A stretch of DNA of 64,000 bases from assembly GCF_900187395.1 (NCBI RefSeq), contig NZ_FYEZ01000003.1, positions 248,001-312,000 on the forward strand. The letters are read 5' to 3'. The translations under genes were made by a program, and so were the position numbers. The first letter of the stretch is position 1; each line of letters begins with the position of its first letter. Source of the stretch: Kytococcus aerolatus. GTDB lineage: Bacteria; Actinomycetota; Actinomycetes; Actinomycetales; Dermatophilaceae. A model generated the notes under the pieces. The model did not search any database. It was not told the origin of the DNA and was given only the letters and a program-made list of their open reading frames with translations. Of this stretch, positions 1 through 64,000 are shown piece by piece.

Positions 1-1
1 T

Positions 2-388
2 GGGTCGGCCCCGGCCGGCGAGTCGGCCTCCACGGCATCTGGGTCCGACGGCGAGGACGAGCCGAAGATGCTCGACTGCCTCGGGGAGGGCTCCCTCGTC
101 CGTCCGGAGACGCTCAACCTGGACTGCCAGAACACGAACGCCACCCTGAGCCACCTGGAGTGGAACGCCTGGGCCGTCCACGGGGCCCGGGGGCGGGGAG
201 AGCTCAGCGTGAACCCCTGCCGGCCCACCTGCGCCGAGGGTCGGGTGGAGAACTACGCGGTGACGGTCGCGGCACCCCACGCGGAGACCTCGGAGTCCGG
301 GGCCCTGTTCACCGAGGTGGAGGTGCGCTTCACGAGCAAGCGCCCGGTCGGCTCCACGAGCCGCGAGGTCTACGAGCTCCCGCAATGA
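2..388 (+). CDS. C-terminal part of a secreted or lipoprotein-like protein (partial)
   Basis: The frame is open from the left window edge, so the true start lies outside. The visible part begins with a Ser/Ala/Gly/Glu/Asp-rich linker (about 22 residues). A compact domain follows with four cysteines (DCLGEG, DCQNT, NPCRPTCAEG) and the motif WNAWAVHGARG before CRPTCAEGRVENYAVTV. This W-W...C-P-x-C-A-E-G pattern is common in small secreted actinobacterial proteins of unknown function. I infer an exported beta-rich domain with disulfides. An internal ATG at 68 exists but would cut the linker. It converges on the histidine kinase gene 42 nt downstream. Confidence 0.6.
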   Translation, partial: GSAPAGESASTASGSDGEDEPKMLDCLGEGSLVRPETLNLDCQNTNATLSHLEWNAWAVHGARGRGELSVNPCRPTCAEGRVENYAVTVAAPHAETSESGALFTEVEVRFTSKRPVGSTSREVYELPQ

Positions 389-430
389 TCCCCCGCCGCC
401 ACGCGGCCGGGGACGGGGACTGAGGGCCGG

Positions 431-1765
431 TCAGAGCGCCTCCTGCAGGCGCAGGACGGTCCGGGCACCCCCGGAGCGCGAGCTGGAGAACTCGACGGTC
501 GCCCCCATCGTCTCGGCCTGCTTGGTGATGATCGTCAGCCCCAGCCCGGTGCCCTTGTGCTCCCCGGTCCCGTGGAAGCGCTGCGGACCGCGGTCCACGA
601 TCTCCGGCGGGTAGCCCGGCCCGTCGTCGTCCACCACCACGGCGCGCCGGACGACGGTCACGACGCACTCGCCCCCACCGTGCCGCTGCACGTTGACCAG
701 CAGGTTGGCCATGATCCGCTCGAAGCGGCGCGGGTCCACGAGCACCCGGGCCGGGGAGTCACCCCGCAGCTCCACCCGGTCGCAGGGCGCGGAGACCGCG
801 AGGAAGCGGACGGTGCGGTCCACCAGGTCGCCCAGTTCGTGCTCCTCGAGCTGCGCCACCTCGGAGCCGCTCTCCAACCGGGAGACCTCCAGGAGGTCCT
901 CCACGAGCCGTCGCAGCCGCCCGATCTGGTTGCGCACCAGGGTGGTGGCCCGCCCGTCGGGGAGCAGCTCGGCGGCACTCACCAGACCGGTCACCGGGGT
1001 GCGCAGCTCGTGCGCCACGTCCGCGGTGAAGGCGCGCTCGGTCTCCAGTCGGCGCTGCAGGGTCGTCGCCATCGAGTCCACCGCCCGGGTGAGGGCGGCC
1101 ACCTCGTCCTGCCCGCCCTGGTGGGTCCGGGCGCTCGGGTCCCCCTCGGCCATCGCAGTCGCGGCCGTGGCAGCGCGGCGCAGCCGGCGGGAGAGGGCGT
1201 TGCCCATCCACCACGAGAGGGCCAGCGAGCCGAGGGCGGCCCCGAGGAAGCCCAGCACGAGGGTGCGGAAGCGCCGGGCGTCCTGCTCGCGGAGCCCGGA
1301 TCCGTCGACCTCCACCGAGAGCATCACATCCCGGCCGAGGCGCTCCGTGGCCCACATGGTCTCGCCGTCGTAGTAGCTGCGCCGCTCCCCGACCTCCATC
1401 CCGGTCACGAGCTCCTGCGGGGGCGCCTGCGGGTCGGTGGTGGCCCCCAGACGCACCCGGCCGTCCAACCGGTAGGAGTCGGCGACCGTCTCGAGCTTGG
1501 TGACCGCCTGCTGCCGCAGGTTCTCCCGCGACTGACGGGCCGCCTGCTCCGAGAGGGAGGCCCCCAGCAGGGTGCTGGTGAGCATCGAGACCAGGAGGAT
1601 CGCCCCCATGATGCGGGTGCGGATGGAGTGCCGCCAGCCCGTGGGCCCGGGACGGTACGCCAGGTGCCCGACGACCCGCATCGGGACGGTGTCGTCCAGC
1701 ACCCCCTCCCCGGTGCGGGCCGCCACCGACCGGCGGGCTCGCCCACCCGCGTCGGTCGCCGTCAC
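431..1765 (-). CDS. Two-component sensor histidine kinase
   Basis: The 444-residue protein has a GTG start that overlaps the regulator stop codon by 4 nt (GTGA), so the pair is co-translated. A first membrane segment lies near residues 50-70, a short extracytoplasmic sensor follows, and a second segment lies near 168-192. A HAMP linker leads to the HisKA dimerisation box (DVAHELRTPVTG, phospho-His near 254). The ATPase carries NLLVNVQRHG (N box), DDDGPGYPPE (G1) and GTGLGLT (G2). It should autophosphorylate in response to an envelope signal and pass the phosphate to the regulator at 1762-2451. The stimulus is not evident. It is CseC/PhoR-like in architecture. Confidence 0.93.
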   Translation of the reverse strand: MTATDAGGRARRSVAARTGEGVLDDTVPMRVVGHLAYRPGPTGWRHSIRTRIMGAILLVSMLTSTLLGASLSEQAARQSRENLRQQAVTKLETVADSYRLDGRVRLGATTDPQAPPQELVTGMEVGERRSYYDGETMWATERLGRDVMLSVEVDGSGLREQDARRFRTLVLGFLGAALGSLALSWWMGNALSRRLRRAATAATAMAEGDPSARTHQGGQDEVAALTRAVDSMATTLQRRLETERAFTADVAHELRTPVTGLVSAAELLPDGRATTLVRNQIGRLRRLVEDLLEVSRLESGSEVAQLEEHELGDLVDRTVRFLAVSAPCDRVELRGDSPARVLVDPRRFERIMANLLVNVQRHGGGECVVTVVRRAVVVDDDGPGYPPEIVDRGPQRFHGTGEHKGTGLGLTIITKQAETMGATVEFSSSRSGGARTVLRLQEAL

Positions 1766-2451
1766 TCGTCCACCAGTTTGTACCCCGCCCCGCGGACGGT
1801 GACGATGCGCTCCGCCCCGATCTTGCGCCGCAGACGCTGGACGGTGACCTCCACGACGTGGGTGTCACCCCAGGCGCCGATGTCCCACACGAGCTCGAGC
1901 AGCTGCGGGCGGGAGAGGACGCGCCCCCGGTGGTCCAGGAGGACCTCCAGGAGGCGGAACTCGGTGGCGCTCAGGGCGACCTCCTCGCCACCCCGGGTGA
2001 CGACCATGCCCTCCGGGTCCACCGCCAGGTCCGCCACCCGGATCGTCGTGGTGTCCGGCTGCTGCGGCCCGGTCTCGGTCCGTCGCAGCAAGGCCCGAAG
2101 CCGGGCGGCCAGGACCTCGCCGTCGAAGGGCTTGGTCACGTAGTCGTCCGCCCCCGCGTGGAAGCCGGCGAGCTGGTCGTGCGGCAGGTCGCGGGCGGTG
2201 AGCAGGATGATCGGCAGGTCGGAGTCCTCCCGCACGCGCCGCGCGAAGGTGATGCCGTCCATGCGGGGCATCATGACGTCGACCACGGCCACGTCGAACT
2301 CCCCCCGGCCGAGCACCTCCAGCCCCTCGACCCCGTCCCCGGCGGTGGACACGGCGAAGCCCTGGCGCTCCAGCACCAGGGCGGTGGTCTCCCGCAGCAT
2401 CTCGTCGTCCTCGACCAGGAGGACGTTCCCCTCAGGCGTGTTCCGACTCAC
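1762..2451 (-). CDS. OmpR/PhoB-family response regulator
   Basis: The protein has 229 residues. The N-terminal receiver shows the acidic pair VEDDE, the phospho-acceptor in VVDVMMPRMDG and the conserved Lys in VTKPFDG. A C-terminal winged helix follows (LSATEFRLLEVLL, TVQRLRRKI, VRGAGYKL). The open frame continues upstream of the real gene. I chose GTG 2451 because the receiver fold starts there and a TACGCT -10-like hexamer lies exactly 7 nt before it. The kinase gene overlaps the stop. The divergent region upstream carries tandem CTGTGAGGAA boxes that this regulator probably binds (inference). Confidence 0.93.
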   Translation of the reverse strand: MSRNTPEGNVLLVEDDEMLRETTALVLERQGFAVSTAGDGVEGLEVLGRGEFDVAVVDVMMPRMDGITFARRVREDSDLPIILLTARDLPHDQLAGFHAGADDYVTKPFDGEVLAARLRALLRRTETGPQQPDTTTIRVADLAVDPEGMVVTRGGEEVALSATEFRLLEVLLDHRGRVLSRPQLLELVWDIGAWGDTHVVEVTVQRLRRKIGAERIVTVRGAGYKLVDE

Positions 2452-2458
2452 AGGCCCC

Positions 2459-2464
2459 AGCGTA
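2459..2464 (-). promoter_or_regulatory. -10 hexamer of a leaderless promoter for the response regulator
   Basis: Read on the minus strand the hexamer is TACGCT, followed by 7 nt and GTG (2451). This is the same -10/start spacing seen before many other genes in the window. No Shine-Dalgarno sequence is present before the GTG. A leaderless mRNA is inferred. Confidence 0.55.
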
Positions 2465-2524
2465 AGGGGGTGCCCCGCCGGGCCGCGTCCCGCCCCGGGC
2501 CCGGTCCGACCACCCTCACGGATT

Positions 2525-2546
2525 CTGTGAGGAAACTGTGAGGAAG
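2525..2546 (+). promoter_or_regulatory. Tandem 11-bp direct repeats, likely response-regulator operator
   Basis: CTGTGAGGAAA (2525-2535) is followed without a gap by CTGTGAGGAAG (2536-2546). A weaker third half, CCGTGAGAGAT, lies near 2556. Direct repeats at about one helical turn are the usual binding pattern of OmpR-family regulators, and the regulator gene is divergent and adjacent. The repeats lie just upstream of a weak -35 and a CATAGT -10 (2575-2580) on the plus strand, a layout expected for activation. Confidence 0.6.
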
Positions 2547-2574
2547 GCGTGCGGACCGTGAGAGATCGGGGGCC

Positions 2575-2725
2575 CATAGTGGAGTCATCGCAGCGAGGGA
2601 CACGCTGCGATGACATGACCCGGACGAGCCGTGGAGGGATCGACCGGAACACATGAGCCGCACCGCGGCACCTGGAGAGACAGGGAGTCACCGTACTGAG
2701 GGGTCCGGTGGCTCCCTTCTTTTCT
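2575..2725 (+). ncRNA. Candidate structured small RNA or attenuator leader
   Basis: A CATAGT -10-like hexamer is followed by a perfect 12-bp hairpin (GTCATCGCAGCG 2584-2595 with 2603-2614, 7-nt loop). A middle section contains GCCGC/GCGGC pairing near 2658-2668. The segment ends in an intrinsic terminator at 2683-2725. The element is about 145 nt and lies between the divergent two-component genes and the DUF6394/K+ channel pair. It could be a free small RNA or a leader whose terminator gates the channel operon. I do not recognise it as a named riboswitch class. A short open frame from ATG 2653 runs through it but looks non-coding. Confidence 0.45.
2683..2725 (+). terminator. Intrinsic terminator in the DUF6394 leader region
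   Basis: GGGAGTCACCG (2683-2693) pairs with CGGTGGCTCCC (2706-2716) through 11 bp with one G-U pair. The run TTCTTTTCT follows directly. It is the only hairpin in the window with a clear T-rich tail. It ends about 32 nt before the DUF6394 start. Confidence 0.75.
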
Positions 2726-2757
2726 GTCCCGTCCCGGCCCGCCGTATGGTCGACCCC

Positions 2758-3144
2758 GTGAACTTCGAGAAGGTCGTCTTCGGTTTCTTCGTCCTCCTGG
2801 CCGCCACCATGAACTTCGGCTACGTCCTGGGGGACATCGGCGACCCGGCCATGCACAACTCCTACGAGCTCTACGTGGCGGTGCTGGTCAACGTGGTGGC
2901 GGCCGTCCTGAAGCTCGGGGACCGCACGCACGTGGGCGCCGTCCACCTCGCGGCCAGCCTCGTGGCCTGTCTGCAGCTCGGCGCCGCCTCGGTGATGTGG
3001 GTGCTCATCGAGCAGACCGGTGACGCCGCCCCGTCCACGCACGAGATGGCCTCCGTGGTGTCCGTGGCCGCCGGTGCCCTGTTGGCCAATCTCGTCTCCC
3101 TGGTGATCCTGGTGGTCGAGACCGTCAACTACCGCGGGCGCTGA
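2758..3144 (+). CDS. DUF6394-family integral membrane protein
   Basis: The 128-residue protein has about four hydrophobic segments: VFGFFVLLAATMNFGYVL, a loop ending in YELYVAVLVNVVAAVLKLGDRT, HLAASLVACLQLGAASVMW, and a last segment before ETVNYRGR. The NFEKVxFGFFVLLA...NFGYVLGDI pattern fits the DUF6394 family as I know it. GTG 2758 is chosen because homologous proteins begin at this point and TATGGT (2745-2750) lies 7 nt upstream. ATG 2746 is in frame but overlaps that hexamer. It sits 12 nt before a K+ channel gene, so an accessory role in the channel is plausible but unproven. Confidence 0.8.
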   Translation: MNFEKVVFGFFVLLAATMNFGYVLGDIGDPAMHNSYELYVAVLVNVVAAVLKLGDRTHVGAVHLAASLVACLQLGAASVMWVLIEQTGDAAPSTHEMASVVSVAAGALLANLVSLVILVVETVNYRGR

Positions 3145-3156
3145 GCCGGGGCCCAC

Positions 3157-4935
3157 GTGGTCAACCCGCTCACCCGACTCGCCGCCCACCACCGGGCCTA
3201 CCGCATCGACTCCCAGCGGCGCCGCAAGGTGCCCGTGCCGGTCGACGACAGCTCGCTCGACGTCCTCCAGCTGGCCCTGCGCCGCATGCGCGGGCCGATC
3301 CTGCTGGTGATCGCCGTCTTCGCCATCTCCGTGGTCGGCCTCTCGCTCATGCCCGGGCTGGACGAGGACGGCCAGCCGTACCGGATGACGATCTTCGACT
3401 CGCTGTACTTCATGTCGTACACGGCCACGACGATCGGCTTCGGCGAGACCCCGTACACCTTCACCATCCCCCAGCGGCTCTGGGTCACCGGCTCGATCTT
3501 CGCCTCGGTGGCCGCCTGGAGCTACGCCCTGACCGCCCTCATCAGCCAGATCACCGCCCCCGGTTTCCGGAAGGCCATGAGCGTGCTGCGCGTGAAGCGG
3601 AAGCTCCACCGCACCCGGGAGCCCTTCTACATCGTGGTAGGAAACGGGCAGACCGGGAACGCCGTGGTCGACGGGCTGGTGGCGATCCACCGGGACGCCG
3701 TGGTGGTCGACCGCGACGTCGAGCGCCTGGAGCGCCTCACCATGGGGTCGGCCAGCGGTTCCGTGCTCGGTCTCCACGCCGACGCCCGACGCGCCGCCTC
3801 CCTGGGGACGGCCGGGTTGGGGAGCCCGCACTGCCACGGCGTCCTGGCCATGACGAACGACGACGAGACGAACCTGTCGATCGTCATGACCGTGAACCTC
3901 CTGCGTCCGGACGTCCCGGTCATCGCCCGGGCGCAGAGCATGGCCATGGCCGAGCGGATGCAGGACTTCTACCCCGAGCACGTGGTCAACCCGATGGACG
4001 AGTTCGGGAGCTACCTGGCGCTGCGGCTGGAGCAGCCGGTCACGCACCGTCTCACCGAGTGGCTCATGAGCCCTCCGGGCACGGAGCTGGAGGAGGCGGT
4101 GTCCGGGCTGGCCGGCGGCCGCTGGGTGGTGGTGAGCGACGGGGAGTTCGGCGAGGAGGTGGCCCGCGACCTGCGCCGGATCGGCCTGGAGGCCGAGCTC
4201 GCCCCGCCCACCGGGGCGACGGTGGACGTCTCCGAGGCGACCGGGGTGGTCGTCGGGGCCGAGAGCGACACCGTGAACATGTCGGTCGCCGCCCGGGTGC
4301 GGGCGGCGAACCCGGACTGCTTCCTGGTGCTGCGGCAGAAGTCCCTGACCGCGGCCGCCACGGTGCGGGCCTTCGCCCCGGACCTCGTCTTCCACCCGGC
4401 CGAGCTGGTGGCCCACGAGGCGATGACCTATCTCGTGAGCCCGAACTACTGGCACTTCGTCCGCAAGGTCATGGAGCGGGACGACGACTGGGCCGCCGAG
4501 GAGACGGAGCGGATCGTGGAGCGCGTGGGGACGGGCACCCCGGAGGCGGCACGCCTGAGCGTGACGGAGGAGCGGGCCCCGGCCCTCACCCGCTGGCTGG
4601 CCGCCGGCACGGTGACCCTGGGGCAGCTGCTGACCCACCCCGAGAGCGGCGAGTGCCGACAGGTCTACGCCGCCGTCCACGCCCGCGGGAGCCAGCGCAC
4701 GGTCTCCCCCGGTGACGACCTGCAGCTCCGGGTCGGGGACACGCTCATGGTGCTCGGGACCCCCGCCGGGCTCGACGGGCTCACCGCCACGCTCTACGAC
4801 GACTCGGCGGTGGAGCACCTCGCCACCGGTGTGCACGTCCCCCGGACCTGGGTCTTCCGGCTGTTCAGCCACCGGGCCGTGCGGCGGGCGCACCGGCGAC
4901 GGCGGGCGGCACGGGCCGGGCGCGCGGCCCGCTGA
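3157..4935 (+). CDS. Two-TM potassium channel protein with RCK/TrkA domains
   Basis: The protein has 592 residues. A first membrane helix lies near 45-65 (PILLVIAVFAISVVGLSLM). A pore loop with selectivity filter TTIGFGETPY follows, then a second helix (LWVTGSIFASVAAWSYALTA). The Rossmann-like RCK domain begins at FYIVVGNGQTGNAVVDG. A second RCK-like unit starts at RWVVVSDGEFGEEVARDL, and a TrkA-C-like tail ends with LRVGDTLMVLGTP. It should be a ligand-gated K+ channel or efflux protein of the inner membrane. It starts with GTG just after DUF6394 and probably forms an operon with it. Confidence 0.9.
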   Translation: MVNPLTRLAAHHRAYRIDSQRRRKVPVPVDDSSLDVLQLALRRMRGPILLVIAVFAISVVGLSLMPGLDEDGQPYRMTIFDSLYFMSYTATTIGFGETPYTFTIPQRLWVTGSIFASVAAWSYALTALISQITAPGFRKAMSVLRVKRKLHRTREPFYIVVGNGQTGNAVVDGLVAIHRDAVVVDRDVERLERLTMGSASGSVLGLHADARRAASLGTAGLGSPHCHGVLAMTNDDETNLSIVMTVNLLRPDVPVIARAQSMAMAERMQDFYPEHVVNPMDEFGSYLALRLEQPVTHRLTEWLMSPPGTELEEAVSGLAGGRWVVVSDGEFGEEVARDLRRIGLEAELAPPTGATVDVSEATGVVVGAESDTVNMSVAARVRAANPDCFLVLRQKSLTAAATVRAFAPDLVFHPAELVAHEAMTYLVSPNYWHFVRKVMERDDDWAAEETERIVERVGTGTPEAARLSVTEERAPALTRWLAAGTVTLGQLLTHPESGECRQVYAAVHARGSQRTVSPGDDLQLRVGDTLMVLGTPAGLDGLTATLYDDSAVEHLATGVHVPRTWVFRLFSHRAVRRAHRRRRAARAGRAAR

Positions 4936-4966
4936 CGCACCCCGAGGAGCGCAGTGCCGCGCGGGA

Positions 4967-5500
4967 TCAGACTGGCCGCACCATGGCGATCTCCCACACC
5001 CCGGTGTCCCCGACGGTGCGGTGCACGAGCTCCTTGCGCCGGGAGGTCTCCTCGAACCCGAGACGGCGGTAGAACGCGATCGCCCGGTCGTTGCCCTCGA
5101 GCACCCAGAGGGAGGCCGGGCCGGGCGGGAGCACCGCCTCCACGAGCCGCTCGGCCAGACCGGTCCCCCGCCACGGGGCGGCCACGTTGAGCGCGTGGAG
5201 CTCGAGCTCGGTGGGCAGGTCGTCCCGCCGGAGGCCAGCGGTGCACATGCCGGCGACGGTCCCGTCGGCGCAGCGGGCGATCACCGTGTCGGGCAGGTCC
5301 GGGCCGGGGCCCTCGGCATCCAGCCGGTCGGCGATCTCCCGCCGAGCTGGGACCGAGCCCTCCGCGTCGAGCCCCTCGAGCAACGCGGCCGGGAGGAGGT
5401 CTGCGTAGGCCTCGCGCCAGATGGCCACGTGCGCGTGTGCCCAGGGCAGCGCGTCCTCCGGAGCGGGGCGGGTGATCTCCACGGCGGGTGGTGCGTCCAT
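4967..5500 (-). CDS. GNAT-family N-acetyltransferase
   Basis: The 177-residue protein spans a single GNAT fold. ITRPAPEDALPWAHAHVAIWREAYADLLP forms the N-terminal helices. LHALNVAAPWRGTGLAERLVEAV is the acetyl-CoA-binding V-x-P-x-x-R-G-x-G-x-A/G segment. LWVLEGNDRAIAFYRRLGFEE is the C-terminal motif. The substrate is unknown. TAGCGT (5507-5512, minus strand) precedes the ATG by 6 nt with no ribosome-binding site, which suggests a leaderless message. It converges on the K+ channel gene. Confidence 0.88.
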   Translation of the reverse strand: MDAPPAVEITRPAPEDALPWAHAHVAIWREAYADLLPAALLEGLDAEGSVPARREIADRLDAEGPGPDLPDTVIARCADGTVAGMCTAGLRRDDLPTELELHALNVAAPWRGTGLAERLVEAVLPPGPASLWVLEGNDRAIAFYRRLGFEETSRRKELVHRTVGDTGVWEIAMVRPV

Positions 5501-5563
5501 GACGGGACGCTACCGCCCGTGCCCTCCGCACGTCTTCGCTGTCACCCGCCCGCCCACTGCCGG

Positions 5564-5633
5564 ACGACCATCACCTCTCGCGCACGAGCGTCACCGATTC
5601 CGGTGATGGCCGTGCGTGAGAGGTGATGGTCGT
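5564..5633. repeat. Intergenic palindromic repeat, family A copy 1 (70 nt)
   Basis: The outer arms are 5564-5586 and 5611-5633 (22 of 23 positions complementary). Nested inside is a second stem, TCACCG/CGGTGA (5591-5596 and 5601-5606). It aligns end to end without gaps to the element at 21702-21771 at roughly 70% identity, with both the outer and inner stems conserved. It lies between the acetyltransferase start and the oxyR stop. Confidence 0.75.
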
Positions 5634-5670
5634 CGTGGAAAGGGTTGCGAGGAGGGCGGCAGCGGGCCCT

Positions 5671-6576
5671 TCAGACGGCGGGGGTGGCCAGCTGCTCCGG
5701 CACCCGGCGCAGCAGGTCCGCCAGCTCCGGCATGAGATCGCCCTGCACGGAGGAGGCCCGCCAGGCCAGCACGATGTCGCGGTGCGGCGCGGGGGCGGCG
5801 AACTCCACGATCTCGATGCCACCCGGCCCGCCGGGGCGCTCCACGGCCATCCGCGGCATGAGGGTCACTCCGATGCCGGCGGCCACCATGTGCCGCAGCG
5901 TCTCCAGCGAGGTGGCCCGGAAGCCGTCCATCTCCACCGCCCCGCTGGAGCGGCACACGTCGAGCGCCTGGTCGCGCAGGCAGTGACCGTCCTCCAGCAG
6001 CAGGACCGACTCCCGCCCGAGGACCTCCGCCCCCACCGGACCCTGCCCGGCCAGCGGGTGGCCCGGCGGGACGGCCAGCACGAAGTCCTCCCGGAAGAGC
6101 GGCTCCACGCGGAGCCCGGGCTCGGTGAGCGGACCGGCCAGCACGACCGCGTCGAGGCTGCCGCCCCGCAGGCCGGCCAGCAGCTCCGGGGTGCGCTCCT
6201 CCACGAGCAGCAGGTCCAGCTCGGGCAGGTCCTGCCGCAGCTGCGGCACCACGTGGGGCAGCAGGTAGGGCGCCAGGGTCGGGAAGATCCCCAGCCGCAG
6301 CGACCCGGAGCGCGGGTCCCGGGCCTGCTCGGCGATCCGGCGGATCGCCTCCCCGTGCCCCAGCATGCGCCGAGCCCGGCCGGCGATCTGCTCGCCGGCC
6401 GGGGTCAGCATCGTCTGGCGGCCGGAGCGCTCCACGAGGGCACACCCCAGGGCCGCCTCCAGCTTCTTGACCTGGGTGCTCAGCGTCGGCTGGGAGACAC
6501 CGCAGGCCGCGGCAGCGCGACCGTAGTTCCCGTGGTCGCCGAGCGCCACCAGGTACTCCAGGTCGCGGAGGTTCAC
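5671..6576 (-). CDS. oxyR: Hydrogen-peroxide sensing LysR regulator OxyR
   Basis: The 301-residue protein has an N-terminal winged helix ([28 protein letters not shown]) and a LysR substrate-binding domain. It carries [12 protein letters not shown], with cysteines at residues 199 and 208, the numbering of the redox pair of Escherichia coli OxyR. This supports peroxide sensing by disulfide formation. The GTG start at 6576 overlaps the ahpF stop (GTGA), so it is the last gene of an ahpC-ahpF-oxyR unit. It probably acts at the dyad at 9090-9110. The 301-residue length is normal for the family. Confidence 0.95.
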
Positions 6577-8252
6577 TTGCTGGTCACCGTGTCCGCGACG
6601 TCGGTGGGCTCGTCCTCGGCGTCGACGACCTTGGTGCCCGCCGCCGTGTCCGCGGCCGACTGGTCGGCCGGGGCGGAGGTGCGGATCAGGTGGTCGAAGG
6701 CGCTCAGCGAGGCCGTCGAGCCCGAACCGAAGGCGACCACGATCTGCTTGTACGGCGTGGTGGAGACGTCGCCGGCGGCGAAGATGCCCGGGACGTTCGT
6801 CGCACCGCGCTCGTCGATGACGACCTCGCCGCGCGGGGTGAGCTCGACGCCCGACTCCTGGAGGAAGGCCGAGTTCGGCACCAGACCGATCTGGACGAAG
6901 ATGCCCTCGAGCTCCAGCTCGTGGACCTCCTCGGTGGCGCGGTCCTGGTACGTCAGGCCGGTCACGCGGGAGCCGTCGCCGAGGACCTCCTGGGTGGCGG
7001 CGCCGAGGACGATGTCGACATTCGGCAGCGAGCGCAGCTTGTCCTGCAGCACCTGGTCGGCGCGCATCGAGTCCATGAACTCCAGCACGGTCACGTGGCC
7101 GACGATGCCGGCCAGGTCGATCGCGGCCTCGACACCCGAGTTGCCACCACCGATCACGGCGACGCGCTTGCCCTTGAAGAGCGGGCCGTCGCAGTGCGGG
7201 CAGAAGGTGACGCCCTTGTTCCGGTACTCCTCCTCGCCGGGGACGCCCATGGTGCGCCAGGAGGCACCGGTGGCGACGACCAGCGAGCGGGTGCGCAGCG
7301 TGGCCCCGGAGGCGAGCTCGACCGAGTGGTAGCCGCCCTCCTGCTCGGCGGTGGTGACGCCGACGGCCTGCTGGGACTTCACGAGGTCGACCTCGTAGTC
7401 GTTGACGTGGCGCTCCATCTCGGCGGCCAGCTTCGGCCCCTCGGTGTGGGAGGTGCCGGTGACGTTCTCGATGGACATCGTGTCGTTGACCTGCCCCCCC
7501 ATCCGCTCGGCGACCAGACCGGTGCGGATGCCCTTGCGGGCGGCGTAGATGGCGGCGGTCGAGCCGGCGGGGCCACCGCCGAGCACGAGGACCTCGTAGG
7601 GGTCGGCCTCGGCCAGCCGCGCGGCGGCCTTCTCGGCGGCCCCGGTGTCGACGCGCTCGATGATCTCCTCGAGGGTCATCCGGCCGGAGCCGAAGTCCTC
7701 CCCGTTGTGGAAGACGGTCGGCACGGCCATGACGCCGCGCTCGTCGGCCTCGTCCGGGAAGGCCGAGCCGTCGATGGCCACGTGGGTGATGTTCGGGTTG
7801 AGCGTGGCCATGAGGTCCAGCGCCTGCACCACGTCGGGGCAGTTCTGGCAGGACTGGCTGAAGAAGGTCTCGAAGCGGTGCTCGCCCTCGATGTCCTTGA
7901 TCTGCTCCAGGGTGTCCACGGCGGCCTTGCTCGGGTGACCGCCGATGTTCAGCAGGGCCAGCACGAGCGAGGTGAACTCGTGGCCCATCGGCAGACCGGC
8001 GAAGGTCACGGCCGAGGCGTGGTCCTCGGCGGCGCGGATGGTGAAGGAGGGGCTGCGCTCGGCGCGCTCGTCGCCCTCGGCCTCCCGGGCGGTGACGAGA
8101 TCGGACATCTCGGCGATCTCGGCGCACAGGGCCAGGGTGTCCTGGCTGACCTTGTCGGTGGCACCGGGCTCGACGGTCGTGAGGAGCTCGACGGGGCGCT
8201 GGAGATTGCCCAAGAGCTGGCGGAGCTGGTTGGCGAGGTTCTGGTCGAGCAC
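6573..8252 (-). CDS. ahpF: Alkyl hydroperoxide reductase subunit F (NADH:peroxiredoxin oxidoreductase)
   Basis: The 559-residue flavoprotein reduces AhpC. The N-terminal double thioredoxin-like domain carries CQNC (C135/C138). A thioredoxin-reductase-like part follows, with [19 protein letters not shown] (FAD), the redox centre [26 protein letters not shown] (NADH) and IFAAGDVST near the C-terminus. It lies 189 nt downstream of ahpC, separated by a stable hairpin, and overlaps oxyR by 4 nt. The C-terminal tail beyond residue 525 is acidic and less conserved in appearance. Confidence 0.96.
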
Positions 8253-8323
8253 GGGGGCCTCCTGTGACGTGACGGCTCGGGCGGACGGGGTTCAGGTGTG
8301 GAAGAGGTGCTGGGGACCGGCAC

Positions 8324-8350
8324 GGGGCGCACGTGGGTGACGTGCGCCCC
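8324..8350 (-). terminator. Hairpin between ahpC and ahpF, possible attenuator
   Basis: GGGGCGCACGT (8324-8334) and ACGTGCGCCCC (8340-8350) form a perfect 11-bp stem with a 5-nt loop, 92 nt after the ahpC stop. No T-run follows. It could partly terminate transcription or stabilise the ahpC message, so that AhpC exceeds AhpF (inference). Confidence 0.5.
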
Positions 8351-8441
8351 GCGCTGCGGTCAGGGGATCTCCGCCGGCGGACCGGGACGTGGCCCGCCGG
8401 TCAGGCGTTCCTCACGGGGCAGGGTTCCCCGAGGGGTGGGA

Positions 8442-9005
8442 TCAGATCTTGCCGACGAGGTCCAGGGACGGCTCGAGGGTCTCGCCGCCCTCCTCCCACT
8501 TGGCCGGGCAGACCTGGCCGGGGTTGTTGCGCACGTACTGGGCGGCCTTGACCTTGCGGACGAGCTCGGCGGCGTTGCGGCCGATGCCCTCGGAGGTCAC
8601 CTCGGTGAACTGGATGACGCCGTCCGGGTCCACCAGGAAGGTGCCGCGGTTGGCGACGCCCTCGTCCTGGCGCAGGATCTCGAAGTTGTTGGAGATCTGG
8701 TGGGTCGGGTCGCCGAGCATCGGGTAGTTCACCTTGCCGACGGTCTCGGAGGAGGTGTGCCAGGCCTTGTGGGTGAAGTGGGTGTCGGTGGAGACACCGA
8801 AGACCTCGACGCCCAGGCCCTTGAGCTCCTCGTAGTGGTCGGCGAGGTCGCCCAGCTCGGTGGGGCAGACGAAGGTGAAGTCGGCGGGGTAGAAGAAGAA
8901 GATCGCCCACTTGCCCTGGATGTCGGCGTCCGAGTAGTCCTTGAACTCGCCGTTGACGTAGGCGGTGGCCTGGAAGGGCTTGATGGTGGTGTTGATGAGC
9001 GACAT
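8442..9005 (-). CDS. ahpC: Peroxiredoxin AhpC (alkyl hydroperoxide reductase subunit C)
   Basis: The 187-residue 2-Cys peroxiredoxin is of the AhpC1 type. The peroxidatic Cys47 sits in DFTFVCPTE and the resolving Cys166 in GQVCPAKW, the positions known from enteric AhpC. It reduces H2O2 and organic peroxides in the cytosol and is recycled by AhpF encoded downstream. The ATG at 9005 is preceded by a GAGGGAGTA ribosome-binding stretch. An OxyR-type palindrome lies about 85 nt upstream of the start. Confidence 0.97.
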   Translation of the reverse strand: MSLINTTIKPFQATAYVNGEFKDYSDADIQGKWAIFFFYPADFTFVCPTELGDLADHYEELKGLGVEVFGVSTDTHFTHKAWHTSSETVGKVNYPMLGDPTHQISNNFEILRQDEGVANRGTFLVDPDGVIQFTEVTSEGIGRNAAELVRKVKAAQYVRNNPGQVCPAKWEEGGETLEPSLDLVGKI

Positions 9006-9089
9006 GCGTACTCCCTCGTGGGTTGCGTGCAGTGAAGTGCTCCCGGCTGCCCCGGTTGCTATAGCCACTGTATATGACTTCGCCCGGAA

Positions 9090-9110
9090 TTCATAGTTGA
9101 CATCTATGAA
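9090..9110 (-). promoter_or_regulatory. OxyR-type operator upstream of ahpC
   Basis: TTCATAG (9090-9096), 7 nt, CTATGAA (9104-9110) is a perfect dyad containing ATAG-N7-CTAT, the core of OxyR sites. A further ATAG-like half (CTATAG) lies at 9059-9064 nearer ahpC. The site sits between ahpC and the hutG stop and is A+T-rich against a G+C-rich background. Confidence 0.75.
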
Positions 9111-9124
9111 CAGTGGGTGAACGC

Positions 9125-10084
9125 TCACTCCCCCGGCAGGGCGTGCACGATGTCGGTGACCAGCCGAGCCGCCACCTTCGCGGTCCGGGAGTCGAGGTCG
9201 AGCTGCGGGTTGTACTCGGCCACGTCCACCAGCCGGAGCTTCCCGGAGGCCGCCAGCCGGCGCACGACGGCGCTGCACACCGGCAGCGGCACCCCGAGGG
9301 CGGCCGGGGCGCTGACCCCCGGCGCGAGATCCGCCGGCAGCACGTCGAGGTCGATCTCCAGGTGCACGTGGTCCGCCCGGGCGAGCAGCTCGTCCACCAG
9401 CGCCAGGGCCCGCTCGGCGGTGGACTCGACATCGGTCAGCCAACGCACCCCCAGCGCGCGGGCGGTGTCGAAGAGGATCGCGGTGTTGCTCGGATCGGCC
9501 AGGCCGATGACCGTGTAGTCCAGCGCGCGCCCGGCGGCCTGCTCCGCCCGGGCCATCTGCAGGAAGGGGGTGCCGCTGCTGGGCTCGGGGGCCTCCCGCA
9601 GGTCGAAGTGCGCGTCGAGGTTCACCACCACGGTGCGCCCCATCGCCTCGCCCCCGCCGAGGCGCTGCGAGCGGGACCGCCCCAGGTAGCAACCCCATGC
9701 GGTCTCGTGGCCGCCACCGAGCACGATCGTCAGGTCGTCGGCGTCGAGGGAGGCGGCGATGGCATCGCCCACCGCGTCGTGCCCCACCTCCAGGTCGGTG
9801 CCCTCGTACCCCGTGTCGCCGTGGTCCAGGAGCGTGAACTCGCGGTGGACCGCCAGCCCCGCCAGGGCCTGGCGCAGCAGCGGGGGCGCCTCGGCCGCCC
9901 CCGGGCGCCCCTTGTTGCGCCGCACCCCCTCGTCGGAGGCGAAACCGACCACCCCCACCCAGGGACCCTCGCCACTCCCCGCCCGGGTCGCGAGGTGGTG
10001 CCACCGGCGGTGCTCGGGGCCGGGTCCGTCGTCCCGGCCGGTCCACGGGGAGTGCTGCTCCGTCTGCGGGAAGTTCGCGCTCAT
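9125..10084 (-). CDS. hutG: Formimidoylglutamase / arginase-family hydrolase
   Basis: The 319-residue protein belongs to the ureohydrolase fold. Metal ligands are visible in VLGGGHETAWG, NLDAHFDLR and EIDLDVLPADLAPG. The stretch PSSGTPFLQM is typical of HutG rather than arginase or agmatinase. HutG converts N-formimidoyl-L-glutamate to glutamate and formamide at the end of histidine breakdown. No other hut genes are visible, so the assignment rests on the motif. CACAAT (10091-10096, minus strand) lies 6 nt before the ATG, suggesting a leaderless transcript. Confidence 0.85.
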   Translation of the reverse strand: MSANFPQTEQHSPWTGRDDGPGPEHRRWHHLATRAGSGEGPWVGVVGFASDEGVRRNKGRPGAAEAPPLLRQALAGLAVHREFTLLDHGDTGYEGTDLEVGHDAVGDAIAASLDADDLTIVLGGGHETAWGCYLGRSRSQRLGGGEAMGRTVVVNLDAHFDLREAPEPSSGTPFLQMARAEQAAGRALDYTVIGLADPSNTAILFDTARALGVRWLTDVESTAERALALVDELLARADHVHLEIDLDVLPADLAPGVSAPAALGVPLPVCSAVVRRLAASGKLRLVDVAEYNPQLDLDSRTAKVAARLVTDIVHALPGE

Positions 10085-10107
10085 GCCGCCATTGTGGCGT
10101 GCGCGGC

Positions 10108-10602
10108 TCACCTGGGAAGGTCGACTCCCTCGTGCGCCAGGAGCCATCGCTTGACCTCCACCCCGCCGGCGTAGCCGTGGAGGCGCCCGGCGGAGCTCAC
10201 GACCCGGTGGCAGGGGATGACGATGCTGAACCGGTTGCACCCGTTGGCGGCCCCCACCGCGCGCACCGCCCGGGGGCGCCCCAGCTCCTCGGCGATCTGC
10301 CCGTAGGTGCGCACCTCCCCATGGGGGATGCGTCGCAGCGCCGCCCAGACCTCCTGCTGGAAGGCGGTGCCCGTCAGCTCCAGCTCCAGGTCGAACTCCG
10401 TGCGCTCACCGGCGAACCACCCCGTGAGCTGGGCAGCGGCGGCGGTGAGGCTCCCCTCGTCGGGCTCCCCGAAGGCGCTGCGGTCCGGCGGCGGGGAGTG
10501 CTCGGGCCAGTAGACGCCCTGGAGCACCTCCCCGCGCCCCACGAGGGTGAGCTCCCCCACCGGCGTGCGCAGGACACGGTGGGTGCGAGGGGGCTGCTGC
10601 AT
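10108..10602 (-). CDS. Methylated-DNA--[protein]-cysteine S-methyltransferase
   Basis: The 164-residue protein contains TAFQQEVWAALRRIPHGEVRTYGQIAE, the DNA-binding helix region (NGCNRFSIVIPCHRVV) with the acceptor cysteine in PCHRV, and the tail GYAGGVEVKRWLLAHE. It repairs O6-alkylguanine in a suicide reaction. The start could be ATG 10602 (GGGAG 6 nt upstream, chosen by usual family length). ATG 10656 would add 18 residues and overlap the stop of the preceding gene as TGATG. Both are in frame, so the two genes are probably coupled. Confidence 0.92.
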   Translation of the reverse strand: MQQPPRTHRVLRTPVGELTLVGRGEVLQGVYWPEHSPPPDRSAFGEPDEGSLTAAAAQLTGWFAGERTEFDLELELTGTAFQQEVWAALRRIPHGEVRTYGQIAEELGRPRAVRAVGAANGCNRFSIVIPCHRVVSSAGRLHGYAGGVEVKRWLLAHEGVDLPR

Positions 10603-10655
10603 GGTCGGCTCCCGCCGTCGAAGGGTGATGGGGTCACCGTACCCGTCGTGGGGCA

Positions 10656-11609
10656 TCACCGGCCCTCCCGTGGGGACGAGCCGCTCCCCAGCCCCAGCTC
10701 TCCCAGCACCTCGCGCGCCACCGGCGGCGTCTCGATGCGGGCCGCCAGGGCGTGCCGGGCCGCCGCCCGCTCCAGGGCCAGGTGCACCTCGGCGAGCGCC
10801 GCCCGGTCCTCGGCTCCGTCCCCCGGGGCCGCGCGCAGGGCCTCCCGGTGCCGGGCGAGACGGGCGGCGTCCCAGGTGCTCACCGGCCCGGAGGGCGAGG
10901 TCCCGGCGGGCGCCTCCCCGCTCCCCAGGGCCGCCTCCAGCGAGGCCCGCAGCAGCGGCCCGGCCACCGCGTCCGGCTCGGCCAGCCCGGCCCGGGAGAG
11001 CGCCCGGCGCACCGTGGTGACCAGCGCGGCCACCCCCTCGGTGGCCACCGTGACCGCGGCGTCGTGCCGCGGCAGGTCCACCGCCTCGAGGCGCAGCGGC
11101 GTGGCCCCCAGCTCGGCGACCAGCGACTGGGCCACCGGGTCCACCTCCACCGGGCACAGGTGGCAGACCACGGCGTCGCGCAGGCGCTGCACGTCCTCGG
11201 CCTGCCCGGAGAAGACCATCGCCGGCTGCAGGGAGACGCCCAGCACCGGCAGGCCCGCGGCGAGCGCCGGCGCGAAGAGCTCCACCCCCACCCCGGGCAC
11301 CGTGTGCACCAGGAGCTGCCCGGGCCGGAGCGCCCCGGCCGTCACCAGACCGTTGACCAGCCCCGCGGCGTCGCGGGCGGGCACCGCGAGGAGCACCAGC
11401 TCGGCCTCGCCCGGGACCTCCTCCGGGGCCCGCCGGATGCTGTGCGGCAGCAACCCGTGCGCCCGCTCGGCCCCGGCGTCCCCCACGGAGTGCGCGACCA
11501 CCCGGTGACCGGCGGCCTCCCAGGCGGCGCCGAGGACCGCCCCGACCCGTCCGGCGCCGATGATGCCGATGCGTAGGCGGGGTGCGCCCGCGGTCTCCTC
11601 GGAGTGCAT
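10656..11609 (-). CDS. Rossmann-like and DUF2520 domain-containing protein
   Basis: The 317-residue protein starts with an NAD(P)-binding loop (LRIGIIGAGRVGAVLGAAWEAAGH). A central segment (VLLAVPARDA) and the DUF2520 half (QSLVAELGATPLRLEAVDLPRHDAAVTVATEGVAALV) follow. Such proteins resemble 6-phosphogluconate dehydrogenase or ketopantoate reductase folds and often lie next to panC in Actinobacteria. The substrate is not established. TAGGGT lies 7 nt before ATG 11609 on the minus strand, again a leaderless arrangement. It is divergent from the Nudix gene. Confidence 0.88.
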   Translation of the reverse strand: MHSEETAGAPRLRIGIIGAGRVGAVLGAAWEAAGHRVVAHSVGDAGAERAHGLLPHSIRRAPEEVPGEAELVLLAVPARDAAGLVNGLVTAGALRPGQLLVHTVPGVGVELFAPALAAGLPVLGVSLQPAMVFSGQAEDVQRLRDAVVCHLCPVEVDPVAQSLVAELGATPLRLEAVDLPRHDAAVTVATEGVAALVTTVRRALSRAGLAEPDAVAGPLLRASLEAALGSGEAPAGTSPSGPVSTWDAARLARHREALRAAPGDGAEDRAALAEVHLALERAAARHALAARIETPPVAREVLGELGLGSGSSPREGR

Positions 11610-11678
11610 GGCGGTCACCCTACGCAGCCCGGGAGCCGATTTCTGCCCGACCCGGGAGGGTGTGACAGGCTCCCCACC

Positions 11679-12458
11679 ATGCGCACCTGGGAGTGGGAGA
11701 CCACCGAGCCGGGCGTCCACCGGACCCGGCTCACCGAGCCCGTCGACCCCGTCGCGCTGATCGAGGCGGTGGACGCCCGGCTGGCGGCCGGCGCCCACCG
11801 CGTGGAGCTGCTCCTGGACCCCGGCCGACGCGACCTGCGGGCCGTCGCCGTCCGTGCCGGGATGCGCCGCGAGGGGGTGCTCCGCGGGCTGCTCGGCCCG
11901 GGGCCGGAGGGGGACGCCCTGGTGGTCTCCCGGCTGGCCGACGACCCGCCCCGCAGCTCCCGCGAGAACCGGCTCGGGGTGCTGGACTCCGCGATGCCGC
12001 GCAAGCGCGTCATCGGTCAGGGCGTGATCCGCGACGACCGGGGGCGGGTCCTGCTCTGCGAGCTCACCTACAAGGCCGAGTGGGATCTGCCCGGGGGCAT
12101 CGTCGACCCCGACGAGGGGCCGGCCACCACCGTGGTCCGGGAGATCGGGGAGGAGCTCGGGGTCGAGCTGCCGCTCGGCCCGCTGGTGTCCCTCAACTGG
12201 CTGCCCGCCTACCGCGGCTGGTCGGACGCCCTGCTCTGCCTCTTCGACCTCGGCGTCCACCCGGACCTCACCGAGCGGATGACCCTGGACCCCGGCGAGA
12301 TCCGCGCCGTCCACTGGTGCACCCCCGAGGACGTGGCGCAGCACGCCGCCCCCTACGTGGCCCGCCACCTCTCCCAGGTCTGGGACGGGCAGGAGCTGCG
12401 CACCGGGGCGGCCCTCCTCACGGACGGACGGCCCGTCCCGGCGGGCCCGACGGACTGA
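11679..12458 (+). CDS. Nudix hydrolase with N-terminal acetyltransferase-like extension
   Basis: The protein has 259 residues. The first 100 resemble a truncated GNAT-like module (RVELLLDPGRRDLRAVAVRAGMRREGVLRGLLG). Residues about 110-230 form a Nudix domain with the box GGIVDPDEGPATTVVREIGE followed by ELGV. The Glu residues of REIGEELG would bind Mg2+. It should hydrolyse a nucleoside-diphosphate-linked substrate of unknown identity. The ATG follows CAGGCT by 7 nt with no clear ribosome-binding site. The combination of the two parts is the notable feature. Confidence 0.85.
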   Translation: MRTWEWETTEPGVHRTRLTEPVDPVALIEAVDARLAAGAHRVELLLDPGRRDLRAVAVRAGMRREGVLRGLLGPGPEGDALVVSRLADDPPRSSRENRLGVLDSAMPRKRVIGQGVIRDDRGRVLLCELTYKAEWDLPGGIVDPDEGPATTVVREIGEELGVELPLGPLVSLNWLPAYRGWSDALLCLFDLGVHPDLTERMTLDPGEIRAVHWCTPEDVAQHAAPYVARHLSQVWDGQELRTGAALLTDGRPVPAGPTD

Positions 12459-12491
12459 GCCCGCCCCCGGGGACCCCGACGACCGCTGCGC

Positions 12492-13094
12492 TCAGGCGGC
12501 CGTGTCGTCGCGGTAGCGCCCCATGGCCGGCGTGGACGGGCTGGTGACCCGCTGGCCCCGACCACCGTCGTGGTCGTCCTCCCCCTCCGGCGGCACCCGG
12601 CACAGCCACTGGCTCACCTGACCGACCACCGCCAGCACCACCGAGGTACCCACCTGCAGGCCGGTGCGCAGCACGTCGCCCCGCACGCTCGGCACGTCGG
12701 CGTTCGGCAGGGCGGCCACGAGGAGACCGGTGAACAGCCCGGCCAGCGAGGCCCCGGCCCAGGCGGCCGCGATGGCCAGGACCACGACGAGGCGGGCCGT
12801 CGTCGGGGCCGGGGAGCGCTCCCGCCAGCGCTGGTCGGCGGCGGCGTCGGCGGTGGTCCGGCTCGAGCGCCACACCCACAGGGCTGCGGCCAGCAGCGCG
12901 CCGGCGAAGAGCAGGTCGAGGACCAGGCCCGCTCCTGCCCGGACGGGCACGGGGTTGCCGCGCCCCAGCCACCAGGTGGACAGGCCCCAGCCCACGAGCG
13001 AGGCGCCCAGCCAGGTGAGCACGAGCTGCCACGGGCGGGTGCCGGGACCCTGCGGCCCGTCGGTGGGGGTCTGGTGTCGCGGGTCACGGGTCAT
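12492..13094 (-). CDS. DUF3180 membrane protein
   Basis: The 200-residue protein has four hydrophobic segments: WQLVLTWLGASLVGWGLSTWW, LVLDLLFAGALLAAALWVW, LVVVLAIAAAWAGASLAGLFTGLLVAAL and VGTSVVLAVVGQVSQWL. A charged tail rich in Asp, Gly and Arg follows. DUF3180 genes regularly follow folK in Actinobacteria, as here, where ATG 13094 overlaps the folBK stop (ATGA). The function is unknown. The upstream open frame is longer but lies inside folBK. Confidence 0.85.
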   Translation of the reverse strand: MTRDPRHQTPTDGPQGPGTRPWQLVLTWLGASLVGWGLSTWWLGRGNPVPVRAGAGLVLDLLFAGALLAAALWVWRSSRTTADAAADQRWRERSPAPTTARLVVVLAIAAAWAGASLAGLFTGLLVAALPNADVPSVRGDVLRTGLQVGTSVVLAVVGQVSQWLCRVPPEGEDDHDGGRGQRVTSPSTPAMGRYRDDTAA

Positions 13095-14011
13095 CGGGCG
13101 CCTCCCCAGCGCAGGGCGGGCCAGGGCGGGCCGGGCCGGACCCCTGCGGCGTCGGCGGCCCGGGTCGCCAGGGTGGCGACGGACTCCCCACCCAGCATCG
13201 CAGCCGGGTCGACCTGCGACCACGGCACCAGCACGAAGGCCCGCTCGGCGGCCCGCGGGTGGGGCAGCTCCAGCGTGCCCGTGCACCGCAGCTCGGTGCC
13301 GGTGCGCGGATCGCCCTGCTGGACGAGGTCGAGGTCGAGCGTCCTGGCCCCCCACCGGAGCTCCCGGGTCCGGCCGTGCTCGGCCTCGATGGCGTGCAGC
13401 GCGGCGAGCAGGCGCTCGGCCGGCAGCACGGTCTCCAGCAGGGCCACCGCGTTGAGGTACACCGGCTGCTCCACGCCACCCACCGGGTCGGTCTCCACGA
13501 GCGGGGAGAGGCCGGTCAGGCGGGTCCCCGGCAGGTCGCCGAGCCGGGCCACCGCGGCCGCGAGGGTCGCGGCGGCGTCCCCGAGGTTCGCCCCCAGGGC
13601 GACGACCGCCGGGCGGGTGCGCTCCCGGGTGGCCGAGACGGTCACGTCCGCGAACGGCACGGTGATCGGCGCCTGCGGCTTGTGGACGGTCACCGTGAGC
13701 CGGCGGCAGGCCTCCGCCCCCGGGAGGGCCTCGACCGCGTCGAGGAGCCGCTCGACGAGGGTCTCCAGGAGATCCACCGGCTCCCCGGCCAGCACGGCGT
13801 GCAGGGCCTCGGCGGCCTGGCCGTAGTGGAGCGTGGCGCCGATGTCGTCGCCCGCCCCGGCGCCGGGCACCAGCTCGGCCTCCAGGTCCGCGACGAAGTG
13901 CTGCCCCTCCTGCCGCTCGTGCTCCAGCACGCCGTGGTGGCCCCGGGCCTCGACCCCGCCGAGCCGGATGACCGGCCCCGCCCCGGGCGTCCGTCCGACC
14001 GGGGTGCTCAC
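13091..14011 (-). CDS. folK: Fused dihydroneopterin aldolase and HPPK (FolB-FolK)
   Basis: The 306-residue bifunctional enzyme catalyses two folate steps. Residues 1-125 are FolB-like (VIRLGGVEARGHHGVLEHERQEGQ, ETLVERLLDAV, VTVHKPQAPI). Residues about 133-290 are FolK (ALGANLGDAAATLAAAV, LNAVALLETVLPAERLL, RWGARTLDLDLVQQGD, LPHPRAAERAFVLVPW). The reactions run from dihydroneopterin to hydroxymethyl-dihydropterin pyrophosphate. GTG 14011 overlaps the folP stop by 4 nt. Fusion of the two genes is common in Actinobacteria. Confidence 0.95.
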   Translation of the reverse strand: MSTPVGRTPGAGPVIRLGGVEARGHHGVLEHERQEGQHFVADLEAELVPGAGAGDDIGATLHYGQAAEALHAVLAGEPVDLLETLVERLLDAVEALPGAEACRRLTVTVHKPQAPITVPFADVTVSATRERTRPAVVALGANLGDAAATLAAAVARLGDLPGTRLTGLSPLVETDPVGGVEQPVYLNAVALLETVLPAERLLAALHAIEAEHGRTRELRWGARTLDLDLVQQGDPRTGTELRCTGTLELPHPRAAERAFVLVPWSQVDPAAMLGGESVATLATRAADAAGVRPGPPWPALRWGGAR

Positions 14012-14874
14012 CCCTCCTGCCAGGGCCGCATCCGGGCGTGCACGCCGAGGGCGTCGACGGTGGGCGTCACCGCGTGGACCCGCACCGCCCAGGCGCCGGC
14101 CTGCGCCGAGAGCAGCGAGGTGGCCGCCGTGGCTGCGTCCCGCTCCGGGGCCGGAGCGGGCTCATCCGCCCCTCCGACGGGCACGAGTCCCGCGCGCACC
14201 TGGCCGAGGAAGCCCTTGCGGGAGGTGCCGACGAGGGTGCGGCAGCCCAGCAGGTCGGCCCCGCGGACGAAGCGCTCCAGGCCGGCCAGCAGCTCCCAGC
14301 TGTGCTCGGGTCGCTTGGCGAACCCGAAGCCCGGGTCCAGCACGATCCGCTCGCGCGGGATGCCGGCCTCCTCAGCGGCCGTCACCCGCTCGGTGAGCTC
14401 GGCGAGCACCTCGGCGGTGACGTCCTCGTAGCGCGCCTCGGCGTACATGTCCTCCGAGTGGCCGCGCCAGTGCATGAGCACCAGGTCGGCCTCGGTCCGG
14501 GCCACGACGGGCAGCATCTCCGGGTCGGCCAGGCCGCCGGAGACGTCGTTGACGATGCCCGCCCCCGCGGCGACCGTCTCGGCGGCCACGGCGGCGCGCG
14601 TGGTGTCGACCGAGATGGTGACCCCCTCGGCGACGAGGGCCTCCACGACCGGCAGCACGCGGCGCAGCTCCTCGGCCTCGTCCACCCGGGCGGAGCCGGG
14701 GCGGGTCGACTCGCCCCCGACGTCGACGATCCGCGCGCCCTGCGCCACGAGGCGGCGGGCCTGCTCCACGGCAGCGGCCGGGTCGGCCCAGCGTCCCCCG
14801 TCGCTGAAGGAGTCCGGGGTGACGTTGACGATGCCCATCACGAGCGGGGCGGGGCGGGGGGTCGGTGCGTGCAT
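14008..14874 (-). CDS. folP: Dihydropteroate synthase
   Basis: The 288-residue protein condenses p-aminobenzoate with the pterin pyrophosphate made by FolK. Signatures are MGIVNVTPDSFSDGG near the N-terminus, GARIVDVGGESTRPGS, VDTTRA, NDVSGG and LDPGFGFAKRPEHSW, and the last loop TSRKGFLG. It lies between folE (10 nt upstream) and folBK (4-nt overlap), so the folate genes form one operon behind ftsH. Confidence 0.97.
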   Translation of the reverse strand: MHAPTPRPAPLVMGIVNVTPDSFSDGGRWADPAAAVEQARRLVAQGARIVDVGGESTRPGSARVDEAEELRRVLPVVEALVAEGVTISVDTTRAAVAAETVAAGAGIVNDVSGGLADPEMLPVVARTEADLVLMHWRGHSEDMYAEARYEDVTAEVLAELTERVTAAEEAGIPRERIVLDPGFGFAKRPEHSWELLAGLERFVRGADLLGCRTLVGTSRKGFLGQVRAGLVPVGGADEPAPAPERDAATAATSLLSAQAGAWAVRVHAVTPTVDALGVHARMRPWQEG

Positions 14875-14884
14875 GGTCGCCTCC

Positions 14885-15445
14885 TCAGCGGTGGCTGGCG
14901 ATGAGGCTCATCGCCTCGGCCCGGGTGGCCTGGTCGGTGAAGTGGCCGCGCACGGCGGAGGTCACCGTCCGCGCGCCGGCCTTGCGCACCCCGCGCATGG
15001 TCATGCAGAGGTGCTCGGCCTCCACGACGACGATCACGCCGCCGGGGTCCAGGTGGTCCACCAGCGCGTTGGCCACCTGGGTGGTGAGCCGCTCCTGCAC
15101 CTGCGGTCGGCGGGCGTAGAGCTCCACCAGGCGGGCGAGCTTGGAGAGGCCGACCACCGTGCCGCCGCGCGGCGTGTAGCCCACGTGGGCCACCCCGTGG
15201 AAGGGCAGCAGGTGGTGCTCGCAGAGCGAGTGCATCTCGATGTCGCGGACCAGGACCATCTCGTCGTGGTCGATCGCGAAGCGGGTCCCCAGGACCTCCG
15301 CGGGGTCCCCCTCCAGCCCGGAGGTCAGCTCGGCGAAGGACCGGGCGACCCGGGCGGGCGTCTCCAGCAGCCCGTCCCGGTCCGGGTCCTCGCCGATCGC
15401 CAGGAGCAGCTCCCGGACCGCGGCCTCGGCGCGTGCGTGGTCCAC
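14885..15445 (-). CDS. folE: GTP cyclohydrolase I
   Basis: The 186-residue protein opens GTP to dihydroneopterin triphosphate, the first folate step. Zinc ligands are visible in [10 protein letters not shown] and [43 protein letters not shown] is the substrate-site region. A longer frame extends into ftsH. I chose GTG 15445, which begins one base after the ftsH stop and matches the usual length of about 190 residues. Confidence 0.95.
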
Positions 15446-15446
15446 G

Positions 15447-17540
15447 TCAGCCCTGACCGGGGCCCCAGCCGACGGGGCTCGCGCCACCCCCGGCGTGCGG
15501 CGGCTGGCTCGGGCCGTCACCGGGACCACCGGTGGCGCCGGGCTCCCCGGCCCCGTGACCGGGGGAGACCGGGCGCTCGTCGACCGGCAGCTCGTGCAGC
15601 GGGGTCGTCATGTCCCCGCGGTCGATGGCGGCACGCTCCTCGGGGGTCAGCACCGGCGGCTGTTCGGAGACCGGCCGGTCGTCGCTGGAGAGCCAGGTGG
15701 CGCGCACCGGTCGCTTCCGGACCGGCTCGAAGATCTCGGCCAGGCGCGGGGCGTTGATGGTCTCCTTGTCGAGGAGCTCCAGCACCAGGGCGTCGAGGAT
15801 GTCCCGGTTGTCGTTGAGCGCGTGCCAGGCCTCGTCGTGCGCGGCCTCGATGAGCTCGCGGACCTCGGTGTCGACCACCGCGGCCATCCGCTCGGAGTAG
15901 TCGCGGCCGCCCCCCATGTCGCGCCCCATGAAGGGCTCGCCTGCGGACTCGCCGAGCTTCACGGCACCGACCTTGTCGCTCATGCCGTACTGGGTGACCA
16001 TCTTCCGCGCGATGTCGGTCGCCTTCTCGATGTCGTTCGAGGCACCGGTCGAGGGGTCGTGGTAGATGAGCTCCTCGGCCACCCGACCGCCCAACGCGTA
16101 GGCCAGCTGGTCGAGCAGCTCGTTGCGGGTGGTGGAGTACTTGTCGTCCAGCGGCATCACCATCGTGTAGCCCAACGCCCGGCCGCGCGGGAGGATGGTG
16201 ATCTTGCTGACCGGGGCGGTGTGGTTCATCGCCGCGGCCACCAGGGCGTGACCGCCCTCGTGGTAGGCGGTGACCTTCCGCTCCTTCTCGTTCATGAGGC
16301 GGGTGCGCTTCTGGGGGCCGGCCATGACGCGGTCGATCGCCTCGTCCAGGGCCCGGTCGTCGATGATCTGCGCGCCGGAGCGGGCCGTGAGCAGCGCGGC
16401 CTCGTTGAGCACGTTCGCGAGATCCGCGCCACTCATGCCGGGGGTGCGGCGGGCGACGGCCAGCAGGTCCACCGAGCCGGCCATCGGCTTGCCCTGGGAG
16501 TGCACCTTGAGGATGTCGTGGCGGCCCTTGAGGTCGGGGGCCTCCACCGGGATCTGGCGGTCGAAGCGGCCCGGGCGCAGCAGGGCCGGGTCGAGCACGT
16601 CGGGACGGTTCGTCGCGGCGATGAGGATGACGTTGTGCGTGCCGTCGAAGCCGTCCATCTCCACCAGGAGCTGGTTGAGCGTCTGCTCGCGCTCGTCGTG
16701 ACCGCCGCCCATGCCGGCGCCGCGGTGGCGACCGACGGCGTCGATCTCGTCCATGAAGATGATCGCCGGGGCGTTGGCCTTGGCCTGCTCGAAGAGGTCA
16801 CGGACGCGGGAGGCACCCACACCGACGAACATCTCGACGAAGTCCGAGCCGGAGATCGAGTAGAAGGGCACCCCGGCCTCGCCGGCCACGGCACGGGCCA
16901 GCAGGGTCTTGCCGGTGCCGGGCGGGCCGTAGAGCAGCACACCCTTGGGCACCTTGGCACCGACCTCCTGGAACTTGGCCGGCTCGGTGAGGAACTCCTT
17001 GATCTCGTGGAGCTCGTCGACGACCTCGTCGGCCCCTGCGACGTCGTCGAAGGTCACCTGCGGCATGTCCTTGTTGGCCAGCTTGGCCTTGGACTTGCCG
17101 AACTGCATGATCCGCGAGCCCCCACCCATCTGCGGGAGGATCAGCAGGAAGAGCCCGATGATGAGCAGGAAGGGCAGCAGCGTCATGAGCATGCTCATGA
17201 GGAAGCTGGGGGTCTCCGGGTCGTCGGTGAAGCCCTTCGACGGCGGGTTCTCGTTGAGCGCCTCCACCACGTCCGGCCCACGCGACTCCACGTAGAAGGA
17301 CTGGATCTCCCGGGCGTTCTGCACGTCCTCGCCGGAGTACTCGCTGCCCGGCTTGAGGGTGAGGTCGACCCGGTCCGGGGTCACCTTCGCCGACTCGACC
17401 GTCCCGGCCTCGATCTGCTCCAGCGCCACGGAGGTGTCCACGCGTTCGAACGACTTGTCGCCGCTCAGGCCGAACCAGATCAGGGACGCACCGATGATCA
17501 GGAAGATCCAGATCATGGGCGAACGCCACATCTTCTTCAT
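15447..17540 (-). CDS. ftsH: ATP-dependent zinc metalloprotease FtsH
   Basis: The 697-residue membrane protease starts with helix [17 protein letters not shown] periplasm-facing loop and a second helix ([25 protein letters not shown]) follow. The AAA core has Walker A GPPGTGKT, Walker [12 protein letters not shown] and the second region of homology ([17 protein letters not shown]). The zinc site is HEGGH, with a distant Asp/Glu ligand. The C-terminal tail is Gly/Pro-rich. ATG 17540 is preferred over ATG 17546 because GAGG lies 7 nt before it. It leads the folate genes. Confidence 0.97.
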
Positions 17541-17688
17541 CGTCATCCTCGTGTGGGGGGTGGGCCCGCCGCTGCTCGCGGTGCTCTGGGAACGGGTCGT
17601 CGCGGGTCAACGCCCGGGGGCGCCCCAGTGTTCCACAGCACAGTCGTCCCTCCCCGGCCGGCGGTCCGCGCTGTGGAGCGGTGGTCGG

Positions 17689-18240
17689 TCAGCTGTACAT
17701 GTGCGGGGCGAGCGTGCCCACGCAGCGCAGGTTGCGGAAGCGCTCGTCGAAGTCCAGGCCGTAGCCCACGACGAAGTCGTTCGGGATGTCGAAGCCCACG
17801 TACTTCGCGTCGATCTCGACCTTCTGGGCCTCCGGCTTGCGCAGCAGGGTCGCCACCTCCACGGAGGCTGCCCCGCGCAGCTCGAGATTCTCCAGGATCC
17901 AGCTGAGGGTCAGGCCGGAGTCGATGACGTCCTCCACCACCAGCACGTGGCGGTCGGTGATGTCGGTGTCGAGGTCCTTGAGGATCCGCACCACGCCGCT
18001 GGATCTCGTGCCCGACCCGTAGGAGCTGATGGCCATCCAGTCCATCGGCACGCTGTACGGCATGGCGCGCATGAGGTCGGAGACGACCATGACGGCGCCC
18101 TTGAGGACACCGACCATGAGCACGTCCTTGCCCTCGTAGTCGGCCGCGATCTCCCGGGCCATCCGGTCCAGGCCGGCGAGGATCTCCTCCTCGGTCAGCA
18201 GGACCCTCTCGAGGGCATCCCCCATGTGCTCAGCGTCCAC
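17689..18240 (-). CDS. hpt: Possible separately initiated hypoxanthine phosphoribosyltransferase
   Basis: This is the Hpt part of the larger frame. GTG 18240 begins V-D-A-E-H-M-G-D-A-L, the point where free actinobacterial Hpt proteins usually start, and GGAGAG lies 4 nt upstream. A 183-residue enzyme would result, the normal length. Ribosomes could therefore make both the fusion and free Hpt. The sequence alone cannot decide. Confidence 0.5.
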   Translation of the reverse strand: MDAEHMGDALERVLLTEEEILAGLDRMAREIAADYEGKDVLMVGVLKGAVMVVSDLMRAMPYSVPMDWMAISSYGSGTRSSGVVRILKDLDTDITDRHVLVVEDVIDSGLTLSWILENLELRGAASVEVATLLRKPEAQKVEIDAKYVGFDIPNDFVVGYGLDFDERFRNLRCVGTLAPHMYS

Positions 18241-19299
18241 CGGTCTCTCCATCCTCGGGCGTACAGGGCTGGGGTTCATTGTGTCCGACCGGGAGGGCCC
18301 CACGACCGCGACCCCGTCCCTGCGCCACCGGGCCCACCGGTGGCCGCCGGGCAGGTGCACCGGGCCCTGCCCGGTCCAGCCGGTGAGCAGCCGGTCCAGG
18401 CCGGCCAGGTGGGTGTGCGTCGGCACGGGGCCGGCGCCGTGCGTCCGCTGCACCAGCCGGCGCCACACGCGGGGCCGCAGGGCGGCCTCGACCCCCGCCA
18501 GCTCCTCCACCGGCCAGGCCGGGCCGGGGTGCTCGGTGAGGGCGGCCGCCCGGCCGGCCGCGAGCGCGTCGAGGAGGTCGGCGTCCGCCCGGAGGTGGTC
18601 GGCGCTGCGGGCCAGGGCGGGGACGAGGTCCTCCCCGGCCGCGTCGCCGAGGACGGCCAACGCCTGCCGGATGCGCACCCGCGCGAACCGCGGGTCGTCG
18701 TTGTGGGGGTCCTGGTGCGGGGCGAGCCCCTGGTCGGCGCAGGCCTCCCGGGTGGTGGCCCGTCGCAGGCCGAGGAGGGGGCGCTCGTAGGGGCCGCGGC
18801 GGGCCGGCATGCCCGCCAGGGAGCGGGTCCCGGCCCCGCGCAGGAGCCCCAGGAGCACCTGCTCGGCCTGGTCGTCCGCGGTGTGGGCCAGCCAGACCCG
18901 CACCGACCGGTCAGGGGCCCCCAGCCCGTCGAGCACCTCCGCGAAGGCGTCGTAGCGCGCCTCCCGGGCAGCGGCCTCCGGGCCGTCCCCCCGGCCCACC
19001 TCGACGCGGCGCACCAGCACCGGGTCGAGGCCGAGCGCCCGACAGGTGGCGGCGGCCCGGGCGGCCACCTCGGCGCTCCCGGCCTGCAGTGCGTGGTCCA
19101 CCACCACCGCGCCGCTCAGGACGCGTCCGCCCCGACGGCGCAGCCGGTCGGCCTCGAAGGCCAGCCCGGCGGCCAGCGCCAGCGAGTCGGCCCCTCCGGA
19201 GCAGGCCACGAGCACGCCCGCCCCCTCCTCGGCGGCAGCACGCAGCGGGCCCCGCACGGCGTGGCGCACCGCGGCGACGGCAGCCGGCGGTCCGGGCAC
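17689..19299 (-). CDS. tilS: In-frame fusion: tRNA(Ile)-lysidine synthetase TilS plus hypoxanthine phosphoribosyltransferase
   Basis: One open frame of 536 residues has no stop between the two enzymes. Residues 1-335 are TilS: the PP-loop motif VACSGGADSLALAAGLA, VDHALQAGS, HTADDQAEQVLLGLLRG and RPLLGLRR. Residues about 354-536 are Hpt: LVVEDVIDSGLTLSWI is the PRPP-binding motif, with SYGSGTRSSGVV upstream. TilS modifies C34 of tRNA-Ile(CAU), and Hpt salvages hypoxanthine and guanine. I checked the join near 18240-18300 and all codons are sense. An internal GTG at 18240 could also give free Hpt. Fused TilS/HprT proteins are known in Listeria. Confidence 0.85.
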   Translation of the reverse strand: MPGPPAAVAAVRHAVRGPLRAAAEEGAGVLVACSGGADSLALAAGLAFEADRLRRRGGRVLSGAVVVDHALQAGSAEVAARAAATCRALGLDPVLVRRVEVGRGDGPEAAAREARYDAFAEVLDGLGAPDRSVRVWLAHTADDQAEQVLLGLLRGAGTRSLAGMPARRGPYERPLLGLRRATTREACADQGLAPHQDPHNDDPRFARVRIRQALAVLGDAAGEDLVPALARSADHLRADADLLDALAAGRAAALTEHPGPAWPVEELAGVEAALRPRVWRRLVQRTHGAGPVPTHTHLAGLDRLLTGWTGQGPVHLPGGHRWARWRRDGVAVVGPSRSDTMNPSPVRPRMERPVDAEHMGDALERVLLTEEEILAGLDRMAREIAADYEGKDVLMVGVLKGAVMVVSDLMRAMPYSVPMDWMAISSYGSGTRSSGVVRILKDLDTDITDRHVLVVEDVIDSGLTLSWILENLELRGAASVEVATLLRKPEAQKVEIDAKYVGFDIPNDFVVGYGLDFDERFRNLRCVGTLAPHMYS

Positions 19300-19317
19300 C
19301 TCAGGCGGTCCGTCGCG

Positions 19318-20901
19318 TCAGGCGCCGGTGTTGCACTCGCAGCCCTGGAGGGCGGCGATGATCTCGTCGTGGGCCTTGCGGGCGACCATCGGCTGGGTGC
19401 TGCGTTCGAAGTCGTCGCTGCTCACCACGAAGGTCAGGAGGCGACCGTCCTGGGTCACGGTGCTGCCGGCCATGCCCGAGGCCATCGGGAGGGTGCCGGT
19501 CTTGCCGCGCACGAAGCCGCGGGCCTCCTCGCGACCGTCGCCGTAGAAGCGCGGGTCGAGGGTGCCGTAGAGGCCGGCCATGGAGAGGTTGGCCATGATC
19601 CGGCCGTACTCCGGGTCCTCCCCCGAGGCGCCCTGGGCGAGGAGCTCGCCGAGCACCTGGACGGGGATCTCGTTCTTGCTCGTGAGGCCGGCGCTGTCGT
19701 GCTGCTGGTGGCCGGTGTTGTCGATCCCCCGCTCCTTGGTCATGCGCACCACCCACTGGCCGACGTCGGAGGGGTCGGACTTCTCCACCTTCAGCCCGCC
19801 GGTGGCCAGGGCGGCCTGTCGGGTGAGCGTCTCGATGCGGGCGTTGTCGCTGACCTGCATGGCGTGGACGAGCTGGTCGCGGACGGGCGCCGACTTCACG
19901 ACGGCCAGCGTCTCGCCCTCGGCCTTCTTCTTCGTCCGCGGGATGCCCTTCTCCACCTTGACGCCCTCCTCGTGGAGGCGCCCGGCGAAGGTGCCGGCCA
20001 CGTTCATCACCGGGTCCGGCGGGCTGGGGTGCAGGTGGCGGGCCCGGTCGTCGAAGAGCTGGGCCATGGTCACGCGACCCGACCACCCCTCGTTGAGGGC
20101 CACCTCGGACCAGTCCTCCGACCAGGTCGCCCCGGCCTGCGAGTCGTCGAGGGCCACGGTGAAAGTCTCCGGCAGGTCTTCCCCCGCCTTGCGCTTCTTC
20201 TTGATCGCGGCCGCGGTCTGCTTGGCGAGGTCCTGCAGGCCGGCCCGGTTGGCGGTCGCCAGCGGGTTGCCCATGCCGCGGGAGAGCATCGTGTCCCCCC
20301 CGGCGACGATGACGATGTTGTTCCCCTCGTCGAGCAGCACCTTGGTCTCCAGGCGCTGGTCGAGATCCCACCCGGACTGGACGATCGCCCCGACCGAGAC
20401 GAGCTTCGTCATCGACGCCAGGTGGTTGGGTCGGTCGGCGTTCTGCTGGAGGAGCACCTTGCCGGTCCGGGCGTCCCGGATGTCCAGGGAGAGGAAGCCG
20501 AGAGTCTCGTCGTCGAGGGTCTTCCCCAGCGCCTTCTTGACGGTCTCCGGGCTGGGCGCCTGGTCGGAGTTCTCCAGGTGGGCGAGCACCTCCGGGGAGT
20601 CCCCGGCCTCGGCGGTCACCTTCTCCGCCTCGGCCTTCTCCTGCGGGCCGTCGCTGACCCGCGCGGCCTCGCCGGGGGCCATCTCGTGGCTGATGACGCC
20701 CTCCTTCGGGGCGGCCGGTCGCTTGACGGCCGTGGACTCCTCGTCGTCCCCTCCCTGCTCCTGCTCGGCGGGGGCTGCGGTCTCGGGGGCGTTGGTCAGG
20801 ACGCCCGGCACCTTGTCGTAGACGTCGGCCGTGACGTAACCGGCTGCCAGGGCCACCACGGCCGTGCTGGCGATGAGGGCGTTGCGGGCGGAGGACTTCA
20901 C
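19318..20901 (-). CDS. dacB: D-alanyl-D-alanine carboxypeptidase/endopeptidase (PBP4 type)
   Basis: The 527-residue protein begins with an uncleaved or cleaved signal helix (NALIASTAVVALAAGYVTA). An acidic linker extends to about residue 130. The penicillin-binding domain has SMTK (S-x-x-K nucleophile), SDN (S-x-N) and KTGTLP (K-T-G). A long insertion between the first two motifs is typical of the PBP4/S13 group. It acts outside the membrane on peptidoglycan peptides. GTG 20901 is preceded by AAAGG. The tail CECNTGA carries two cysteines. It lies 18 nt before the TilS frame. Confidence 0.93.
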   Translation of the reverse strand: MKSSARNALIASTAVVALAAGYVTADVYDKVPGVLTNAPETAAPAEQEQGGDDEESTAVKRPAAPKEGVISHEMAPGEAARVSDGPQEKAEAEKVTAEAGDSPEVLAHLENSDQAPSPETVKKALGKTLDDETLGFLSLDIRDARTGKVLLQQNADRPNHLASMTKLVSVGAIVQSGWDLDQRLETKVLLDEGNNIVIVAGGDTMLSRGMGNPLATANRAGLQDLAKQTAAAIKKKRKAGEDLPETFTVALDDSQAGATWSEDWSEVALNEGWSGRVTMAQLFDDRARHLHPSPPDPVMNVAGTFAGRLHEEGVKVEKGIPRTKKKAEGETLAVVKSAPVRDQLVHAMQVSDNARIETLTRQAALATGGLKVEKSDPSDVGQWVVRMTKERGIDNTGHQQHDSAGLTSKNEIPVQVLGELLAQGASGEDPEYGRIMANLSMAGLYGTLDPRFYGDGREEARGFVRGKTGTLPMASGMAGSTVTQDGRLLTFVVSSDDFERSTQPMVARKAHDEIIAALQGCECNTGA

Positions 20902-20975
20902 CGGGGACCTTTCGGAGGCGGGCGAGGGATGCGACAGACTGGGCCACAGCCTAAACGCCGAGACGAGGAGGTCCC

Positions 20976-21578
20976 ATGGAGTTCGACATGACCGTCGAGA
21001 TCCCTTCCGGGAACAAGAACAAGTACGAGATCGACCACGAGACGGGCCGGATCCGCCTGGACCGTCTGCTCTTCACCGCCATGCGCTACCCGGCCGACTA
21101 CGGGTACATCGAGGACACCCTCGGTGAGGACGGCGACCCGCTGGACGCCCTCGTGCTGCTCGACGAGCCGACCTTCCCCGGCTGCGTGGTGCGCGTGCGC
21201 CCGGTGGCCGTCTTCAAGATGGTCGACGACGCCGGCGGCGACGACAAGATCCTGTGCGTGGCCTCCGGCGACCCCCGCCGCGACCACATCCAGGACTCCT
21301 CGGACGTCTCGGAGTTCACGCTCGACGAGATCCGCCACTTCTTCGAGGTCTACAAGGCCCTGGAGCCGGGCAAGTACGTCGAGGAGGGCTCGAGCTGGGG
21401 CGACCGCTCCGAGGCCGAGAAGATCATCACCGAGGCCCTGGAGCGCGCCAAGGAGCAGGGCGTCACCACCGCCCGCTGGCCGCTGCCCGGCCACCAGTCC
21501 GACGACACCGAGCGCTCGATCGACCGCGCCGAGGGTGCCGGCGGCCAGGAGAGCCAGGCAGACAAGCCGGAGGCCTGA
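20976..21578 (+). CDS. ppa: Inorganic pyrophosphatase
   Basis: The 200-residue family I enzyme hydrolyses PPi in the cytosol. The metal-binding signature reads [20 protein letters not shown], and the active-site residues in [15 protein letters not shown] and MRYPADYGY are present. Residues beyond about 165 form an acidic, Ser/Gln-rich extension ([20 protein letters not shown]). ATG 20976 has GACGAGGAG 6 nt upstream. It is divergent from dacB, with a 74-nt shared promoter region, and is followed by a strong hairpin. Confidence 0.97.
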
Positions 21579-21611
21579 GTCACCCGCTGACGCCTCTCCG
21601 GCACGCACGAT

Positions 21612-21645
21612 GGAGCCGGCACCCCCGCCGTGGGGTGCCGGCTCC
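21612..21645 (+). terminator. Terminator-like hairpin after ppa
   Basis: GGAGCCGGCACCCC (21612-21625) pairs perfectly with 21632-21645 over 14 bp around a 6-nt loop, 33 nt past the stop. TTCGT follows, so the T-tail is weak, as is usual at this G+C content. Confidence 0.75.
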
Positions 21646-21701
21646 TTCGTGTGTGGCTCAGGATGGTGGTCCCCGGGAGGCCCCGCCGACGCCACCGGGG
21701 G

Positions 21702-21771
21702 ACGACGGTCACCTGACGCACACGGAGGTCACCGGTTCCGGTGACCCTCGCGTGCATCAGGTGATTGCCGT
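21702..21771. repeat. Intergenic palindromic repeat, family A copy 2 (70 nt)
   Basis: This is the partner of 5564-5633. The outer arms (21702-21724 with 21749-21771) match at 18 of 23 positions. The inner stem is a perfect 9-bp dyad, GGTCACCGG-TT-CCGGTGACC (21727-21746). Several base changes relative to copy 1 fall at paired positions. The element lies between ppa and the Tat-exported protein gene. Confidence 0.75.
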
Positions 21772-21777
21772 GGGGAG

Positions 21778-21795
21778 CTGGGGCACGTGCCCCAG
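21778..21795 (-). terminator. Perfect 18-nt palindrome just past the exported-protein stop
   Basis: CTGGGGCACGTGCCCCAG is self-complementary and ends 2 nt beyond the stop codon of the minus-strand gene. It directly follows the family A repeat. It may help end transcription from the right. No T-run is present. Confidence 0.45.
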
Positions 21796-21797
21796 AC

Positions 21798-22289
21798 TCA
21801 CTCCCAGGGGGAGTAGACGGACTTCTCGCAGGGCGGGAACTCCGCGAGCTCGACGGGGCTCTCGGCCACGTACTCCCGACCATCCACCACGACCAGGTAG
21901 GTGACCGTCATGGCGACGTTGGCGGAGTCGGCGGATCGGATGTAGAAGGCCACACGATCACCGCCGGGCTCGATGGTGAAGATGGGCGCTTCGTCCGGAG
22001 CCCAGGCGATGGCGCCACCCCTGGCGGTCACTTCCATGATCTCGACGGTGCCCACGGAGCCGGAGATGTTGGTCATGTCGATCTCGACGCGGTAGGCCTT
22101 CTGACCGCGGCTCTCACCCGGGAGCTTGCAGCTGCCGCCGCCGGGACCGGCGGCCACGATGGGCTTGTCCGGGCTCGGCTCGGGACTGCCGGGCGAGGCA
22201 GCCAGCGAGGGGGCCTGTGCGGCCACGAGCACCGACGGCGCCGACCAGGCCGCGCCCTTGGCCACGGCACGACGGGAAATGTTCGTCAT
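21798..22289 (-). CDS. Tat-type exported protein of unknown function
   Basis: The 163-residue protein starts NISRRAVAKGAAWSAPSVLVAAQAPSLAAS, a short twin-arginine-like signal seen on small exported actinobacterial proteins. The mature part has two cysteines (GGSCKLPG and PPCEKSV) and alternating hydrophobic stretches (YRVEIDMTNISGSVGTVEIMEVT, VAMTVTYLVVVDGREYVAES). This suggests a beta-sandwich closed by one disulfide. ATG 22289 has GAAAAGGACAG upstream, a good ribosome-binding site, so the longer frame is rejected. No function is recognised. Confidence 0.75.
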   Translation of the reverse strand: MTNISRRAVAKGAAWSAPSVLVAAQAPSLAASPGSPEPSPDKPIVAAGPGGGSCKLPGESRGQKAYRVEIDMTNISGSVGTVEIMEVTARGGAIAWAPDEAPIFTIEPGGDRVAFYIRSADSANVAMTVTYLVVVDGREYVAESPVELAEFPPCEKSVYSPWE

Positions 22290-23263
22290 GAATCTGTCCT
22301 TTTCACGGTGATCTGCGAGAGGGCGCATTTCGCCTCCCCCGGCGACGGGCACAATCTACCGCCCCCGGTACCGCCGGGTACAGCACCCGGAGCACCTCGC
22401 AAAACTAGGACGGAATGGCGGATCTAGCCACAATGACCGACCCACCAAAAATCTTGCGTGAGCACATACCTCCCCATCTTCCGAAATTCCTCCTCGCCAG
22501 AATTCCAGCCGAAGGGATCAAAGTGCATCGATGTCGATGTCCCGACCTTCGGAGGGGGTATCGGACCAAGGAAGGCAGGGCACAGCGGCCGTCCCCCCAG
22601 CCCCCCCAGACCTGCTTGGGCACACGTCCCCCGACGTCGCGGCGTCGACATACCTCGCCGAGTCCTCGGGCGTCGATCTCGGGTGGAGGAACGACCAGTG
22701 GCGGATGCCGGCCCCCCGAGGCGGCAGCGCCGGGGGGCTCTCCCGACCTCCTCGCAGATGAGGTCGGAGCGATCCTCACGGCGATCAACGACTTCTACGG
22801 CTGGCCCACGCCCCCGCTGCCCACCGCATTCCATGCCTACCGAGGGCACTGGCAGAACGCCGAGGAGCACGTCTCATTCCACTTCCCACAGTCGGGCCCG
22901 ATCGTCTCGGGGCCTCTGCTTGGTGGAGCTGCCTGTCGAGATCGAACCGCGACCTGTTCATCTCGCGAGAACTCGGAGACGCTTAGGCGTTGACCCTGCA
23001 GTGAAGATCTCCGGGGCGTGCGACCCGCTGGGGTCAGGCGTCGTGGTCGGTGGGGTCGGGTCCTGGGCCTCTTCGTCGACGATGTTGACGTGGCCGGGGG
23101 TGGTATTGCGCTTGAAGGGGTGCTTGGGTTCAGGTGTCGTCGTCACGGTCGGCTCCGGGGGGTGGCTTGGGTTGACACGTGAGTGGGTGGGTCGTTGAGT
23201 GGGTCCTATTGCTCCCCGTCGTCCCTTCTGGGATTGGCGGGTCTTTTTCGTCGTGGGTGGTGG
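22290..23263. other. Gene-poor, lower-G+C scar region
   Basis: No intact gene is convincing here. Bases 22400-22560 are clearly less G+C-rich than the rest. A plus-strand frame (22415-22993) holds a short protein-like patch (LLADEVGAILTAINDFYGWP) but its first half is low-complexity. A minus-strand 62-codon frame (22958-23146) is Pro/Thr-rich. A decayed tRNA-Thr 3' fragment lies at 22924-22972. I read the stretch as remnants of an inserted element. Confidence 0.5.
22924..22972 (-). repeat. Decayed partial copy of the tRNA-Thr 3' portion (att-like)
   Basis: The 49 bases align with the tRNA-Thr 3' part (23839 to about 23888) at about 41 of 50 positions with one gap, in the same orientation. 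They include ATCGAACC and GCGACCTGTTCAT. T-stem pairing is lost, so it is not a functional tRNA. Such copies are left when an element integrates at a tRNA 3' end. Confidence 0.6.
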
Positions 23264-23790
23264 TCAGTCAAGCCAGCAGAGGGTGCGGTCGGCCGTGTCG
23301 CCGAGGAGCTCGACGAGCTGTTCGTGGGTGAGCAGGCCCTCGCCGAGGCAGTGCTCGGCCCAGCGGGAGCGGTGCTCGTCGTCCCTGGGCCAGCTGCCCA
23401 GGTCGATGGTGGTCTGCTCGATGGTGGTGATCGGCAGGCCCTCCCGGATCGTGATCTGCGAGGGCTCGAGGCGGGCGGTGTGGGTGGTGATGCCCTTGAG
23501 TCGGCGCCTCCTCGGGACCGTGATGTGGATGCCCCACGGCAGGTCGACCGCACCCCACAGATGGGCTGCTGACTGGTGGGAGAGAACGCCCCCGTCGCGG
23601 TGCAGGGGGTCGAATTGGAGCTGGAACTGGTCGCGTGAGGTGTCCAGTCGCTGCAGGGCGGTGCGGTAGTCCCCGTAGTCCAGGTCCATGATCGCGGCCA
23701 CGAGGTAGACGCCCTGCCACTCCCGTGCTCGCAGAGCGACACGGCCACGGTGACAAGTACAGAGAGCATGGTGGAGACGAGCCGAGGATT
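23264..23790 (-). pseudogene. Truncated AbiEi/DUF559-type protein remnant
   Basis: The minus-strand frame runs from about 23839 to a stop at 23264. The recognisable part begins at REWQGVYLVAAIM and continues with VLSHQSAAHLWGAVDLPWGIHITVPRRRR, GITTHTARLEPSQITIREGLPITT and IEQTTIDLGSWP. This resembles the middle of AbiEi-like antitoxin or DUF559 proteins. The N-terminal winged helix is missing, and the protein stops soon after, without a nuclease-like domain. The frame's upstream end meets the 3' end of tRNA-Thr. A fragment left by integration and decay is the likely explanation. Confidence 0.55.
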
Positions 23791-23841
23791 TGGCTCCAGA
23801 ATGCGAGATCCCCAGGCCGTGTGACCTGGGGATCTGCATGG

Positions 23842-23915
23842 AGCCGCCTGCCGGAATCGAACCGGCGACCTGTTCATTACGAGTGAACCGCTCTGGCCGA
23901 CTGAGCTAAGGCGGC
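23842..23915 (-). tRNA. tRNA-Thr (anticodon CGU)
   Basis: The minus strand reads GCCGCCT...AGGCGGC as the 7-bp acceptor stem. The D arm contains AGCTCAGT. The anticodon stem-loop is GTTCA-CTCGTAA-TGAAC with CGT at the anticodon, and the T arm contains GTTCGATTC. The discriminator T is followed by an encoded CCA (23839-23841). The total is 74 nt plus CCA. A decayed 3' copy lies about 0.9 kb away. Confidence 0.95.
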
Positions 23916-24040
23916 GGACCGACCGCACGCTGCCGTGCGATGCGAGCGCCTACTATACGGCCTGCCGCAAGTCCGGGCGAAATCCGCCACACCGCTCCCA
24001 CCCCGGCCACACGGTGCGCCCACCCTCCGGCAGGCGCACC

Positions 24041-25576
24041 TCAGCAGGAGGCGTCCTCCCCCTCGGGCACCGTGCCGGAGAGCAGGTAGGCGTCCACGGC
24101 CCCGTCCACGCACGCGTTCCCGCGCCGGTAGGCCGTGTGACCGTCCCCGTCGAAGCGCAGCAGCCGCCCGTTCTCCAGCTCGCCGGCCACCTCCTCGGCC
24201 CACTCGTAGGGCGTCGCCGGGTCACGAGTGGTCCCCACCACGAGGATCGGAGCGCTCCCCTTCGCCCGTGCGGTCAAGGGCTCGTCAGGCGTGACCGGCC
24301 AGTCCTCGCAGACCGAGCCCTCCCCCCGCATCAGCTCGCCCCACAGCGGAGCAGCCTCGTCGTAGGCGGCCTCCACCTCGGCCCGGCTGCGCCCGCCGCT
24401 CCCGGCCGGACGGTCGTTGCAGGTGTAGACGGTGAACGCCTCCATGAGATTCGAGGCGTAGCCGCCGTCCGGGTGGCGGTCGGCGTACTGCCCGGCCAGC
24501 CCCATGAGCCCGGACCCGTCCCCGTCCCGCGCCTGCCGCAGGGCGGCGCGCAGGGCCGGCCAGCTGGTCTCGCTGTACATGCCGGAGGCCACCCCGTAGG
24601 TCGCCCACCCGACGGTCAGCTCCGTCACCGCCCCGTGGCCCCGGACGGGCAGCGGGTCGGTCTCGGCCTCCTCGAGGAGCTCCTTCAGCCCGTCCACGGC
24701 GGCCTCCCGGTCACCACCGAGCGGGCAGTCCCCCTCCTCGACGCACCAGTCGAGGAAGGCGTTGGTGGCCCGCTCGAAGCCCTCGGCCTGACCCACCCCC
24801 ATCTCCACGGCGTCCAGATCGGTGGGCAGCACCCCGTCGAGCACCATCGCCCCCACCCGCTCGGGGAAGAGCTCGGCGTAGGTGGCGCCCAGGGTGGTGC
24901 CGTAGGACTTGCCGAGGTAGTGCAGCTGGCTGTCCCCGAGCACGGCCCGCAGGATCTCCAGGTCCCGTGCGGCGGTCTCGGTGGTGACCTCGCCCAGCCC
25001 CTTCCCGAGATCCTGCTCGCAGCCCTCGACGAAGGCCGCCACCTGCCGCTGCCCACGCTTCCGGCCCGCCGCGGAGTCCGGGTCCTCCACGCCTCCGATG
25101 AAGACGTCCATCCCCGCGTCGTCGAGGCAGTCCACCGGCTCGGAGGAGCCCACGCCCCGCGGGTCGAGGCCGACCACGTCGTAGCCCTCCCGCACAGCCG
25201 GGCCCACGACCTGGTCCGCCGCCCGGGCGTACTCCACCGCGCTGGAGCCCGGCCCACCCGGGTTCACCAGCAGCGAGCCGATGCGGCGGTCGGCGTCCTT
25301 CGCCGGGGCGCGGAAGACCGCCAGCGAGACCGTCTCCCCCGCCGGGCGGTCGTGGTCCAGCGGCACGTCCAGGGTGGCGCACTGGCCCCCCTCGCAGTCC
25401 TCCCACTCCAGCTCCTGGCCGGTGAAGCGCTCCAGGGCCGGGTCCACCGGCGGCAGGGACTCCTCGGGCGCCGCGGTGCGCAGGTCCTCCGGCAGGGCCC
25501 CCTCCTGCCCAGGCAGCGTGCACCCGGCCAGGAGCATCGCGCCACCGGTCAGCAGGGCGAGCGCGTCCCGCCTCAC
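24041..25576 (-). CDS. Secreted alpha/beta-hydrolase, tripeptidyl-aminopeptidase-like lipoprotein
   Basis: The 511-residue protein has a lipobox at its N-terminus (RRDALALLTGGAMLLAGC, cleavage before Cys), so it is probably anchored outside the membrane. The hydrolase core shows LVNPGGPGSSAVEYA (oxyanion region), LDPRGVGSS, GKSYGTTLGATYAELFPERV with the nucleophile in G-x-S-x-G-like GKSYGT, and late residues TRDPATPYEWAEE and GDGHTAY for Asp and His. This is the SlpD/SlpE tripeptidyl aminopeptidase group. GTG 25576 overlaps the holB stop by 4 nt. Confidence 0.9.
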   Translation of the reverse strand: MRRDALALLTGGAMLLAGCTLPGQEGALPEDLRTAAPEESLPPVDPALERFTGQELEWEDCEGGQCATLDVPLDHDRPAGETVSLAVFRAPAKDADRRIGSLLVNPGGPGSSAVEYARAADQVVGPAVREGYDVVGLDPRGVGSSEPVDCLDDAGMDVFIGGVEDPDSAAGRKRGQRQVAAFVEGCEQDLGKGLGEVTTETAARDLEILRAVLGDSQLHYLGKSYGTTLGATYAELFPERVGAMVLDGVLPTDLDAVEMGVGQAEGFERATNAFLDWCVEEGDCPLGGDREAAVDGLKELLEEAETDPLPVRGHGAVTELTVGWATYGVASGMYSETSWPALRAALRQARDGDGSGLMGLAGQYADRHPDGGYASNLMEAFTVYTCNDRPAGSGGRSRAEVEAAYDEAAPLWGELMRGEGSVCEDWPVTPDEPLTARAKGSAPILVVGTTRDPATPYEWAEEVAGELENGRLLRFDGDGHTAYRRGNACVDGAVDAYLLSGTVPEGEDASC

Positions 25577-26772
25577 CGGCGCCCTCCGGCCACGGCCAGG
25601 TCGCCCTGCAGGCGGTGGACGGCCACGAGCATCGCTTCCAGCGCCAGCAGGGGCGCCACGTTCTCGGTGATGCGGGTGCGGGCCCGGTCGATCTCCTCCA
25701 GGCAAAGCAGCAGGTGCTCCGCCGAGGTCGTCCCGGCCAGGCGCTGCAGGTCCGGTGCGGCCTGGACGTTCACCAGCTGCACCGGCCCCTCGCCGTCACC
25801 GCTGGCCGCCCCGCAGGCGATGAGCAGGGCGTCCCGGTAGACCGAGGCGAGGTCGACGAGCGTGCGGTCGATGACGTCGCGCCGCCGCCGGGTGGTGCGG
25901 GCCTTCTGCTCCTTGGCCAGCTGGTTGAGCTGGGAGCGGATCGCCGGCGGCTGGGTGCGGGCCGTGGGGTCGGCCCCGTTGAGGCGCAGCAGCTCCTCCT
26001 TCTCCGCGGCGTCCCGCTCCTCGGCCACGGCCTGCGCCTCGGCGGTGGCCAGATCGTGCAGGGCGGCGGCCTGCCGCAGGGCGTCGCCCAGCCCGGAGAG
26101 CTCGGCCGGGATGCGGGTCACCCGGTGGCGGCGGGTGCGGGCCTCCTCGTCGCGGGCCAGCCACCCGGCCACCCCGATGTGGGACTGCGCCGCCCGGGCC
26201 GCCCAGGCCGCCATCGCCCGGTCCACCCCCCGGGCCACGAGCAGCTCGGTCACGGCCTCCACCGGCGGGGTCCGCAGCGCCAGCTGCCGGCAGCGCGAGC
26301 GGATGGTCACGATGACGTCCTGCGGGGAGGGGGCGCAGAGCATCCAGATGGTGCGCGGGCTGGGCTCCTCCAGCCCCTTGAGCAGGGCGTCGGCGGCCTG
26401 CTCGGTGAGCCGGTCGGCGTCCTCCACGAGCAGCACCCGCCACGCGCCGACCGTCGGGTGGTGGGCCGCCAGCAGGGCCAGCTCGCGGGCGTCTCCCACC
26501 CCGATGGAGAGCCCCGCGGTGTTCACGACCTCCACGTCGCTGTGCGACCCGTTCGCCACGGTGCGGCAGGACCGGCACTCCCCGCACCCGCCCTCCGGGC
26601 ACTGCAGGGCGGCGGCGAAGGCCCGGGCGGCGTTGGAGCGCCCCGAGCCGGGCGGTCCGGTGAACAGGTAGGCGTGGGTGAGGCGCCCCGGCTCGGCCAC
26701 GGCGGCGGCCAGGGTGGCGGCCAGCTCCTCCTGGCCGACGAGCTGGTCCCAGACGGGGGGCAGGGCGGTCAT
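25573..26772 (-). CDS. holB: DNA polymerase III delta-prime subunit
   Basis: The 399-residue clamp-loader subunit has LVGQEELAATLAAAV at the N-terminus, a modified Walker A (TGPPGSGRSNAARAF), a zinc cluster (CPEGGCGECRSC) and the Walker B-like VLLVEDADRLTEQAADALLKGLEEP. Its C-terminal two-thirds are helical with charged stretches. It helps load the beta clamp. ATG 26772 overlaps the tmk stop (ATGA), giving the usual tmk-holB pair. Confidence 0.95.
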   Translation of the reverse strand: MTALPPVWDQLVGQEELAATLAAAVAEPGRLTHAYLFTGPPGSGRSNAARAFAAALQCPEGGCGECRSCRTVANGSHSDVEVVNTAGLSIGVGDARELALLAAHHPTVGAWRVLLVEDADRLTEQAADALLKGLEEPSPRTIWMLCAPSPQDVIVTIRSRCRQLALRTPPVEAVTELLVARGVDRAMAAWAARAAQSHIGVAGWLARDEEARTRRHRVTRIPAELSGLGDALRQAAALHDLATAEAQAVAEERDAAEKEELLRLNGADPTARTQPPAIRSQLNQLAKEQKARTTRRRRDVIDRTLVDLASVYRDALLIACGAASGDGEGPVQLVNVQAAPDLQRLAGTTSAEHLLLCLEEIDRARTRITENVAPLLALEAMLVAVHRLQGDLAVAGGRR

Positions 26773-27416
26773 CGCCCGCTCCCCTCCACGCCGTCGACGG
26801 CACCGGCGAGCAGGGCGTCCACGGCCCGGCTCACCTCGGCGGCGATCTCCGCGGCCGGGCGGGCGGCGTCCACCACCAGGTAGCGCTCCGGCTCCCGCGC
26901 GGCGAGGGCGAGGAAGTGCTCCCGGACGCGGGTGTGGAAGACAGTCGACTCGGACTCCATCCGGTCGGCCTCGCCACCGCGGCGCCCGGCGGCCAGGGCC
27001 GGGTCGAGGTCCAGCAGCACGGTGAGATCGGGAAGCAGGCCCTCGGTGGCCCAGCGCGAGAGGCGGTCCACCTCGTCGGCCGCCAGCGAGCGCCCGGCCC
27101 CCTGGTACGCGATCGAGGAGTCCATGAAGCGGTCGGTGAGCACGACCGCACCCCGTTCCAGGGCGGGGCGGACCAGCGTGGCCACGTGGTGGGCGCGGTC
27201 GGCGGCGAAGAGGAGGGCCTCGGCGCGGGGGGCCACCTCGCCCCCGTGGAGGAGCAGCTGCCGGATCTCTACCCCCAGCGGCGTCCCACCGGGCTCCCGG
27301 GTGAGCAGCACCTCCCGGCCCGGCGCCACCCGCTCCAGGTGCTCCCGGAGCAGACGCAGCTGGGTGGACTTGCCGGCCCCGTCCCCGCCCTCCAGGGCGA
27401 TGAACACACCGCGCAT
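26769..27416 (-). CDS. tmk: Thymidylate kinase
   Basis: The 215-residue protein phosphorylates dTMP to dTDP. The P-loop is LEGGDGAGKST, the dTMP site LTREPGGTPLG, and DRFMDSSIAYQGAGR is the signature segment. LVVDAARP closes the fold. ATG 27416 shares one base with the stop of the MarR gene (TGATG), so expression is linked to the regulator and to holB. Confidence 0.97.
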   Translation of the reverse strand: MRGVFIALEGGDGAGKSTQLRLLREHLERVAPGREVLLTREPGGTPLGVEIRQLLLHGGEVAPRAEALLFAADRAHHVATLVRPALERGAVVLTDRFMDSSIAYQGAGRSLAADEVDRLSRWATEGLLPDLTVLLDLDPALAAGRRGGEADRMESESTVFHTRVREHFLALAAREPERYLVVDAARPAAEIAAEVSRAVDALLAGAVDGVEGSGR

Positions 27417-27940
27417 CAGGCGCCCCGGCGCGTCGCAGCCCCCGGGGCGAGCACCTCGTCGTCGGGGCGCAGACGGTCCATGAGCCGGCCGGTGAAGGAG
27501 TCCAGGGCCGCGAACTCCTCGTCGGTCATGCCGTCGAAGAAGACGCGGCGCACGTCCCGGACATGCAGGGGGGCGATCCCCACGATCGTGTCCAGGCCCT
27601 GCTCGGTGAGGTGCACGACCGCCCCGCGCGCGTCCTCCACGGCGGCCACGCGACGCACCAGGCCGCGCTTCTCCATCCGCCCGACGTGGTGGCTCAGCCG
27701 GCTGCGCTCCCACCCGATGCACCGCGCCAGCTCGGAGACCCGCAGGCAGCGGTCCTCGGTCTCGGAGAGCACCACGAGCACCTCGTAGTCGGAGATGGAC
27801 ACCTGCCCCCGCTCCTGCAGCGAACGGTTCAGGGCCGCGTTGATCTCGGTGGTCAGAGCCACCCACCGGCGCCAGACGATCTGCTGGGCAGGGTCCAGCC
27901 AGGGTGTGGCCTCGGAATCGCTGGACACATCACTCGTCAT
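27416..27940 (-). CDS. MarR-family transcriptional regulator
   Basis: The 174-residue protein has a helical N-terminus (QQIVWRRWVALTTEINAALNRSLQERGQVSISDYEVLVVLSE) and the winged helix (LRVSELARCIGWERSRLSHHVGRMEKRGLVRRV, DARGAVVHLTEQG). The ligand and targets are unknown. A longer frame exists, but ATG 27940 fits the family. GATACT lies 10 nt upstream, indicating a promoter very close to the start. It is divergent from the AIM24 gene and overlaps tmk by one base. Confidence 0.92.
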   Translation of the reverse strand: MTSDVSSDSEATPWLDPAQQIVWRRWVALTTEINAALNRSLQERGQVSISDYEVLVVLSETEDRCLRVSELARCIGWERSRLSHHVGRMEKRGLVRRVAAVEDARGAVVHLTEQGLDTIVGIAPLHVRDVRRVFFDGMTDEEFAALDSFTGRLMDRLRPDDEVLAPGAATRRGA

Positions 27941-28116
27941 GGTGGTCGAGAGTATCGGGAAGATTTCCGACATCGCATAGCACCACGGGCGGGCCCGGCA
28001 GATCCCGGCGGCGGCGGCGTCCCCCCACGGGTGGGGGTGCCCAGCACACCCCGTGCCCCTACCGTGACAGGGCACACAGCCCCCTCCCGGCAGGGGGACC
28101 ACCAGAGGAGGAACGC

Positions 28117-28836
28117 ATGGCCCTGCACGGCAAGCTCTTCAACGACCACTCGGAGATCTCCAGCACCGACCAGTTCGCGCTGCAGAACAAGAAGCTGCTC
28201 AAGATCCAGATGCAGTTCGGTCCGGTCTGGGCCCGCTCCGGTTCGATGGTGGCCTACCAGGGCGACATCTCCTTCAAGAACAAGGGCTCCGGTGGGCTGG
28301 GCAAGATGTTCAAGCAGGCCGTGACCGGCGAGGGCGTCGACATGATGGAGGCCCAGGGCACCGGTGAGCTCTTCGTGGCCGACAGTGCCTCGGAGATCCA
28401 GGTCATCTACATGGAGAACGACGAGCTGAGCATCAACGGTCAGAACGTGCTGGCCTTCTCCGCCTCGATCGACTGGGACATCCACCGCATCCAGGCCCGC
28501 GGCGCCGCCATGACCGGCGGCCTCTACAACGTCGTGCTGCGCGGCACCGGCTACGTGGCCGTCACCACCAAGGGCGACCCGGTGGCCCTGGACGTCTCCG
28601 GCGGCAACACCTTCGTGGACCCGCACGCCGCCGTGCTGTGGACCGCCGGTACCCGCATGGACGTCAAGGTGGACACCGGCGGCCTGAAGTCGATGGTCCG
28701 CGGCGGCACCGGCGAGACCTTCCAGATGGCCTTCGCCGGCCAGGGCTATGTCGTGGTCCAGCCGGCCGAGAACGTGCCGCACGCCTCCGGAGGCGGGAGC
28801 AGCACCGGCAGCGGGATCGGCGACCTTTTCAACTGA
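28117..28836 (+). CDS. AIM24-family protein
   Basis: The 239-residue protein consists of two beta-rich halves (KLLKIQMQFGPVWARSGSMVAYQGDISF, and YNVVLRGTGYVAVTTKGDPVALDV) and a Gly/Ser tail. This is the AIM24/TerD-unrelated beta-prism family of unknown biochemical role. GAGGAGGAACGC before ATG 28117 is a strong ribosome-binding site. It lacks a signal peptide. Its neighbours give no clear pathway. Confidence 0.9.
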   Translation: MALHGKLFNDHSEISSTDQFALQNKKLLKIQMQFGPVWARSGSMVAYQGDISFKNKGSGGLGKMFKQAVTGEGVDMMEAQGTGELFVADSASEIQVIYMENDELSINGQNVLAFSASIDWDIHRIQARGAAMTGGLYNVVLRGTGYVAVTTKGDPVALDVSGGNTFVDPHAAVLWTAGTRMDVKVDTGGLKSMVRGGTGETFQMAFAGQGYVVVQPAENVPHASGGGSSTGSGIGDLFN

Positions 28837-28872
28837 TCCAGCAGCTCCGGGCACCGGGCCCGTGCGCCACGG

Positions 28873-28929
28873 TGTGACGCAGACCACATGCGCGCTACGG
28901 TGGGGTGGACATCTCGCCCACCCCACCGT
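28873..28929 (+). promoter_or_regulatory. Promoter with overlapping 12-bp inverted repeat (likely operator)
   Basis: TGTGAC (28873-28878), 17 nt and TACGGT (28896-28901) form a reasonable promoter. A perfect dyad, ACGGTGGGGTGG (28897-28908) with CCACCCCACCGT (28918-28929), covers the -10 and the likely start. A repressor bound there would block transcription of the PLP enzyme gene that begins at 28948. Confidence 0.6.
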
Positions 28930-28947
28930 CGTCTCTGGGAGGCCCAC

Positions 28948-30120
28948 GTGACCACGCCCGACCCGCACACCCTCGCCGTCCACGCCGGACGTCACGACCT
29001 CACCGCCCTCGGCGTGCACGCCGCCCCGATCGACCTCTCGAGCACCTCGCCCCTGCCCGACGTGGAGGCCGGCGGTGACGCCTACGAGCAGCTGGCCGGC
29101 GGTGGCCGCCCGGGTGAGGGCCAGTCGCACGTCTACCAGCGCCTGTGGAACCCGACCGTCGCCCGCTTCGAGGACGCCCTCGCCGAGCTGGAGCACACCG
29201 ACGAGGCCGTCGCGTTCGCGTCCGGCATGGCGGCGGTGAGCGCCACCCTGCTGGCCTGCGTGGCCGCCGGCAAGCCCCACGTGGTGGCCGTGCGCCCGCT
29301 GTACGGCGGCACCGACCACCTGCTGGGCACCGGGATGCTGGGCACCGAGGTCACCTGGGCCACGCCCGAGGAGGTGGCCGGGGCGATCACCGACCGGACC
29401 GGCCTGGTGGTCTGCGAGAGCCCCGGCAACCCCACCCTGGACCTGGTGGACCTGGCTGCCGTCGTGGAGGCCGCCGGGGAGGCGCCGGTGCTGGTGGACA
29501 ACACCTTCGCCACCCCGATCCTGCAGAACCCGGCCGACCTGGGCGTCGACCTGGTGCTGCACTCCCTGACCAAGGCCATCGGCGGGCACGGCGACCTGCT
29601 CGGCGGCGCCGTGGCCTGCAGCAGCGAGTGGGCCACGCGACTGCGCCAGGTGCGCGCCGTGACCGGTGGCCTGCTCGCCCCGCAGGTGGCCTACCTGGCC
29701 CACCGGGGCCTGCAGACCCTCGCGGTCCGGGTGGAGACGGCCACCCGCACCGCCCAGGAGGTCGCCGCGTGGCTCGACGGCCACGAGGCAGTGGCCGAGG
29801 TCCTCTACCCCGGGCTGGCCACGGGCGAGGACGCCGAGATCGTGGCCCGCCAGATGCGTGGCCCCGGGTCGATGCTGGCCTTCCGCCTCCAGGGCGGGTA
29901 CGAGGCCGCCTCCCGCACCGCCTCGGCCACGCAGATGATCGTGCACGCCGTGAGCCTGGGTGGCGTCGACACGCTCGTCCAGCACCCGGCCGCACTCACC
30001 CACCGCCCGGTGCCGGCGGACGCCCGCCCGGCCGCGGACGTGCTGCGCCTCTCGGTGGGCCTCGAGTCGGCGTCGGACATCATCGCCGACCTGGAGCAGT
30101 CGCTGGCGCAGACCGCCTGA
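28948..30120 (+). CDS. PLP-dependent trans-sulfuration enzyme family protein
   Basis: The 390-residue protein belongs to the Cys/Met metabolism PLP family. It shows VYQRLWNPTVARFEDALAELE, AFASGMAAVSATLLA, LVVCESPGNPTLDLVDL, the PLP lysine in LHSLTKAIGGHGD, and SLGGVDTLVQHPAAL near the end. It could be a cystathionine gamma-synthase, cystathionine or methionine gamma-lyase, or O-acyl-homoserine sulfhydrylase. Motifs alone do not separate these. GTG 28948 follows GGGAGG. It stands alone with a dyad over its promoter. Confidence 0.9.
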   Translation: MTTPDPHTLAVHAGRHDLTALGVHAAPIDLSSTSPLPDVEAGGDAYEQLAGGGRPGEGQSHVYQRLWNPTVARFEDALAELEHTDEAVAFASGMAAVSATLLACVAAGKPHVVAVRPLYGGTDHLLGTGMLGTEVTWATPEEVAGAITDRTGLVVCESPGNPTLDLVDLAAVVEAAGEAPVLVDNTFATPILQNPADLGVDLVLHSLTKAIGGHGDLLGGAVACSSEWATRLRQVRAVTGGLLAPQVAYLAHRGLQTLAVRVETATRTAQEVAAWLDGHEAVAEVLYPGLATGEDAEIVARQMRGPGSMLAFRLQGGYEAASRTASATQMIVHAVSLGGVDTLVQHPAALTHRPVPADARPAADVLRLSVGLESASDIIADLEQSLAQTA

Positions 30121-30144
30121 CACGGACCGGCCCAGTCGCCCGCA

Positions 30145-30180
30145 GCAGGGGTCGCCCACCCGGTGGTGGACGACCCCTGC
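30145..30180. terminator. Bidirectional terminator hairpin
   Basis: GCAGGGGTCG (30145-30154) pairs with CGACCCCTGC (30171-30180), and the interior CCCACC/GGTGG extends the stem. It sits between two convergent genes, 25 nt after one stop and 12 nt before the other. Confidence 0.75.
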
Positions 30181-30192
30181 GGTCGTGGTGGC

Positions 30193-30753
30193 TCACCCGC
30201 GGCGCAGCGGGAGCGGGCAGGCCTCGGCCAGGTCGGCCACCACGAGCGGGTCGCTCGGCAGCGAGGGCTCCTCCCCGGCCTCGACCTGGTCCCCGGTGAG
30301 GGCCGGGTGCGCGCTCAGGGCCTCCAGCTCTGTCGGCTCGAAGACCCGCGACCGGGTGAGCAGCCGCTCCCCCTCCGGGGCGTCGAGGCTGAAGCCGGAC
30401 CCCCGCCCCGGGACCGCGTCGAGGACCAGCTGGGTGTGCTGCCAGACCGCGAACTGCGAGCCGGAGATCCACACCGGCACGGCGTCGTCGCCCTCGGGCA
30501 GCGCACCCGGGGCGTCGCCCACCTCGGCGCCCAGGTCCAGCAGGCCGAGCAGCACGTCCCGGCGCCCCACCCGGAACTGCCCGGCGCGGTAGCACATCGG
30601 GGCCGAGCCGTCGCAGCAGCCGCCGGACTGGTGGAGCATCAACGCCCCGTGCCGGTCCCGCAGACGACGCAGCAGGTCCCGACCGGCCGGGAGCGCGACC
30701 ACCCGCGGCGGCACCGATCCGGCACCGCCCCGGGTGGTGAGCTCAGCGGACAC
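30193..30753 (-). CDS. DUF779 domain protein linked to aldehyde dehydrogenase
   Basis: The 186-residue protein contains the DUF779 core: LMLHQSGGCCDGSAPMCY, with three cysteines that could bind metal, DVLLGLLDL and WISGSQFAVWQHTQLVLDAVPGRG. DUF779 genes typically follow an aldehyde dehydrogenase, as here with no gap (TGA directly followed by GTG 30753). An extra C-terminal tail (ERLLTRSRVFEPTELEALSA and after) is longer than a minimal DUF779. A role in ALDH maturation or regulation is only inferred from linkage. Confidence 0.9.
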   Translation of the reverse strand: MSAELTTRGGAGSVPPRVVALPAGRDLLRRLRDRHGALMLHQSGGCCDGSAPMCYRAGQFRVGRRDVLLGLLDLGAEVGDAPGALPEGDDAVPVWISGSQFAVWQHTQLVLDAVPGRGSGFSLDAPEGERLLTRSRVFEPTELEALSAHPALTGDQVEAGEEPSLPSDPLVVADLAEACPLPLRRG

Positions 30754-32274
30754 TCAGAACAGCCCCGCCGGGTCGTCGGAGTAGCTCACCAGCAGGTTCT
30801 TCGTTTGCTGGTAGTGGTCCAGCATCATGAGGTGGTTCTCCCGCCCGATGCCGGACTGCTTGTAGCCGCCGAAGGCCGCGTGCGCCGGGTAGGTGTGGTA
30901 GCAGTTCGTCCACACGCGACCGGCCTGGATGGCCCGCCCCGCCCGGTAGGCGGCGCTGCCATCACGGCTCCACACGCCGGCGCCCAGGCCGTAGAGCGTG
31001 TCGTTGGCGATCCGCATCGCGTCGTCGAAGTCCGTGAAGGTGGTCACCGCCAGGACCGGCCCGAAGATCTCCTCCTGGAAGATCCGCATCGAGTTGTCGC
31101 CGCGGAAGACGGTGGGCTCGATGTAGAAACCGTCCTCGAGGCCCTCGATCGTGGCCGGGGAGCCGCCGGTGAGGAGCTCGGCGCCCTCCTGGCGGCCGAT
31201 GTCGAGATAGCTGGAGATCTTCTCGAACTGGTCGTTGGAGGCCTGCGCCCCGATCATCGTGTCGGTGTCCAGCGGGTTGCCGCGCTGGATCTTCTTCACC
31301 CGCTCGATGGCCAGCTCGAGGAACTCGTCGGCGATGTCCTCCTGCAGCAGGGCCCGCGAGGGGCAGGTGCACACCTCGCCCTGGTTGAGCGCGAACATCG
31401 TGAAGCCCTCGAGGGCCTTCTGCCGGTAGGCGTCGTCCTCGGCCAGGACGTCGCTGAAGAACACGTTGGGGCTCTTGCCGCCCAGCTCGAGGGTGACCGG
31501 GATGAGGTTCTCGCTGGCGTACTGCATGATCAGCCGGCCGGTGGTGGTCTCACCGGTGAAGGCGATCTTGCGGATGCGCGGGTTGGTGGCCAGGGCCTGC
31601 CCAGCCTCCGCACCGAAGCCGTTGACGACGTTGACCACCCCGTCGGGGACGAGGTCGCCGATGAGGCTCATCAGGTACATGATCGAGGCCGGGGTCTGCT
31701 CGGCCGGCTTGAGGACCACGCAGTTGCCGGCGGCCAGGGCCGGGGCGAGCTTCCAGGTGGCCATGAGGAGCGGGAAGTTCCACGGGATGATCTGGCCGAC
31801 GACGCCCAGCGGCTCGTGGAAGTGGTAAGCCACCGTGTCCTCGTCGATCTGGGACAGGCGCCCCTCCTGGGCCCGGATGGCCCCCGCGAAGTAGCGGAAG
31901 TGGTCGATCGCCAGCGGGATGTCGGCGGCCAGGGTCTCGCGGACCGGCTTGCCGTTGTCCCAGGTCTCGGCCACCGCGATCTTCTCGAGGTTCTCCTCCA
32001 TCCGGTCGGCGATGGCGTTGAGGACCTTCGCACGCTCGGCCGGGCTGGTGCGGTTCCACGTCTCGGCGGCCTTCCACGCCGCGTCGAGGGCCTTCTCGAC
32101 GTCCTGCTCCCCGGAGCGAGCGGCGCGGGTGAATACCTTCCCGTCAACCGGGCTGGGGTTGTCGAAGTACTCGCCCTCCGCGGGCGGGACCCACTGCCCA
32201 CCGATGTAGTTGTCGTAGGTGTCCTCGTAGGACATGACCGATCCGTCGGCACCGGGCTGGGCGTAGAGCGTCAT
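30754..32274 (-). CDS. NAD(P)+-dependent aldehyde dehydrogenase (AldB/ExaC type)
   Basis: The 506-residue enzyme has [20 protein letters not shown], the cofactor glycine motif [11 protein letters not shown], the catalytic Glu in LELGGKSPN and the catalytic Cys in [13 protein letters not shown]. It also has the end segment [14 protein letters not shown]. It oxidises acetaldehyde or another aldehyde to the acid. The pairing with DUF779 favours the acetaldehyde/alcohol-related clade. ATG 32274 has CAGGAGG upstream. Confidence 0.95.
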
Positions 32275-32378
32275 CGTGACCTCCTGGATGTGATGGGGTC
32301 ACTTCACGGTACTCCGGGACGGGGGATCTGACCAGAGGTCGGAGGAGGCGAGCGCCTGGCCCCACGTACGGTGCGGCC

Positions 32379-33287
32379 ATGAGGGGAACCCGACGCACGA
32401 TGACCGTGACCACGCTCCTGGCCGTTGCCGGGGCCCTGCCCGCTGCAGCGCTGGACGTCCCGGAGCCGCCGGAGTCGGGGAACGTGGCCGATCTGGCCGA
32501 CGTGCTCACCGACGAGGAGGAGCAGCAGGTCGCCGAGCGCATCGACGCCGGCAACGAGTCGACGGAGAACGCGCGCGTGGCGGTGCTCACCGTCCCCTCG
32601 CTGGAGGGTGAGGAGCTCGAGGACTACTCGCGGCGCGTGGCCACCGAGTGGGGCGTCGGCGAGTCCGGGAAGGACAACGGCGTGCTCGTGCTCCAGGCCG
32701 CCGAGGAGCGGGAGGTCCGCATCGAGGTGGCCGACGGGGCCCGGGAGCACGTCTCGGACGACGAGGCCGAGCAGGTCGTGGACGTCATGACCGGGCGCTT
32801 CGGCGACGAGGACGTGGCCGGCGGCTACACCGAGGGCGTCGACGATCTCTACGCCCTGGCCCGGGACGAGAACCCCTACGCGATGAGCACCGGGGAGAAG
32901 GTGGCCGCCTGGGTGGGCGGGGCGCTGGCCTCCCTCGCGCTGGGGTTGCTGGCCTTCTTCGGGGTGCGTAGCGCCCGCCGGGCCGCGGCGAACGAGGCGA
33001 AGGAGAAGGAGCTGACGCAGCAGCTCATCGCCGAGGCACGGGCCCAGGACCCGGAGCTGCCCGAGCCCGACGAGGAGGAGCTCGAGGCCTTCCACCGGTA
33101 CCGCAAGGAGCACCAGGGCCAGCCGCTCCCGGGCGGGGTGCCACTCACCTACGCCGCGTGGCTGCCGCTCTACGCCGCCGCCCCCACCCAGTACGGCGCG
33201 GTGGACCCGGCCTCCACGACCACCAGCACCACCTCGTTCGGTGGTGGCGGTGGCTTCACCGGCGGCGGGGCCAGCGGCAGCTACTGA
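32379..33287 (+). CDS. TPM-domain membrane protein
   Basis: The 302-residue protein has an N-terminal signal (TTLLAVAGALPAAALDVPEPP). A TPM domain (NVADLADVLTDEEEQQVAERID, RVAVLTVPSLEGEELEDYSRRVATEWGVG, DNGVLVLQAAEEREVRIEV) lies outside. One membrane helix (WVGGALASLALGLLAFFGV) and a charged cytoplasmic part follow, and it ends in a Gly-rich GGGGGFTGGGASGSY tail. The TPM fold is linked to photosystem repair or phosphatase activity elsewhere; here its role is unknown. TACGGT lies 6 nt before ATG 32379, so the mRNA is probably leaderless. Confidence 0.88.
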   Translation: MRGTRRTMTVTTLLAVAGALPAAALDVPEPPESGNVADLADVLTDEEEQQVAERIDAGNESTENARVAVLTVPSLEGEELEDYSRRVATEWGVGESGKDNGVLVLQAAEEREVRIEVADGAREHVSDDEAEQVVDVMTGRFGDEDVAGGYTEGVDDLYALARDENPYAMSTGEKVAAWVGGALASLALGLLAFFGVRSARRAAANEAKEKELTQQLIAEARAQDPELPEPDEEELEAFHRYRKEHQGQPLPGGVPLTYAAWLPLYAAAPTQYGAVDPASTTTSTTSFGGGGGFTGGGASGSY

Positions 33288-33416
33288 GGCGCGGCCGGCC
33301 GGCAGACAGGGGCCTGCTGTGCCCGGTCCGCCGGTCCGCCCGGCGCGGGCGGACCGGGCAGCGCGGGCTCAGCGGGCTGAGGCATCCGTCGCAGAGGGGT
33401 CATCTATCAGGTGATG

Positions 33417-33458
33417 GGTCGACCGTTCCGCTGGCACGTGCCTGCGGAACGGTCGACC
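33417..33458. repeat. 42-nt nested palindrome in the convergent intergenic region
   Basis: GGTCGACCGTTCCGC (33417-33431) pairs perfectly with 33444-33458. The 12-nt centre holds its own palindrome GGCACGTGCC (33433-33442), so nearly all 42 nt are self-complementary. TATCAGGTGAT (33405-33415) and TATCAGGCGAT (33459-33469) flank it as direct repeats. It may be a bidirectional terminator or a small repeat element. The rest of 33288-33568 holds nothing coding. Confidence 0.7.
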
Positions 33459-33568
33459 TATCAGGCGATATCTGACTCCTGCAGAACCTCTGTGTGCGGG
33501 GCGGCAGGAGAACCGGCCCAGGTCCCTCAGGTGTGTGCTGGGCCGGCAGGGGAACCCGCCCGGGCGCC

Positions 33569-34375
33569 TCAGGCCCCCTGGCGGTCGGCGTTGGCCGCGT
33601 GGGCGTCGCAGGCGTACTGTGCGAGCCCCGGCGCGACCTCCTCGTAGGTGCGGCGGAACCGCTCGTCGGTGACGTACAGCTCGCCCAGGCCACGATGGAT
33701 GGCCGGCGTGCAGTCGTAGAACCAGCGGATCACGTGCTGGCGGTGGGCCTCGGCGGCGTCCATCGCCCGCTCCGAGGTGGCGGGCTCACCGGCCTGCATC
33801 GCGGCGGCCAGGTCGGCGAGCAGCTGGTCGGACTCGGCCTTGACCTGCTCCCACTGCGCCTTGTCGTACTGCGCGGTCCGCTGCCGGGACTGCTCCCAGA
33901 CGGGGCTGTCGCCCCAGCGCTGCTGGGCCTCGGCCTCGTAGTCGTCGAGGTCGGCGGCGAAGGAGTCGCCGAAGATCTCGCGCTGCTCGGCGCGGCTGAT
34001 GCGGTACGGGTTGGTGTTCTCGGTGGGGTCGTGCTGCGTGGTCATCTCGGCCTCCAGTGCCGTGTCGATGGCGTCGAGCAGCCCGGTGAGCTCCTCGACC
34101 TGGTGCATGACCGCCTCACGACGCTCCCGCAGCCGGGTCACCGCGTCACCCTCCTGCTCCACCTGCGCGATCTCCTCCAGGGAGAGGCCCAGGCGTCGCA
34201 GGAAGACCACGCGCTCCAGACGGGCGAGGTCCTCCGGGGTGTAGAGCCGGTAGCCGGCCCACGAGCGGTGCGAGGCTCCGGCCACGCCCACCGCCTCGTA
34301 GTGGTGCAGCGTGCGCACCGTCGCCCCGAGGATCTCGGCCACCTGGCCGACGGTCAGGTCGTCCTGTTCGGTCAT
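33569..34375 (-). CDS. MerR-family regulator with TipAS antibiotic-recognition domain
   Basis: The 268-residue protein has an N-terminal MerR winged helix (LTVGQVAEILGATVRTLHHYEAVGVAGASHRSWAGYRLYTPEDL) and a coiled-coil. The C-terminal TipAS domain (VIRWFYDCTPAIHRGLGELYVTDERFRRTYEEVAPGLAQYACDAI-like end) follows. TipA-type proteins bind thiopeptide antibiotics and activate their own promoter. Here the upstream promoter has the MerR-type 19-bp spacer. ATG 34375 is chosen because it directly precedes the DNA-binding domain. Confidence 0.93.
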   Translation of the reverse strand: MTEQDDLTVGQVAEILGATVRTLHHYEAVGVAGASHRSWAGYRLYTPEDLARLERVVFLRRLGLSLEEIAQVEQEGDAVTRLRERREAVMHQVEELTGLLDAIDTALEAEMTTQHDPTENTNPYRISRAEQREIFGDSFAADLDDYEAEAQQRWGDSPVWEQSRQRTAQYDKAQWEQVKAESDQLLADLAAAMQAGEPATSERAMDAAEAHRQHVIRWFYDCTPAIHRGLGELYVTDERFRRTYEEVAPGLAQYACDAHAANADRQGA

Positions 34376-34381
34376 GGCACC

Positions 34382-34412
34382 ACTGCACCGCCTCACGTCG
34401 CGTCAGGGTCAA
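34382..34412 (-). promoter_or_regulatory. MerR-type promoter with 19-bp spacer
   Basis: On the minus strand TTGACC (34412-34407) and TGCAGT (34387-34382) are separated by 19 bp. A dyad, CCTGACG-CG-ACGTGAGG-like, lies in the spacer. A lengthened spacer with a central dyad is the hallmark of MerR-activated promoters, so self-regulation by the downstream TipAS regulator is inferred. Confidence 0.6.
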
Positions 34413-34552
34413 GCATGCACCCGACGGGCAGGTCGCCAGCCCGCACATGATCCTCAAGATTCATCTGGCAGAAACCCCTTTGACACCTTCCTGACATCAC
34501 AACGCGATGTTATGCCTCAACACACCACCAGTTCACCGAGGAAGGGACCGTG

Positions 34553-36112
34553 ATGCACCACGTGGGGTCCACCACCGCCAGGACCGTCTCGCGCCGCACG
34601 CTGCTGACGCTGGCCGGCCTGTCCGGAACCACCATCGCCCTAGGGATCTCGTCACCGGAGCCCGCCGGAGCGACCCCGCCGCCCCGCGAGGACCTCTTCG
34701 GCCTCGGAGTCGCCTCCGGAGCACCCTCGAGCGACGGCATGGTGCTGTGGACCCGGCTGGCCCCGGAACCGCTGGCGGAGGACGGCCACGGGGGCATGCC
34801 CTCGCAGCCCGTCTCCGTCCGCTGGGAGGTGGCCCGCGACGAGGGTTTCCGCGACGTCGTGCAGCGCGGAAACGCCCTTGCGCAGCCCGAGCTCGCCCAC
34901 TCCGTGCACCCCCAGGTGAAGGGCCTCGAGCCAGCGACCCGGTACTTCTACCGCTTCCGCGCGGGCCGCTCTATGAGCACCGTCGGCACCTTCCGGACCC
35001 TGCCCGCCCCCGGTGCCGCGGTCGACTCCTTCGCCATGGGCGTGGCCTCCTGCCAGGCCTGGTATCACGGCCACTTCACCGCCTGGAAGCACCTGGCCGC
35101 CGAGCCGGAGCTCGACCTCACGGTCTTCACCGGGGACTACATCTACGAATACGGCATCCGTTCCGGCGACAACCTGCTGCGCCAGGGGGTGGAGCTCGGA
35201 CCGGAGCACGCCCGCCCCGTGGAGACCCTGGCCCAGTACCGCCTGCGCTACTCCCTGTTCAAGACCGACCCGCACCTGCAGGCCGCTCACGCTCGTGCAC
35301 CGATGGTGTTCACCTGGGACGACCACGAGGTGGAGAACAACTACGCCAACTCCCAGTCCCAGTACGGGGTCTCGCCGGAGGACTTTCTCCATCGCCGTGC
35401 CGTGGCCTACCGCGCGTATTACGAGAACCTGCCCCTGGGCGCAGAGGCCCTGCCGCGCGGGCCGCACAGCCATATCCACCACAGCTTCGACATCGGGGCC
35501 CTGGCGCGGCTCTCGGTGCTCGACAGCCGTCAGTACCGCGACCCGGTGCCGCAGGACCTCTCCGAGGCGGACGACCCGGGTCGCACGCTGCTGGGACGCC
35601 CCCAGGAGGACTGGCTCGCTGAGCGGCTCTCCAGCTCGGCTGCACAGTGGAACGTCCTGGCCAACGGCGTGGCCGTGGTGCCGGTGACCGACGATCGCGT
35701 GGACCAGTGGGACGGTTTCCCCGCTGCCCGCCGTCGGCTCCTGGACCAGCTCGCCCGCACCTCCGACCCGGTGGTTCTCACCGGCGACATCCACCACCAC
35801 GCCGCGGCCGAGCTGTGGGCCGACGCCTCGGCACCCCCGGGCGAGAGCGATCCGGTGGCGGTGGAGCTCATCTGCACCTCCATCGGCTCGGACGGCGACG
35901 GTCACGCCGGTGGGCACCCGGACTGGACACAGCACCCGTACGTCAAGGCAATGGACGCCCGCCGTGGCTACGTCCACGTGACGCTGACCCCGAGCGAGGC
36001 GACCTCGACCTTCGTGGTGGTGCCGTGGGTCGAGGCGGACGACACCGCTCCACGCGAGGTCGCGTTCCGGTTCCGCACTCCCGCCGGTTCCCGCCGCCTG
36101 CTGCCGGCTTGA
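34553..36112 (+). CDS. Tat-exported alkaline phosphatase D (PhoD family)
   Basis: The 519-residue protein starts with a twin-arginine signal (TVSRRTLLTLAGLSGTTIALG). A PhoD N-terminal beta domain follows (LFGLGVASGAPSSDGMVLWTRL). The metallophosphatase core has FTGDYIYEYG, FTWDDHEVENNYA, VLDSRQYRD and VVLTGDIHHHAAAE. It would hydrolyse phosphodiesters or monoesters outside the cell and bind Fe3+/Ca2+. ATG 34553 (5 nt after GAAGGGA) is preferred over GTG 34550. The downstream gene may work with it. Confidence 0.93.
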   Translation: MHHVGSTTARTVSRRTLLTLAGLSGTTIALGISSPEPAGATPPPREDLFGLGVASGAPSSDGMVLWTRLAPEPLAEDGHGGMPSQPVSVRWEVARDEGFRDVVQRGNALAQPELAHSVHPQVKGLEPATRYFYRFRAGRSMSTVGTFRTLPAPGAAVDSFAMGVASCQAWYHGHFTAWKHLAAEPELDLTVFTGDYIYEYGIRSGDNLLRQGVELGPEHARPVETLAQYRLRYSLFKTDPHLQAAHARAPMVFTWDDHEVENNYANSQSQYGVSPEDFLHRRAVAYRAYYENLPLGAEALPRGPHSHIHHSFDIGALARLSVLDSRQYRDPVPQDLSEADDPGRTLLGRPQEDWLAERLSSSAAQWNVLANGVAVVPVTDDRVDQWDGFPAARRRLLDQLARTSDPVVLTGDIHHHAAAELWADASAPPGESDPVAVELICTSIGSDGDGHAGGHPDWTQHPYVKAMDARRGYVHVTLTPSEATSTFVVVPWVEADDTAPREVAFRFRTPAGSRRLLPA

Positions 36113-36158
36113 GCCGGCCCACCCCGACATCCTGCTCCGCCCGACCGAGAGGACCCTC

Positions 36159-37001
36159 GTGCTCCGTCGCCCCGCCCCTGTCACCGACCTGCGCGCCACC
36201 GGCAGCCTGATGCGCATCGAGCTGCACTGGACCCCGCAAGACTGGTCCACCCCGGTGGACCACCACCGCGTGCACGCCTTGCCCACCGACCAGGTCACCC
36301 ACCGGTTCCTCCGCCATCCCGGCGAGGACACGCTCGTCGCGCGCACCATCTACCCCCGCTTCACCCACGACCGTCTGAACCCTGCGGGTCAGGCGTGGAC
36401 CTACGTGGTGGTCACCGTGGACGCCGCCGGCCAGCGCTCCCGCCCCTCGGCACCGGCCCGGGCCACCTCGACGCGCTCGGTGACCACCGGCCGTCCGGTG
36501 GCCACACTCGGGTCGTTCGACCGGAAGAGCCTCGAGCTGCGCTTCGCACCGGCCGGGTACAAGAAGATCCCCACCGCCCACCCCGACGGCGTCATCACCC
36601 TCGGGCCGCAGGACGGCACGGCCCAGCTGCCCTACCTGCTGCCGGGCCCGGGGGACCGGTGGGCCGGCTCCCGCGCCTACTCCCTGCGCTGGACCCCGGC
36701 CGTCGAGAGCGCACCGGCGCGTCCGGCACTCGCCCTGTGGGGCATCGACACCACGCGCCTGGGCGGCCGCCTCGAGGCTCAGATCGGCGACTGGAGCCAC
36801 GCATTCGATCTGCCGAAGGGCGCCACCAAGGGGTCCCGCACAGGCGACGCGACGGTCGAGGACAGCCCGCTGCACCCCGTCGAGCTGGAACTCGAGCTGC
36901 CTGCGACCGCGCTATCCGCCGCCGCACCGACCCTGGAACTCACCCTGGCCGAGGGCGGATGGGTCGCCTGGGACGCCATCGGGCTGTTCGAACTGGGCTG
37001 A
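36159..37001 (+). CDS. Fibronectin III-like plus polysaccharide-lyase-type CBM-like domain protein
   Basis: The 280-residue protein has an FnIII-like N-terminus (PAPVTDLRATGSLMRIELHWTP, ... AWTYVVVTVDAAGQRSRPS). The C-terminal half resembles domain III of rhamnogalacturonan lyases (GYKKIPTAHPDGVITLG, DRWAGSRAYSLRWTPAVE, ALALWGIDTTRLGGRLEAQIGDW). It has no signal peptide and no catalytic domain that I recognise. GTG 36159 has GAGAGGA upstream. It lies 46 nt after the PhoD stop, suggesting joint expression. A glycan- or polymer-binding role is inferred. Confidence 0.7.
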   Translation: MLRRPAPVTDLRATGSLMRIELHWTPQDWSTPVDHHRVHALPTDQVTHRFLRHPGEDTLVARTIYPRFTHDRLNPAGQAWTYVVVTVDAAGQRSRPSAPARATSTRSVTTGRPVATLGSFDRKSLELRFAPAGYKKIPTAHPDGVITLGPQDGTAQLPYLLPGPGDRWAGSRAYSLRWTPAVESAPARPALALWGIDTTRLGGRLEAQIGDWSHAFDLPKGATKGSRTGDATVEDSPLHPVELELELPATALSAAAPTLELTLAEGGWVAWDAIGLFELG

Positions 37002-37040
37002 GCCTCGGGCGGTCCGGTGTCCTACGGGCGCCGGGCCGCG

Positions 37041-39905
37041 TCAGGACCTCTTGCGGGTCCCGGCCTTCACGGTGCGCTTCGTGGTGGACGCCGGCTTCTT
37101 CGGCGCCGCCTTGCGGACCGGCTTCTTCTTCGGCCCCTCGGCGCGCTTCTGGGCCAGCAGCTCGAAGGCCTGCAGCTCCGAGACGTCCTCCGGCCGCATG
37201 GCCCGCGGCACGGTCACGTTCGTCTCGCCGTCGGTGATGTACGGGCCGAAGCGCCCGTCCTTGATGACGACCTTCTTGCCGGAGACCGGGTCCTCGGCGA
37301 ACTCCGCGATGGGCGGGTTGGCCGCGCTGCGCCCGCGCCGCTTCGGCTCGGAGTAGATCTTCAGCGCCTCCTCGAGGGTGATCTCGAAGATCTGGTCCTC
37401 GCTGGCCAGCGAGCGCGAGTCCGTGCCCTTCTTGAGGTACGGCCCGTAGCGCCCGTTCTGGGCGGTGATCTCGGTGCCGGTCTCCGGGTCCTTCCCCACC
37501 ACGCGCGGCAGGGAGAGGATCTTCAGCGCGTCCTCCAGCGTCACCGAGCGCACGTCCATGCCGCTGAGCAGCGAGCCGGTCCGCGGCTTCACCACGTCCT
37601 TGCCGCGCCCGCTGACCTTCTTGCCCTCGGCCTCGAAGCGCGCGACGTCCTCGTCGGTGAACACCTCCGAGACGTACGGGCCGTAGCGCCCGGTCTTGGC
37701 CACGATGTCGCGACCAGTCTCCGGGTCCTGCCCCAGCACCCGCCCGTCCGACGCCGCCTCGGCGAGGAACTCCCGCGCCATCGCCGGGGTCAGCTCGTCG
37801 GGGGCGATGTCGTCGCTGATGCTGGCCCGCAGCGGCTTCGGCTCCTCGCCCGGCGCGGTGCCTTCGGTGGTGAGCGGCTCGGCGCCCGCGGGGACCTCCC
37901 CGGTCGCCGGGTCGGTCCCGGCCGGGGCGACCTCCTCCACGTACGGCCCGTAGCGGCCCACCCGCACGACGATCCCGTCGCCGATGTCGATGGTGGAGAC
38001 GCCCTTGGCGTCGATCTCGCCGAGGTCCTCCACGAGATCGCGCAGGCCGGCGGTGCTCGTGGCCTCGTCCCCGAAGTAGAAGCGCTGCAGCCAGGCCACG
38101 CGCTCCTCCTCCCCGGCGGCGATGGCGTCGAGCCCCTCCTCCATCTGCGCGGTGAAGTCGTAGTCCACCAGCGTCGGGAAGTGCTTCTCGAGCAGGTTGG
38201 TCACCGCGAAGGCGAGCCAGGTGGGCACCAGCGCGTTGCCCTGGGTGCGCACGTAACCGCGGTCCTGGATGGTGCCGACCGTCGCCGCATAGGTGGACGG
38301 ACGACCGATCCCCTTCTCCTCCAGCGCCTTGACCAGCGTGGCCTCGGTGTAGCGCGGCGGCGGGGAGGTCTCGTGCCCGCGGGCCTCGACCGGGTCGGCG
38401 TCGAGCACCTGCCCGGCGTGCACCTTGGGCAGGCGGGTCTCCTTGGAGCCCTTGCCCTTGGCCGCCCCCGCGGAGGCCTCTTCGGCGTAGCGCTCGGCGT
38501 CGCGGCCCTCCTCGTAGGCCGCCAGGAAGCCGCGGAAGGTGATGACCGTGCCCGAGGCCGTGTACTCGGCCTTGCGGGCCGGCTTCCCGCCCACCTCGGC
38601 ACCCTCGAGCTCGGCGTCGATGCGGACTGTCGCCGTGGAGCCCTTCGCGTCGGCCATCTGCGAGGCCACGGTGCGCTTCCAGATGAGCTCGTAGAGCGCG
38701 TACTCGCTGCCCCGCAGCTCGCCGGCCAGCTGGGCCGGGGTGCGGAAGGTCTCACCGGCCGGGCGGATCGCCTCGTGGGCCTCCTGCGCCCCCTTGGCCT
38801 TCGTGCCGTAGTGGCGCGGGGAGTCCGGCACGTACTCGGCGCCGTACAGGTCGCGGGCCTGCTGGCGGGCCGCGGTGATGGCCGACTGCGAGAGTGTCGT
38901 CGAGTCGGTACGCATGTAGGTGATGTAGCCGTTCTCGTACAGCCGCTGCGCCACCCGCATCGCGTCCTTCGAGCCCAGGCGCAGCTTGCGGCTGGCCTCC
39001 TGCTGGAGCGTGGAGGTGATGAAGGGGGCGGCCGGGCGGCGCGTGTACGGCTTCTCCGACACGTCGGCGACGGCGACCTCGGCGCGGGCGGTCGCGGTGG
39101 CGACGGACTCGGCGTCGGCCTGGCGCAGGTGCACCACCTCGGCGGCCTTCTTGAGCTCGCCAGCGTCGGTGAAGTCGCGGCCGGTGGCCACGCGCATCCC
39201 GTCGACGCTGTGCAGGCGGGCCACGAAGGACTGCCCGGCGTCGGTGGCGCCGGCCTGCGGGGCGAGGGTGGCCTCGACGTCCCAGTAGGAGGCCACGCGG
39301 AAGGCCATGCGGGCGCGCTCGCGCTCCACCACCAGGCGGGTGGCCACGGACTGCACGCGGCCGGCGGAGAGGCCCTGCTTCACCTTGCGCCAGAGCACCG
39401 GGGAGACCTCGTAGCCGTAGAGGCGGTCGAGGATGCGGCGCGACTCCTGGGCGTCGACCATGCGGTCGTCGAGGTCGCGGGTGGTGTTCACCGCGTGCTG
39501 GATGGCGTCCTTGGTGATCTCGTGGAAGACCATGCGCTTGACCGGCACTTTGGGCTTGAGCGCCTGCAGCAGGTGCCAGGCGATCGCCTCGCCCTCGCGG
39601 TCCTCGTCGGTGGCCAGGTAGAGCTCGTCGGCCTCCTTGAGCGCGCGGCGCAGCTCGGTGACCTTCTTCTTCTTGTCGGCGTCCACCACGTAGTAGGGGT
39701 CGAAGCCGTTCTCCACGTCCACGGCGAACTTGCCGTAGGGGCCCTTCTTCATGTCCGTCGGGAGCTCGGACGGGGTCGGCAGGTCGCGGATGTGGCCAAC
39801 CGAGGCCTCGACGCGGTACTCGTCACCGAGGTACTGGCCGATGGACTTCACCTTGGTGGGCGACTCGACGATGACGAGCTTGCTGCCCTTGGCTGCCTGG
39901 GACAT
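37041..39905 (-). CDS. topA: DNA topoisomerase I
   Basis: The 954-residue type IA enzyme begins with the TOPRIM region (KLVIVESPTKVKSIGQYLG, TDEDREGEAIAWHL). The catalytic Tyr lies in ENGYITYMRTDST. GIGRPSTYAATVGTIQDRGYV and FPTLVDYDFTAQMEEGLD follow. The C-terminus has four RYGPYV/RFGPYI repeats and ends in a Lys/Arg-rich tail (KKKPVRKAAPKKPASTTKR) without zinc fingers, as in other Actinobacteria. It relaxes negative supercoils. Repeats of family B lie upstream. Confidence 0.97.
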   Translation of the reverse strand: MSQAAKGSKLVIVESPTKVKSIGQYLGDEYRVEASVGHIRDLPTPSELPTDMKKGPYGKFAVDVENGFDPYYVVDADKKKKVTELRRALKEADELYLATDEDREGEAIAWHLLQALKPKVPVKRMVFHEITKDAIQHAVNTTRDLDDRMVDAQESRRILDRLYGYEVSPVLWRKVKQGLSAGRVQSVATRLVVERERARMAFRVASYWDVEATLAPQAGATDAGQSFVARLHSVDGMRVATGRDFTDAGELKKAAEVVHLRQADAESVATATARAEVAVADVSEKPYTRRPAAPFITSTLQQEASRKLRLGSKDAMRVAQRLYENGYITYMRTDSTTLSQSAITAARQQARDLYGAEYVPDSPRHYGTKAKGAQEAHEAIRPAGETFRTPAQLAGELRGSEYALYELIWKRTVASQMADAKGSTATVRIDAELEGAEVGGKPARKAEYTASGTVITFRGFLAAYEEGRDAERYAEEASAGAAKGKGSKETRLPKVHAGQVLDADPVEARGHETSPPPRYTEATLVKALEEKGIGRPSTYAATVGTIQDRGYVRTQGNALVPTWLAFAVTNLLEKHFPTLVDYDFTAQMEEGLDAIAAGEEERVAWLQRFYFGDEATSTAGLRDLVEDLGEIDAKGVSTIDIGDGIVVRVGRYGPYVEEVAPAGTDPATGEVPAGAEPLTTEGTAPGEEPKPLRASISDDIAPDELTPAMAREFLAEAASDGRVLGQDPETGRDIVAKTGRYGPYVSEVFTDEDVARFEAEGKKVSGRGKDVVKPRTGSLLSGMDVRSVTLEDALKILSLPRVVGKDPETGTEITAQNGRYGPYLKKGTDSRSLASEDQIFEITLEEALKIYSEPKRRGRSAANPPIAEFAEDPVSGKKVVIKDGRFGPYITDGETNVTVPRAMRPEDVSELQAFELLAQKRAEGPKKKPVRKAAPKKPASTTKRTVKAGTRKRS

Positions 39906-40043
39906 GGCACTCCTTCTGCCGACCGGACGTGCGCTGGAATCGTCAGCGCTCTGCGGCGCCCGGGCCGACGGGCGTCACCGTAGCCCACGACCGGCGGTAG
40001 TAGCCGCGAGGGGGCCGTGCTGGGGCGGCGCCCTTGGCCCTGT

Positions 40044-40129
40044 GGCAATTTGGGCACGTAACGCCCCAGGATTGCCGTGCCACCCGGCGTGTCGCGGCCA
40101 TTTGGGCACGTGATGCCCCGGAGTTGCGG
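40044..40129. repeat. Intergenic repeat family B, two direct copies
   Basis: A 34-nt unit at 40044-40077 recurs at 40096-40129 with about 27 identical positions. Both contain ATTTGGGCACGT. Each unit can fold on itself (GGCAAT with ATTGCC in copy 1, GGGC with GCCC). Related sequences lie at 44171 and 44230-44255. They fill the 334-nt gap (39906-40239) between topA and the next gene; I see no other feature in it except a TACGCT hexamer at 40227. Confidence 0.65.
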
Positions 40130-40239
40130 GGGCGTGAGGGGCCCGGGTCGGATAGTGACCACTTTGGGGTGAAACTGGTAACCATCGGCGCAGGACGCCT
40201 TGCGAGGCGGGCGGATCCTGCGGCACTACGCTGCTGACC

Positions 40240-40410
40240 ATGACCCGCGGGAGGGAGCGTCGCGCGCCCAGTGTCAAGAACCTGGTGCTCTCATGGTTCA
40301 GGAGGGACGCCACCCCACAGGTCTTCCTGGTGTACGCCGACGAAGTCCACGGCGAGAGGGAGTTCGTCTGGGAGCCACCCCATCGCAGGACACCGCCGTG
40401 GAGATGGTGA
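40240..40410 (+). CDS. Small hypothetical protein (56 residues)
   Basis: The reading frame MTRGRERRAPSVKNLVLSWF, then a segment ending EFVWEPPHRRTPPWRW, begins at ATG 40240, 7 nt after TACGCT (40227-40232). That is the same leaderless layout as its neighbours. It is basic and has one short hydrophobic stretch (PQVFLVYADEV). No family is recognised. It overlaps the next small gene by 7 nt. It could be a real small protein or the 5' part of a gene broken by a frameshift. Confidence 0.45.
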   Translation: MTRGRERRAPSVKNLVLSWFRRDATPQVFLVYADEVHGEREFVWEPPHRRTPPWRW

Positions 40411-40631
40411 GCCGCCCGCCGCCCTTTCCCGGCACCGAGTCCTGGTTCACGGACGCCCCCTGGATCAGGGACGCCGACCCCCAGGACCACCAAGTGTTCG
40501 TCGTGATGTCTGGCGAACCCGCGACCTGCTGGGGCAGGGTGGCCTACTCCAGCCGCCAGAGCGCGGAGGACCACGTGGCTCGCGCGGGGGACGGCACCCT
40601 GTTCGTCCTGCCTCTGGAGCTCACGGCTTGA
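40404..40631 (+). CDS. Small hypothetical protein (75 residues)
   Basis: ATG 40404 overlaps the end of the preceding frame. The product, MVSRPPPFPGTESWFTDAPW followed by DADPQDHQVFVVMSGEP and AYSSRQSAEDHVARAGDGTLFVLPLELTA, looks like a compact folded domain with one Cys. A longer frame from 40200 exists but overlaps the upstream gene out of phase. No family is recognised. It is probably coupled to, or once fused with, the upstream frame. Confidence 0.5.
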   Translation: MVSRPPPFPGTESWFTDAPWIRDADPQDHQVFVVMSGEPATCWGRVAYSSRQSAEDHVARAGDGTLFVLPLELTA

Positions 40632-40667
40632 CCCGGTGTGCGGGACGGAGGCCCGGGGCGGGGACGG

Positions 40668-40970
40668 CTAGTCGGCCAGAGTGCGCACCTCGTCGGCGAG
40701 GTACTCGCGCACAGAGATCTCGTCCGGTTCCGGCGGTGCAGTGCGCCCCTCGGGAAACGGCCGGGCCCGAAACGCCTCCAAGGCCGCCCGGTCGTCCCAG
40801 ATCTCCAGCAGACAGACCCGGGAGTCGTCCACCGGGTCAGCCGAGACCACGAAATCTATGCAGGCAGGTTCCTGCCGCGCCAACTCCATGACGTAGCGGT
40901 GCCCCTCGACCAGATCCCCCCGGCGGGCGGGGTCCACCCGCATCCACCCGGCCACGACGATCGCGCTCAT
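40668..40970 (-). CDS. Antibiotic biosynthesis monooxygenase (ABM) domain protein
   Basis: The 100-residue ferredoxin-like protein has VVAGWMRVDPARRGDLVEGHRYVMELARQEPACIDFVVSADP and VCLLEIWDDRAALEAFRARP, the ABM pattern of small dimeric quinol oxygenase-like or heme-related proteins. The substrate is unknown. ATG 40970 has AGGAGGAAGC upstream, a strong ribosome-binding site. It is divergent from the RibD-type reductase gene. The stop is TAG. Confidence 0.88.
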   Translation of the reverse strand: MSAIVVAGWMRVDPARRGDLVEGHRYVMELARQEPACIDFVVSADPVDDSRVCLLEIWDDRAALEAFRARPFPEGRTAPPEPDEISVREYLADEVRTLAD

Positions 40971-41130
40971 GCTTCCTCCTGGATGATCGCGAGTCCCCCT
41001 TCGAGGACCACATGTGAACATCGTGCGCGTGCACCTCAAGGGTAGTAACTGCCAGGGGTGGACATGGCAAGGTGACGCCAATCAGCCAGCACCACGCCTG
41101 GTTGTCGGTGGATCCCGGCAGGGTGGGCCC

Positions 41131-41706
41131 ATGGCCACCATCTACTGCACCGCCACCAGCCTGGACGGGTTCATCGCCGACGACGCCGAGAGCCTCTCGT
41201 GGCTGTTCAACACCCCCGGGCACGCCGACGACCCGGGCGGCCGCCACGGTGACGGCGACTCGCTCGGCTTCGATCGCTTCTTCGAGGGCGTGGGCGCCAT
41301 CGTGCTGGGCGCCTCCACCTACGCCTGGCTTGAGCGCGAACTCACCCAGGACGGCGCTGAGTTCACCTGGCCGTACTCCCACCCCACCTGGCTGATGACC
41401 CACCGCGACATCACCCCCATCGATGGGGTGACGCGCGCCAGCGGCGACGTCACCGAGCTGCACCCCCAGCTGGTGGAGGCGGCCGGCGACAAGGGCGTGT
41501 GGGTGATGGGCGGCGGTGACCTCGCGGGGCAGTTCGCCGATGCGGGGCTGCTCGACACCGTGTGGGTGCACCAGGTGCCCGTCACACTCGGCGCCGGCAA
41601 ACCACTGCTTCCACGGCGCCTGCGGCTGCGGCGCGAGGCCCTGGAGCGCGACGGCCAGTTCACGGCCATGCGCTTCGCCGTGGTCGGACCCGAACCTCGG
41701 GGCTGA
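41131..41706 (+). CDS. Dihydrofolate reductase/RibD C-terminal family protein
   Basis: The 191-residue protein begins ATIYCTATSLDGFIAD, the typical start of the RibD-C/DHFR-like family. It continues with GAIVLGASTYAWLERE, VWVMGGGDLAGQFADAGLLDTVWVHQVPVTLGAGKPLLP (NADPH-binding GG-x-x-L and end motif). It probably reduces a heterocyclic substrate with NADPH; the partner is unknown. GGTGGGCCC before ATG 41131 is a weak ribosome-binding site. Confidence 0.9.
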   Translation: MATIYCTATSLDGFIADDAESLSWLFNTPGHADDPGGRHGDGDSLGFDRFFEGVGAIVLGASTYAWLERELTQDGAEFTWPYSHPTWLMTHRDITPIDGVTRASGDVTELHPQLVEAAGDKGVWVMGGGDLAGQFADAGLLDTVWVHQVPVTLGAGKPLLPRRLRLRREALERDGQFTAMRFAVVGPEPRG

Positions 41707-41709
41707 CCC

Positions 41710-43281
41710 TCAGCGCACCAGCAGCCCGTCGGCCACCAGGTCCCGCAGCACCGGCAGCACCTGTCGGGCCAGGTCGCTCTGGTCGGCCTCGGTCAACACC
41801 GCGATGCCGGCCAGCCCCTGGCGCGCCGTCAGGTCGCCGTCGCACACGCCCACCAGCCCCGCGGTGACCGTGTCCACCTGGAACGCCCGCCGCAGCCCAC
41901 CGCCCTGCCGGATCAGCACCACCTGCGGGTCCGGATCGCCCGGGTGGGCGTAGTAGCGCTCCTGCGTCACGTCATCGGCGTACTGCCACGCGATGTCCAA
42001 CAGCTCGTCGTCGGAGTGCTCCGCCAGCCAGGTCCGCGCCCGCACGCCGGCCAGAACGTGCGGCCCCATCGCGGCGTCCACCTGCCCGCGCGCCTCGTCC
42101 AGCGCGATCCACGGCTCCCGCTCGACCTCGGGCCGATGCAGGGTGATCACCCCGAACCCGATCGATGCCGTGCCGCGCGCCGCGAAGTCGTCCAACCACG
42201 CGCCGTACATGGCCTCGTACTGGCCGTCCCCCGGGGTGTGGCCGCCGTCGCGGGCCCAGGTCTCGGCGTACTCGGCGGGGTCCTGCACCTCGCGCAGCAC
42301 CACCCACGCGTCCACGCCGAGCCCCGCCAGCCACGGCCGCACCCGGTCGCGCCAGTCCTCATCGGGCCCGATCTCCCAGTTGCCCAGCATCTGCGCCATG
42401 CCCCCGGGAGCCAGCAGCGCGGCCACCTGCCCGATCAGCCCGGACGTGATGCCGTCGGCCTCCACCCCACCGTCGCGGTACTCGTACACCGGCACCCCCT
42501 TGGTGCGCGGGGTGATGACGAACGGCGGGTTGCTCACGATGAGGTCGAACTCCTCGCCCGCGACCGGCTCGGTGAGCGACCCGTGCCGCAGGTCCAGCTC
42601 CACCCCGTTCAGCGCGCACGTGAAGCGCGCGAACTCCAGCGCCCGCTCGGAGATGTCTGTGGCCACCACGCGCTGGGCGTGGTGCGTCAGGTGCAACGCC
42701 TGCACCCCGCATCCGGTGCCGATGTCCAACGCGCGCGCCACCTCGGGCCGGGGGGTCCACGCCGCCAGGGTGACGCTCGCCCCGCCGATGCCGAGCACGT
42801 GGTCCTCGGGCAGGGGCCCACCGCCGGCCTGCAGCTCCGGCAGGTCGGAGACCACCCACCAGGAGTCGTGTTCCGTGGCGTGGGGGCGCAGGTCGACGGC
42901 AGCGCGGTAGGTGTCGCCCTCGACGCGCACGATGCCGAGCGCCAGCGCGCCCTCGGCCCCGAGCGTGGGCAGGGCCGTGGCGAGCTCCTCGACGGTCAGC
43001 GGCAGGCCGAGCCCGAGCAGGCGGGTGAGGAGCGCGACCGGCTCGCGGCGACCCCGGGTGGCCAGGTCCGCCGGCAGGGACTGCTCGCGCTCCAGGGCGT
43101 CGGAGGCCACCTCGCCGAGGCACGCGCGGATGCCGTCGATCGTGTAGCCGGCCGCGGTCAGGTCGGCGCGCAGGGCCGCGACCTGCGGGGCCAGGTCGGT
43201 GCCGTCGGCGGCCACCAGGCGGGGCGGCGGCACGCTGGTGGTGGACGGGGCGGGCTGGCCGGGCTGCGTCGAGGAGCTCAC
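41710..43281 (-). CDS. Class I SAM-dependent methyltransferase (HemK/PrmC-like, N-terminal DUF7059-type domain)
   Basis: The 523-residue protein has a helical N-terminal domain of about 170 residues, the SAM-binding [35 protein letters not shown], and the catalytic [12 protein letters not shown] methyltransferases act on amide or exocyclic amino groups of glutamine or bases. The C-terminal 200 residues ([11 protein letters not shown] and after) are an additional domain. It is common in Actinobacteria and probably acts on a protein or RNA. GTG 43281 is the start. Confidence 0.9.
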
Positions 43282-43317
43282 GGGGCCAGTCTCCCAGCCC
43301 GGGTCGGTTCCCCGCCG

Positions 43318-44124
43318 TCACTCCCACCAGGGAGCGCTCACCATGCCCGGCGCGCGGCCCGGCTCGGCGTAGTGCTCGTGCCCGAGCCAGGCGCCGAACG
43401 CCTCCTCGGGGAGGGCCAGCATCATCCCCACGTCGCTGACCTGGCTGGCGTGGCACTCCAGGGCGCGGCGCTTCACGTCGAGGACCGGGCGCACGTCGAC
43501 GTGCCAGTGCAGCTCGGCCTCCGGGGTGCCCAGCGGGTTGCCGTCGTCCATCGGGGCGTCGGGGTCCATGCCAGGCATGCCGGCGGCCCGGGCCTCCTCG
43601 AAGGCACGGCGCACGGCGTCGCGGTTCATGCTGGCCTCCAGCAGGCGCGGACGACGGGCGGCGAGCTCGACCGCGGCGTGGGCGACCCGGTGGGCCTTGA
43701 TGTGGTCGGGGTGGCCGTAGCCGCCGTGCCAGTCGTAGGTGACCAGCACGTCGGCCCCCTCGGCGTCGAGGACCCCCGCCAGGGCGCGGGCGGCCTCGAG
43801 GGTGTCGGCGCCGTGGAAGGAGGTCTCCGCACCGTTCTGCTCCCAGCCGGTCATGCCGGAGTCGGCGTAGCCCAGCCAGTGCACGGCCTGCGTGCCAGTC
43901 ACCCGGGCGGAGGCCTCGGCCTCGGAGCGGCGGCGGTCGACGAGCGTCTCCCCCGGCGCGAGGTCGTCCGGGCAGAAGCCGTGGTCGCCGTTGGTGGCGT
44001 ACACGACGACCACCCGGTGACCGGCGTCGGCGAGCATCCGCATGGTGCCGGCGGTCTGCGAGGCCTCGTCGTCCGGGTGGGCGTGCAGGAAGACGACGGT
44101 CAGCGGCGCGGAGGTGGGTGTCAC
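43318..44124 (-). CDS. PIG-L-family deacetylase
   Basis: The 268-residue zinc hydrolase has VFLHAHPDDEASQTAGTM (zinc ligands H-P-D-D-E) and TYDWHGGYGHPDHIKAHRVAH (third ligand). It also has RRSEAEASARVTG. Relatives include MshB and Mca of mycothiol metabolism. The substrate is not certain, and the length (268) is slightly short of typical Mca (about 290). GTG 44124 sits 7 nt after GACAAT, whereas ATG 44133 would lie inside that hexamer. I prefer GTG. Confidence 0.88.
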   Translation of the reverse strand: MTPTSAPLTVVFLHAHPDDEASQTAGTMRMLADAGHRVVVVYATNGDHGFCPDDLAPGETLVDRRRSEAEASARVTGTQAVHWLGYADSGMTGWEQNGAETSFHGADTLEAARALAGVLDAEGADVLVTYDWHGGYGHPDHIKAHRVAHAAVELAARRPRLLEASMNRDAVRRAFEEARAAGMPGMDPDAPMDDGNPLGTPEAELHWHVDVRPVLDVKRRALECHASQVSDVGMMLALPEEAFGAWLGHEHYAEPGRAPGMVSAPWWE

Positions 44125-44170
44125 GTCCCGCATTGTCTCACTGCCGGGGTGCCTGGCGCCCCACCTCCTT

Positions 44171-44255
44171 GGCAATTTGCGCACCTGACACCCCCCGTCT
44201 TGACGCGACACGCCGAGGAAACCGGCGAACCGCAGTGCTCAGGTGCCCAAATTGG
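44171..44255. repeat. Intergenic repeat family B, inverted pair
   Basis: GGCAATTTGCGCACCTGAC (44171-44189) recurs in reverse complement at 44230-44255, as GCCAATTTGGGCACCTGAGC when read on the minus strand. The two face each other 40-50 nt apart and could form a cruciform or stem-loop. They share CAATTTGsGCACsT with the copies at 40044 and 40096. They lie between the PIG-L start and the ABC ATPase stop. Confidence 0.65.
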
Positions 44256-44290
44256 CGGAGGGCGCGGGGCGGGAGGGCGCGGGTGGGCAG

Positions 44291-44938
44291 TCACTGCGGC
44301 GCGGTCGGGCGCACCTCCACGCACTGGTCGGCCGCCCGCATGAGGCTCTCGTCGTGGGTGGCCACGACGACGGCCGCGCCGTCGGCTGCCCGCTCCTGCA
44401 GCAGGCCCGTCACAACCTCCCGGTTCCCCGCGTCCAGCGACGCCGTCGGCTCGTCCGCGAAGATGACATCCGCCCGCGCGTAGATGGCCCGGGCCAGGGC
44501 CAAGCGCTGCTTCTCCCCACCACTGAGGTGCGCGGCAGGTTCCTTCTCCCGCCCTTCGAGCCCCGTCGCGCTCAGCGCCGCGCGCATCCGGGAGAGGTCA
44601 CCCGCGACCCGCCGCCCCCACCAGGACATCGCCACGGTCACGTTGAAGCCCACCGTCTCCTCATCCATCACCCCGCTGTCCTGCAGGATGAAGGCCGCCC
44701 GCTCCGCCCAGAAGCGCCGACGCTGGCGGGGGCTCCAGCTGCTCGTGTCCTGACCGTCGACGAGGACGACACCCGAGGCAGGGGTGAGCAGCAGCCCCAT
44801 GGCGTGCAGGGCCGTCGTCTTGCCCGAGCCGCTGGGGCCCACCAGCGCCGTCACCTCACCCGGCCGGGCCAGGGCGTCCAACGGCTCGAAGGGGCGACGC
44901 CCCGAGACGTCCACCGTCAGCTGTCGCGCTTCGATCAT
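44291..44938 (-). CDS. ABC transporter ATP-binding protein, bacteriocin-type
   Basis: The 215-residue ATPase has Walker A LVGPSGSGKTTALH, the signature LSGGEKQRLALARAIYA, Walker B VIFADEPTASLD and switch His in VVATHDESLM. It matches MacB/LolD-size ATPases. It lies 13 nt downstream of a large membrane protein gene, with GAGGTGAG before ATG 44938. The pair should be an exporter or immunity transporter. The longer open frame upstream is inside the membrane gene and is rejected. Confidence 0.93.
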   Translation of the reverse strand: MIEARQLTVDVSGRRPFEPLDALARPGEVTALVGPSGSGKTTALHAMGLLLTPASGVVLVDGQDTSSWSPRQRRRFWAERAAFILQDSGVMDEETVGFNVTVAMSWWGRRVAGDLSRMRAALSATGLEGREKEPAAHLSGGEKQRLALARAIYARADVIFADEPTASLDAGNREVVTGLLQERAADGAAVVVATHDESLMRAADQCVEVRPTAPQ

Positions 44939-44951
44939 CAACTCACCTCGT

Positions 44952-46871
44952 TCAGACGGCGCGCTGCAGGGAGCGCGAGAAGACCCAGGCCACGGCCCGG
45001 TGGTGCACCAGGGGCAGGAGGGCGGCACAGACTGCGCCGGCGATGACGGGGACCAGCCAGGCCTCACGATTGAGGAGGACGGCCACGCCGATCACGCCGG
45101 CTGTCACCACCCACCCGGGCAGCGAGCGCGCCAGAGCGATCGCCCACGGGGAGCGGCCGCGCACCTGGAGCACATGATCACGGCGGGCCGCCAGCAGGGC
45201 CGCGATCACCGCGGACAGCGCGCTGGAGATCAGCAGCGCCGCGCCCAGTGCCGCCACCGCGGCCAGGTTCAGGACCACCAGGTAGCGGCTCATCTCCGCC
45301 CGCAGGATGCCGTCCTCGGCCACTCGGATGACCTGGACCCCGGCGGGGAGCCCAGCATCCCTCAGCCGCTGGCCGGTGGTGTCGACATCGTGGAAGAGGA
45401 GGTTGCCGCTGGAGGCCACGGAGATGAGGAAGTTCGCGTTGTAGGTCTCGCTGACCGGGCCGGCTTCGAGGCTGACCACCCGGTCGGGGTGCTCGAGGTC
45501 ACCGCTCCCGGCCTCGAGGACGGGCACACCGCCGGAGGGGGAGGTCACCGCGAATCGACCAGTCGCCTCCCCCGGCGGGACCGCCCCGTCGGTCCAGAGG
45601 TCGAGATCGGGCTCGAGACGTCGCTCGACGGACGCCGGGATCCCCGCCTCCTCGGACCACGCCGCGGACGGGTCGTTCGCCCGGACGAGATCACGCCAGC
45701 GGTCGTTCGCGAGCTCCACACGGCTGTGCTCGTCCAGGCCGTACTCCTCACCCGGCAGGGCGTACGACATGGCCGCCTCTCCGTCGGCTTCCGCGTCAGC
45801 CACCACCCGCCCGAAGGCAGGCATGGCGTCCTGGAAGTCCCCCTCGCCCCCGACCGCGAAACGGACCCGCACCTCGTCCTCCAGTTGGTACCAGAAGGCC
45901 TGCTGATCGGCAGCGGACTCCGCGTGGCGCAGGGTGGTGACCGCGCCGGGCAGGGTCAGCATCACGAGCACGAGCGAGGACGCCATGAGGAGGGTGGCCG
46001 GACGGCGCAGCAGGGCCAGCGGGTGCTCTCGGCGCGCGATGCGGCCGGGGTCCGGGCGAGTGAGGCCTGCGGTCAGCGCGGCCGCCACCGCCATCGCCAC
46101 CATCACCACACCCCAGAAGACGCAGGCCATCCCCACCGCGTAGGGGGCGAACTGGGCTCCCTTCGTCACGGCGACGACCACACCCAGCAGCACGATCGCC
46201 AGGGCTCCGGGCAGGACGCTCCACAGGGCCAGGCGTGCGAGGTCCTCCCGGTTCACACGAGCGGTGGAGGCCCCTGCCAGCACTCGCAGCCCACGCCCCC
46301 GGGAGCGCACCGCGAACCACAGGAGCACCACGGCCGCGGCCAGCAGGGAGAGAGCCACGCAGACCGTGAGGAAGGTGGGCTGGCGCCACAGGTACTGGAG
46401 GTTCTGAGCCACGGTGTCGTCGGACCAGACCACGTGGATTCCCCGGGACTGCGCCCAGGCAAGCACCTCGGCCCGGGCGTCGCCGTTCTGCACGAGGTAC
46501 TCACCGCCGGACGGGCTGTTGGCCAGGTGGTTCGGGCCAGCGACCCGGCCGTCGGGCTGGCTCCCGAAGGTCGGGACGGCGTCGAGCGGGAGGTCGCCGT
46601 TCAGCGGGACGAACACCTGCGCCCCACGCTCGCCCTCGGGGTCCGGGAGGACGCGGACGAGCCCCCAGCCCCCTGCCGCATCCGCCTCGGTCACCTGGCG
46701 AACTTGGTCCTTCTCGGCGATCTGAGACTGGGCGAAGTCCAGTCGCACCCGGTCGGAGGCACCCACGGCCACCGGGAAGGTGCGGTCGTGCAGATCGGTC
46801 ACCATCCAGGCCATCAGGCAGGCCAAGATCGCGACGAGAACCCCCGCCACCGCCGTCACCACTCGGTACAT
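44952..46871 (-). CDS. Bacteriocin-immunity-like integral membrane protein (ABC permease partner)
   Basis: The 639-residue protein has an N-terminal helix (VVTAVAGVLVAILACLMAWMV) and about 250 extracytoplasmic residues after it. A bundle of helices follows (FLTVCVALSLLAAAVVLLWF, LWSVLPGALAIVLLGVVVAV, YAVGMACVFWGVVMVAMAVAAAL), then a second outer domain and four C-terminal helices. This layout fits the bacteriocin-associated integral membrane family (DUF1430-like). ATG 46871 follows GGCAGGGA. No bacteriocin precursor is visible upstream. The family call is inference from topology and pairing. Confidence 0.7.
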   Translation of the reverse strand: MYRVVTAVAGVLVAILACLMAWMVTDLHDRTFPVAVGASDRVRLDFAQSQIAEKDQVRQVTEADAAGGWGLVRVLPDPEGERGAQVFVPLNGDLPLDAVPTFGSQPDGRVAGPNHLANSPSGGEYLVQNGDARAEVLAWAQSRGIHVVWSDDTVAQNLQYLWRQPTFLTVCVALSLLAAAVVLLWFAVRSRGRGLRVLAGASTARVNREDLARLALWSVLPGALAIVLLGVVVAVTKGAQFAPYAVGMACVFWGVVMVAMAVAAALTAGLTRPDPGRIARREHPLALLRRPATLLMASSLVLVMLTLPGAVTTLRHAESAADQQAFWYQLEDEVRVRFAVGGEGDFQDAMPAFGRVVADAEADGEAAMSYALPGEEYGLDEHSRVELANDRWRDLVRANDPSAAWSEEAGIPASVERRLEPDLDLWTDGAVPPGEATGRFAVTSPSGGVPVLEAGSGDLEHPDRVVSLEAGPVSETYNANFLISVASSGNLLFHDVDTTGQRLRDAGLPAGVQVIRVAEDGILRAEMSRYLVVLNLAAVAALGAALLISSALSAVIAALLAARRDHVLQVRGRSPWAIALARSLPGWVVTAGVIGVAVLLNREAWLVPVIAGAVCAALLPLVHHRAVAWVFSRSLQRAV

Positions 46872-47008
46872 GAATCCCTGCCCCCTCTCTCCCCACCCCA
46901 ACGCCACCTTGGCTCGCCACAGGATGCCCCAACCGGGCAGGCAGCCGTCCCCGCCACACCGATGCACCAGCACCCTCTCCGCAGTCCTCCCCGGGCACCG
47001 CCCGGCGC

Positions 47009-47070
47009 ATCTGTGCGGCGCAGATGTTTGTCGCCGGGCCCGTCCTGCAACCATCTGCGCCGCATGGATG
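47009..47070. repeat. Intergenic repeat family C copy 1 (62 nt)
   Basis: The left arm GCATCTGTGCGGCGCAGATG (47008-47026) and right arm (47051-47072) are inverted repeats with the core TGCGGCGCAGATG. It matches 49841-49903 in length and arms. It lies 77 nt before the ABC ATPase gene at 47148, in a 276-nt gap (46872-47147) with no coding sequence I can support. Confidence 0.75.
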
Positions 47071-47147
47071 CCACCCCCACGGGAAGCAGCCGCGCCCCCG
47101 CCCGCGCACCCCTACCGTCCGGGCCGGCGGGGTGCGACCATGCCCCG

Positions 47148-48092
47148 GTGACCTCCGCCTCGCCCGACGCCGCCCCGATCATCGCCGCCCGGGGCCTGAC
47201 CAAAACCTACGGCGACTTCACCGCCGTCGACAGCATCGACTTCGAGGTCGCCCCCGGCGAGTCCTTCGGCCTGCTGGGCCCCAACGGCGCGGGCAAGTCC
47301 ACCACCATGCGGATGATCGGCGGCACCCTCAACCGCACCGCCGGCTCGATGCTGGTCACCGGCCTGGACCCCGACACCCACGGCCCGGAGGTGCGCGCCT
47401 CGCTCGGCGTCGTGCCGCAGCAGGACAATCTCGACACCGAGCTCTCGGTGCGCGACAACCTGATGGTCTACGGCCGCTACTTCGGCCTGCCGCGCCCCTA
47501 CCTGCGCGAGAAGGCCGACGAGCTCATCGAGTTCGCCCAGCTCACCGAGAAGGCCCGGAGCAAGGTCAACGACCTCTCCGGCGGCATGAAGCGGCGCCTC
47601 ACCATCGCCCGGTCGCTCGTCAACGAGCCGAGGGTGCTGCTCCTCGACGAGCCCACCACCGGCCTGGACCCGCAGGCCCGCCACGTCCTGTGGGACCGGC
47701 TCTTCCGCCTCAAGGAGGTCGGCGTGACCCTCGTGGTCACGACGCACTTCATGGACGAGGCCGAGCAGCTCTGCGACCGCCTCATCGTGGTGGACCACGG
47801 CTCCATCCGCGCCGAGGGCTCCCCGCGCGAGCTGATCCGCACCTACTCCACCCGCGAGGTGCTCGAGCTGCGCTTCGGGGCCGACCGCAACGCGGCGGCC
47901 GTGCCGCGCCTGGAGGGCATCGGCGAGCGCACCGAGGTGCTCCCCGACCGGGTGCTCCTCTACGCCGACGACGCCGAGGCCGCCCTGGAGGCCGTGACCT
48001 CCCGCGGGCTGGAGCCGATCACCTCGCTGGTGCGCAGGTCCTCGCTGGAGGACGTCTTCCTCCACCTCACGGGACGGTCGCTCATTGACTGA
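47148..48092 (+). CDS. ABC-2 type ATP-binding protein (drug-export type)
   Basis: The 314-residue ATPase has Walker A LLGPNGAGKSTTM, the Q-loop VPQQDNLD, signature LSGGMKRRLTIARSL, Walker B VLLLDEPTTGLDPQ and switch VVTTHFMDEAEQ. The C-terminal 90 residues form the domain usual for DrrA/NodI-like ATPases. GTG 47148 lies 6 nt after GACCAT. It is followed by two permease genes with overlapping starts, giving a complete exporter. Confidence 0.93.
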   Translation: MTSASPDAAPIIAARGLTKTYGDFTAVDSIDFEVAPGESFGLLGPNGAGKSTTMRMIGGTLNRTAGSMLVTGLDPDTHGPEVRASLGVVPQQDNLDTELSVRDNLMVYGRYFGLPRPYLREKADELIEFAQLTEKARSKVNDLSGGMKRRLTIARSLVNEPRVLLLDEPTTGLDPQARHVLWDRLFRLKEVGVTLVVTTHFMDEAEQLCDRLIVVDHGSIRAEGSPRELIRTYSTREVLELRFGADRNAAAVPRLEGIGERTEVLPDRVLLYADDAEAALEAVTSRGLEPITSLVRRSSLEDVFLHLTGRSLID

Positions 48093-48996
48093 CGCCGCCC
48101 ACCACACCGCCATCGGCAGCACCACCGACCCGACGCCCGGCACCAACGACCTGACCCACCTGCGCCGCCTGGCCTCCTCCGGCCGCGTGCCGCCGCCGGA
48201 GGAGATGGCGCGCCGGGCCCGCCGCTGGGGCTGGTGGTACTACGTCGAGTACTGGACGGTCACCGCCAAGGCGTGGGTGGCCTCGATCCTCGTCTACGCC
48301 ATCGCCGAGCCGCTGCTCTACCTCGTGGCGATGGGGGTGGGCCTGGGTGCACTGGTCGACTCCGGCAGCGGCGGTGCCGACGGGGTTCCCTACCTGGTCT
48401 TCGTGGCCCCCGCCCTGCTGGTCTCCACGGTGGTGATGTCCTCGGCCGGGGAGTTCACCTACCCGGTGATGGCCGGCTTCGAGTGGGACCGGCTCTACCA
48501 CGGCCCGGCGGCCACCCCGACCTCCCCGGCCCAGCTGGCGGCGGGGCAGTTCCTCGGCGTCATGCTGCGCTTCGTGGTGCAGGCCGGCATCTTCCTGGCG
48601 ATCATGGCCGTCTTCGGGGCGCTGCGCTCGCCCTGGGCGTGGCTCTGCGTGCCGATCGCCGTGCTGGCCGCCGGGGCCTTCGGCGCCCCGCTGCAGGCCT
48701 ACGCCGCCTCGCTGGACTCCGAGGGGCAGGAGTTCACCTTCGTGCAGCGCTTCGTCGTCATGCCGATGTTCCTCTTCGCCGGCACCTTCTTCCCGCTCAC
48801 CGAGATGCCCGTGCTCCTGCGACCGATCGGATGGGTCTCCCCCATCTGGCACGGCACCGAGCTGGCCCGCTGGGCGGCCTACGGGGCGGACCTGCCGGTC
48901 TGGCGGGCGGTCCTGCACGTCGGCTTCCTCACCGCGCTCACCCTCGGCGGGCTGCTGGCGGCCCGCCACCTCTACACCCGGAGGCTCGGCTCATGA
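48085..48996 (+). CDS. ABC-2 type permease, first of two
   Basis: The 303-residue protein has six hydrophobic segments after a hydrophilic N-terminus of about 50 residues, including VASILVYAIAEPLLYLVAMGVGLG, FVAPALLVSTVVMSS, and the end HVGFLTALTLGGLLAARHL. The segment PMFLFAGTFFPLTEMPVLLRPIGWVSPIWHGTE is typical of the family. A TTG start at 48085, overlapping the ATPase stop by 8 nt, is the only sensible one. It pairs with the next permease. Confidence 0.9.
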   Translation: MTDAAHHTAIGSTTDPTPGTNDLTHLRRLASSGRVPPPEEMARRARRWGWWYYVEYWTVTAKAWVASILVYAIAEPLLYLVAMGVGLGALVDSGSGGADGVPYLVFVAPALLVSTVVMSSAGEFTYPVMAGFEWDRLYHGPAATPTSPAQLAAGQFLGVMLRFVVQAGIFLAIMAVFGALRSPWAWLCVPIAVLAAGAFGAPLQAYAASLDSEGQEFTFVQRFVVMPMFLFAGTFFPLTEMPVLLRPIGWVSPIWHGTELARWAAYGADLPVWRAVLHVGFLTALTLGGLLAARHLYTRRLGS

Positions 48997-49793
48997 GCGC
49001 CCGGACCCGCCCGCTGGCCGGCCTGTACGGCGGCAACGTGCGCGCAGTGCTGGAGCGCGGGCTGAAGGTGATGGCCCGGCAGAACTGGCTGGTGCTCGTC
49101 TCCGGCTTCCTCGAGCCGGTGCTCTACCTGCTGGCCATGGGGTGGGGCCTGGGCGGACTGGTCGGCCAGGTGGAGGGCCCCGGCGGTCGTGCGGTGGAGT
49201 ACGCCGCCTTCATCGCTCCGGCCCTGCTGGCCACCTCGGCGATGAACGGCGCGATCTACGACACCACCTGGAACGTCTTCTTCAAGCTGCGCTTCGCCCG
49301 GCTCTACCAGGGGATGCTGCAGACCTCGCTGGGGCCGCTCGACGTGGCCGCCGGGGAGATCCTGCTGGCGCTCGTCCGCGGTCTGCTCTACGCGCTGGGC
49401 TTCATGGCCGTCATGGCGCTCATGGGGCTGCTCACCTCCTGGTGGGCGCTGGCGATGGTGCCGGTGGCCCTCCTCATCGCGCTCGGTTTCGCGGCCCTGG
49501 GGATGGCGGTGACCAGCTACCTGCACTCCTTCCAACAGATGGACCTGATCCAGCTGGTGCTGCTGCCGATGTTCCTCTTCAGCGCCACGCTCTTCCCGGT
49601 GGAGGTCTTCCCCACCGGGGTCCAGTGGCTGGTCAAGGCGCTGCCGCTGTGGCACGGCGTGGAGCTCATGCGGCACCTGGCCGTCGGGCACCTCACCTGG
49701 GCCTCGGCCGGGCACGCGGCCTACTTCGTGGTGATGTCGGTGGTCGGCATCACCTGGGCGGCGCTGCGGCTGCGCAGGCTCTTCCTGCGCTGA
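48993..49793 (+). CDS. ABC-2 type permease, second of two
   Basis: The 266-residue protein has six helices and the same family end motif as its partner (PMFLFSATLFPVEVFPTGVQWLVKALPLWHGVELMRHL). The two permeases are related paralogs and probably form a heterodimer. ATG 48993 overlaps the preceding stop (ATGA). The segment AYFVVMSVVGITWAALRLRRL closes the protein. The exported substrate is unknown. Confidence 0.92.
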   Translation: MSARTRPLAGLYGGNVRAVLERGLKVMARQNWLVLVSGFLEPVLYLLAMGWGLGGLVGQVEGPGGRAVEYAAFIAPALLATSAMNGAIYDTTWNVFFKLRFARLYQGMLQTSLGPLDVAAGEILLALVRGLLYALGFMAVMALMGLLTSWWALAMVPVALLIALGFAALGMAVTSYLHSFQQMDLIQLVLLPMFLFSATLFPVEVFPTGVQWLVKALPLWHGVELMRHLAVGHLTWASAGHAAYFVVMSVVGITWAALRLRRLFLR

Positions 49794-49840
49794 GCCGCGT
49801 CCCGCGCGCCCCTGCCTCCCCGCTGTGGACACCCGTGGGC

Positions 49841-49903
49841 CATCTATGCGGCGCACATGGTCGTCAGGCGGGCGGAGCAGCAGCCCTCTGCGCCGCATCG
49901 CTG
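49841..49903. repeat. Intergenic repeat family C copy 2 (63 nt)
   Basis: The left arm CATCTATGCGGCGCACATGG (49841-49860) and the right arm with TCTGCGCCGCAT (49887-49898) are inverted. Length and arms agree with 47009-47070, and the spacer between arms differs. It lies 47 nt after the second permease stop, so the two family C copies bracket the ABC trio. Nothing else is seen in 49794-49964 apart from a GACAAT hexamer. Confidence 0.75.
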
Positions 49904-49964
49904 AGGCACCCTCCGATGCGGGCACACCAGCACGTCTGCCCCCGCCCGGGGGGACAATGGCCCG

Positions 49965-52349
49965 ATGCAGCCCGGCCCCGACACCGCACCCCGCCACGGG
50001 TCCGGCGCCGTGCCCACGCCCGCCGACTGGCTCACGCTGCTCACCGCCGGTGGGCAGGCCGACCGGCTCGTCCACCACCGCACCACCCCCGCCCGCGCGG
50101 CCGTCACTGCGCCCCTCCCGGAGTGGCTCAACCCGCAGGTGGCCGCCGCCCTGACCGGTGCCGGCATCGACCAGCTGTGGTCCCACCAGGCGGAGCTCGC
50201 CGAGCACGCCCACGCCGGGCGGCACGCCGTGATCGCCAGCGGCACCGCCTCGGGCAAGTCGCTGGCCTACCTGCTGCCGGTGCTCTCGGCGCTGGCCGAC
50301 GGGTCGCACCACGTCACCGGCCGCGGCGCGACCGCGCTGTACCTCTCGCCCACCAAGGCCCTGGCGCAGGACCAGCTGACCGCCGTCGAGCGCTGGGCCG
50401 TCCCCGGGGTGCGCCCCACGGTCGTCGACGGCGACACCCCGCCCGAGGAGCGCCGCTGGGCCCGGCAGCACGCCACCTACGTGCTCACCAACCCCGACCT
50501 GGTGCACCACTCCCTCCTGCCCGGCCATGAGCACTGGCGAGCCTTCCTCCGCCGGTTGCGCTACGTGGTGGTCGACGAGTGCCACACCCACCGCGGCGTG
50601 CCCGGCGCCCACGTGGCCCTCGTGCTCCGACGGCTGCTGCGCATCGCCGCCCGCTACGGCGCCGAGCCCACCGTGCTCCTCGCCTCGGCCACCGTCGCCG
50701 ACCCGGCCGACCACGCCCGCCGCCTCCTCGATGCCCCGGTCGAGGCCGTGACGCAGGACGGCTCGCCCCGCGCCCAGGTGACCTACGCCCTGTGGGACCC
50801 CCAGCCCGAGGCCACGACGGGTGGCGACGCGGACCCCGGTGGCGCGGGCCGGGGTGCCCCGGCCCGCCCCTCCACCCTCACCGAGGCCGCCCGCCTCAGT
50901 GCCCGCCTCATCGGCCGCGGCCACCAGGTGCTCACCTTCACCACCTCCCGGGTGGGCGCCGAGGTGGCCGCCCGCGCCGTGACCGACCAGCTCGAGGCCA
51001 CCGGCTCCGCCCCCAGCGCGCTGCCGGTCGCGGCCTACCGCGGCGGCTACCTGCCCGAGGAGCGCCGCGATCTCGAGCGGCGGCTGCGCTCCGGGGAGCT
51101 GCGCGGGGTGGCGGCGACCACGGCCCTGGAGCTCGGCATCGACCTCTCGGGCCTCGACGCGGTGGTGATGGCCGGCTGGCCCGGGCGGCGGGCGAGCTTC
51201 TGGCAGCGCGCCGGGCGGGCGGGTCGCTCCGGCCGGCCCGCCCTGGCAGTGCTGGTGGCCGGGGACAACCCACTCGACCAGTACCTCGTGGCGCACCCGG
51301 AGGCGATCTTCGACGCCGGGGTCGAGGCCACCATCGTGGACCCCACCAACCCCCGCGTGTTGGCCGAGCACCTGGCCTGCGCGGCGGCCGAGCTGCCCCT
51401 CACCGAGGCCGACGTGCTGTGGTTCGGCCCCACCACGCCCACCGTGCGCGACAGCCTGGTGCGCGCCGGACTGCTCCGGCAGCGGCCGACGGGCTGGTAC
51501 TGGGCCAGCAGCGACCGCGCCCACGACCTGGTGGACCTGCGCGGCATGGGCGAGACCCTGCAGCTCGTCGAAGGACGCACCGGACGGGTGCTGGGCACCA
51601 TCGACGCCTCCCGGGCCGACGCGACCGTCCACACCGGCGCGGTCTACCTGCACGCCGGGATCACCCACGTGGTCACCGAGCTCGACCTGGACGACGGCGT
51701 GGCCACCCTCGCGGTGGGTGACCCGGGCTGGATCACCCGGGCGGTCACCGAGGAGGCCTTCGACGTGCGCCGCGTCCACGACAGCGCCCCCGGGGGCGGC
51801 GCGGGGGCGGACTGGTTCGTCGGCGACGTCCTGGTGCGCACCCGGGTGGCGGCCTTCCGGCGGATGCTGCCCTCCGGGGAGGTGCTCGGCCAGCACCCGC
51901 TCGACCTGCCGGAGCGCTCGATGCCGACCCGCTCGGTGTGGTTCACCCTCACCCCGGAGGCACTCGCGGCAGCCGGGGTGGACGAGCTCGACCTGCCCGG
52001 GGCGCTGCACGCCGCGGAGCACGCCCTCATCGGGATGCTCGGCCTGGTGGCCACCTGCGACCGGTGGGACGTCGGCGGCGTGTCCACCCCGCTCCACCCG
52101 GACACGGGGCTGCCCACGGTGATGGTGCACGACGGCCACCCGGGTGGGGCCGGTTTCGCCGAGCGGGGCTTCGCCGCCCGCGCCACCTGGGTGCAGGCCA
52201 CCCTGGAGGCGGTGGCCGCCTGCCCGTGCGCCGACGGCTGCCCGGGGTGCGTGCAGTCCCCCAAGTGCGGCAACGGCAACGAACCGCTCTCGAAGTGTGG
52301 CGCGCTCCACGTGCTGCGGATCCTCGTGGGGCAGGGGTCCGCACAGTAG
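49965..52349 (+). CDS. Large DEAD/DEAH-box helicase with C-terminal MZB zinc domain (Hrq1/YprA-like)
   Basis: The 794-residue protein has Walker A ASGTASGKSLAYLL, YLSPTKALAQDQL, the DEAH-like motif VVVDECH, LLASATVADP, and motif VI WQRAGRAGRSGRP. The C-terminus carries CPCADGCPGCVQSPKCGNGN, a four-Cys zinc cluster (MZB/DUF1998 type). Such helicases work in DNA repair. GACAAT lies 6 nt before ATG 49965, giving a leaderless start. No partner gene is evident nearby. Confidence 0.93.
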   Translation: MQPGPDTAPRHGSGAVPTPADWLTLLTAGGQADRLVHHRTTPARAAVTAPLPEWLNPQVAAALTGAGIDQLWSHQAELAEHAHAGRHAVIASGTASGKSLAYLLPVLSALADGSHHVTGRGATALYLSPTKALAQDQLTAVERWAVPGVRPTVVDGDTPPEERRWARQHATYVLTNPDLVHHSLLPGHEHWRAFLRRLRYVVVDECHTHRGVPGAHVALVLRRLLRIAARYGAEPTVLLASATVADPADHARRLLDAPVEAVTQDGSPRAQVTYALWDPQPEATTGGDADPGGAGRGAPARPSTLTEAARLSARLIGRGHQVLTFTTSRVGAEVAARAVTDQLEATGSAPSALPVAAYRGGYLPEERRDLERRLRSGELRGVAATTALELGIDLSGLDAVVMAGWPGRRASFWQRAGRAGRSGRPALAVLVAGDNPLDQYLVAHPEAIFDAGVEATIVDPTNPRVLAEHLACAAAELPLTEADVLWFGPTTPTVRDSLVRAGLLRQRPTGWYWASSDRAHDLVDLRGMGETLQLVEGRTGRVLGTIDASRADATVHTGAVYLHAGITHVVTELDLDDGVATLAVGDPGWITRAVTEEAFDVRRVHDSAPGGGAGADWFVGDVLVRTRVAAFRRMLPSGEVLGQHPLDLPERSMPTRSVWFTLTPEALAAAGVDELDLPGALHAAEHALIGMLGLVATCDRWDVGGVSTPLHPDTGLPTVMVHDGHPGGAGFAERGFAARATWVQATLEAVAACPCADGCPGCVQSPKCGNGNEPLSKCGALHVLRILVGQGSAQ

Positions 52350-52389
52350 CCTGAGGCCTGCTTGCACGTCCCCCAACAGAAGGCACCCC

Positions 52390-52842
52390 ATGCTCATCCT
52401 CGGCCTCATCATCCTGCTCCTGGCCGCCCTGTTCATCGCCTACGTCGTCCTCGGGGCCGACTCCACCGTCGCCCTGGAGGCCCTGAACATCCGCTGGGAG
52501 ATGCCGGCCCTGCAGCTCTTCCTCGCCGGCATGGCCACCCTGGCCGCGATCGGCCTGGGCCTGTGGCTCATCGCCCGCGGCACGAAGGCCAGCGCCCGCA
52601 AGCGCAAGAAGCAGCGCGAGCTCGAGCGCCAGGCGCAGGAGTCCCGCGCCGCCCGTCCGGTCGCCGAGCCCGCCGCCGCCCCGCGCGAGGAGCGCGCTTC
52701 CGAGGTCCGCGAGTCCGAGGTGGACTACTCGCTCGGCACCGACGAGCGCCCTGCCGAGCGCGGCGCCGTGCGCACCGACGAGGCCTACCCGCAGCGCACC
52801 GACGAGGTCTACGCCGACCGTCGTCCCGGGGACCGCCTCTGA
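52390..52842 (+). CDS. Two-helix membrane protein with charged tail (LapA-like)
   Basis: The 150-residue protein starts with MLILGLIILLLAALFIAYVV, has a short outside loop, and a second helix (LQLFLAGMATLAAIGLGLWLIARG). A basic stretch (KASARKRKKQRELERQ) and a hydrophilic, Arg/Glu-rich tail follow. The helix-loop-helix arrangement is that of LapA/DUF1049 proteins. ATG 52390 has AGAAGG upstream. A strong bidirectional hairpin follows the stop. Confidence 0.75.
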   Translation: MLILGLIILLLAALFIAYVVLGADSTVALEALNIRWEMPALQLFLAGMATLAAIGLGLWLIARGTKASARKRKKQRELERQAQESRAARPVAEPAAAPREERASEVRESEVDYSLGTDERPAERGAVRTDEAYPQRTDEVYADRRPGDRL

Positions 52843-52881
52843 GGCAGCCCCACGGCGCGCCGCACCTGGCGCCCCGCAGCA

Positions 52882-52924
52882 GCGACGGAGGCCGGAACCA
52901 CCTCGTGGTTCCGGCCTCCGTCGC
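52882..52924. terminator. Bidirectional terminator with a perfect 20-bp stem
   Basis: GCGACGGAGGCCGGAACCAC (52882-52901) pairs with 52905-52924 around a CTC loop without mismatch. It lies between convergent genes (LapA-like and the Tad operon). It lacks a T-run but is the longest uninterrupted stem in the window. Confidence 0.85.
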
Positions 52925-52945
52925 GTACGAGTGCCTCCGACCGGG

Positions 52946-53401
52946 TCAACGACCCGGTGCCGGTGCGACCCGCGGTGGCGGCGTCCTGCGTGGCGGGCTC
53001 CCCGGTGGGGAGCCCGGACGGGGGCCGGCCGTGGACCGGGCCCGGGCCTCCCCGAAGGGGGTCCCGGAGTCCACGGACACCTCGACGGTGACGTCGAAGC
53101 CGTCCACCCGGCAGGATCGGAGGCTCGCCCCGTTGTCCCGGGCGACCTGCCGTGCGGTGAGGCACGGCTGCCCGCTCAGGACGGTGGGTTCGGTGTCCCC
53201 CGAGGCGGCCAGCGACGAGAGGTCCGCCGCCGTCCGCGCCGTGGAGGCCGCCAGCCAGCACTGCCCGGCCACGATCCCGCTGGCGAGCAGGGACAGGAGC
53301 ACGGTGCAGACGAGCATCGCCGCCATCGTCCCGCTGCCCCGCTCCGCACGATGCAGCCAGCGCTCGGTGGCCCGCCGGAACCATCGATGACGTCGGCCCA
53401 T
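52946..53401 (-). CDS. TadE-like/Rv3654c-family protein
   Basis: The 151-residue protein has a short basic N-terminus, a signal-anchor (GTMAAMLVCTVLLSLLASGIVAGQCWLA) and an outside part with two cysteines in TVLSGQPCLTARQVARDN and SLRSCRVDG. The Pro/Arg-rich C-terminus is disordered. Such proteins sit at the end of actinobacterial Tad clusters and probably act as minor pilins. ATG 53401 shares one base with the TadE stop (TGATG). Confidence 0.8.
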   Translation of the reverse strand: MGRRHRWFRRATERWLHRAERGSGTMAAMLVCTVLLSLLASGIVAGQCWLAASTARTAADLSSLAASGDTEPTVLSGQPCLTARQVARDNGASLRSCRVDGFDVTVEVSVDSGTPFGEARARSTAGPRPGSPPGSPPRRTPPPRVAPAPGR

Positions 53402-53799
53402 CAGCGCACCCCCGGCTCCTTGCGGGCCCGGGCGGTGGACTCGGGGTCGAGCCCCGGGAACCACGCGGCCGGCCCCCGGGCGGAGGACTCGACGGTCACC
53501 GAGACCATCCGTCCCCGCCCCTGGATGTGGACGTCCGCCCCGTCGGGGGCCAGGCGCCGGGCCTGACGTTCGACCTCGAGGCGGGACTCGCCGCGGGACG
53601 CGGCCCGGGCACCGACCCGGGCCGCGTCCGTCACCTGCAGCAGGTCCACCACCAGCACCATCGCGGTCAGCGCCATGCCCAGGACCAGCACGATGACCGG
53701 CATGATCATGGCCAGCTCCACCGAGGCGAAGCCTCCCTCGCCACGCAGCGACCGGGCAGGCACCGGACCGCGGCGTGGACCTCGATGGTGCCGGGGCAT
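53401..53799 (-). CDS. TadE-like pilus assembly protein
   Basis: The 132-residue protein has the TadE helix (GFASVELAMIMPVIVLVLGMALTAMVLVVDLLQV), with the conserved Glu of S-V-E-L-A and a following DAARVGARAASRGE that is typical of TadE-like minor pilins. The remainder is extracellular. ATG 53799 shares one base with the preceding stop, and GTG 53802 is an alternative. Confidence 0.85.
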   Translation of the reverse strand: MPRHHRGPRRGPVPARSLRGEGGFASVELAMIMPVIVLVLGMALTAMVLVVDLLQVTDAARVGARAASRGESRLEVERQARRLAPDGADVHIQGRGRMVSVTVESSARGPAAWFPGLDPESTARARKEPGVR

Positions 53800-54005
53800 C
53801 ACTTGCCCCCGAAGTTCCCGAAGGCAGCGCGGATGACCGTCTCCATGAGGTCCGGGACGACCTTGTCGAGCATGGCCATGCCGGTCACGAGCACCGCCGC
53901 GATGACGAAGATGCCGATGGCGTACTCGGCGACGGCCATGCCCTCCTCGCCCTCGCGGAAGCGCTGGATCTCGGGCTGGACGAAACGGGTGATCTTGTTC
54001 TGCAT
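53799..54005 (-). CDS. DUF4244 small pilin-like protein
   Basis: The 68-residue protein reads QNKITRFVQPEIQRFREGEE, then GMAVAEYAIGIFVIAAVLVTGMAML and VVPDLMETVIRAAFGN. The charged N-terminus, G-(M)-A-x-A-E-Y and the hydrophobic helix resemble Flp pilins. DUF4244 is the usual small pilin of actinobacterial Tad loci. It is the best candidate for the major subunit. ATG 54005 has GAAAGGCAG upstream, the strongest ribosome-binding site of the locus. Confidence 0.88.
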   Translation of the reverse strand: MQNKITRFVQPEIQRFREGEEGMAVAEYAIGIFVIAAVLVTGMAMLDKVVPDLMETVIRAAFGNFGGK

Positions 54006-54072
54006 GGGAACTGCCTTTCTGTGTTGTTGAGTCGTGGAACCCACCCGGGTGGTGGGCCCCCCTTCCACCGGG

Positions 54073-54687
54073 TCAGGTCTGACCCAGGGTCTGTGTCGCC
54101 ATCACCACCACCAGCGGCACCACCGCGATGAGGACGAAGGCAGGCATGAACACCGTTCCCAGTGGGATCACCAGGAGGACGGGAAGTCTCTGGGCGGCGT
54201 GCTCGAGGGCGGCCGACCGGTCGCGCCGCAGGTCCACCGCGGCGCGGCGGAGGGTCTCCGCGGGAGGGGCGCCGGCCCGCTGGGCGAGCTCCAGCGCCTG
54301 GGCGGCGGGCTGCCAGGCCTCCGGCAGGCCCTTCCACACCGTGCTCCCGCCCATGCCCCACCGGCGGGCCGCGACCACCTGCCGCAGGTGCCCGGCGAGC
54401 GGCTCGCGCACCTCGTCCGCGACGGCGGCGAGCGCCTCGGTGACGCCGATCCCGGAGTCGAGGGTGAGCGCCAGCAGGTCGAGGGTGGCGGCCAGATCCT
54501 CCACGTCGGCCTCCGGCGGGGACTGGCGTCCTGCTCGCCACCGCCGCCACCGGGCCCACGGACCGGAGCGCTCCCTCGCGCCGTCGGTCGCGGCACCAGC
54601 GGCCTCACCCTCCTCGGGCACGGTCCCGGCGGGCCAGAGCCACCAGATCGTCAGGCCCGCCAGGAGGCCGATGAACAGCGCGTTCAC
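54073..54687 (-). CDS. tadC: Type II secretion F-family protein TadC
   Basis: The 204-residue protein has an N-terminal helix (LFIGLLAGLTIWWLW), a linker, the T2SSF core (LAATLDLLALTLDSGIGVTEALAAVADEV, APPAETLRRAAVDLRRD) and a last pair of helices. It would be the inner-membrane platform next to TadB. GTG 54687 overlaps the tadB stop (GTGA). A 67-nt gap separates it from the pilin gene. Confidence 0.88.
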   Translation of the reverse strand: MNALFIGLLAGLTIWWLWPAGTVPEEGEAAGAATDGARERSGPWARWRRWRAGRQSPPEADVEDLAATLDLLALTLDSGIGVTEALAAVADEVREPLAGHLRQVVAARRWGMGGSTVWKGLPEAWQPAAQALELAQRAGAPPAETLRRAAVDLRRDRSAALEHAAQRLPVLLVIPLGTVFMPAFVLIAVVPLVVVMATQTLGQT

Positions 54688-55466
54688 CGGATCACCCGCC
54701 CGCGCAGGGCCCGTGCCACGAGGCGCCGGGAGACGACCCACCCGCCCGCCAGGAGCACCAGCCCCACGGCCGCGCTCAGTCCCCCGAGGGGCGAGGAGAG
54801 GTAGAGCTCCTGCGGGGAGTAACCCAGACTGGCCGCCCCGGCCACGCCGACCACGGGCAGGACGCTGAGCATCCCCATCGAGGCCATCGCCCCCGAGGCT
54901 GCGGAACGGGCCTGCTGCCGCGCCTCCCGGCCGCGCCGGACCACTTCGGCCGCCGTGGCGACCGCCGGGGCCAGGGGCGCACCGGCCCGCTCGCTGAGCG
55001 ACCACGCACTGGCGACGTGGTGCAGGGCCATGTTCCGCCCCTCGCGGGCCACGCCGGCCCACACCGCACCCAGGTGCTCGCCGCGCCCGGCGGCCTCCAC
55101 CAGGGGGTCGACCCACGGCACCGGGGTGCCGCTGGCCGAGACCATGACCAGCGCCTCGTGGGGCGGCAGTCCCGCCCGCAGCGCGGAGGCCAGCCCGTCG
55201 AGCACCCGCAGGAGCGACTCGTCGGAGACCGACCGGCCGCGCCACTGCTGCCAGCGTTCCCGCAGCGGGGCCAGGACGGGGGCGAGCAGGTCGCCGGGCT
55301 CGGCACGGGAAAGCTCCCGCACCGTGCCGACCGCCTCCGCGCGCACCCGCTCCTCCCGGCGCCGCACCGCGGCCCCGGCGAGGTCCACGGCCACCGCGTC
55401 CCCCGAGCGCCCGGGCCAGGCGCACCACGCCCCCACCAGCAGCAGGGCCACCACCAGACCGATCAC
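54684..55466 (-). CDS. tadB: Type II secretion F-family protein TadB
   Basis: The 260-residue protein has a membrane helix (IGLVVALLLVGAWCAWPG) and the F domain (LLRVLDGLASALRAGLPPHEALVMVSASG, WSLSERAGAPLAPAVATAAEVVRRG). Two helices at the end follow (MGMLSVLPVVGVAGAASLGY, AAVGLVLLAGGWVVSRRLV). It pairs with TadC as pilus assembly platform. GTG 55466 overlaps the tadA stop by 4 nt. Confidence 0.88.
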   Translation of the reverse strand: MIGLVVALLLVGAWCAWPGRSGDAVAVDLAGAAVRRREERVRAEAVGTVRELSRAEPGDLLAPVLAPLRERWQQWRGRSVSDESLLRVLDGLASALRAGLPPHEALVMVSASGTPVPWVDPLVEAAGRGEHLGAVWAGVAREGRNMALHHVASAWSLSERAGAPLAPAVATAAEVVRRGREARQQARSAASGAMASMGMLSVLPVVGVAGAASLGYSPQELYLSSPLGGLSAAVGLVLLAGGWVVSRRLVARALRGRVIR

Positions 55467-56587
55467 CGGGACCACCCCAGTCGTTCCTGGAGGTCGTCCC
55501 AGGCCTCGGCCGGGCGGAGCGCGTCCTCGCGCCACTCCAGGGCCGGACGGCACACCACGCGCCCGCCGGCACCGGCCTGCAGCACCCCCACCTGGGAGAG
55601 CACCCGCCGACCCGGCAACCGCTTGACGTGCAGCACGCAGTCCAGCGCGCTGGCCAGCTGGGCGTGGACCGCCGCGGGCGTCATGTCCGCCAGCGCCCCG
55701 AGGGCCTCGAAGCGGGCCACCACGTCCTCGATGGCGTTGGCGTGCACCGTCCCGCAGCCGCCCTCGTGGCCGGTGTTCAGGGCCGCCAGCAGCTCCCGCA
55801 GCTCGGGGCCCCGGACCTCGCCCACGACGACGCGGTCGGGCCGCATCCGCAGCGACTGCTTGACCAGGTGGGTCATGTCGATCGCCCCGCGTCCCTCGAC
55901 GTTCGCCGACCGGGACTGCATCCGCACCACGTGGGGGTGGACCACCGCCAGCTCCCGGACGTCCTCCACCACGAGGATCCGGTCCTCGGGGTCGACCATC
56001 CCCAGGAGCGTGGCCAGCAGGGTCGTCTTGCCCGACCCGGTGCCCCCGGAGACCACGAAGGCCAGGCGGCGGGCCACGAGCTGCCGGAGCACCCGGGCGC
56101 CCAGCTCGTCGACGGTGCCCAGCCGCAGCATCTCCTCCATGCTCGGCACCACCGCGCGGGGGACGCGCAGGGACAGGTGGGCAGCTCCCTCGACGAGCGG
56201 GGGGAGCACGGCGTGGAGCCGGATGCCACCGGGCAGCAAGCCGTCCACGCAGGGGGAGGTGTCGTCGAGCCGCCGTCCGGAGAGACCCGCGAGCCGCACG
56301 GCCAGCTGCCGCACCTCCTCCGGGCTCCCGAGGTCCACGGACTCCCGACGGAGCCCCTGCCCCCGGTCCACCCACACGCCGCCGACGCCGTTGACCAGCA
56401 CGTCGGTCACCCCCGGCTCGGTGAGCACCGCCTCCAGCGGACCGGCTCCCAGGACGGCCCGCCCGAGATCCCGCTGCCGGGTACGCACCCCCCGCCCACC
56501 CAGGCGGAGCCGGTCGGCGTCGGTGAGCTGTTCGATGCTCTGCGTCGTCGGGCTGACCCCGCGCGCGATCTGGTCCCGCACGCTCAC
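55463..56587 (-). CDS. tadA: Tad pilus assembly ATPase TadA (CpaF family)
   Basis: The 374-residue ATPase has the N-terminal domain (VTDVLVNGVGGVWVDRG), Walker A VSGGTGSGKTTLLATLL, the Asp box DRILVVEDVRELAVVHPHVV, Walker B-like RPDRVVVGEVRGPELRELL and the His box NTGHEGGCGTVHAN. It powers pilus polymerisation in the cytosol. GTG 56587 overlaps the preceding stop. The order CpaE-TadA-TadB-TadC is conserved. Confidence 0.94.
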   Translation of the reverse strand: MSVRDQIARGVSPTTQSIEQLTDADRLRLGGRGVRTRQRDLGRAVLGAGPLEAVLTEPGVTDVLVNGVGGVWVDRGQGLRRESVDLGSPEEVRQLAVRLAGLSGRRLDDTSPCVDGLLPGGIRLHAVLPPLVEGAAHLSLRVPRAVVPSMEEMLRLGTVDELGARVLRQLVARRLAFVVSGGTGSGKTTLLATLLGMVDPEDRILVVEDVRELAVVHPHVVRMQSRSANVEGRGAIDMTHLVKQSLRMRPDRVVVGEVRGPELRELLAALNTGHEGGCGTVHANAIEDVVARFEALGALADMTPAAVHAQLASALDCVLHVKRLPGRRVLSQVGVLQAGAGGRVVCRPALEWREDALRPAEAWDDLQERLGWSR

Positions 56588-57303
56588 GCCGCCACCTCCA
56601 CGGCGCCGGTGAGCAGCTGCTGGGCCAGGTCCCGCACCGGCCCGGGCCGGGAACCCACGGGCTCTCCCCGCTCCTCGCACCGGGAGACCGCCGGGTCGTC
56701 GGGCAGCACCGCGGACACCGGGTGCCCGCTGGCAGCCTCGACGGCCTCGACCACGCGCGCCCCCACCTGCCGCCCCCGGACGACGACCCCGGTGCGCCCG
56801 AGGACGCTCCGCAGCCCCTCGCCGAGGGCAGGGGCCACGGCCACCGGGCCCAGACCGCCCCCGACCAGGACGTGCACCTCGTGGCAGGCGCTGGCCCAGC
56901 CCAGGAAGTCCCCCGAGCCCAGCGGGGGCAGGTCCACCACCACCAGCTCGGCCTCCTGCGCCAGGGCCCGCCGGGCGTGGTGCTCCACCGAGCGAGGCAC
57001 CCGCGCCCAGGCGGCAGCGCCGGCCGGCTCCCGGCAGAGCAGACCCACCTGCCCCACCCGCGGCAGCGCGGCCAGGAGCTCGGCGCCGGGGAGGTCACCG
57101 TCGGTGGCGAGCAGGTCCTCCCAGCGCAGACCGGGCTGCCCCTCCATCGCCAGACCGACCGCCAGGCCGACCCCCCAGCGCGAGCTGTCGACGGCCACGG
57201 TGTGCAGACCCGAGGCGCCCCCGAGGTGGGCGGTCGCCGCGGCGAGGGTGGAGACCCCGAGCCCTCCGGTCGCACCGGTCAGGCCGATCACGTGTGCTGT
57301 CAT
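56584..57303 (-). CDS. CpaE/Ssd-like septum-site-determining ATPase-type protein
   Basis: The 239-residue protein starts HVIGLTGATGGLGVSTLAAA, a deviant Walker A (no Lys in G-G-x-G-V-S-T), with VVVDLPPLGSGDFLGW as the next conserved stretch. It resembles Ssd proteins in Actinobacteria that open Tad operons. It may be a non-canonical P-loop protein that positions the pilus machinery. ATG 57303 is preceded by CATCGT at 8 nt. Confidence 0.82.
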   Translation of the reverse strand: MTAHVIGLTGATGGLGVSTLAAATAHLGGASGLHTVAVDSSRWGVGLAVGLAMEGQPGLRWEDLLATDGDLPGAELLAALPRVGQVGLLCREPAGAAAWARVPRSVEHHARRALAQEAELVVVDLPPLGSGDFLGWASACHEVHVLVGGGLGPVAVAPALGEGLRSVLGRTGVVVRGRQVGARVVEAVEAASGHPVSAVLPDDPAVSRCEERGEPVGSRPGPVRDLAQQLLTGAVEVAA

Positions 57304-57435
57304 GGCCCCCACGATGGCCGGGCCACGCGCCCCCTCGCGGCGCCCCGGCCCCACCCCTGTGGAGGGGCCGATTCAGCCCCGCCCCGCCTGTGGACGACCC
57401 GGCCCACGGGATCCCCCTCAGCCCCGGGGAGCCCC

Positions 57436-58191
57436 TCAGAAGTACACGGCGAGCGGCCCGTCCGGCCCCTCGATGCACCGCACCGGCGTCTCGAAGACCC
57501 CGGAGAGCAGCTCGTCCCGCAGGATCTGCGCCGGCGGGCCGGTCTCCACCACCCGGCCGTCCTTCATGACCACGATCGTGTCGGCGTACCGGGCCGCGAA
57601 GTTGATGTCGTGCACCACGAGCACGATCGTCCGCTCCAGCTCGTCGGCGGCCCGCCGCAGGTGCTGCATCATCGAGACCGCGTGCCGCATGTCCAGGTTG
57701 TTCAGCGGCTCGTCGAGCAGCACGTGCGGGGTCTCCTGGGCCAGCACCATCGCCACGTAGGCCCGCTGCCGCTGCCCGCCGGAGAGCTCGTCGAGGAAGC
57801 GCCCCTGGAGCGGCTCCAGCCCGAAGAAGTGCAGCGCGTCGTCCACCACCCGGTGGTCCTCGGCGGTGAGTCGCCCCCCGCAGTGGGGGAAGCGCCCCAG
57901 CCCGACGAGCTGCCGCACGGTCAGGCGGGTCACGAAGTGGTTCTCCTGCCGCAGCACGGAGACCACCTTCGCGAGCGTCTTGCCGGGGGTGCGGGTCACG
58001 TCGTAGCCACCCACCGTGGTCGTGCCCGCATCGGCACCGAGGAGCCGCCCCATGATCGTCAGCAGGGTCGACTTGCCCGCCCCGTTGGGACCCACCAGGG
58101 CGGTGATGCCCGGTCCGGGGATCTCGAGGTCGACCGGCCCGATGGTGACCTCGTCGGAGTAGGCCTTGTGCACACCGCTGGTGATGATCAC
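57436..58191 (-). CDS. Iron-siderophore ABC transporter ATP-binding protein
   Basis: The 251-residue ATPase is of the FepC type: LVGPNGAGKSTLL (Walker A), LSGGQRQRAYVAMVLAQ (signature), HVLLDEPLNNLD (Walker B) and VLVVHDINFAARYAD (switch). GTG 58191 overlaps the permease stop (GTGA). It is the last gene of the iron-uptake operon. The region 57304-57435 upstream of the Tad operon contains no gene. Confidence 0.94.
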   Translation of the reverse strand: MIITSGVHKAYSDEVTIGPVDLEIPGPGITALVGPNGAGKSTLLTIMGRLLGADAGTTTVGGYDVTRTPGKTLAKVVSVLRQENHFVTRLTVRQLVGLGRFPHCGGRLTAEDHRVVDDALHFFGLEPLQGRFLDELSGGQRQRAYVAMVLAQETPHVLLDEPLNNLDMRHAVSMMQHLRRAADELERTIVLVVHDINFAARYADTIVVMKDGRVVETGPPAQILRDELLSGVFETPVRCIEGPDGPLAVYF

Positions 58192-59207
58192 AGCGTTCCC
58201 TTCCGCAGGACGACGGCCAGGAAGACCAGGCCCCCGACCAGCTCGATGATGATGGCGACCGCGCCCTCGGCGTAGAAGACGTGCTTGAGCAGGAAGTAGG
58301 CACCGCCCAGGATCACGAAGCCCAGCAGGGCCGCGAAGGGGAAGAGGTACCGGTGGTCCCAGGTGCCCGCCAGCTGGTAGGTCAGCAGGGCCACGAGGAA
58401 GCCGAGGAAGGTCAGCGGTCCGACCAGGGAGGTGGAGGTGGCCATGAGCACGGCGACCCAGAAGAGGGTGATCATCACCTCGCGGCGGTGGTCCACCCCC
58501 AGGTTCTGGGCCACGTCCGGCCCCATCCCCATGACGTTGATGCGCCGCGAGCGCAGCCAGAGCGCCAGGGTGGCCACGAGGCAGAGCGGCACGGCCACCG
58601 GGAGATAGCTGGGGTCGGCGTTGGCGACGGAGCCGAAGAGCCGGGCGGTGAGCACGTCGAACTCGCTCGGGGTGAGCAGGCGCTGCATGAAGGCGCTCAT
58701 CGAGCCCAGCCCGCCGCCGATGACGATGCCGACGAGCAGCATGGCGTGGATGGAACGGCGCCGGGAGGTGAGCAGGCTGCCGAAGAGCAGGACCGCCAGG
58801 ACGACCATGAGGGCCACGCTCAGGACGTACTGCGGCAGCCCCTGCAGGCGGCCGAGGCCGGCGGCGCCGAAGAAGTAGACCGCGGCGGTGCTGATCGCCA
58901 CGTAGAGCGCCTCGAAGCCCATGATCGACGGGGTGACGATCCGGTTGGCGGCCGCGCACTGGAAGGCGACCGTGGCCACCGCCTGGCCGGTGACGACCAC
59001 GGCGAGGACGACGAGGCTGGTGGCCCGCATCTCGGCGATGATCCAGAAGCCCTCGCTGCCGACGGGCAGAGGGTTGTCCCAGGCGAGCAGGCCGAAGGCG
59101 ACGAGCCCGGCGAGCACCGTCAGGGCACCGAGGGTCAGGGCGTAGCGGCGGCGGGCCGAGGGGGTGGCGAAGGGCCCGGTCAGGGCGCGGTCAGCCACGG
59201 CGATCAC
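58188..59207 (-). CDS. FecCD-family siderophore ABC permease (second)
   Basis: The 339-residue protein has nine to ten helices and the FecCD blocks (RATSLVVLAVVVTGQAVATVAFQ, NRIVTPSIMGFEALYVAISTAAVYFFG, LLVGIVIGGGLGSMSAFMQRLLTP, VAVLMATSTSLVGPLTFLGFL). GTG 59207 lies 17 nt inside the preceding gene. It forms a heterodimer with the first permease. Confidence 0.93.
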   Translation of the reverse strand: MIAVADRALTGPFATPSARRRYALTLGALTVLAGLVAFGLLAWDNPLPVGSEGFWIIAEMRATSLVVLAVVVTGQAVATVAFQCAAANRIVTPSIMGFEALYVAISTAAVYFFGAAGLGRLQGLPQYVLSVALMVVLAVLLFGSLLTSRRRSIHAMLLVGIVIGGGLGSMSAFMQRLLTPSEFDVLTARLFGSVANADPSYLPVAVPLCLVATLALWLRSRRINVMGMGPDVAQNLGVDHRREVMITLFWVAVLMATSTSLVGPLTFLGFLVALLTYQLAGTWDHRYLFPFAALLGFVILGGAYFLLKHVFYAEGAVAIIIELVGGLVFLAVVLRKGTL

Positions 59208-60192
59208 CCCACAGGATCAGCGAGACGAAGACGAGGGCGCCGACGATGCCCAGGACGAGCGAGACGGGGATCTCGAAGGGGGCGATGATCACCCGGCCGA
59301 TGAGATCGCACACCGTCACCAGGGCGATGCCCAGCAGGCACACCCACGGCAGGTTGGAGCGCAGGTCGTCGCCGCGCCACAGGGAGACGACATTCGGCAC
59401 GATGAGGCCGAGGAAGGGCAGGTTGCCGATGACCACCGTGACCACCCCGGTGGCGATGGCGATGAGCCCGGTGCCCAGCAGCATCACCACCCGGTAGTTG
59501 AGCCCCACGGTGGTGGCCACCTCCTCGCCCAGCCCGGCGACGGTGAACCGGTCGGCCACGAGGAAGACGGCCACGACCACCAGGGCCACCACCCAGAGCA
59601 CCTCGTACTGGCCGCGCAGCACCGAGGTGAAGGACCCGGCGAACCAGACGCCGAGGCTCTGCAGGGAGTCCGTGGCCAGGGCGATCCAGCTCGTGAGGGC
59701 CCCGACGACGGCACCGAGCATGATCCCGACGATCGGCACGATGAGCGAGGAGGTGAGCCGCACCTGCCGCAGAAAGAGGAAGAAGACCATGGTGCCGAGG
59801 AAGGCCATGGTCACGGCCCCGGCCATCTTGGCCAGCAGGCCGGCGGTCGGGAAGAAGATGAGCATGAGGAGCAGGCCCAGCCCGGCCCACTCGGTGGTGC
59901 CCACGGTGGTGGGCTCCACGAAGCGGTTCTGGGTGAGCATCTGCATCACGAGCCCGCACATGGCCATCGCCGCACCGGCGAGCACGAGCGCCACGGTGCG
60001 GGGGATGCGGGTGATGTAGAGCATCTCCCGGTTCACCGGGTCGTCGCTGGTGATGTCCAGGACACCGGTGAACAGGGAGACGACGAGCAGGACGGCCACA
60101 CCGAGGGTTCCCCAGAGGAGTCCGGGGTCGACCAAGCGGTCGGCCCGGTGCTGCCGGGCCGACCGCTCGGGTGCGGTGTGGGTCGAGCTCAC
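59191..60192 (-). CDS. FecCD-family siderophore ABC permease (first)
   Basis: The 333-residue protein has the FecCD blocks RIPRTVALVLAGAAMAMCGLVMQMLTQNRFVEPTTVGTTEWAGLG and GVVTVVIGNLPFLGLIVPNVV, with nine or more helices. GTG 60192 overlaps the binding-protein stop (GTGA), so the genes are co-translated. It resembles the CeuB/FatD type of permease pair. Confidence 0.93.
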   Translation of the reverse strand: MSSTHTAPERSARQHRADRLVDPGLLWGTLGVAVLLVVSLFTGVLDITSDDPVNREMLYITRIPRTVALVLAGAAMAMCGLVMQMLTQNRFVEPTTVGTTEWAGLGLLLMLIFFPTAGLLAKMAGAVTMAFLGTMVFFLFLRQVRLTSSLIVPIVGIMLGAVVGALTSWIALATDSLQSLGVWFAGSFTSVLRGQYEVLWVVALVVVAVFLVADRFTVAGLGEEVATTVGLNYRVVMLLGTGLIAIATGVVTVVIGNLPFLGLIVPNVVSLWRGDDLRSNLPWVCLLGIALVTVCDLIGRVIIAPFEIPVSLVLGIVGALVFVSLILWGDRRG

Positions 60193-61256
60193 TTGCCCTC
60201 GAGCCCGTCAGCCACCTGGCCGATGAACTCGGTGTAGGTCTCGATGCCACCGTTGGTGTAGGCGTCGTTCGGCATGTAGAACACCTTGCCCTCCTTGACC
60301 GCGGGCACCTTCTGCAGGGCCTCGGAGCTCTCGATGATCTCCTTCGCCGGCTGGTAGCCCTCCTCGTCGGCGGCCACGGCGGCGTCACGGTCCATGACGA
60401 GGATGATGTCCGGGTTGGACTTCGCGATCGCCTCGACGGAGATGTCGTCACCCTGGTGATCCTCGGAGGCACCCTCCACCTCGAGGGCCGGCTCCAGGCC
60501 GAGCACGTCGTAGAGCGGACCCATGGTGCGGCCGAAGGTCGGTGCCACGTAGCCGATCTCGCCGCCGGAGACGATCACGCTCATGACCGTCTGCTCCGGG
60601 TCATAGGTCTTCTCGAAGCGCTTGACCTCGGCGTCCAGCGCCTCGTTGAGCTTCTTCGCCTCGGACTGCTTGCCGAAGATCTCGCCCAGCGCGGTGGTCT
60701 GGCGCTTCAGCTCGTCGTCCAGCGGCTCCCCGTCACGGGGGGTGAGCTCCACGAGGGCCGCCTCGGGCACGAGCTTCTCGATGTCCTTGCGGAAGTCGGC
60801 GAAGCGCCCACCGTTGAGCACCAGGTCGGGCTGCGCGGCCACGAGGGTCTCCAGGTTCGGCTCGCGGTGGCTGCCGAGGTCCTTCACCTCGTCCTCCTCC
60901 GGGTAGGAGATGCCCTCGGGGATGATCGGCTTCGGAGCGGCGACGAGCTCGACGCCCCACGAGTCCAGCGTCTCGAACATGCCGTTGTCGGTGGCCACGA
61001 CGGCCTTCGGCGGGCGCTGGACCTCGACGGTGCCGAAGTTGTCCTCGATCTCCACCGGGCCCTCGGCCGCGCCCTCCTCGGAGGACCCGCCCTCGGTCGG
61101 GGAGGACTCGCCCTCGCCGGAGGAGGCCGGGGTGGTCTGCGAGCTCTCCGCGGCCTTCTCGTCGTCACCGCCACCAGCGGTGCTGCCGCAGGCCGTGAGC
61201 ACCAGTGCGGCGACCGGGAGGAGGGCCAGGCCCTGCAGGCGTCGGGGGTGCAGCAT
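60189..61256 (-). CDS. Siderophore-binding lipoprotein (CeuE/FatB type)
   Basis: The 355-residue protein has the lipobox LVLTACGSTAG (Cys near residue 23), a Ser/Glu-rich linker and the helical-backbone binding domain with PPKAVVATDNGMFETLDSWGVELVA, LVAAQPDLVLNGGRFADF and NPDIILVMDRD. It would capture an Fe3+-siderophore and deliver it to the permeases. ATG 61256 has CGAAGGGAA upstream. DtxR-like boxes lie 43-90 nt upstream. Confidence 0.93.
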   Translation of the reverse strand: MLHPRRLQGLALLPVAALVLTACGSTAGGGDDEKAAESSQTTPASSGEGESSPTEGGSSEEGAAEGPVEIEDNFGTVEVQRPPKAVVATDNGMFETLDSWGVELVAAPKPIIPEGISYPEEDEVKDLGSHREPNLETLVAAQPDLVLNGGRFADFRKDIEKLVPEAALVELTPRDGEPLDDELKRQTTALGEIFGKQSEAKKLNEALDAEVKRFEKTYDPEQTVMSVIVSGGEIGYVAPTFGRTMGPLYDVLGLEPALEVEGASEDHQGDDISVEAIAKSNPDIILVMDRDAAVAADEEGYQPAKEIIESSEALQKVPAVKEGKVFYMPNDAYTNGGIETYTEFIGQVADGLEGK

Positions 61257-61298
61257 GTTGGTTCCCTTCGATGTGACGTGGGCCTCTGCCCTTGGCGG

Positions 61299-61345
61299 AG
61301 GTGAGGCTACCCTACATTTCGGGATCTTGTGAGGTGACCCTTACC
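61299..61345 (-). promoter_or_regulatory. Two DtxR/IdeR-like iron boxes before the uptake operon
   Basis: AGGTGAGGCTACCCTA (61299-61314) matches the iron-box core TAGGTTAGSCTAACCT at 14 of 16 positions when read on the minus strand. TGAGGTGACCCTTACC (61330-61345) is a weaker second site. They surround the probable -10 (TAGGGT, 61309-61314), so Fe2+-loaded IdeR/DtxR should repress the operon. The regulator gene is not in the window. Confidence 0.65.
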
Positions 61346-61448
61346 CCGATACCCGGGGGCGGGCCGCACCCTCCTGCGGGGGCGCCGACAGCCCGCGCCG
61401 CCGCGGGATGGAGCGACGAAGGCGCTGGGAAACAGGGGGGAAATAGGT

Positions 61449-61549
61449 GAAGGCCCCAGCCGGGGGGGCAGCTGGGGCCTTCTACGCGCCATGCCCTGGG
61501 GGGGAAGGGCAGGTGCGTGTCGCGCTCAACCCGAAGGGAGCGCGATACG
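61449..61549 (-). terminator. Two tandem hairpins after the Fic-like gene
   Basis: Hairpin 1 is GAAGGCCCCAGC (61449-61460) with GCTGGGGCCTTC (61471-61482). Hairpin 2 is CGTGTCGCGCTC (61516-61527) with GAGCGCGATACG (61538-61549), one G-U pair. Both lie beyond the stop of the minus-strand gene at 61627. They account for most of the 61257-61626 gap together with the iron boxes. Confidence 0.6.
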
Positions 61550-61626
61550 TCAATCATGCACGCCGTGGCAGCACCACGCAAGTCCACGGCCGCGATGGTC
61601 GCGAGGATCACACCGCGGCAAGGGCC

Positions 61627-62490
61627 TCACCCCGCCTGGGGGACCCGCCCGGAGCGGACCGCGTCGGCCACCCGCTCCCCGGCCCGGACGGCGCCCTCGA
61701 GCGACTCCGCGGCGTGCCGCAACCACAGAGCCACGCCCTCCGGCGTCCCGCCCGCATAGGCCGCGAGCGCACCGTGGTACTCCACGCCGCCCCCCGGACG
61801 GTGCCCCGCCTCCACGACCGCCACACCCAGCGGGTCGAGCCCCCGCGAGCGCACCACCGCCCGCTCGAGGGCCCGCGCCACCAGCCCGTTGCCCCGCACG
61901 AAGGGACGCACCACGGCCACCTCCGCGTGGGCGACGGCCGCCACCAGCACCGCGGGCACCTCCGGCGGGGCCGTGAGCACCTGGGTGAGCCCCGTCAGGC
62001 GGGGCGCCACCGCCTCGGCCGGCGGCGGGTCCCCCAGCTCGGTGAGCTCCCGCACCGGCTCGCCCGCGTGGCGGGGCCGCCCGGCGTCCACGTCGGCCAC
62101 CACCCCCCGGACAGCGGCCAGGTGGAGCCGCGCCAGCACCTGCGAGGGCGCCGAGGCGGTGAGCGACTCCAGGTGCGCCGCCTCCTCGGTGGCCCGCACC
62201 GCACCGCGGACGACCGGCTCCACCGGGTCAGGGTCCTCGGACCACGGGCGCACCCCGGCCATCGCCTCGCGCACCCAGTCGACCGGCCACTCGGCCCCCT
62301 CCAGCGCCGCGGAGGCGTGCGCCCCCTGCACCCGCGACTCCACCGCGCACTCGTCAGCCCGGCGACGCATCGCCTCGTGCCACCGGAGCCGGGTGCAGGC
62401 CTCGCGTGCGGCATCCACACCCTCGGCCACGCCGGGCAGCTCCAGGAGCCTCATCAGGGGGTGCGGGGCGGCGGGGAGGGGCGTCGACAT
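61627..62490 (-). CDS. Degenerate Fic-like protein
   Basis: The 287-residue helical protein has a Fic-like end (AVAHAEVAVVRPFVRGNGLV, followed by ARALERAVVRSRGLDP). The AMPylation motif H-P-F-x-x-G-N-G-R is altered to R-P-F-V-R-G-N-G-L, so the catalytic His and the following Arg are missing. The preceding segment ESRVQGAHASAALEGAEWP resembles the Fic N-terminal helix. It is probably inactive as an AMP transferase. TACGCT lies 6 nt before ATG 62490. Family-wide loss of the motif is possible. Confidence 0.78.
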   Translation of the reverse strand: MSTPLPAAPHPLMRLLELPGVAEGVDAAREACTRLRWHEAMRRRADECAVESRVQGAHASAALEGAEWPVDWVREAMAGVRPWSEDPDPVEPVVRGAVRATEEAAHLESLTASAPSQVLARLHLAAVRGVVADVDAGRPRHAGEPVRELTELGDPPPAEAVAPRLTGLTQVLTAPPEVPAVLVAAVAHAEVAVVRPFVRGNGLVARALERAVVRSRGLDPLGVAVVEAGHRPGGGVEYHGALAAYAGGTPEGVALWLRHAAESLEGAVRAGERVADAVRSGRVPQAG

Positions 62491-62652
62491 GCGCACAGCG
62501 TAGGCGGCGCCACCCACCGCCGGGTGAGCGAACTCACCCACCCCACGAGGCGGAGGAGTGGCCGAATCCGCCCAGCACCCCGCACAATCGAGGACGGACC
62601 CCTACCATGGGGTGAAGAGAACGGGCTGAAGAACTCGACGACGGGAGCAGTC

Positions 62653-63123
62653 ATGGCCACTCCGGCCTCGAAGACCTACGAGAAGACCCAGGGCACCAAG
62701 CGGAGCTTCGCCACCCGCGACGGCGAGCGCAGCCTCGGCGAGATCGTCTCCGGCGCTGCCGCCAACGCCCAGTCGCTGGTGCGTGACGAGATCGCGCTGG
62801 CCAAGGCGGAGATCAACCAGGACGTCAAGAAGGGCGCCAAGACCGGGGCCGGCTTCGGTGTGGCCGCCTTCTTCTTCCTGTACGGCTTCGGCCTGCTGCT
62901 CATGGCCGCCGCCTTCGGCATCGCCACGGTGCTGCCGACCTGGGCGGGCTTCCTCATCGTGGCCTGCGTGCTGCTGCTCATCGCGGCCGTCGCCGCCGCC
63001 TTCGCGGCCGGTCAGATGAAGAAGATCCAGGGCAAGCCGCAGCGCGCCATCAAGGCCGCCGACCGCACGAAGGTCACCCTGAAGGCCGCCGCGGACCCGA
63101 ACACCGAGACGCCGCGCGTCTGA
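62653..63123 (+). CDS. Phage-holin-like (Actino_Holin/DUF1469-type) membrane protein
   Basis: The 156-residue protein has a soluble N-terminus (RSLGEIVSGAAANAQSLVRDEIALAKAEINQDVKKG) and two helices (GFGVAAFFFLYGFGLLLMAAAFGIATVLP, AGFLIVACVLLLIAAVAAAFAAG). A basic tail follows. Such proteins are annotated as phage holin family but are chromosomal actinobacterial membrane proteins of unknown role. GGGAGCAG precedes ATG 62653. TACCAT at 62603-62608 is a possible -10. Confidence 0.85.
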   Translation: MATPASKTYEKTQGTKRSFATRDGERSLGEIVSGAAANAQSLVRDEIALAKAEINQDVKKGAKTGAGFGVAAFFFLYGFGLLLMAAAFGIATVLPTWAGFLIVACVLLLIAAVAAAFAAGQMKKIQGKPQRAIKAADRTKVTLKAAADPNTETPRV

Positions 63124-63144
63124 GCCGGCGCCGCCGGACCCGCC

Positions 63145-63182
63145 CGAGGCGGCGGTCACCCCACGGGGTGGCCGCCGCCTCG
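63145..63182. terminator. Bidirectional terminator hairpin
   Basis: An 18-bp near-perfect stem joins 63145-63162 and 63165-63182 with a single G-U pair and a tight loop. It sits 22 nt after the holin-like gene and 6 nt before the Nudix stop, so it can serve both convergent genes. Confidence 0.75.
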
Positions 63183-63187
63183 TCGCG

Positions 63188-63835
63188 TCAGCGGTAGCCC
63201 TCGGGGACCTCCCGGACGACCTGCGGGTCCCAGGGGCGGTCCACCCCGCCGAGGCGCAGCACGGTGGAGAGCAGCCAGCCCGTGTAGCCCCAGACGAAGA
63301 TGCCGTCCGCCTCGAAGCCCGGGGTCCGGAAGGTGCTGCCCGGCAGCCGGGCGGAGAACCGCGCCGCCGGGGCGACCAGGTCCTCCAGGGGCACCACGTG
63401 GACGCTCGCCACCTCCTGCTCGCTCACCACCCCCACCCGGTGCGGCTCCCGCCACCAGGCCACCACCGGCGTGACCGGCCGGAAGCTGGGCGCCACCGGC
63501 AGCTCCGGCAGCGTGGCCACCACCTCCGCCGAGGGCGGCTCGAGACCCACCTCCTCCCAGGCCTCCCGCAACGCCGCCTCCTGCGGGCTCTCCCCGGCGT
63601 CGATCCCCCCACCGGGGAAGGAGACCTGCCCGGCGTGGCTCGACATCCGGGAGGCCCGCCGCGTGAGGACGACGCCCTCCGGACCCACGAGCACCAGGAC
63701 GGCCGCCCGGCGCATCCGCGACTCGTCCACCTCCAGCGGAGGGCGCCGCAGCGGGGCGGCGAGGCGCTCCACCGGGTGGGCGTCCGCCTCCGCCTGGAGG
63801 TCGCTCAGCCAGGCCGGCACCGGCTGAGCGGTCAC
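63188..63835 (-). CDS. Nudix hydrolase, CoA pyrophosphatase type
   Basis: The 215-residue protein has RRAAVLVLVGPEGVVLTRRASRMSSHAGQVSFPGGGIDAGE, the CoA-type extension LTRRA...SSHAGQVSFPGG before the Nudix box, and the box GGGIDAGESPQEAALREAWE followed by EVGL. It should cleave CoA or its derivatives. GTG 63835 overlaps the preceding stop by 4 nt and fits the usual length. Confidence 0.9.
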   Translation of the reverse strand: MTAQPVPAWLSDLQAEADAHPVERLAAPLRRPPLEVDESRMRRAAVLVLVGPEGVVLTRRASRMSSHAGQVSFPGGGIDAGESPQEAALREAWEEVGLEPPSAEVVATLPELPVAPSFRPVTPVVAWWREPHRVGVVSEQEVASVHVVPLEDLVAPAARFSARLPGSTFRTPGFEADGIFVWGYTGWLLSTVLRLGGVDRPWDPQVVREVPEGYR

Positions 63836-64000
63836 AGCTCGACCCTGCCGTCCACCGGCTCGAGACCGCGTGCCCGGGGCGGGAGCAGCGCTTCGTCCGG
63901 CGGCAGGAAACCCACCGGCACGGAGCCCTTCACGAGCTTCCACGCCTCCTTCTCCCCGGTCACACCGGTCTCGGCCGAGGGGCACCAGCGGGCCACCGGG
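63832..64000 (-). CDS. C-terminal fragment of an unidentified protein (cut by the window)
   Basis: The minus-strand frame runs from the right edge to TGA at 63832-63834. It reads VARWCPSAETGVTGEKEAWK, then LVKGSVPVGFLPPDEALLPP, ending in LEPVDGRVEL. It is coupled to the Nudix gene by a GTGA overlap. No family is recognised from 55 residues. Confidence 0.6.
   Translation of the reverse strand, partial: PVARWCPSAETGVTGEKEAWKLVKGSVPVGFLPPDEALLPPRARGLEPVDGRVEL

Follow-up and report, generated by a model that had tools for sequence, protein, structure and literature searches.

Positions 2525 to 2725 of the stretch of Kytococcus aerolatus DNA analysed here (64 kb, called the window, within a genome of 2.40 Mb) are read, with a confidence of about two in three, as the locus of a free small RNA (sRNA) of ~130-140 nt. 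This RNA would be transcribed divergently from a CseBC-like two-component system, and activated by that system through a common operator.

Strong evidence from sequence comparison, drawn from two genomes, indicates that the element is a selected RNA structure with a fixed promoter. The first-pass annotation had proposed a short structured RNA under two-component control. Here, the RNA gene is well supported; the control is plausible, given an operator that is shared and conserved and that keeps a fixed spacing to the -10 hexamer. The host, Kytococcus, is a skin-associated actinobacterium.

The two-component system and its presumed operator

The two-component system lies on the minus strand. 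Its sensor histidine kinase gene (431..1765) is CseC-like as judged by NCBIfam family scores, and its OmpR-family response regulator gene (1762..2451), divergent from the RNA, is CseB-like. The best NCBIfam families are CseB for the regulator (274 of 350 bits) and CseC for the kinase (264 of 700 bits), both below the curated cut-offs. These two are the only genes in the operon on that strand, and neither sigE nor cseA is found with them. CseBC of Streptomyces responds to envelope stress and seems to have the sigE promoter as its only target (PMC6767563).

Convergent with the kinase gene is a lipoprotein gene (window 1-388; locus L241, 649-1212), which is kept in both Kytococcus species compared and adjoins the gene of a large OmpA-like protein. 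Its product may be a partner of the sensor system in the envelope.

The regulator gene starts with a GTG at 2451, and a -10 hexamer, TACGCT (2459..2464, minus strand), stands 7 nt before it. The hexamer in Kytococcus sedentarius is TACTCT, with the same gap of 7 nt. This promoter is of the same kind, the leaderless type, as that of the DUF6394 gene on the other side of the element.

The tandem 11-bp boxes of the first-pass annotation are present on the plus strand at 2525..2546. They read CTGTGAGGAAA CTGTGAGGAAG, in 11-bp phase, and are presumed to be sites of the response regulator. A degenerate third box, GCGTGCGGACC (2547-2557), follows in phase, and a fourth half-site, CGTGAG (2557-2562), lies 9 bp on, so that the array (2547..2562) extends over the -35 region of the RNA promoter. 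The corresponding pair in K. sedentarius is TTGTGAGGGTC CTGTGAGGGAG, and in the region of the third and fourth boxes GGCGTGCG and GTGAGA are invariant across the two species.

The promoter itself is weak, as had been claimed. Its -10-like hexamer is CATAGT (2575..2580, plus strand; TTGAAT in K. sedentarius), with no -35 element, and a promoter scan found no consensus sigma-70 promoter. Because the hexamer occupies 2575-2580, the 5' end of the RNA is predicted nearer to 2586-2588 than to 2581, the position given earlier. The distance from first box to -10 hexamer is 49 nt in both Kytococcus species, and that from the -10 hexamer to a conserved ATCG is exactly 12 nt in both. As far as sequence can tell, a presumed direct-repeat site for the regulator stands at an activating distance from the -10 hexamer.

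The nearest solved structure to the regulator is PhoP of Mycobacterium tuberculosis, which recognises direct repeats of the 7-bp TCACAGC separated by 4 bp (PMC4832192). Read on their other strand, the Kytococcus boxes give TCACAGTTTCCTCACAG. In the recognition helix of PhoP, two of the six base-contacting residues are kept in the regulator (Val213 and Glu215), so the likeness of the boxes to PhoP sites is a lead only, and binding is not established by it.

Boxes that lie between two divergent promoters could, of course, act on one side. The sRNA would then be real, with the boxes serving only to autoregulate the regulator gene, and the RNA would be constitutive or controlled in some other way. 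We regard this as unlikely, for it is the distance from the boxes to the RNA's -10 hexamer that is fixed, while the distance to the regulator's own -10 differs between the two species. Further, the extra half-sites are found on the RNA side, over a -35 region that has no -35 element.

Elsewhere, the exact double box TGTGAGGN4TGTGAGG has two copies per genome in both Kytococcus species. At up to two mismatches there are 11 copies in the window genome and 18 in K. sedentarius, against 5 and 6 in the same two genomes for a control, the pattern read backwards at the same tolerance. Several of the copies precede genes whose products are lipoproteins or secreted (L151, L152, L155, L160/L162, L164, L175). 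These positions would fit an envelope regulon.

The only other exact double box, with further GTGAG half-sites, belongs to an intergenic region that is part of a nearly identical segment in the two species (L147 in the window genome, L150 in K. sedentarius), together with methionine-synthase-like and MTA/SAH nucleosidase-like genes.

The RNA and its counterpart in Kytococcus sedentarius

The structured part of the element, on the plus strand, begins with the perfect 12-bp hairpin that had been reported (hairpin 1, 2584..2614; arms 2584-2595/2603-2614), whose loop is AGGGACA (2596-2602). A weak second hairpin (2620..2647) presents UGGAGGGA (2632-2639). The element ends in an intrinsic terminator (2683..2725) with stem 2683-2693/2706-2716, a 12-nt loop UACUGAGGGGUC (2694-2705) and the T-rich tail TTCTTTTCT (2717-2725). 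Its -26.9 kcal/mol is unmatched by any other T-tailed hairpin of the 64-kb window, which bears out the earlier remark that the terminator is unusually good. The loops of the RNA are rich in G: AGGGA occurs in them three times and GAGGGG a single time. The RNA thus appears to have its own terminator, with no coding region downstream in the transcript.

For 2580-2725 the folding energy is -78.1 kcal/mol, compared with -52.6 kcal/mol in shuffled sequences (z = -6.1); the counterpart in K. sedentarius gives z = -3.7. Long perfect hairpins are, however, not rare in the window, where ten others of at least 11 bp are found against about one in shuffles. Proof of a structured RNA therefore rests on the comparison with K. 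sedentarius, and not on the hairpin alone.

These ten hairpins, with stems of 11-20 bp (52882-52924, 33417-33458 and others in the window), are about ten times as frequent as in shuffled sequence. They are probably terminators of the type without a T run. The window also holds an imperfect inverted repeat near a gene end (5557-5641, CCATCACCTCTCGCGCACGAGCGTCACCGATTCCGGTGATGGCCGTGCGTGAGAGGTGATGGTCG), for which Rfam gave chance miRNA matches only.

In K. sedentarius the same element occupies the same intergenic place, with the same gene order. This is the sole congener compared, so the test of conservation concerns two species. In a hairpin alignment made by covariance model, the arms of hairpin 1 change from TCGCAGCG/CGCTGCGA in the window to CGAGAACG/CGTTCTCG in K. 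sedentarius. Five of the eight inner pairs are altered on both sides, and all of them are still paired; the AGGGACA loop and the pairs that close it are unchanged. The tool itself counts six compensatory pairs, one of which, an outer pair, results from the way the fit accommodates a gap. In slid controls the number of such pairs is between zero and two.

The terminator stem differs by one change, G-U to G-C, and its 12-nt loop is identical in the two species; UGGAGGGA, between the hairpins, is invariant. Outside the conserved parts the element has drifted and changed in length, and the RNA locus as a whole is about 74% identical. Compensatory changes in the stem, invariant loops and fixed spacings together imply that, across these two species, an RNA structure has been selected. 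Conservation of the hairpins in relatives, on which the first-pass annotation had staked its proposal, holds for this one congener and does not extend to other genera.

Proposed mode of action, target search and range

We infer that the RNA is transcribed, that the response regulator activates it, that it base-pairs in trans and that its targets belong to the envelope. The RNA gene would span about 2587 to about 2722; the predicted RNA of K. sedentarius is somewhat shorter, at about 120 nt. Dimers of the phosphorylated regulator would occupy the tandem boxes and bring RNA polymerase to a promoter that lacks a -35 element, so that one operator would drive both the RNA and the regulator's own mRNA. 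The RNA would begin with a stable 5' hairpin, end in a strong terminator and present G-rich loops (AGGGACA, UGGAGGGA and UACUGAGGGGUC), the sequences of which are kept while the first stem drifts. These loops would most likely pair in trans with C-rich stretches of mRNAs, plausibly those of envelope or secretion genes. The sRNA would then be the RNA arm of the signalling system.

Other kinds of action can be imagined for such an RNA. The repeated AGGGA recalls CsrB-type RNAs with their GGA loops, which suggests a decoy that binds a protein. Likewise, a GGAGGG resembles a ribosome-binding site, with an ATG following at 8 nt in K. sedentarius and at 14 nt in the window, which suggests a dual-function RNA with a small open reading frame. 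We hold either to be quite improbable. A sponge of the CsrB/RsmY type was rejected because CsrA/RsmA is absent from both Kytococcus genomes, while control genomes were positive in the same search. A conserved small open reading frame was likewise rejected; the two possible peptides are wholly different, and indels break any common frame. With neither CsrA nor a conserved small open reading frame, base pairing with C-rich mRNA is the likeliest action.

A more specific version of the base-pairing proposal can be put forward tentatively, and with less confidence than would be needed to prefer it. Here, the main local output of a CseBC-type envelope-stress system would be not a sigma factor but an sRNA with G-rich loops, acting in trans without CsrA; this new Kytococcus family would serve the stress response as its RNA arm.

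A search for targets named none. Stretches perfectly complementary to the loops occur no more often than control sequences, in a search that would miss short seeds. Outside the RNA gene, no loop complement is credible as a pairing site conserved between the two species. The other shared complement site sits in the argH region, which is 99.5% identical between the species and thus uninformative.

That near-identity runs over 3 kb (L228 in the window genome and L221 in K. sedentarius, 3009 bp each) and would point to a recent exchange, with contamination of an assembly as a possible alternative. Another AGGGACA hairpin, ahead of a K. sedentarius lipoprotein gene (L239), was set aside as being at chance level among 28 other sites.

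The RNA appears to be restricted in range. Orthologues of the regulator in genera g7, g57 and g14 share 61-71% identity with it, and the RNA is absent upstream of these nearest orthologues. A covariance-model search through the family (188 genomes) and the order (396 genomes), run with filters that lose weak matches, gave strong scores at the two Kytococcus loci only. Weak matches (E 6e-4 to 0.05 per genome) have different surroundings and were rejected, and viral contigs gave no match. Within the collections searched, then, the RNA looks to be specific to Kytococcus, and either young or fast-evolving. No Rfam sRNA family (6C and others) matched by covariance model. The RNA is thus a new family, absent from Rfam, in a kind of system that is already known.

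One hairpin from another genus carries the Kytococcus terminator loop. In genus g74, the 3'-end hairpin GGCTGCCGCCG-CACTGAGGGGTC-CGGCGGCAGCC is conserved in four species, apparently at a single site (at about 1501-1534 in L178, L180 and L182, and at about 1585-1620 in L181). As a possible relative it was rejected, since the pattern of its loop CACTGAGGGGTC, at no more than one mismatch, is no commoner than a control in the order. A rough calculation by hand suggests that chance alone would give about one exact match in the family, and the hairpin is therefore not counted; the likeness is probably accidental.

The neighbouring operon and related systems

Downstream, on the plus strand and outside the RNA, lie genes for a DUF6394 membrane protein (2758..3144; PF19931) and for an ion channel with a TrkA-N domain (3157..4935; PF07885, PF02254). 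The DUF6394 gene starts GTGAAC, and a -10 hexamer, TATGGT (2745..2750), stands 3' of the terminator and 7 nt before the GTG (6 nt in K. sedentarius). In 25 of 31 DUF6394 genes, from Kytococcus, K. sedentarius included, and five other genera, a TANNNT motif starts 12-13 nt before the start codon; most of these are from one genus, which makes for fewer independent cases. At no other offset does the motif occur in comparable number. Judged from sequence, this conserved promoter makes it very probable that transcription of the operon begins separately, past the terminator, and gives a leaderless mRNA.

Many genera of the family retain the DUF6394 gene and the channel gene, along with the conserved leaderless-type promoter (loci L007-L036). 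In the loci that were read from other genera, the RNA was not seen upstream of DUF6394, where other genes stand instead.

The first-pass annotation had also considered an attenuator or ligand-sensing leader of the potassium channel operon. The element does immediately precede the operon, in the same orientation, and has at its end a terminator that a ligand or translation might open. Such a cis-acting leader is nonetheless very improbable, and this part of the proposal is abandoned. The operon has its own promoter 3' of the terminator, kept in Kytococcus as well as in genera that lack the RNA there, and it does not appear to be transcribed through the element. The gap between terminator and start varies in length and sequence between the two species. 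No conserved anti-terminator partner was seen, and both folds leave no base of the terminator stem unpaired. Rfam covariance models gave only chance matches to the element, below gathering scores, and hence neither ydaO, whose consensus the first reading had not seen either, nor any other riboswitch. The link of the RNA to potassium is adjacency only.

Hardly credible at all is an operator with a strong terminator that insulates the channel operon and makes no functional RNA, for common as strong hairpins are in the window, hairpin 1 lies too far from the terminator, its compensatory changes surround an invariant loop, and a plain terminator need not keep the sequence of its loop.

An sRNA under two-component control has, of course, precedents. 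Mcr7 is a PhoP-dependent non-coding RNA of Mycobacterium tuberculosis (PMC4038636), and like the Kytococcus RNA as proposed it is an actinobacterial sRNA of restricted range with an OmpR-family regulator on direct repeats in 11-bp phase. Mcr7, however, is about 350 nt long, lies apart from phoPR and acts on tatC; the likeness is one of setting.

RNAIII of the Staphylococcus aureus agr system is about 500 nt long and encodes a peptide. It is transcribed divergently from the agr operon, whose two-component system activates it (PMC3861533), just as the Kytococcus RNA is divergent from the operon of its presumed activator. Unlike the Kytococcus regulator, AgrA is of the LytTR type, and the two RNAs have no sequence relation.

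The csRNAs of streptococcal CiaR have a direct repeat upstream, TTTAAG-N5-TTTAAG with an 11-bp period, and a terminator downstream, in intergenic regions (PMC8186281, PMC3091779). They resemble the Kytococcus RNA in being short and in the order of box and terminator. They differ in that there are several per genome, with another regulator and another box, whereas a single copy of the Kytococcus RNA was found. The CseBC-sigE system of Streptomyces (PMC6767563), which signals envelope stress, is the closest of the named families to regulator and kinase alike, but the Kytococcus operon is without a sigE gene and its scores fall below the curated cut-offs.

It is seldom that an actinobacterial sRNA has a regulator that is known or a mechanism that can be tested. 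Here, about 300 bp bring together regulator, operator, promoter, RNA and terminator, and the conserved downstream promoter is what tells an sRNA gene from the supposed riboswitch. Because K. sedentarius has the same element and a cultured type strain, both the control and the function of the RNA can be tested.
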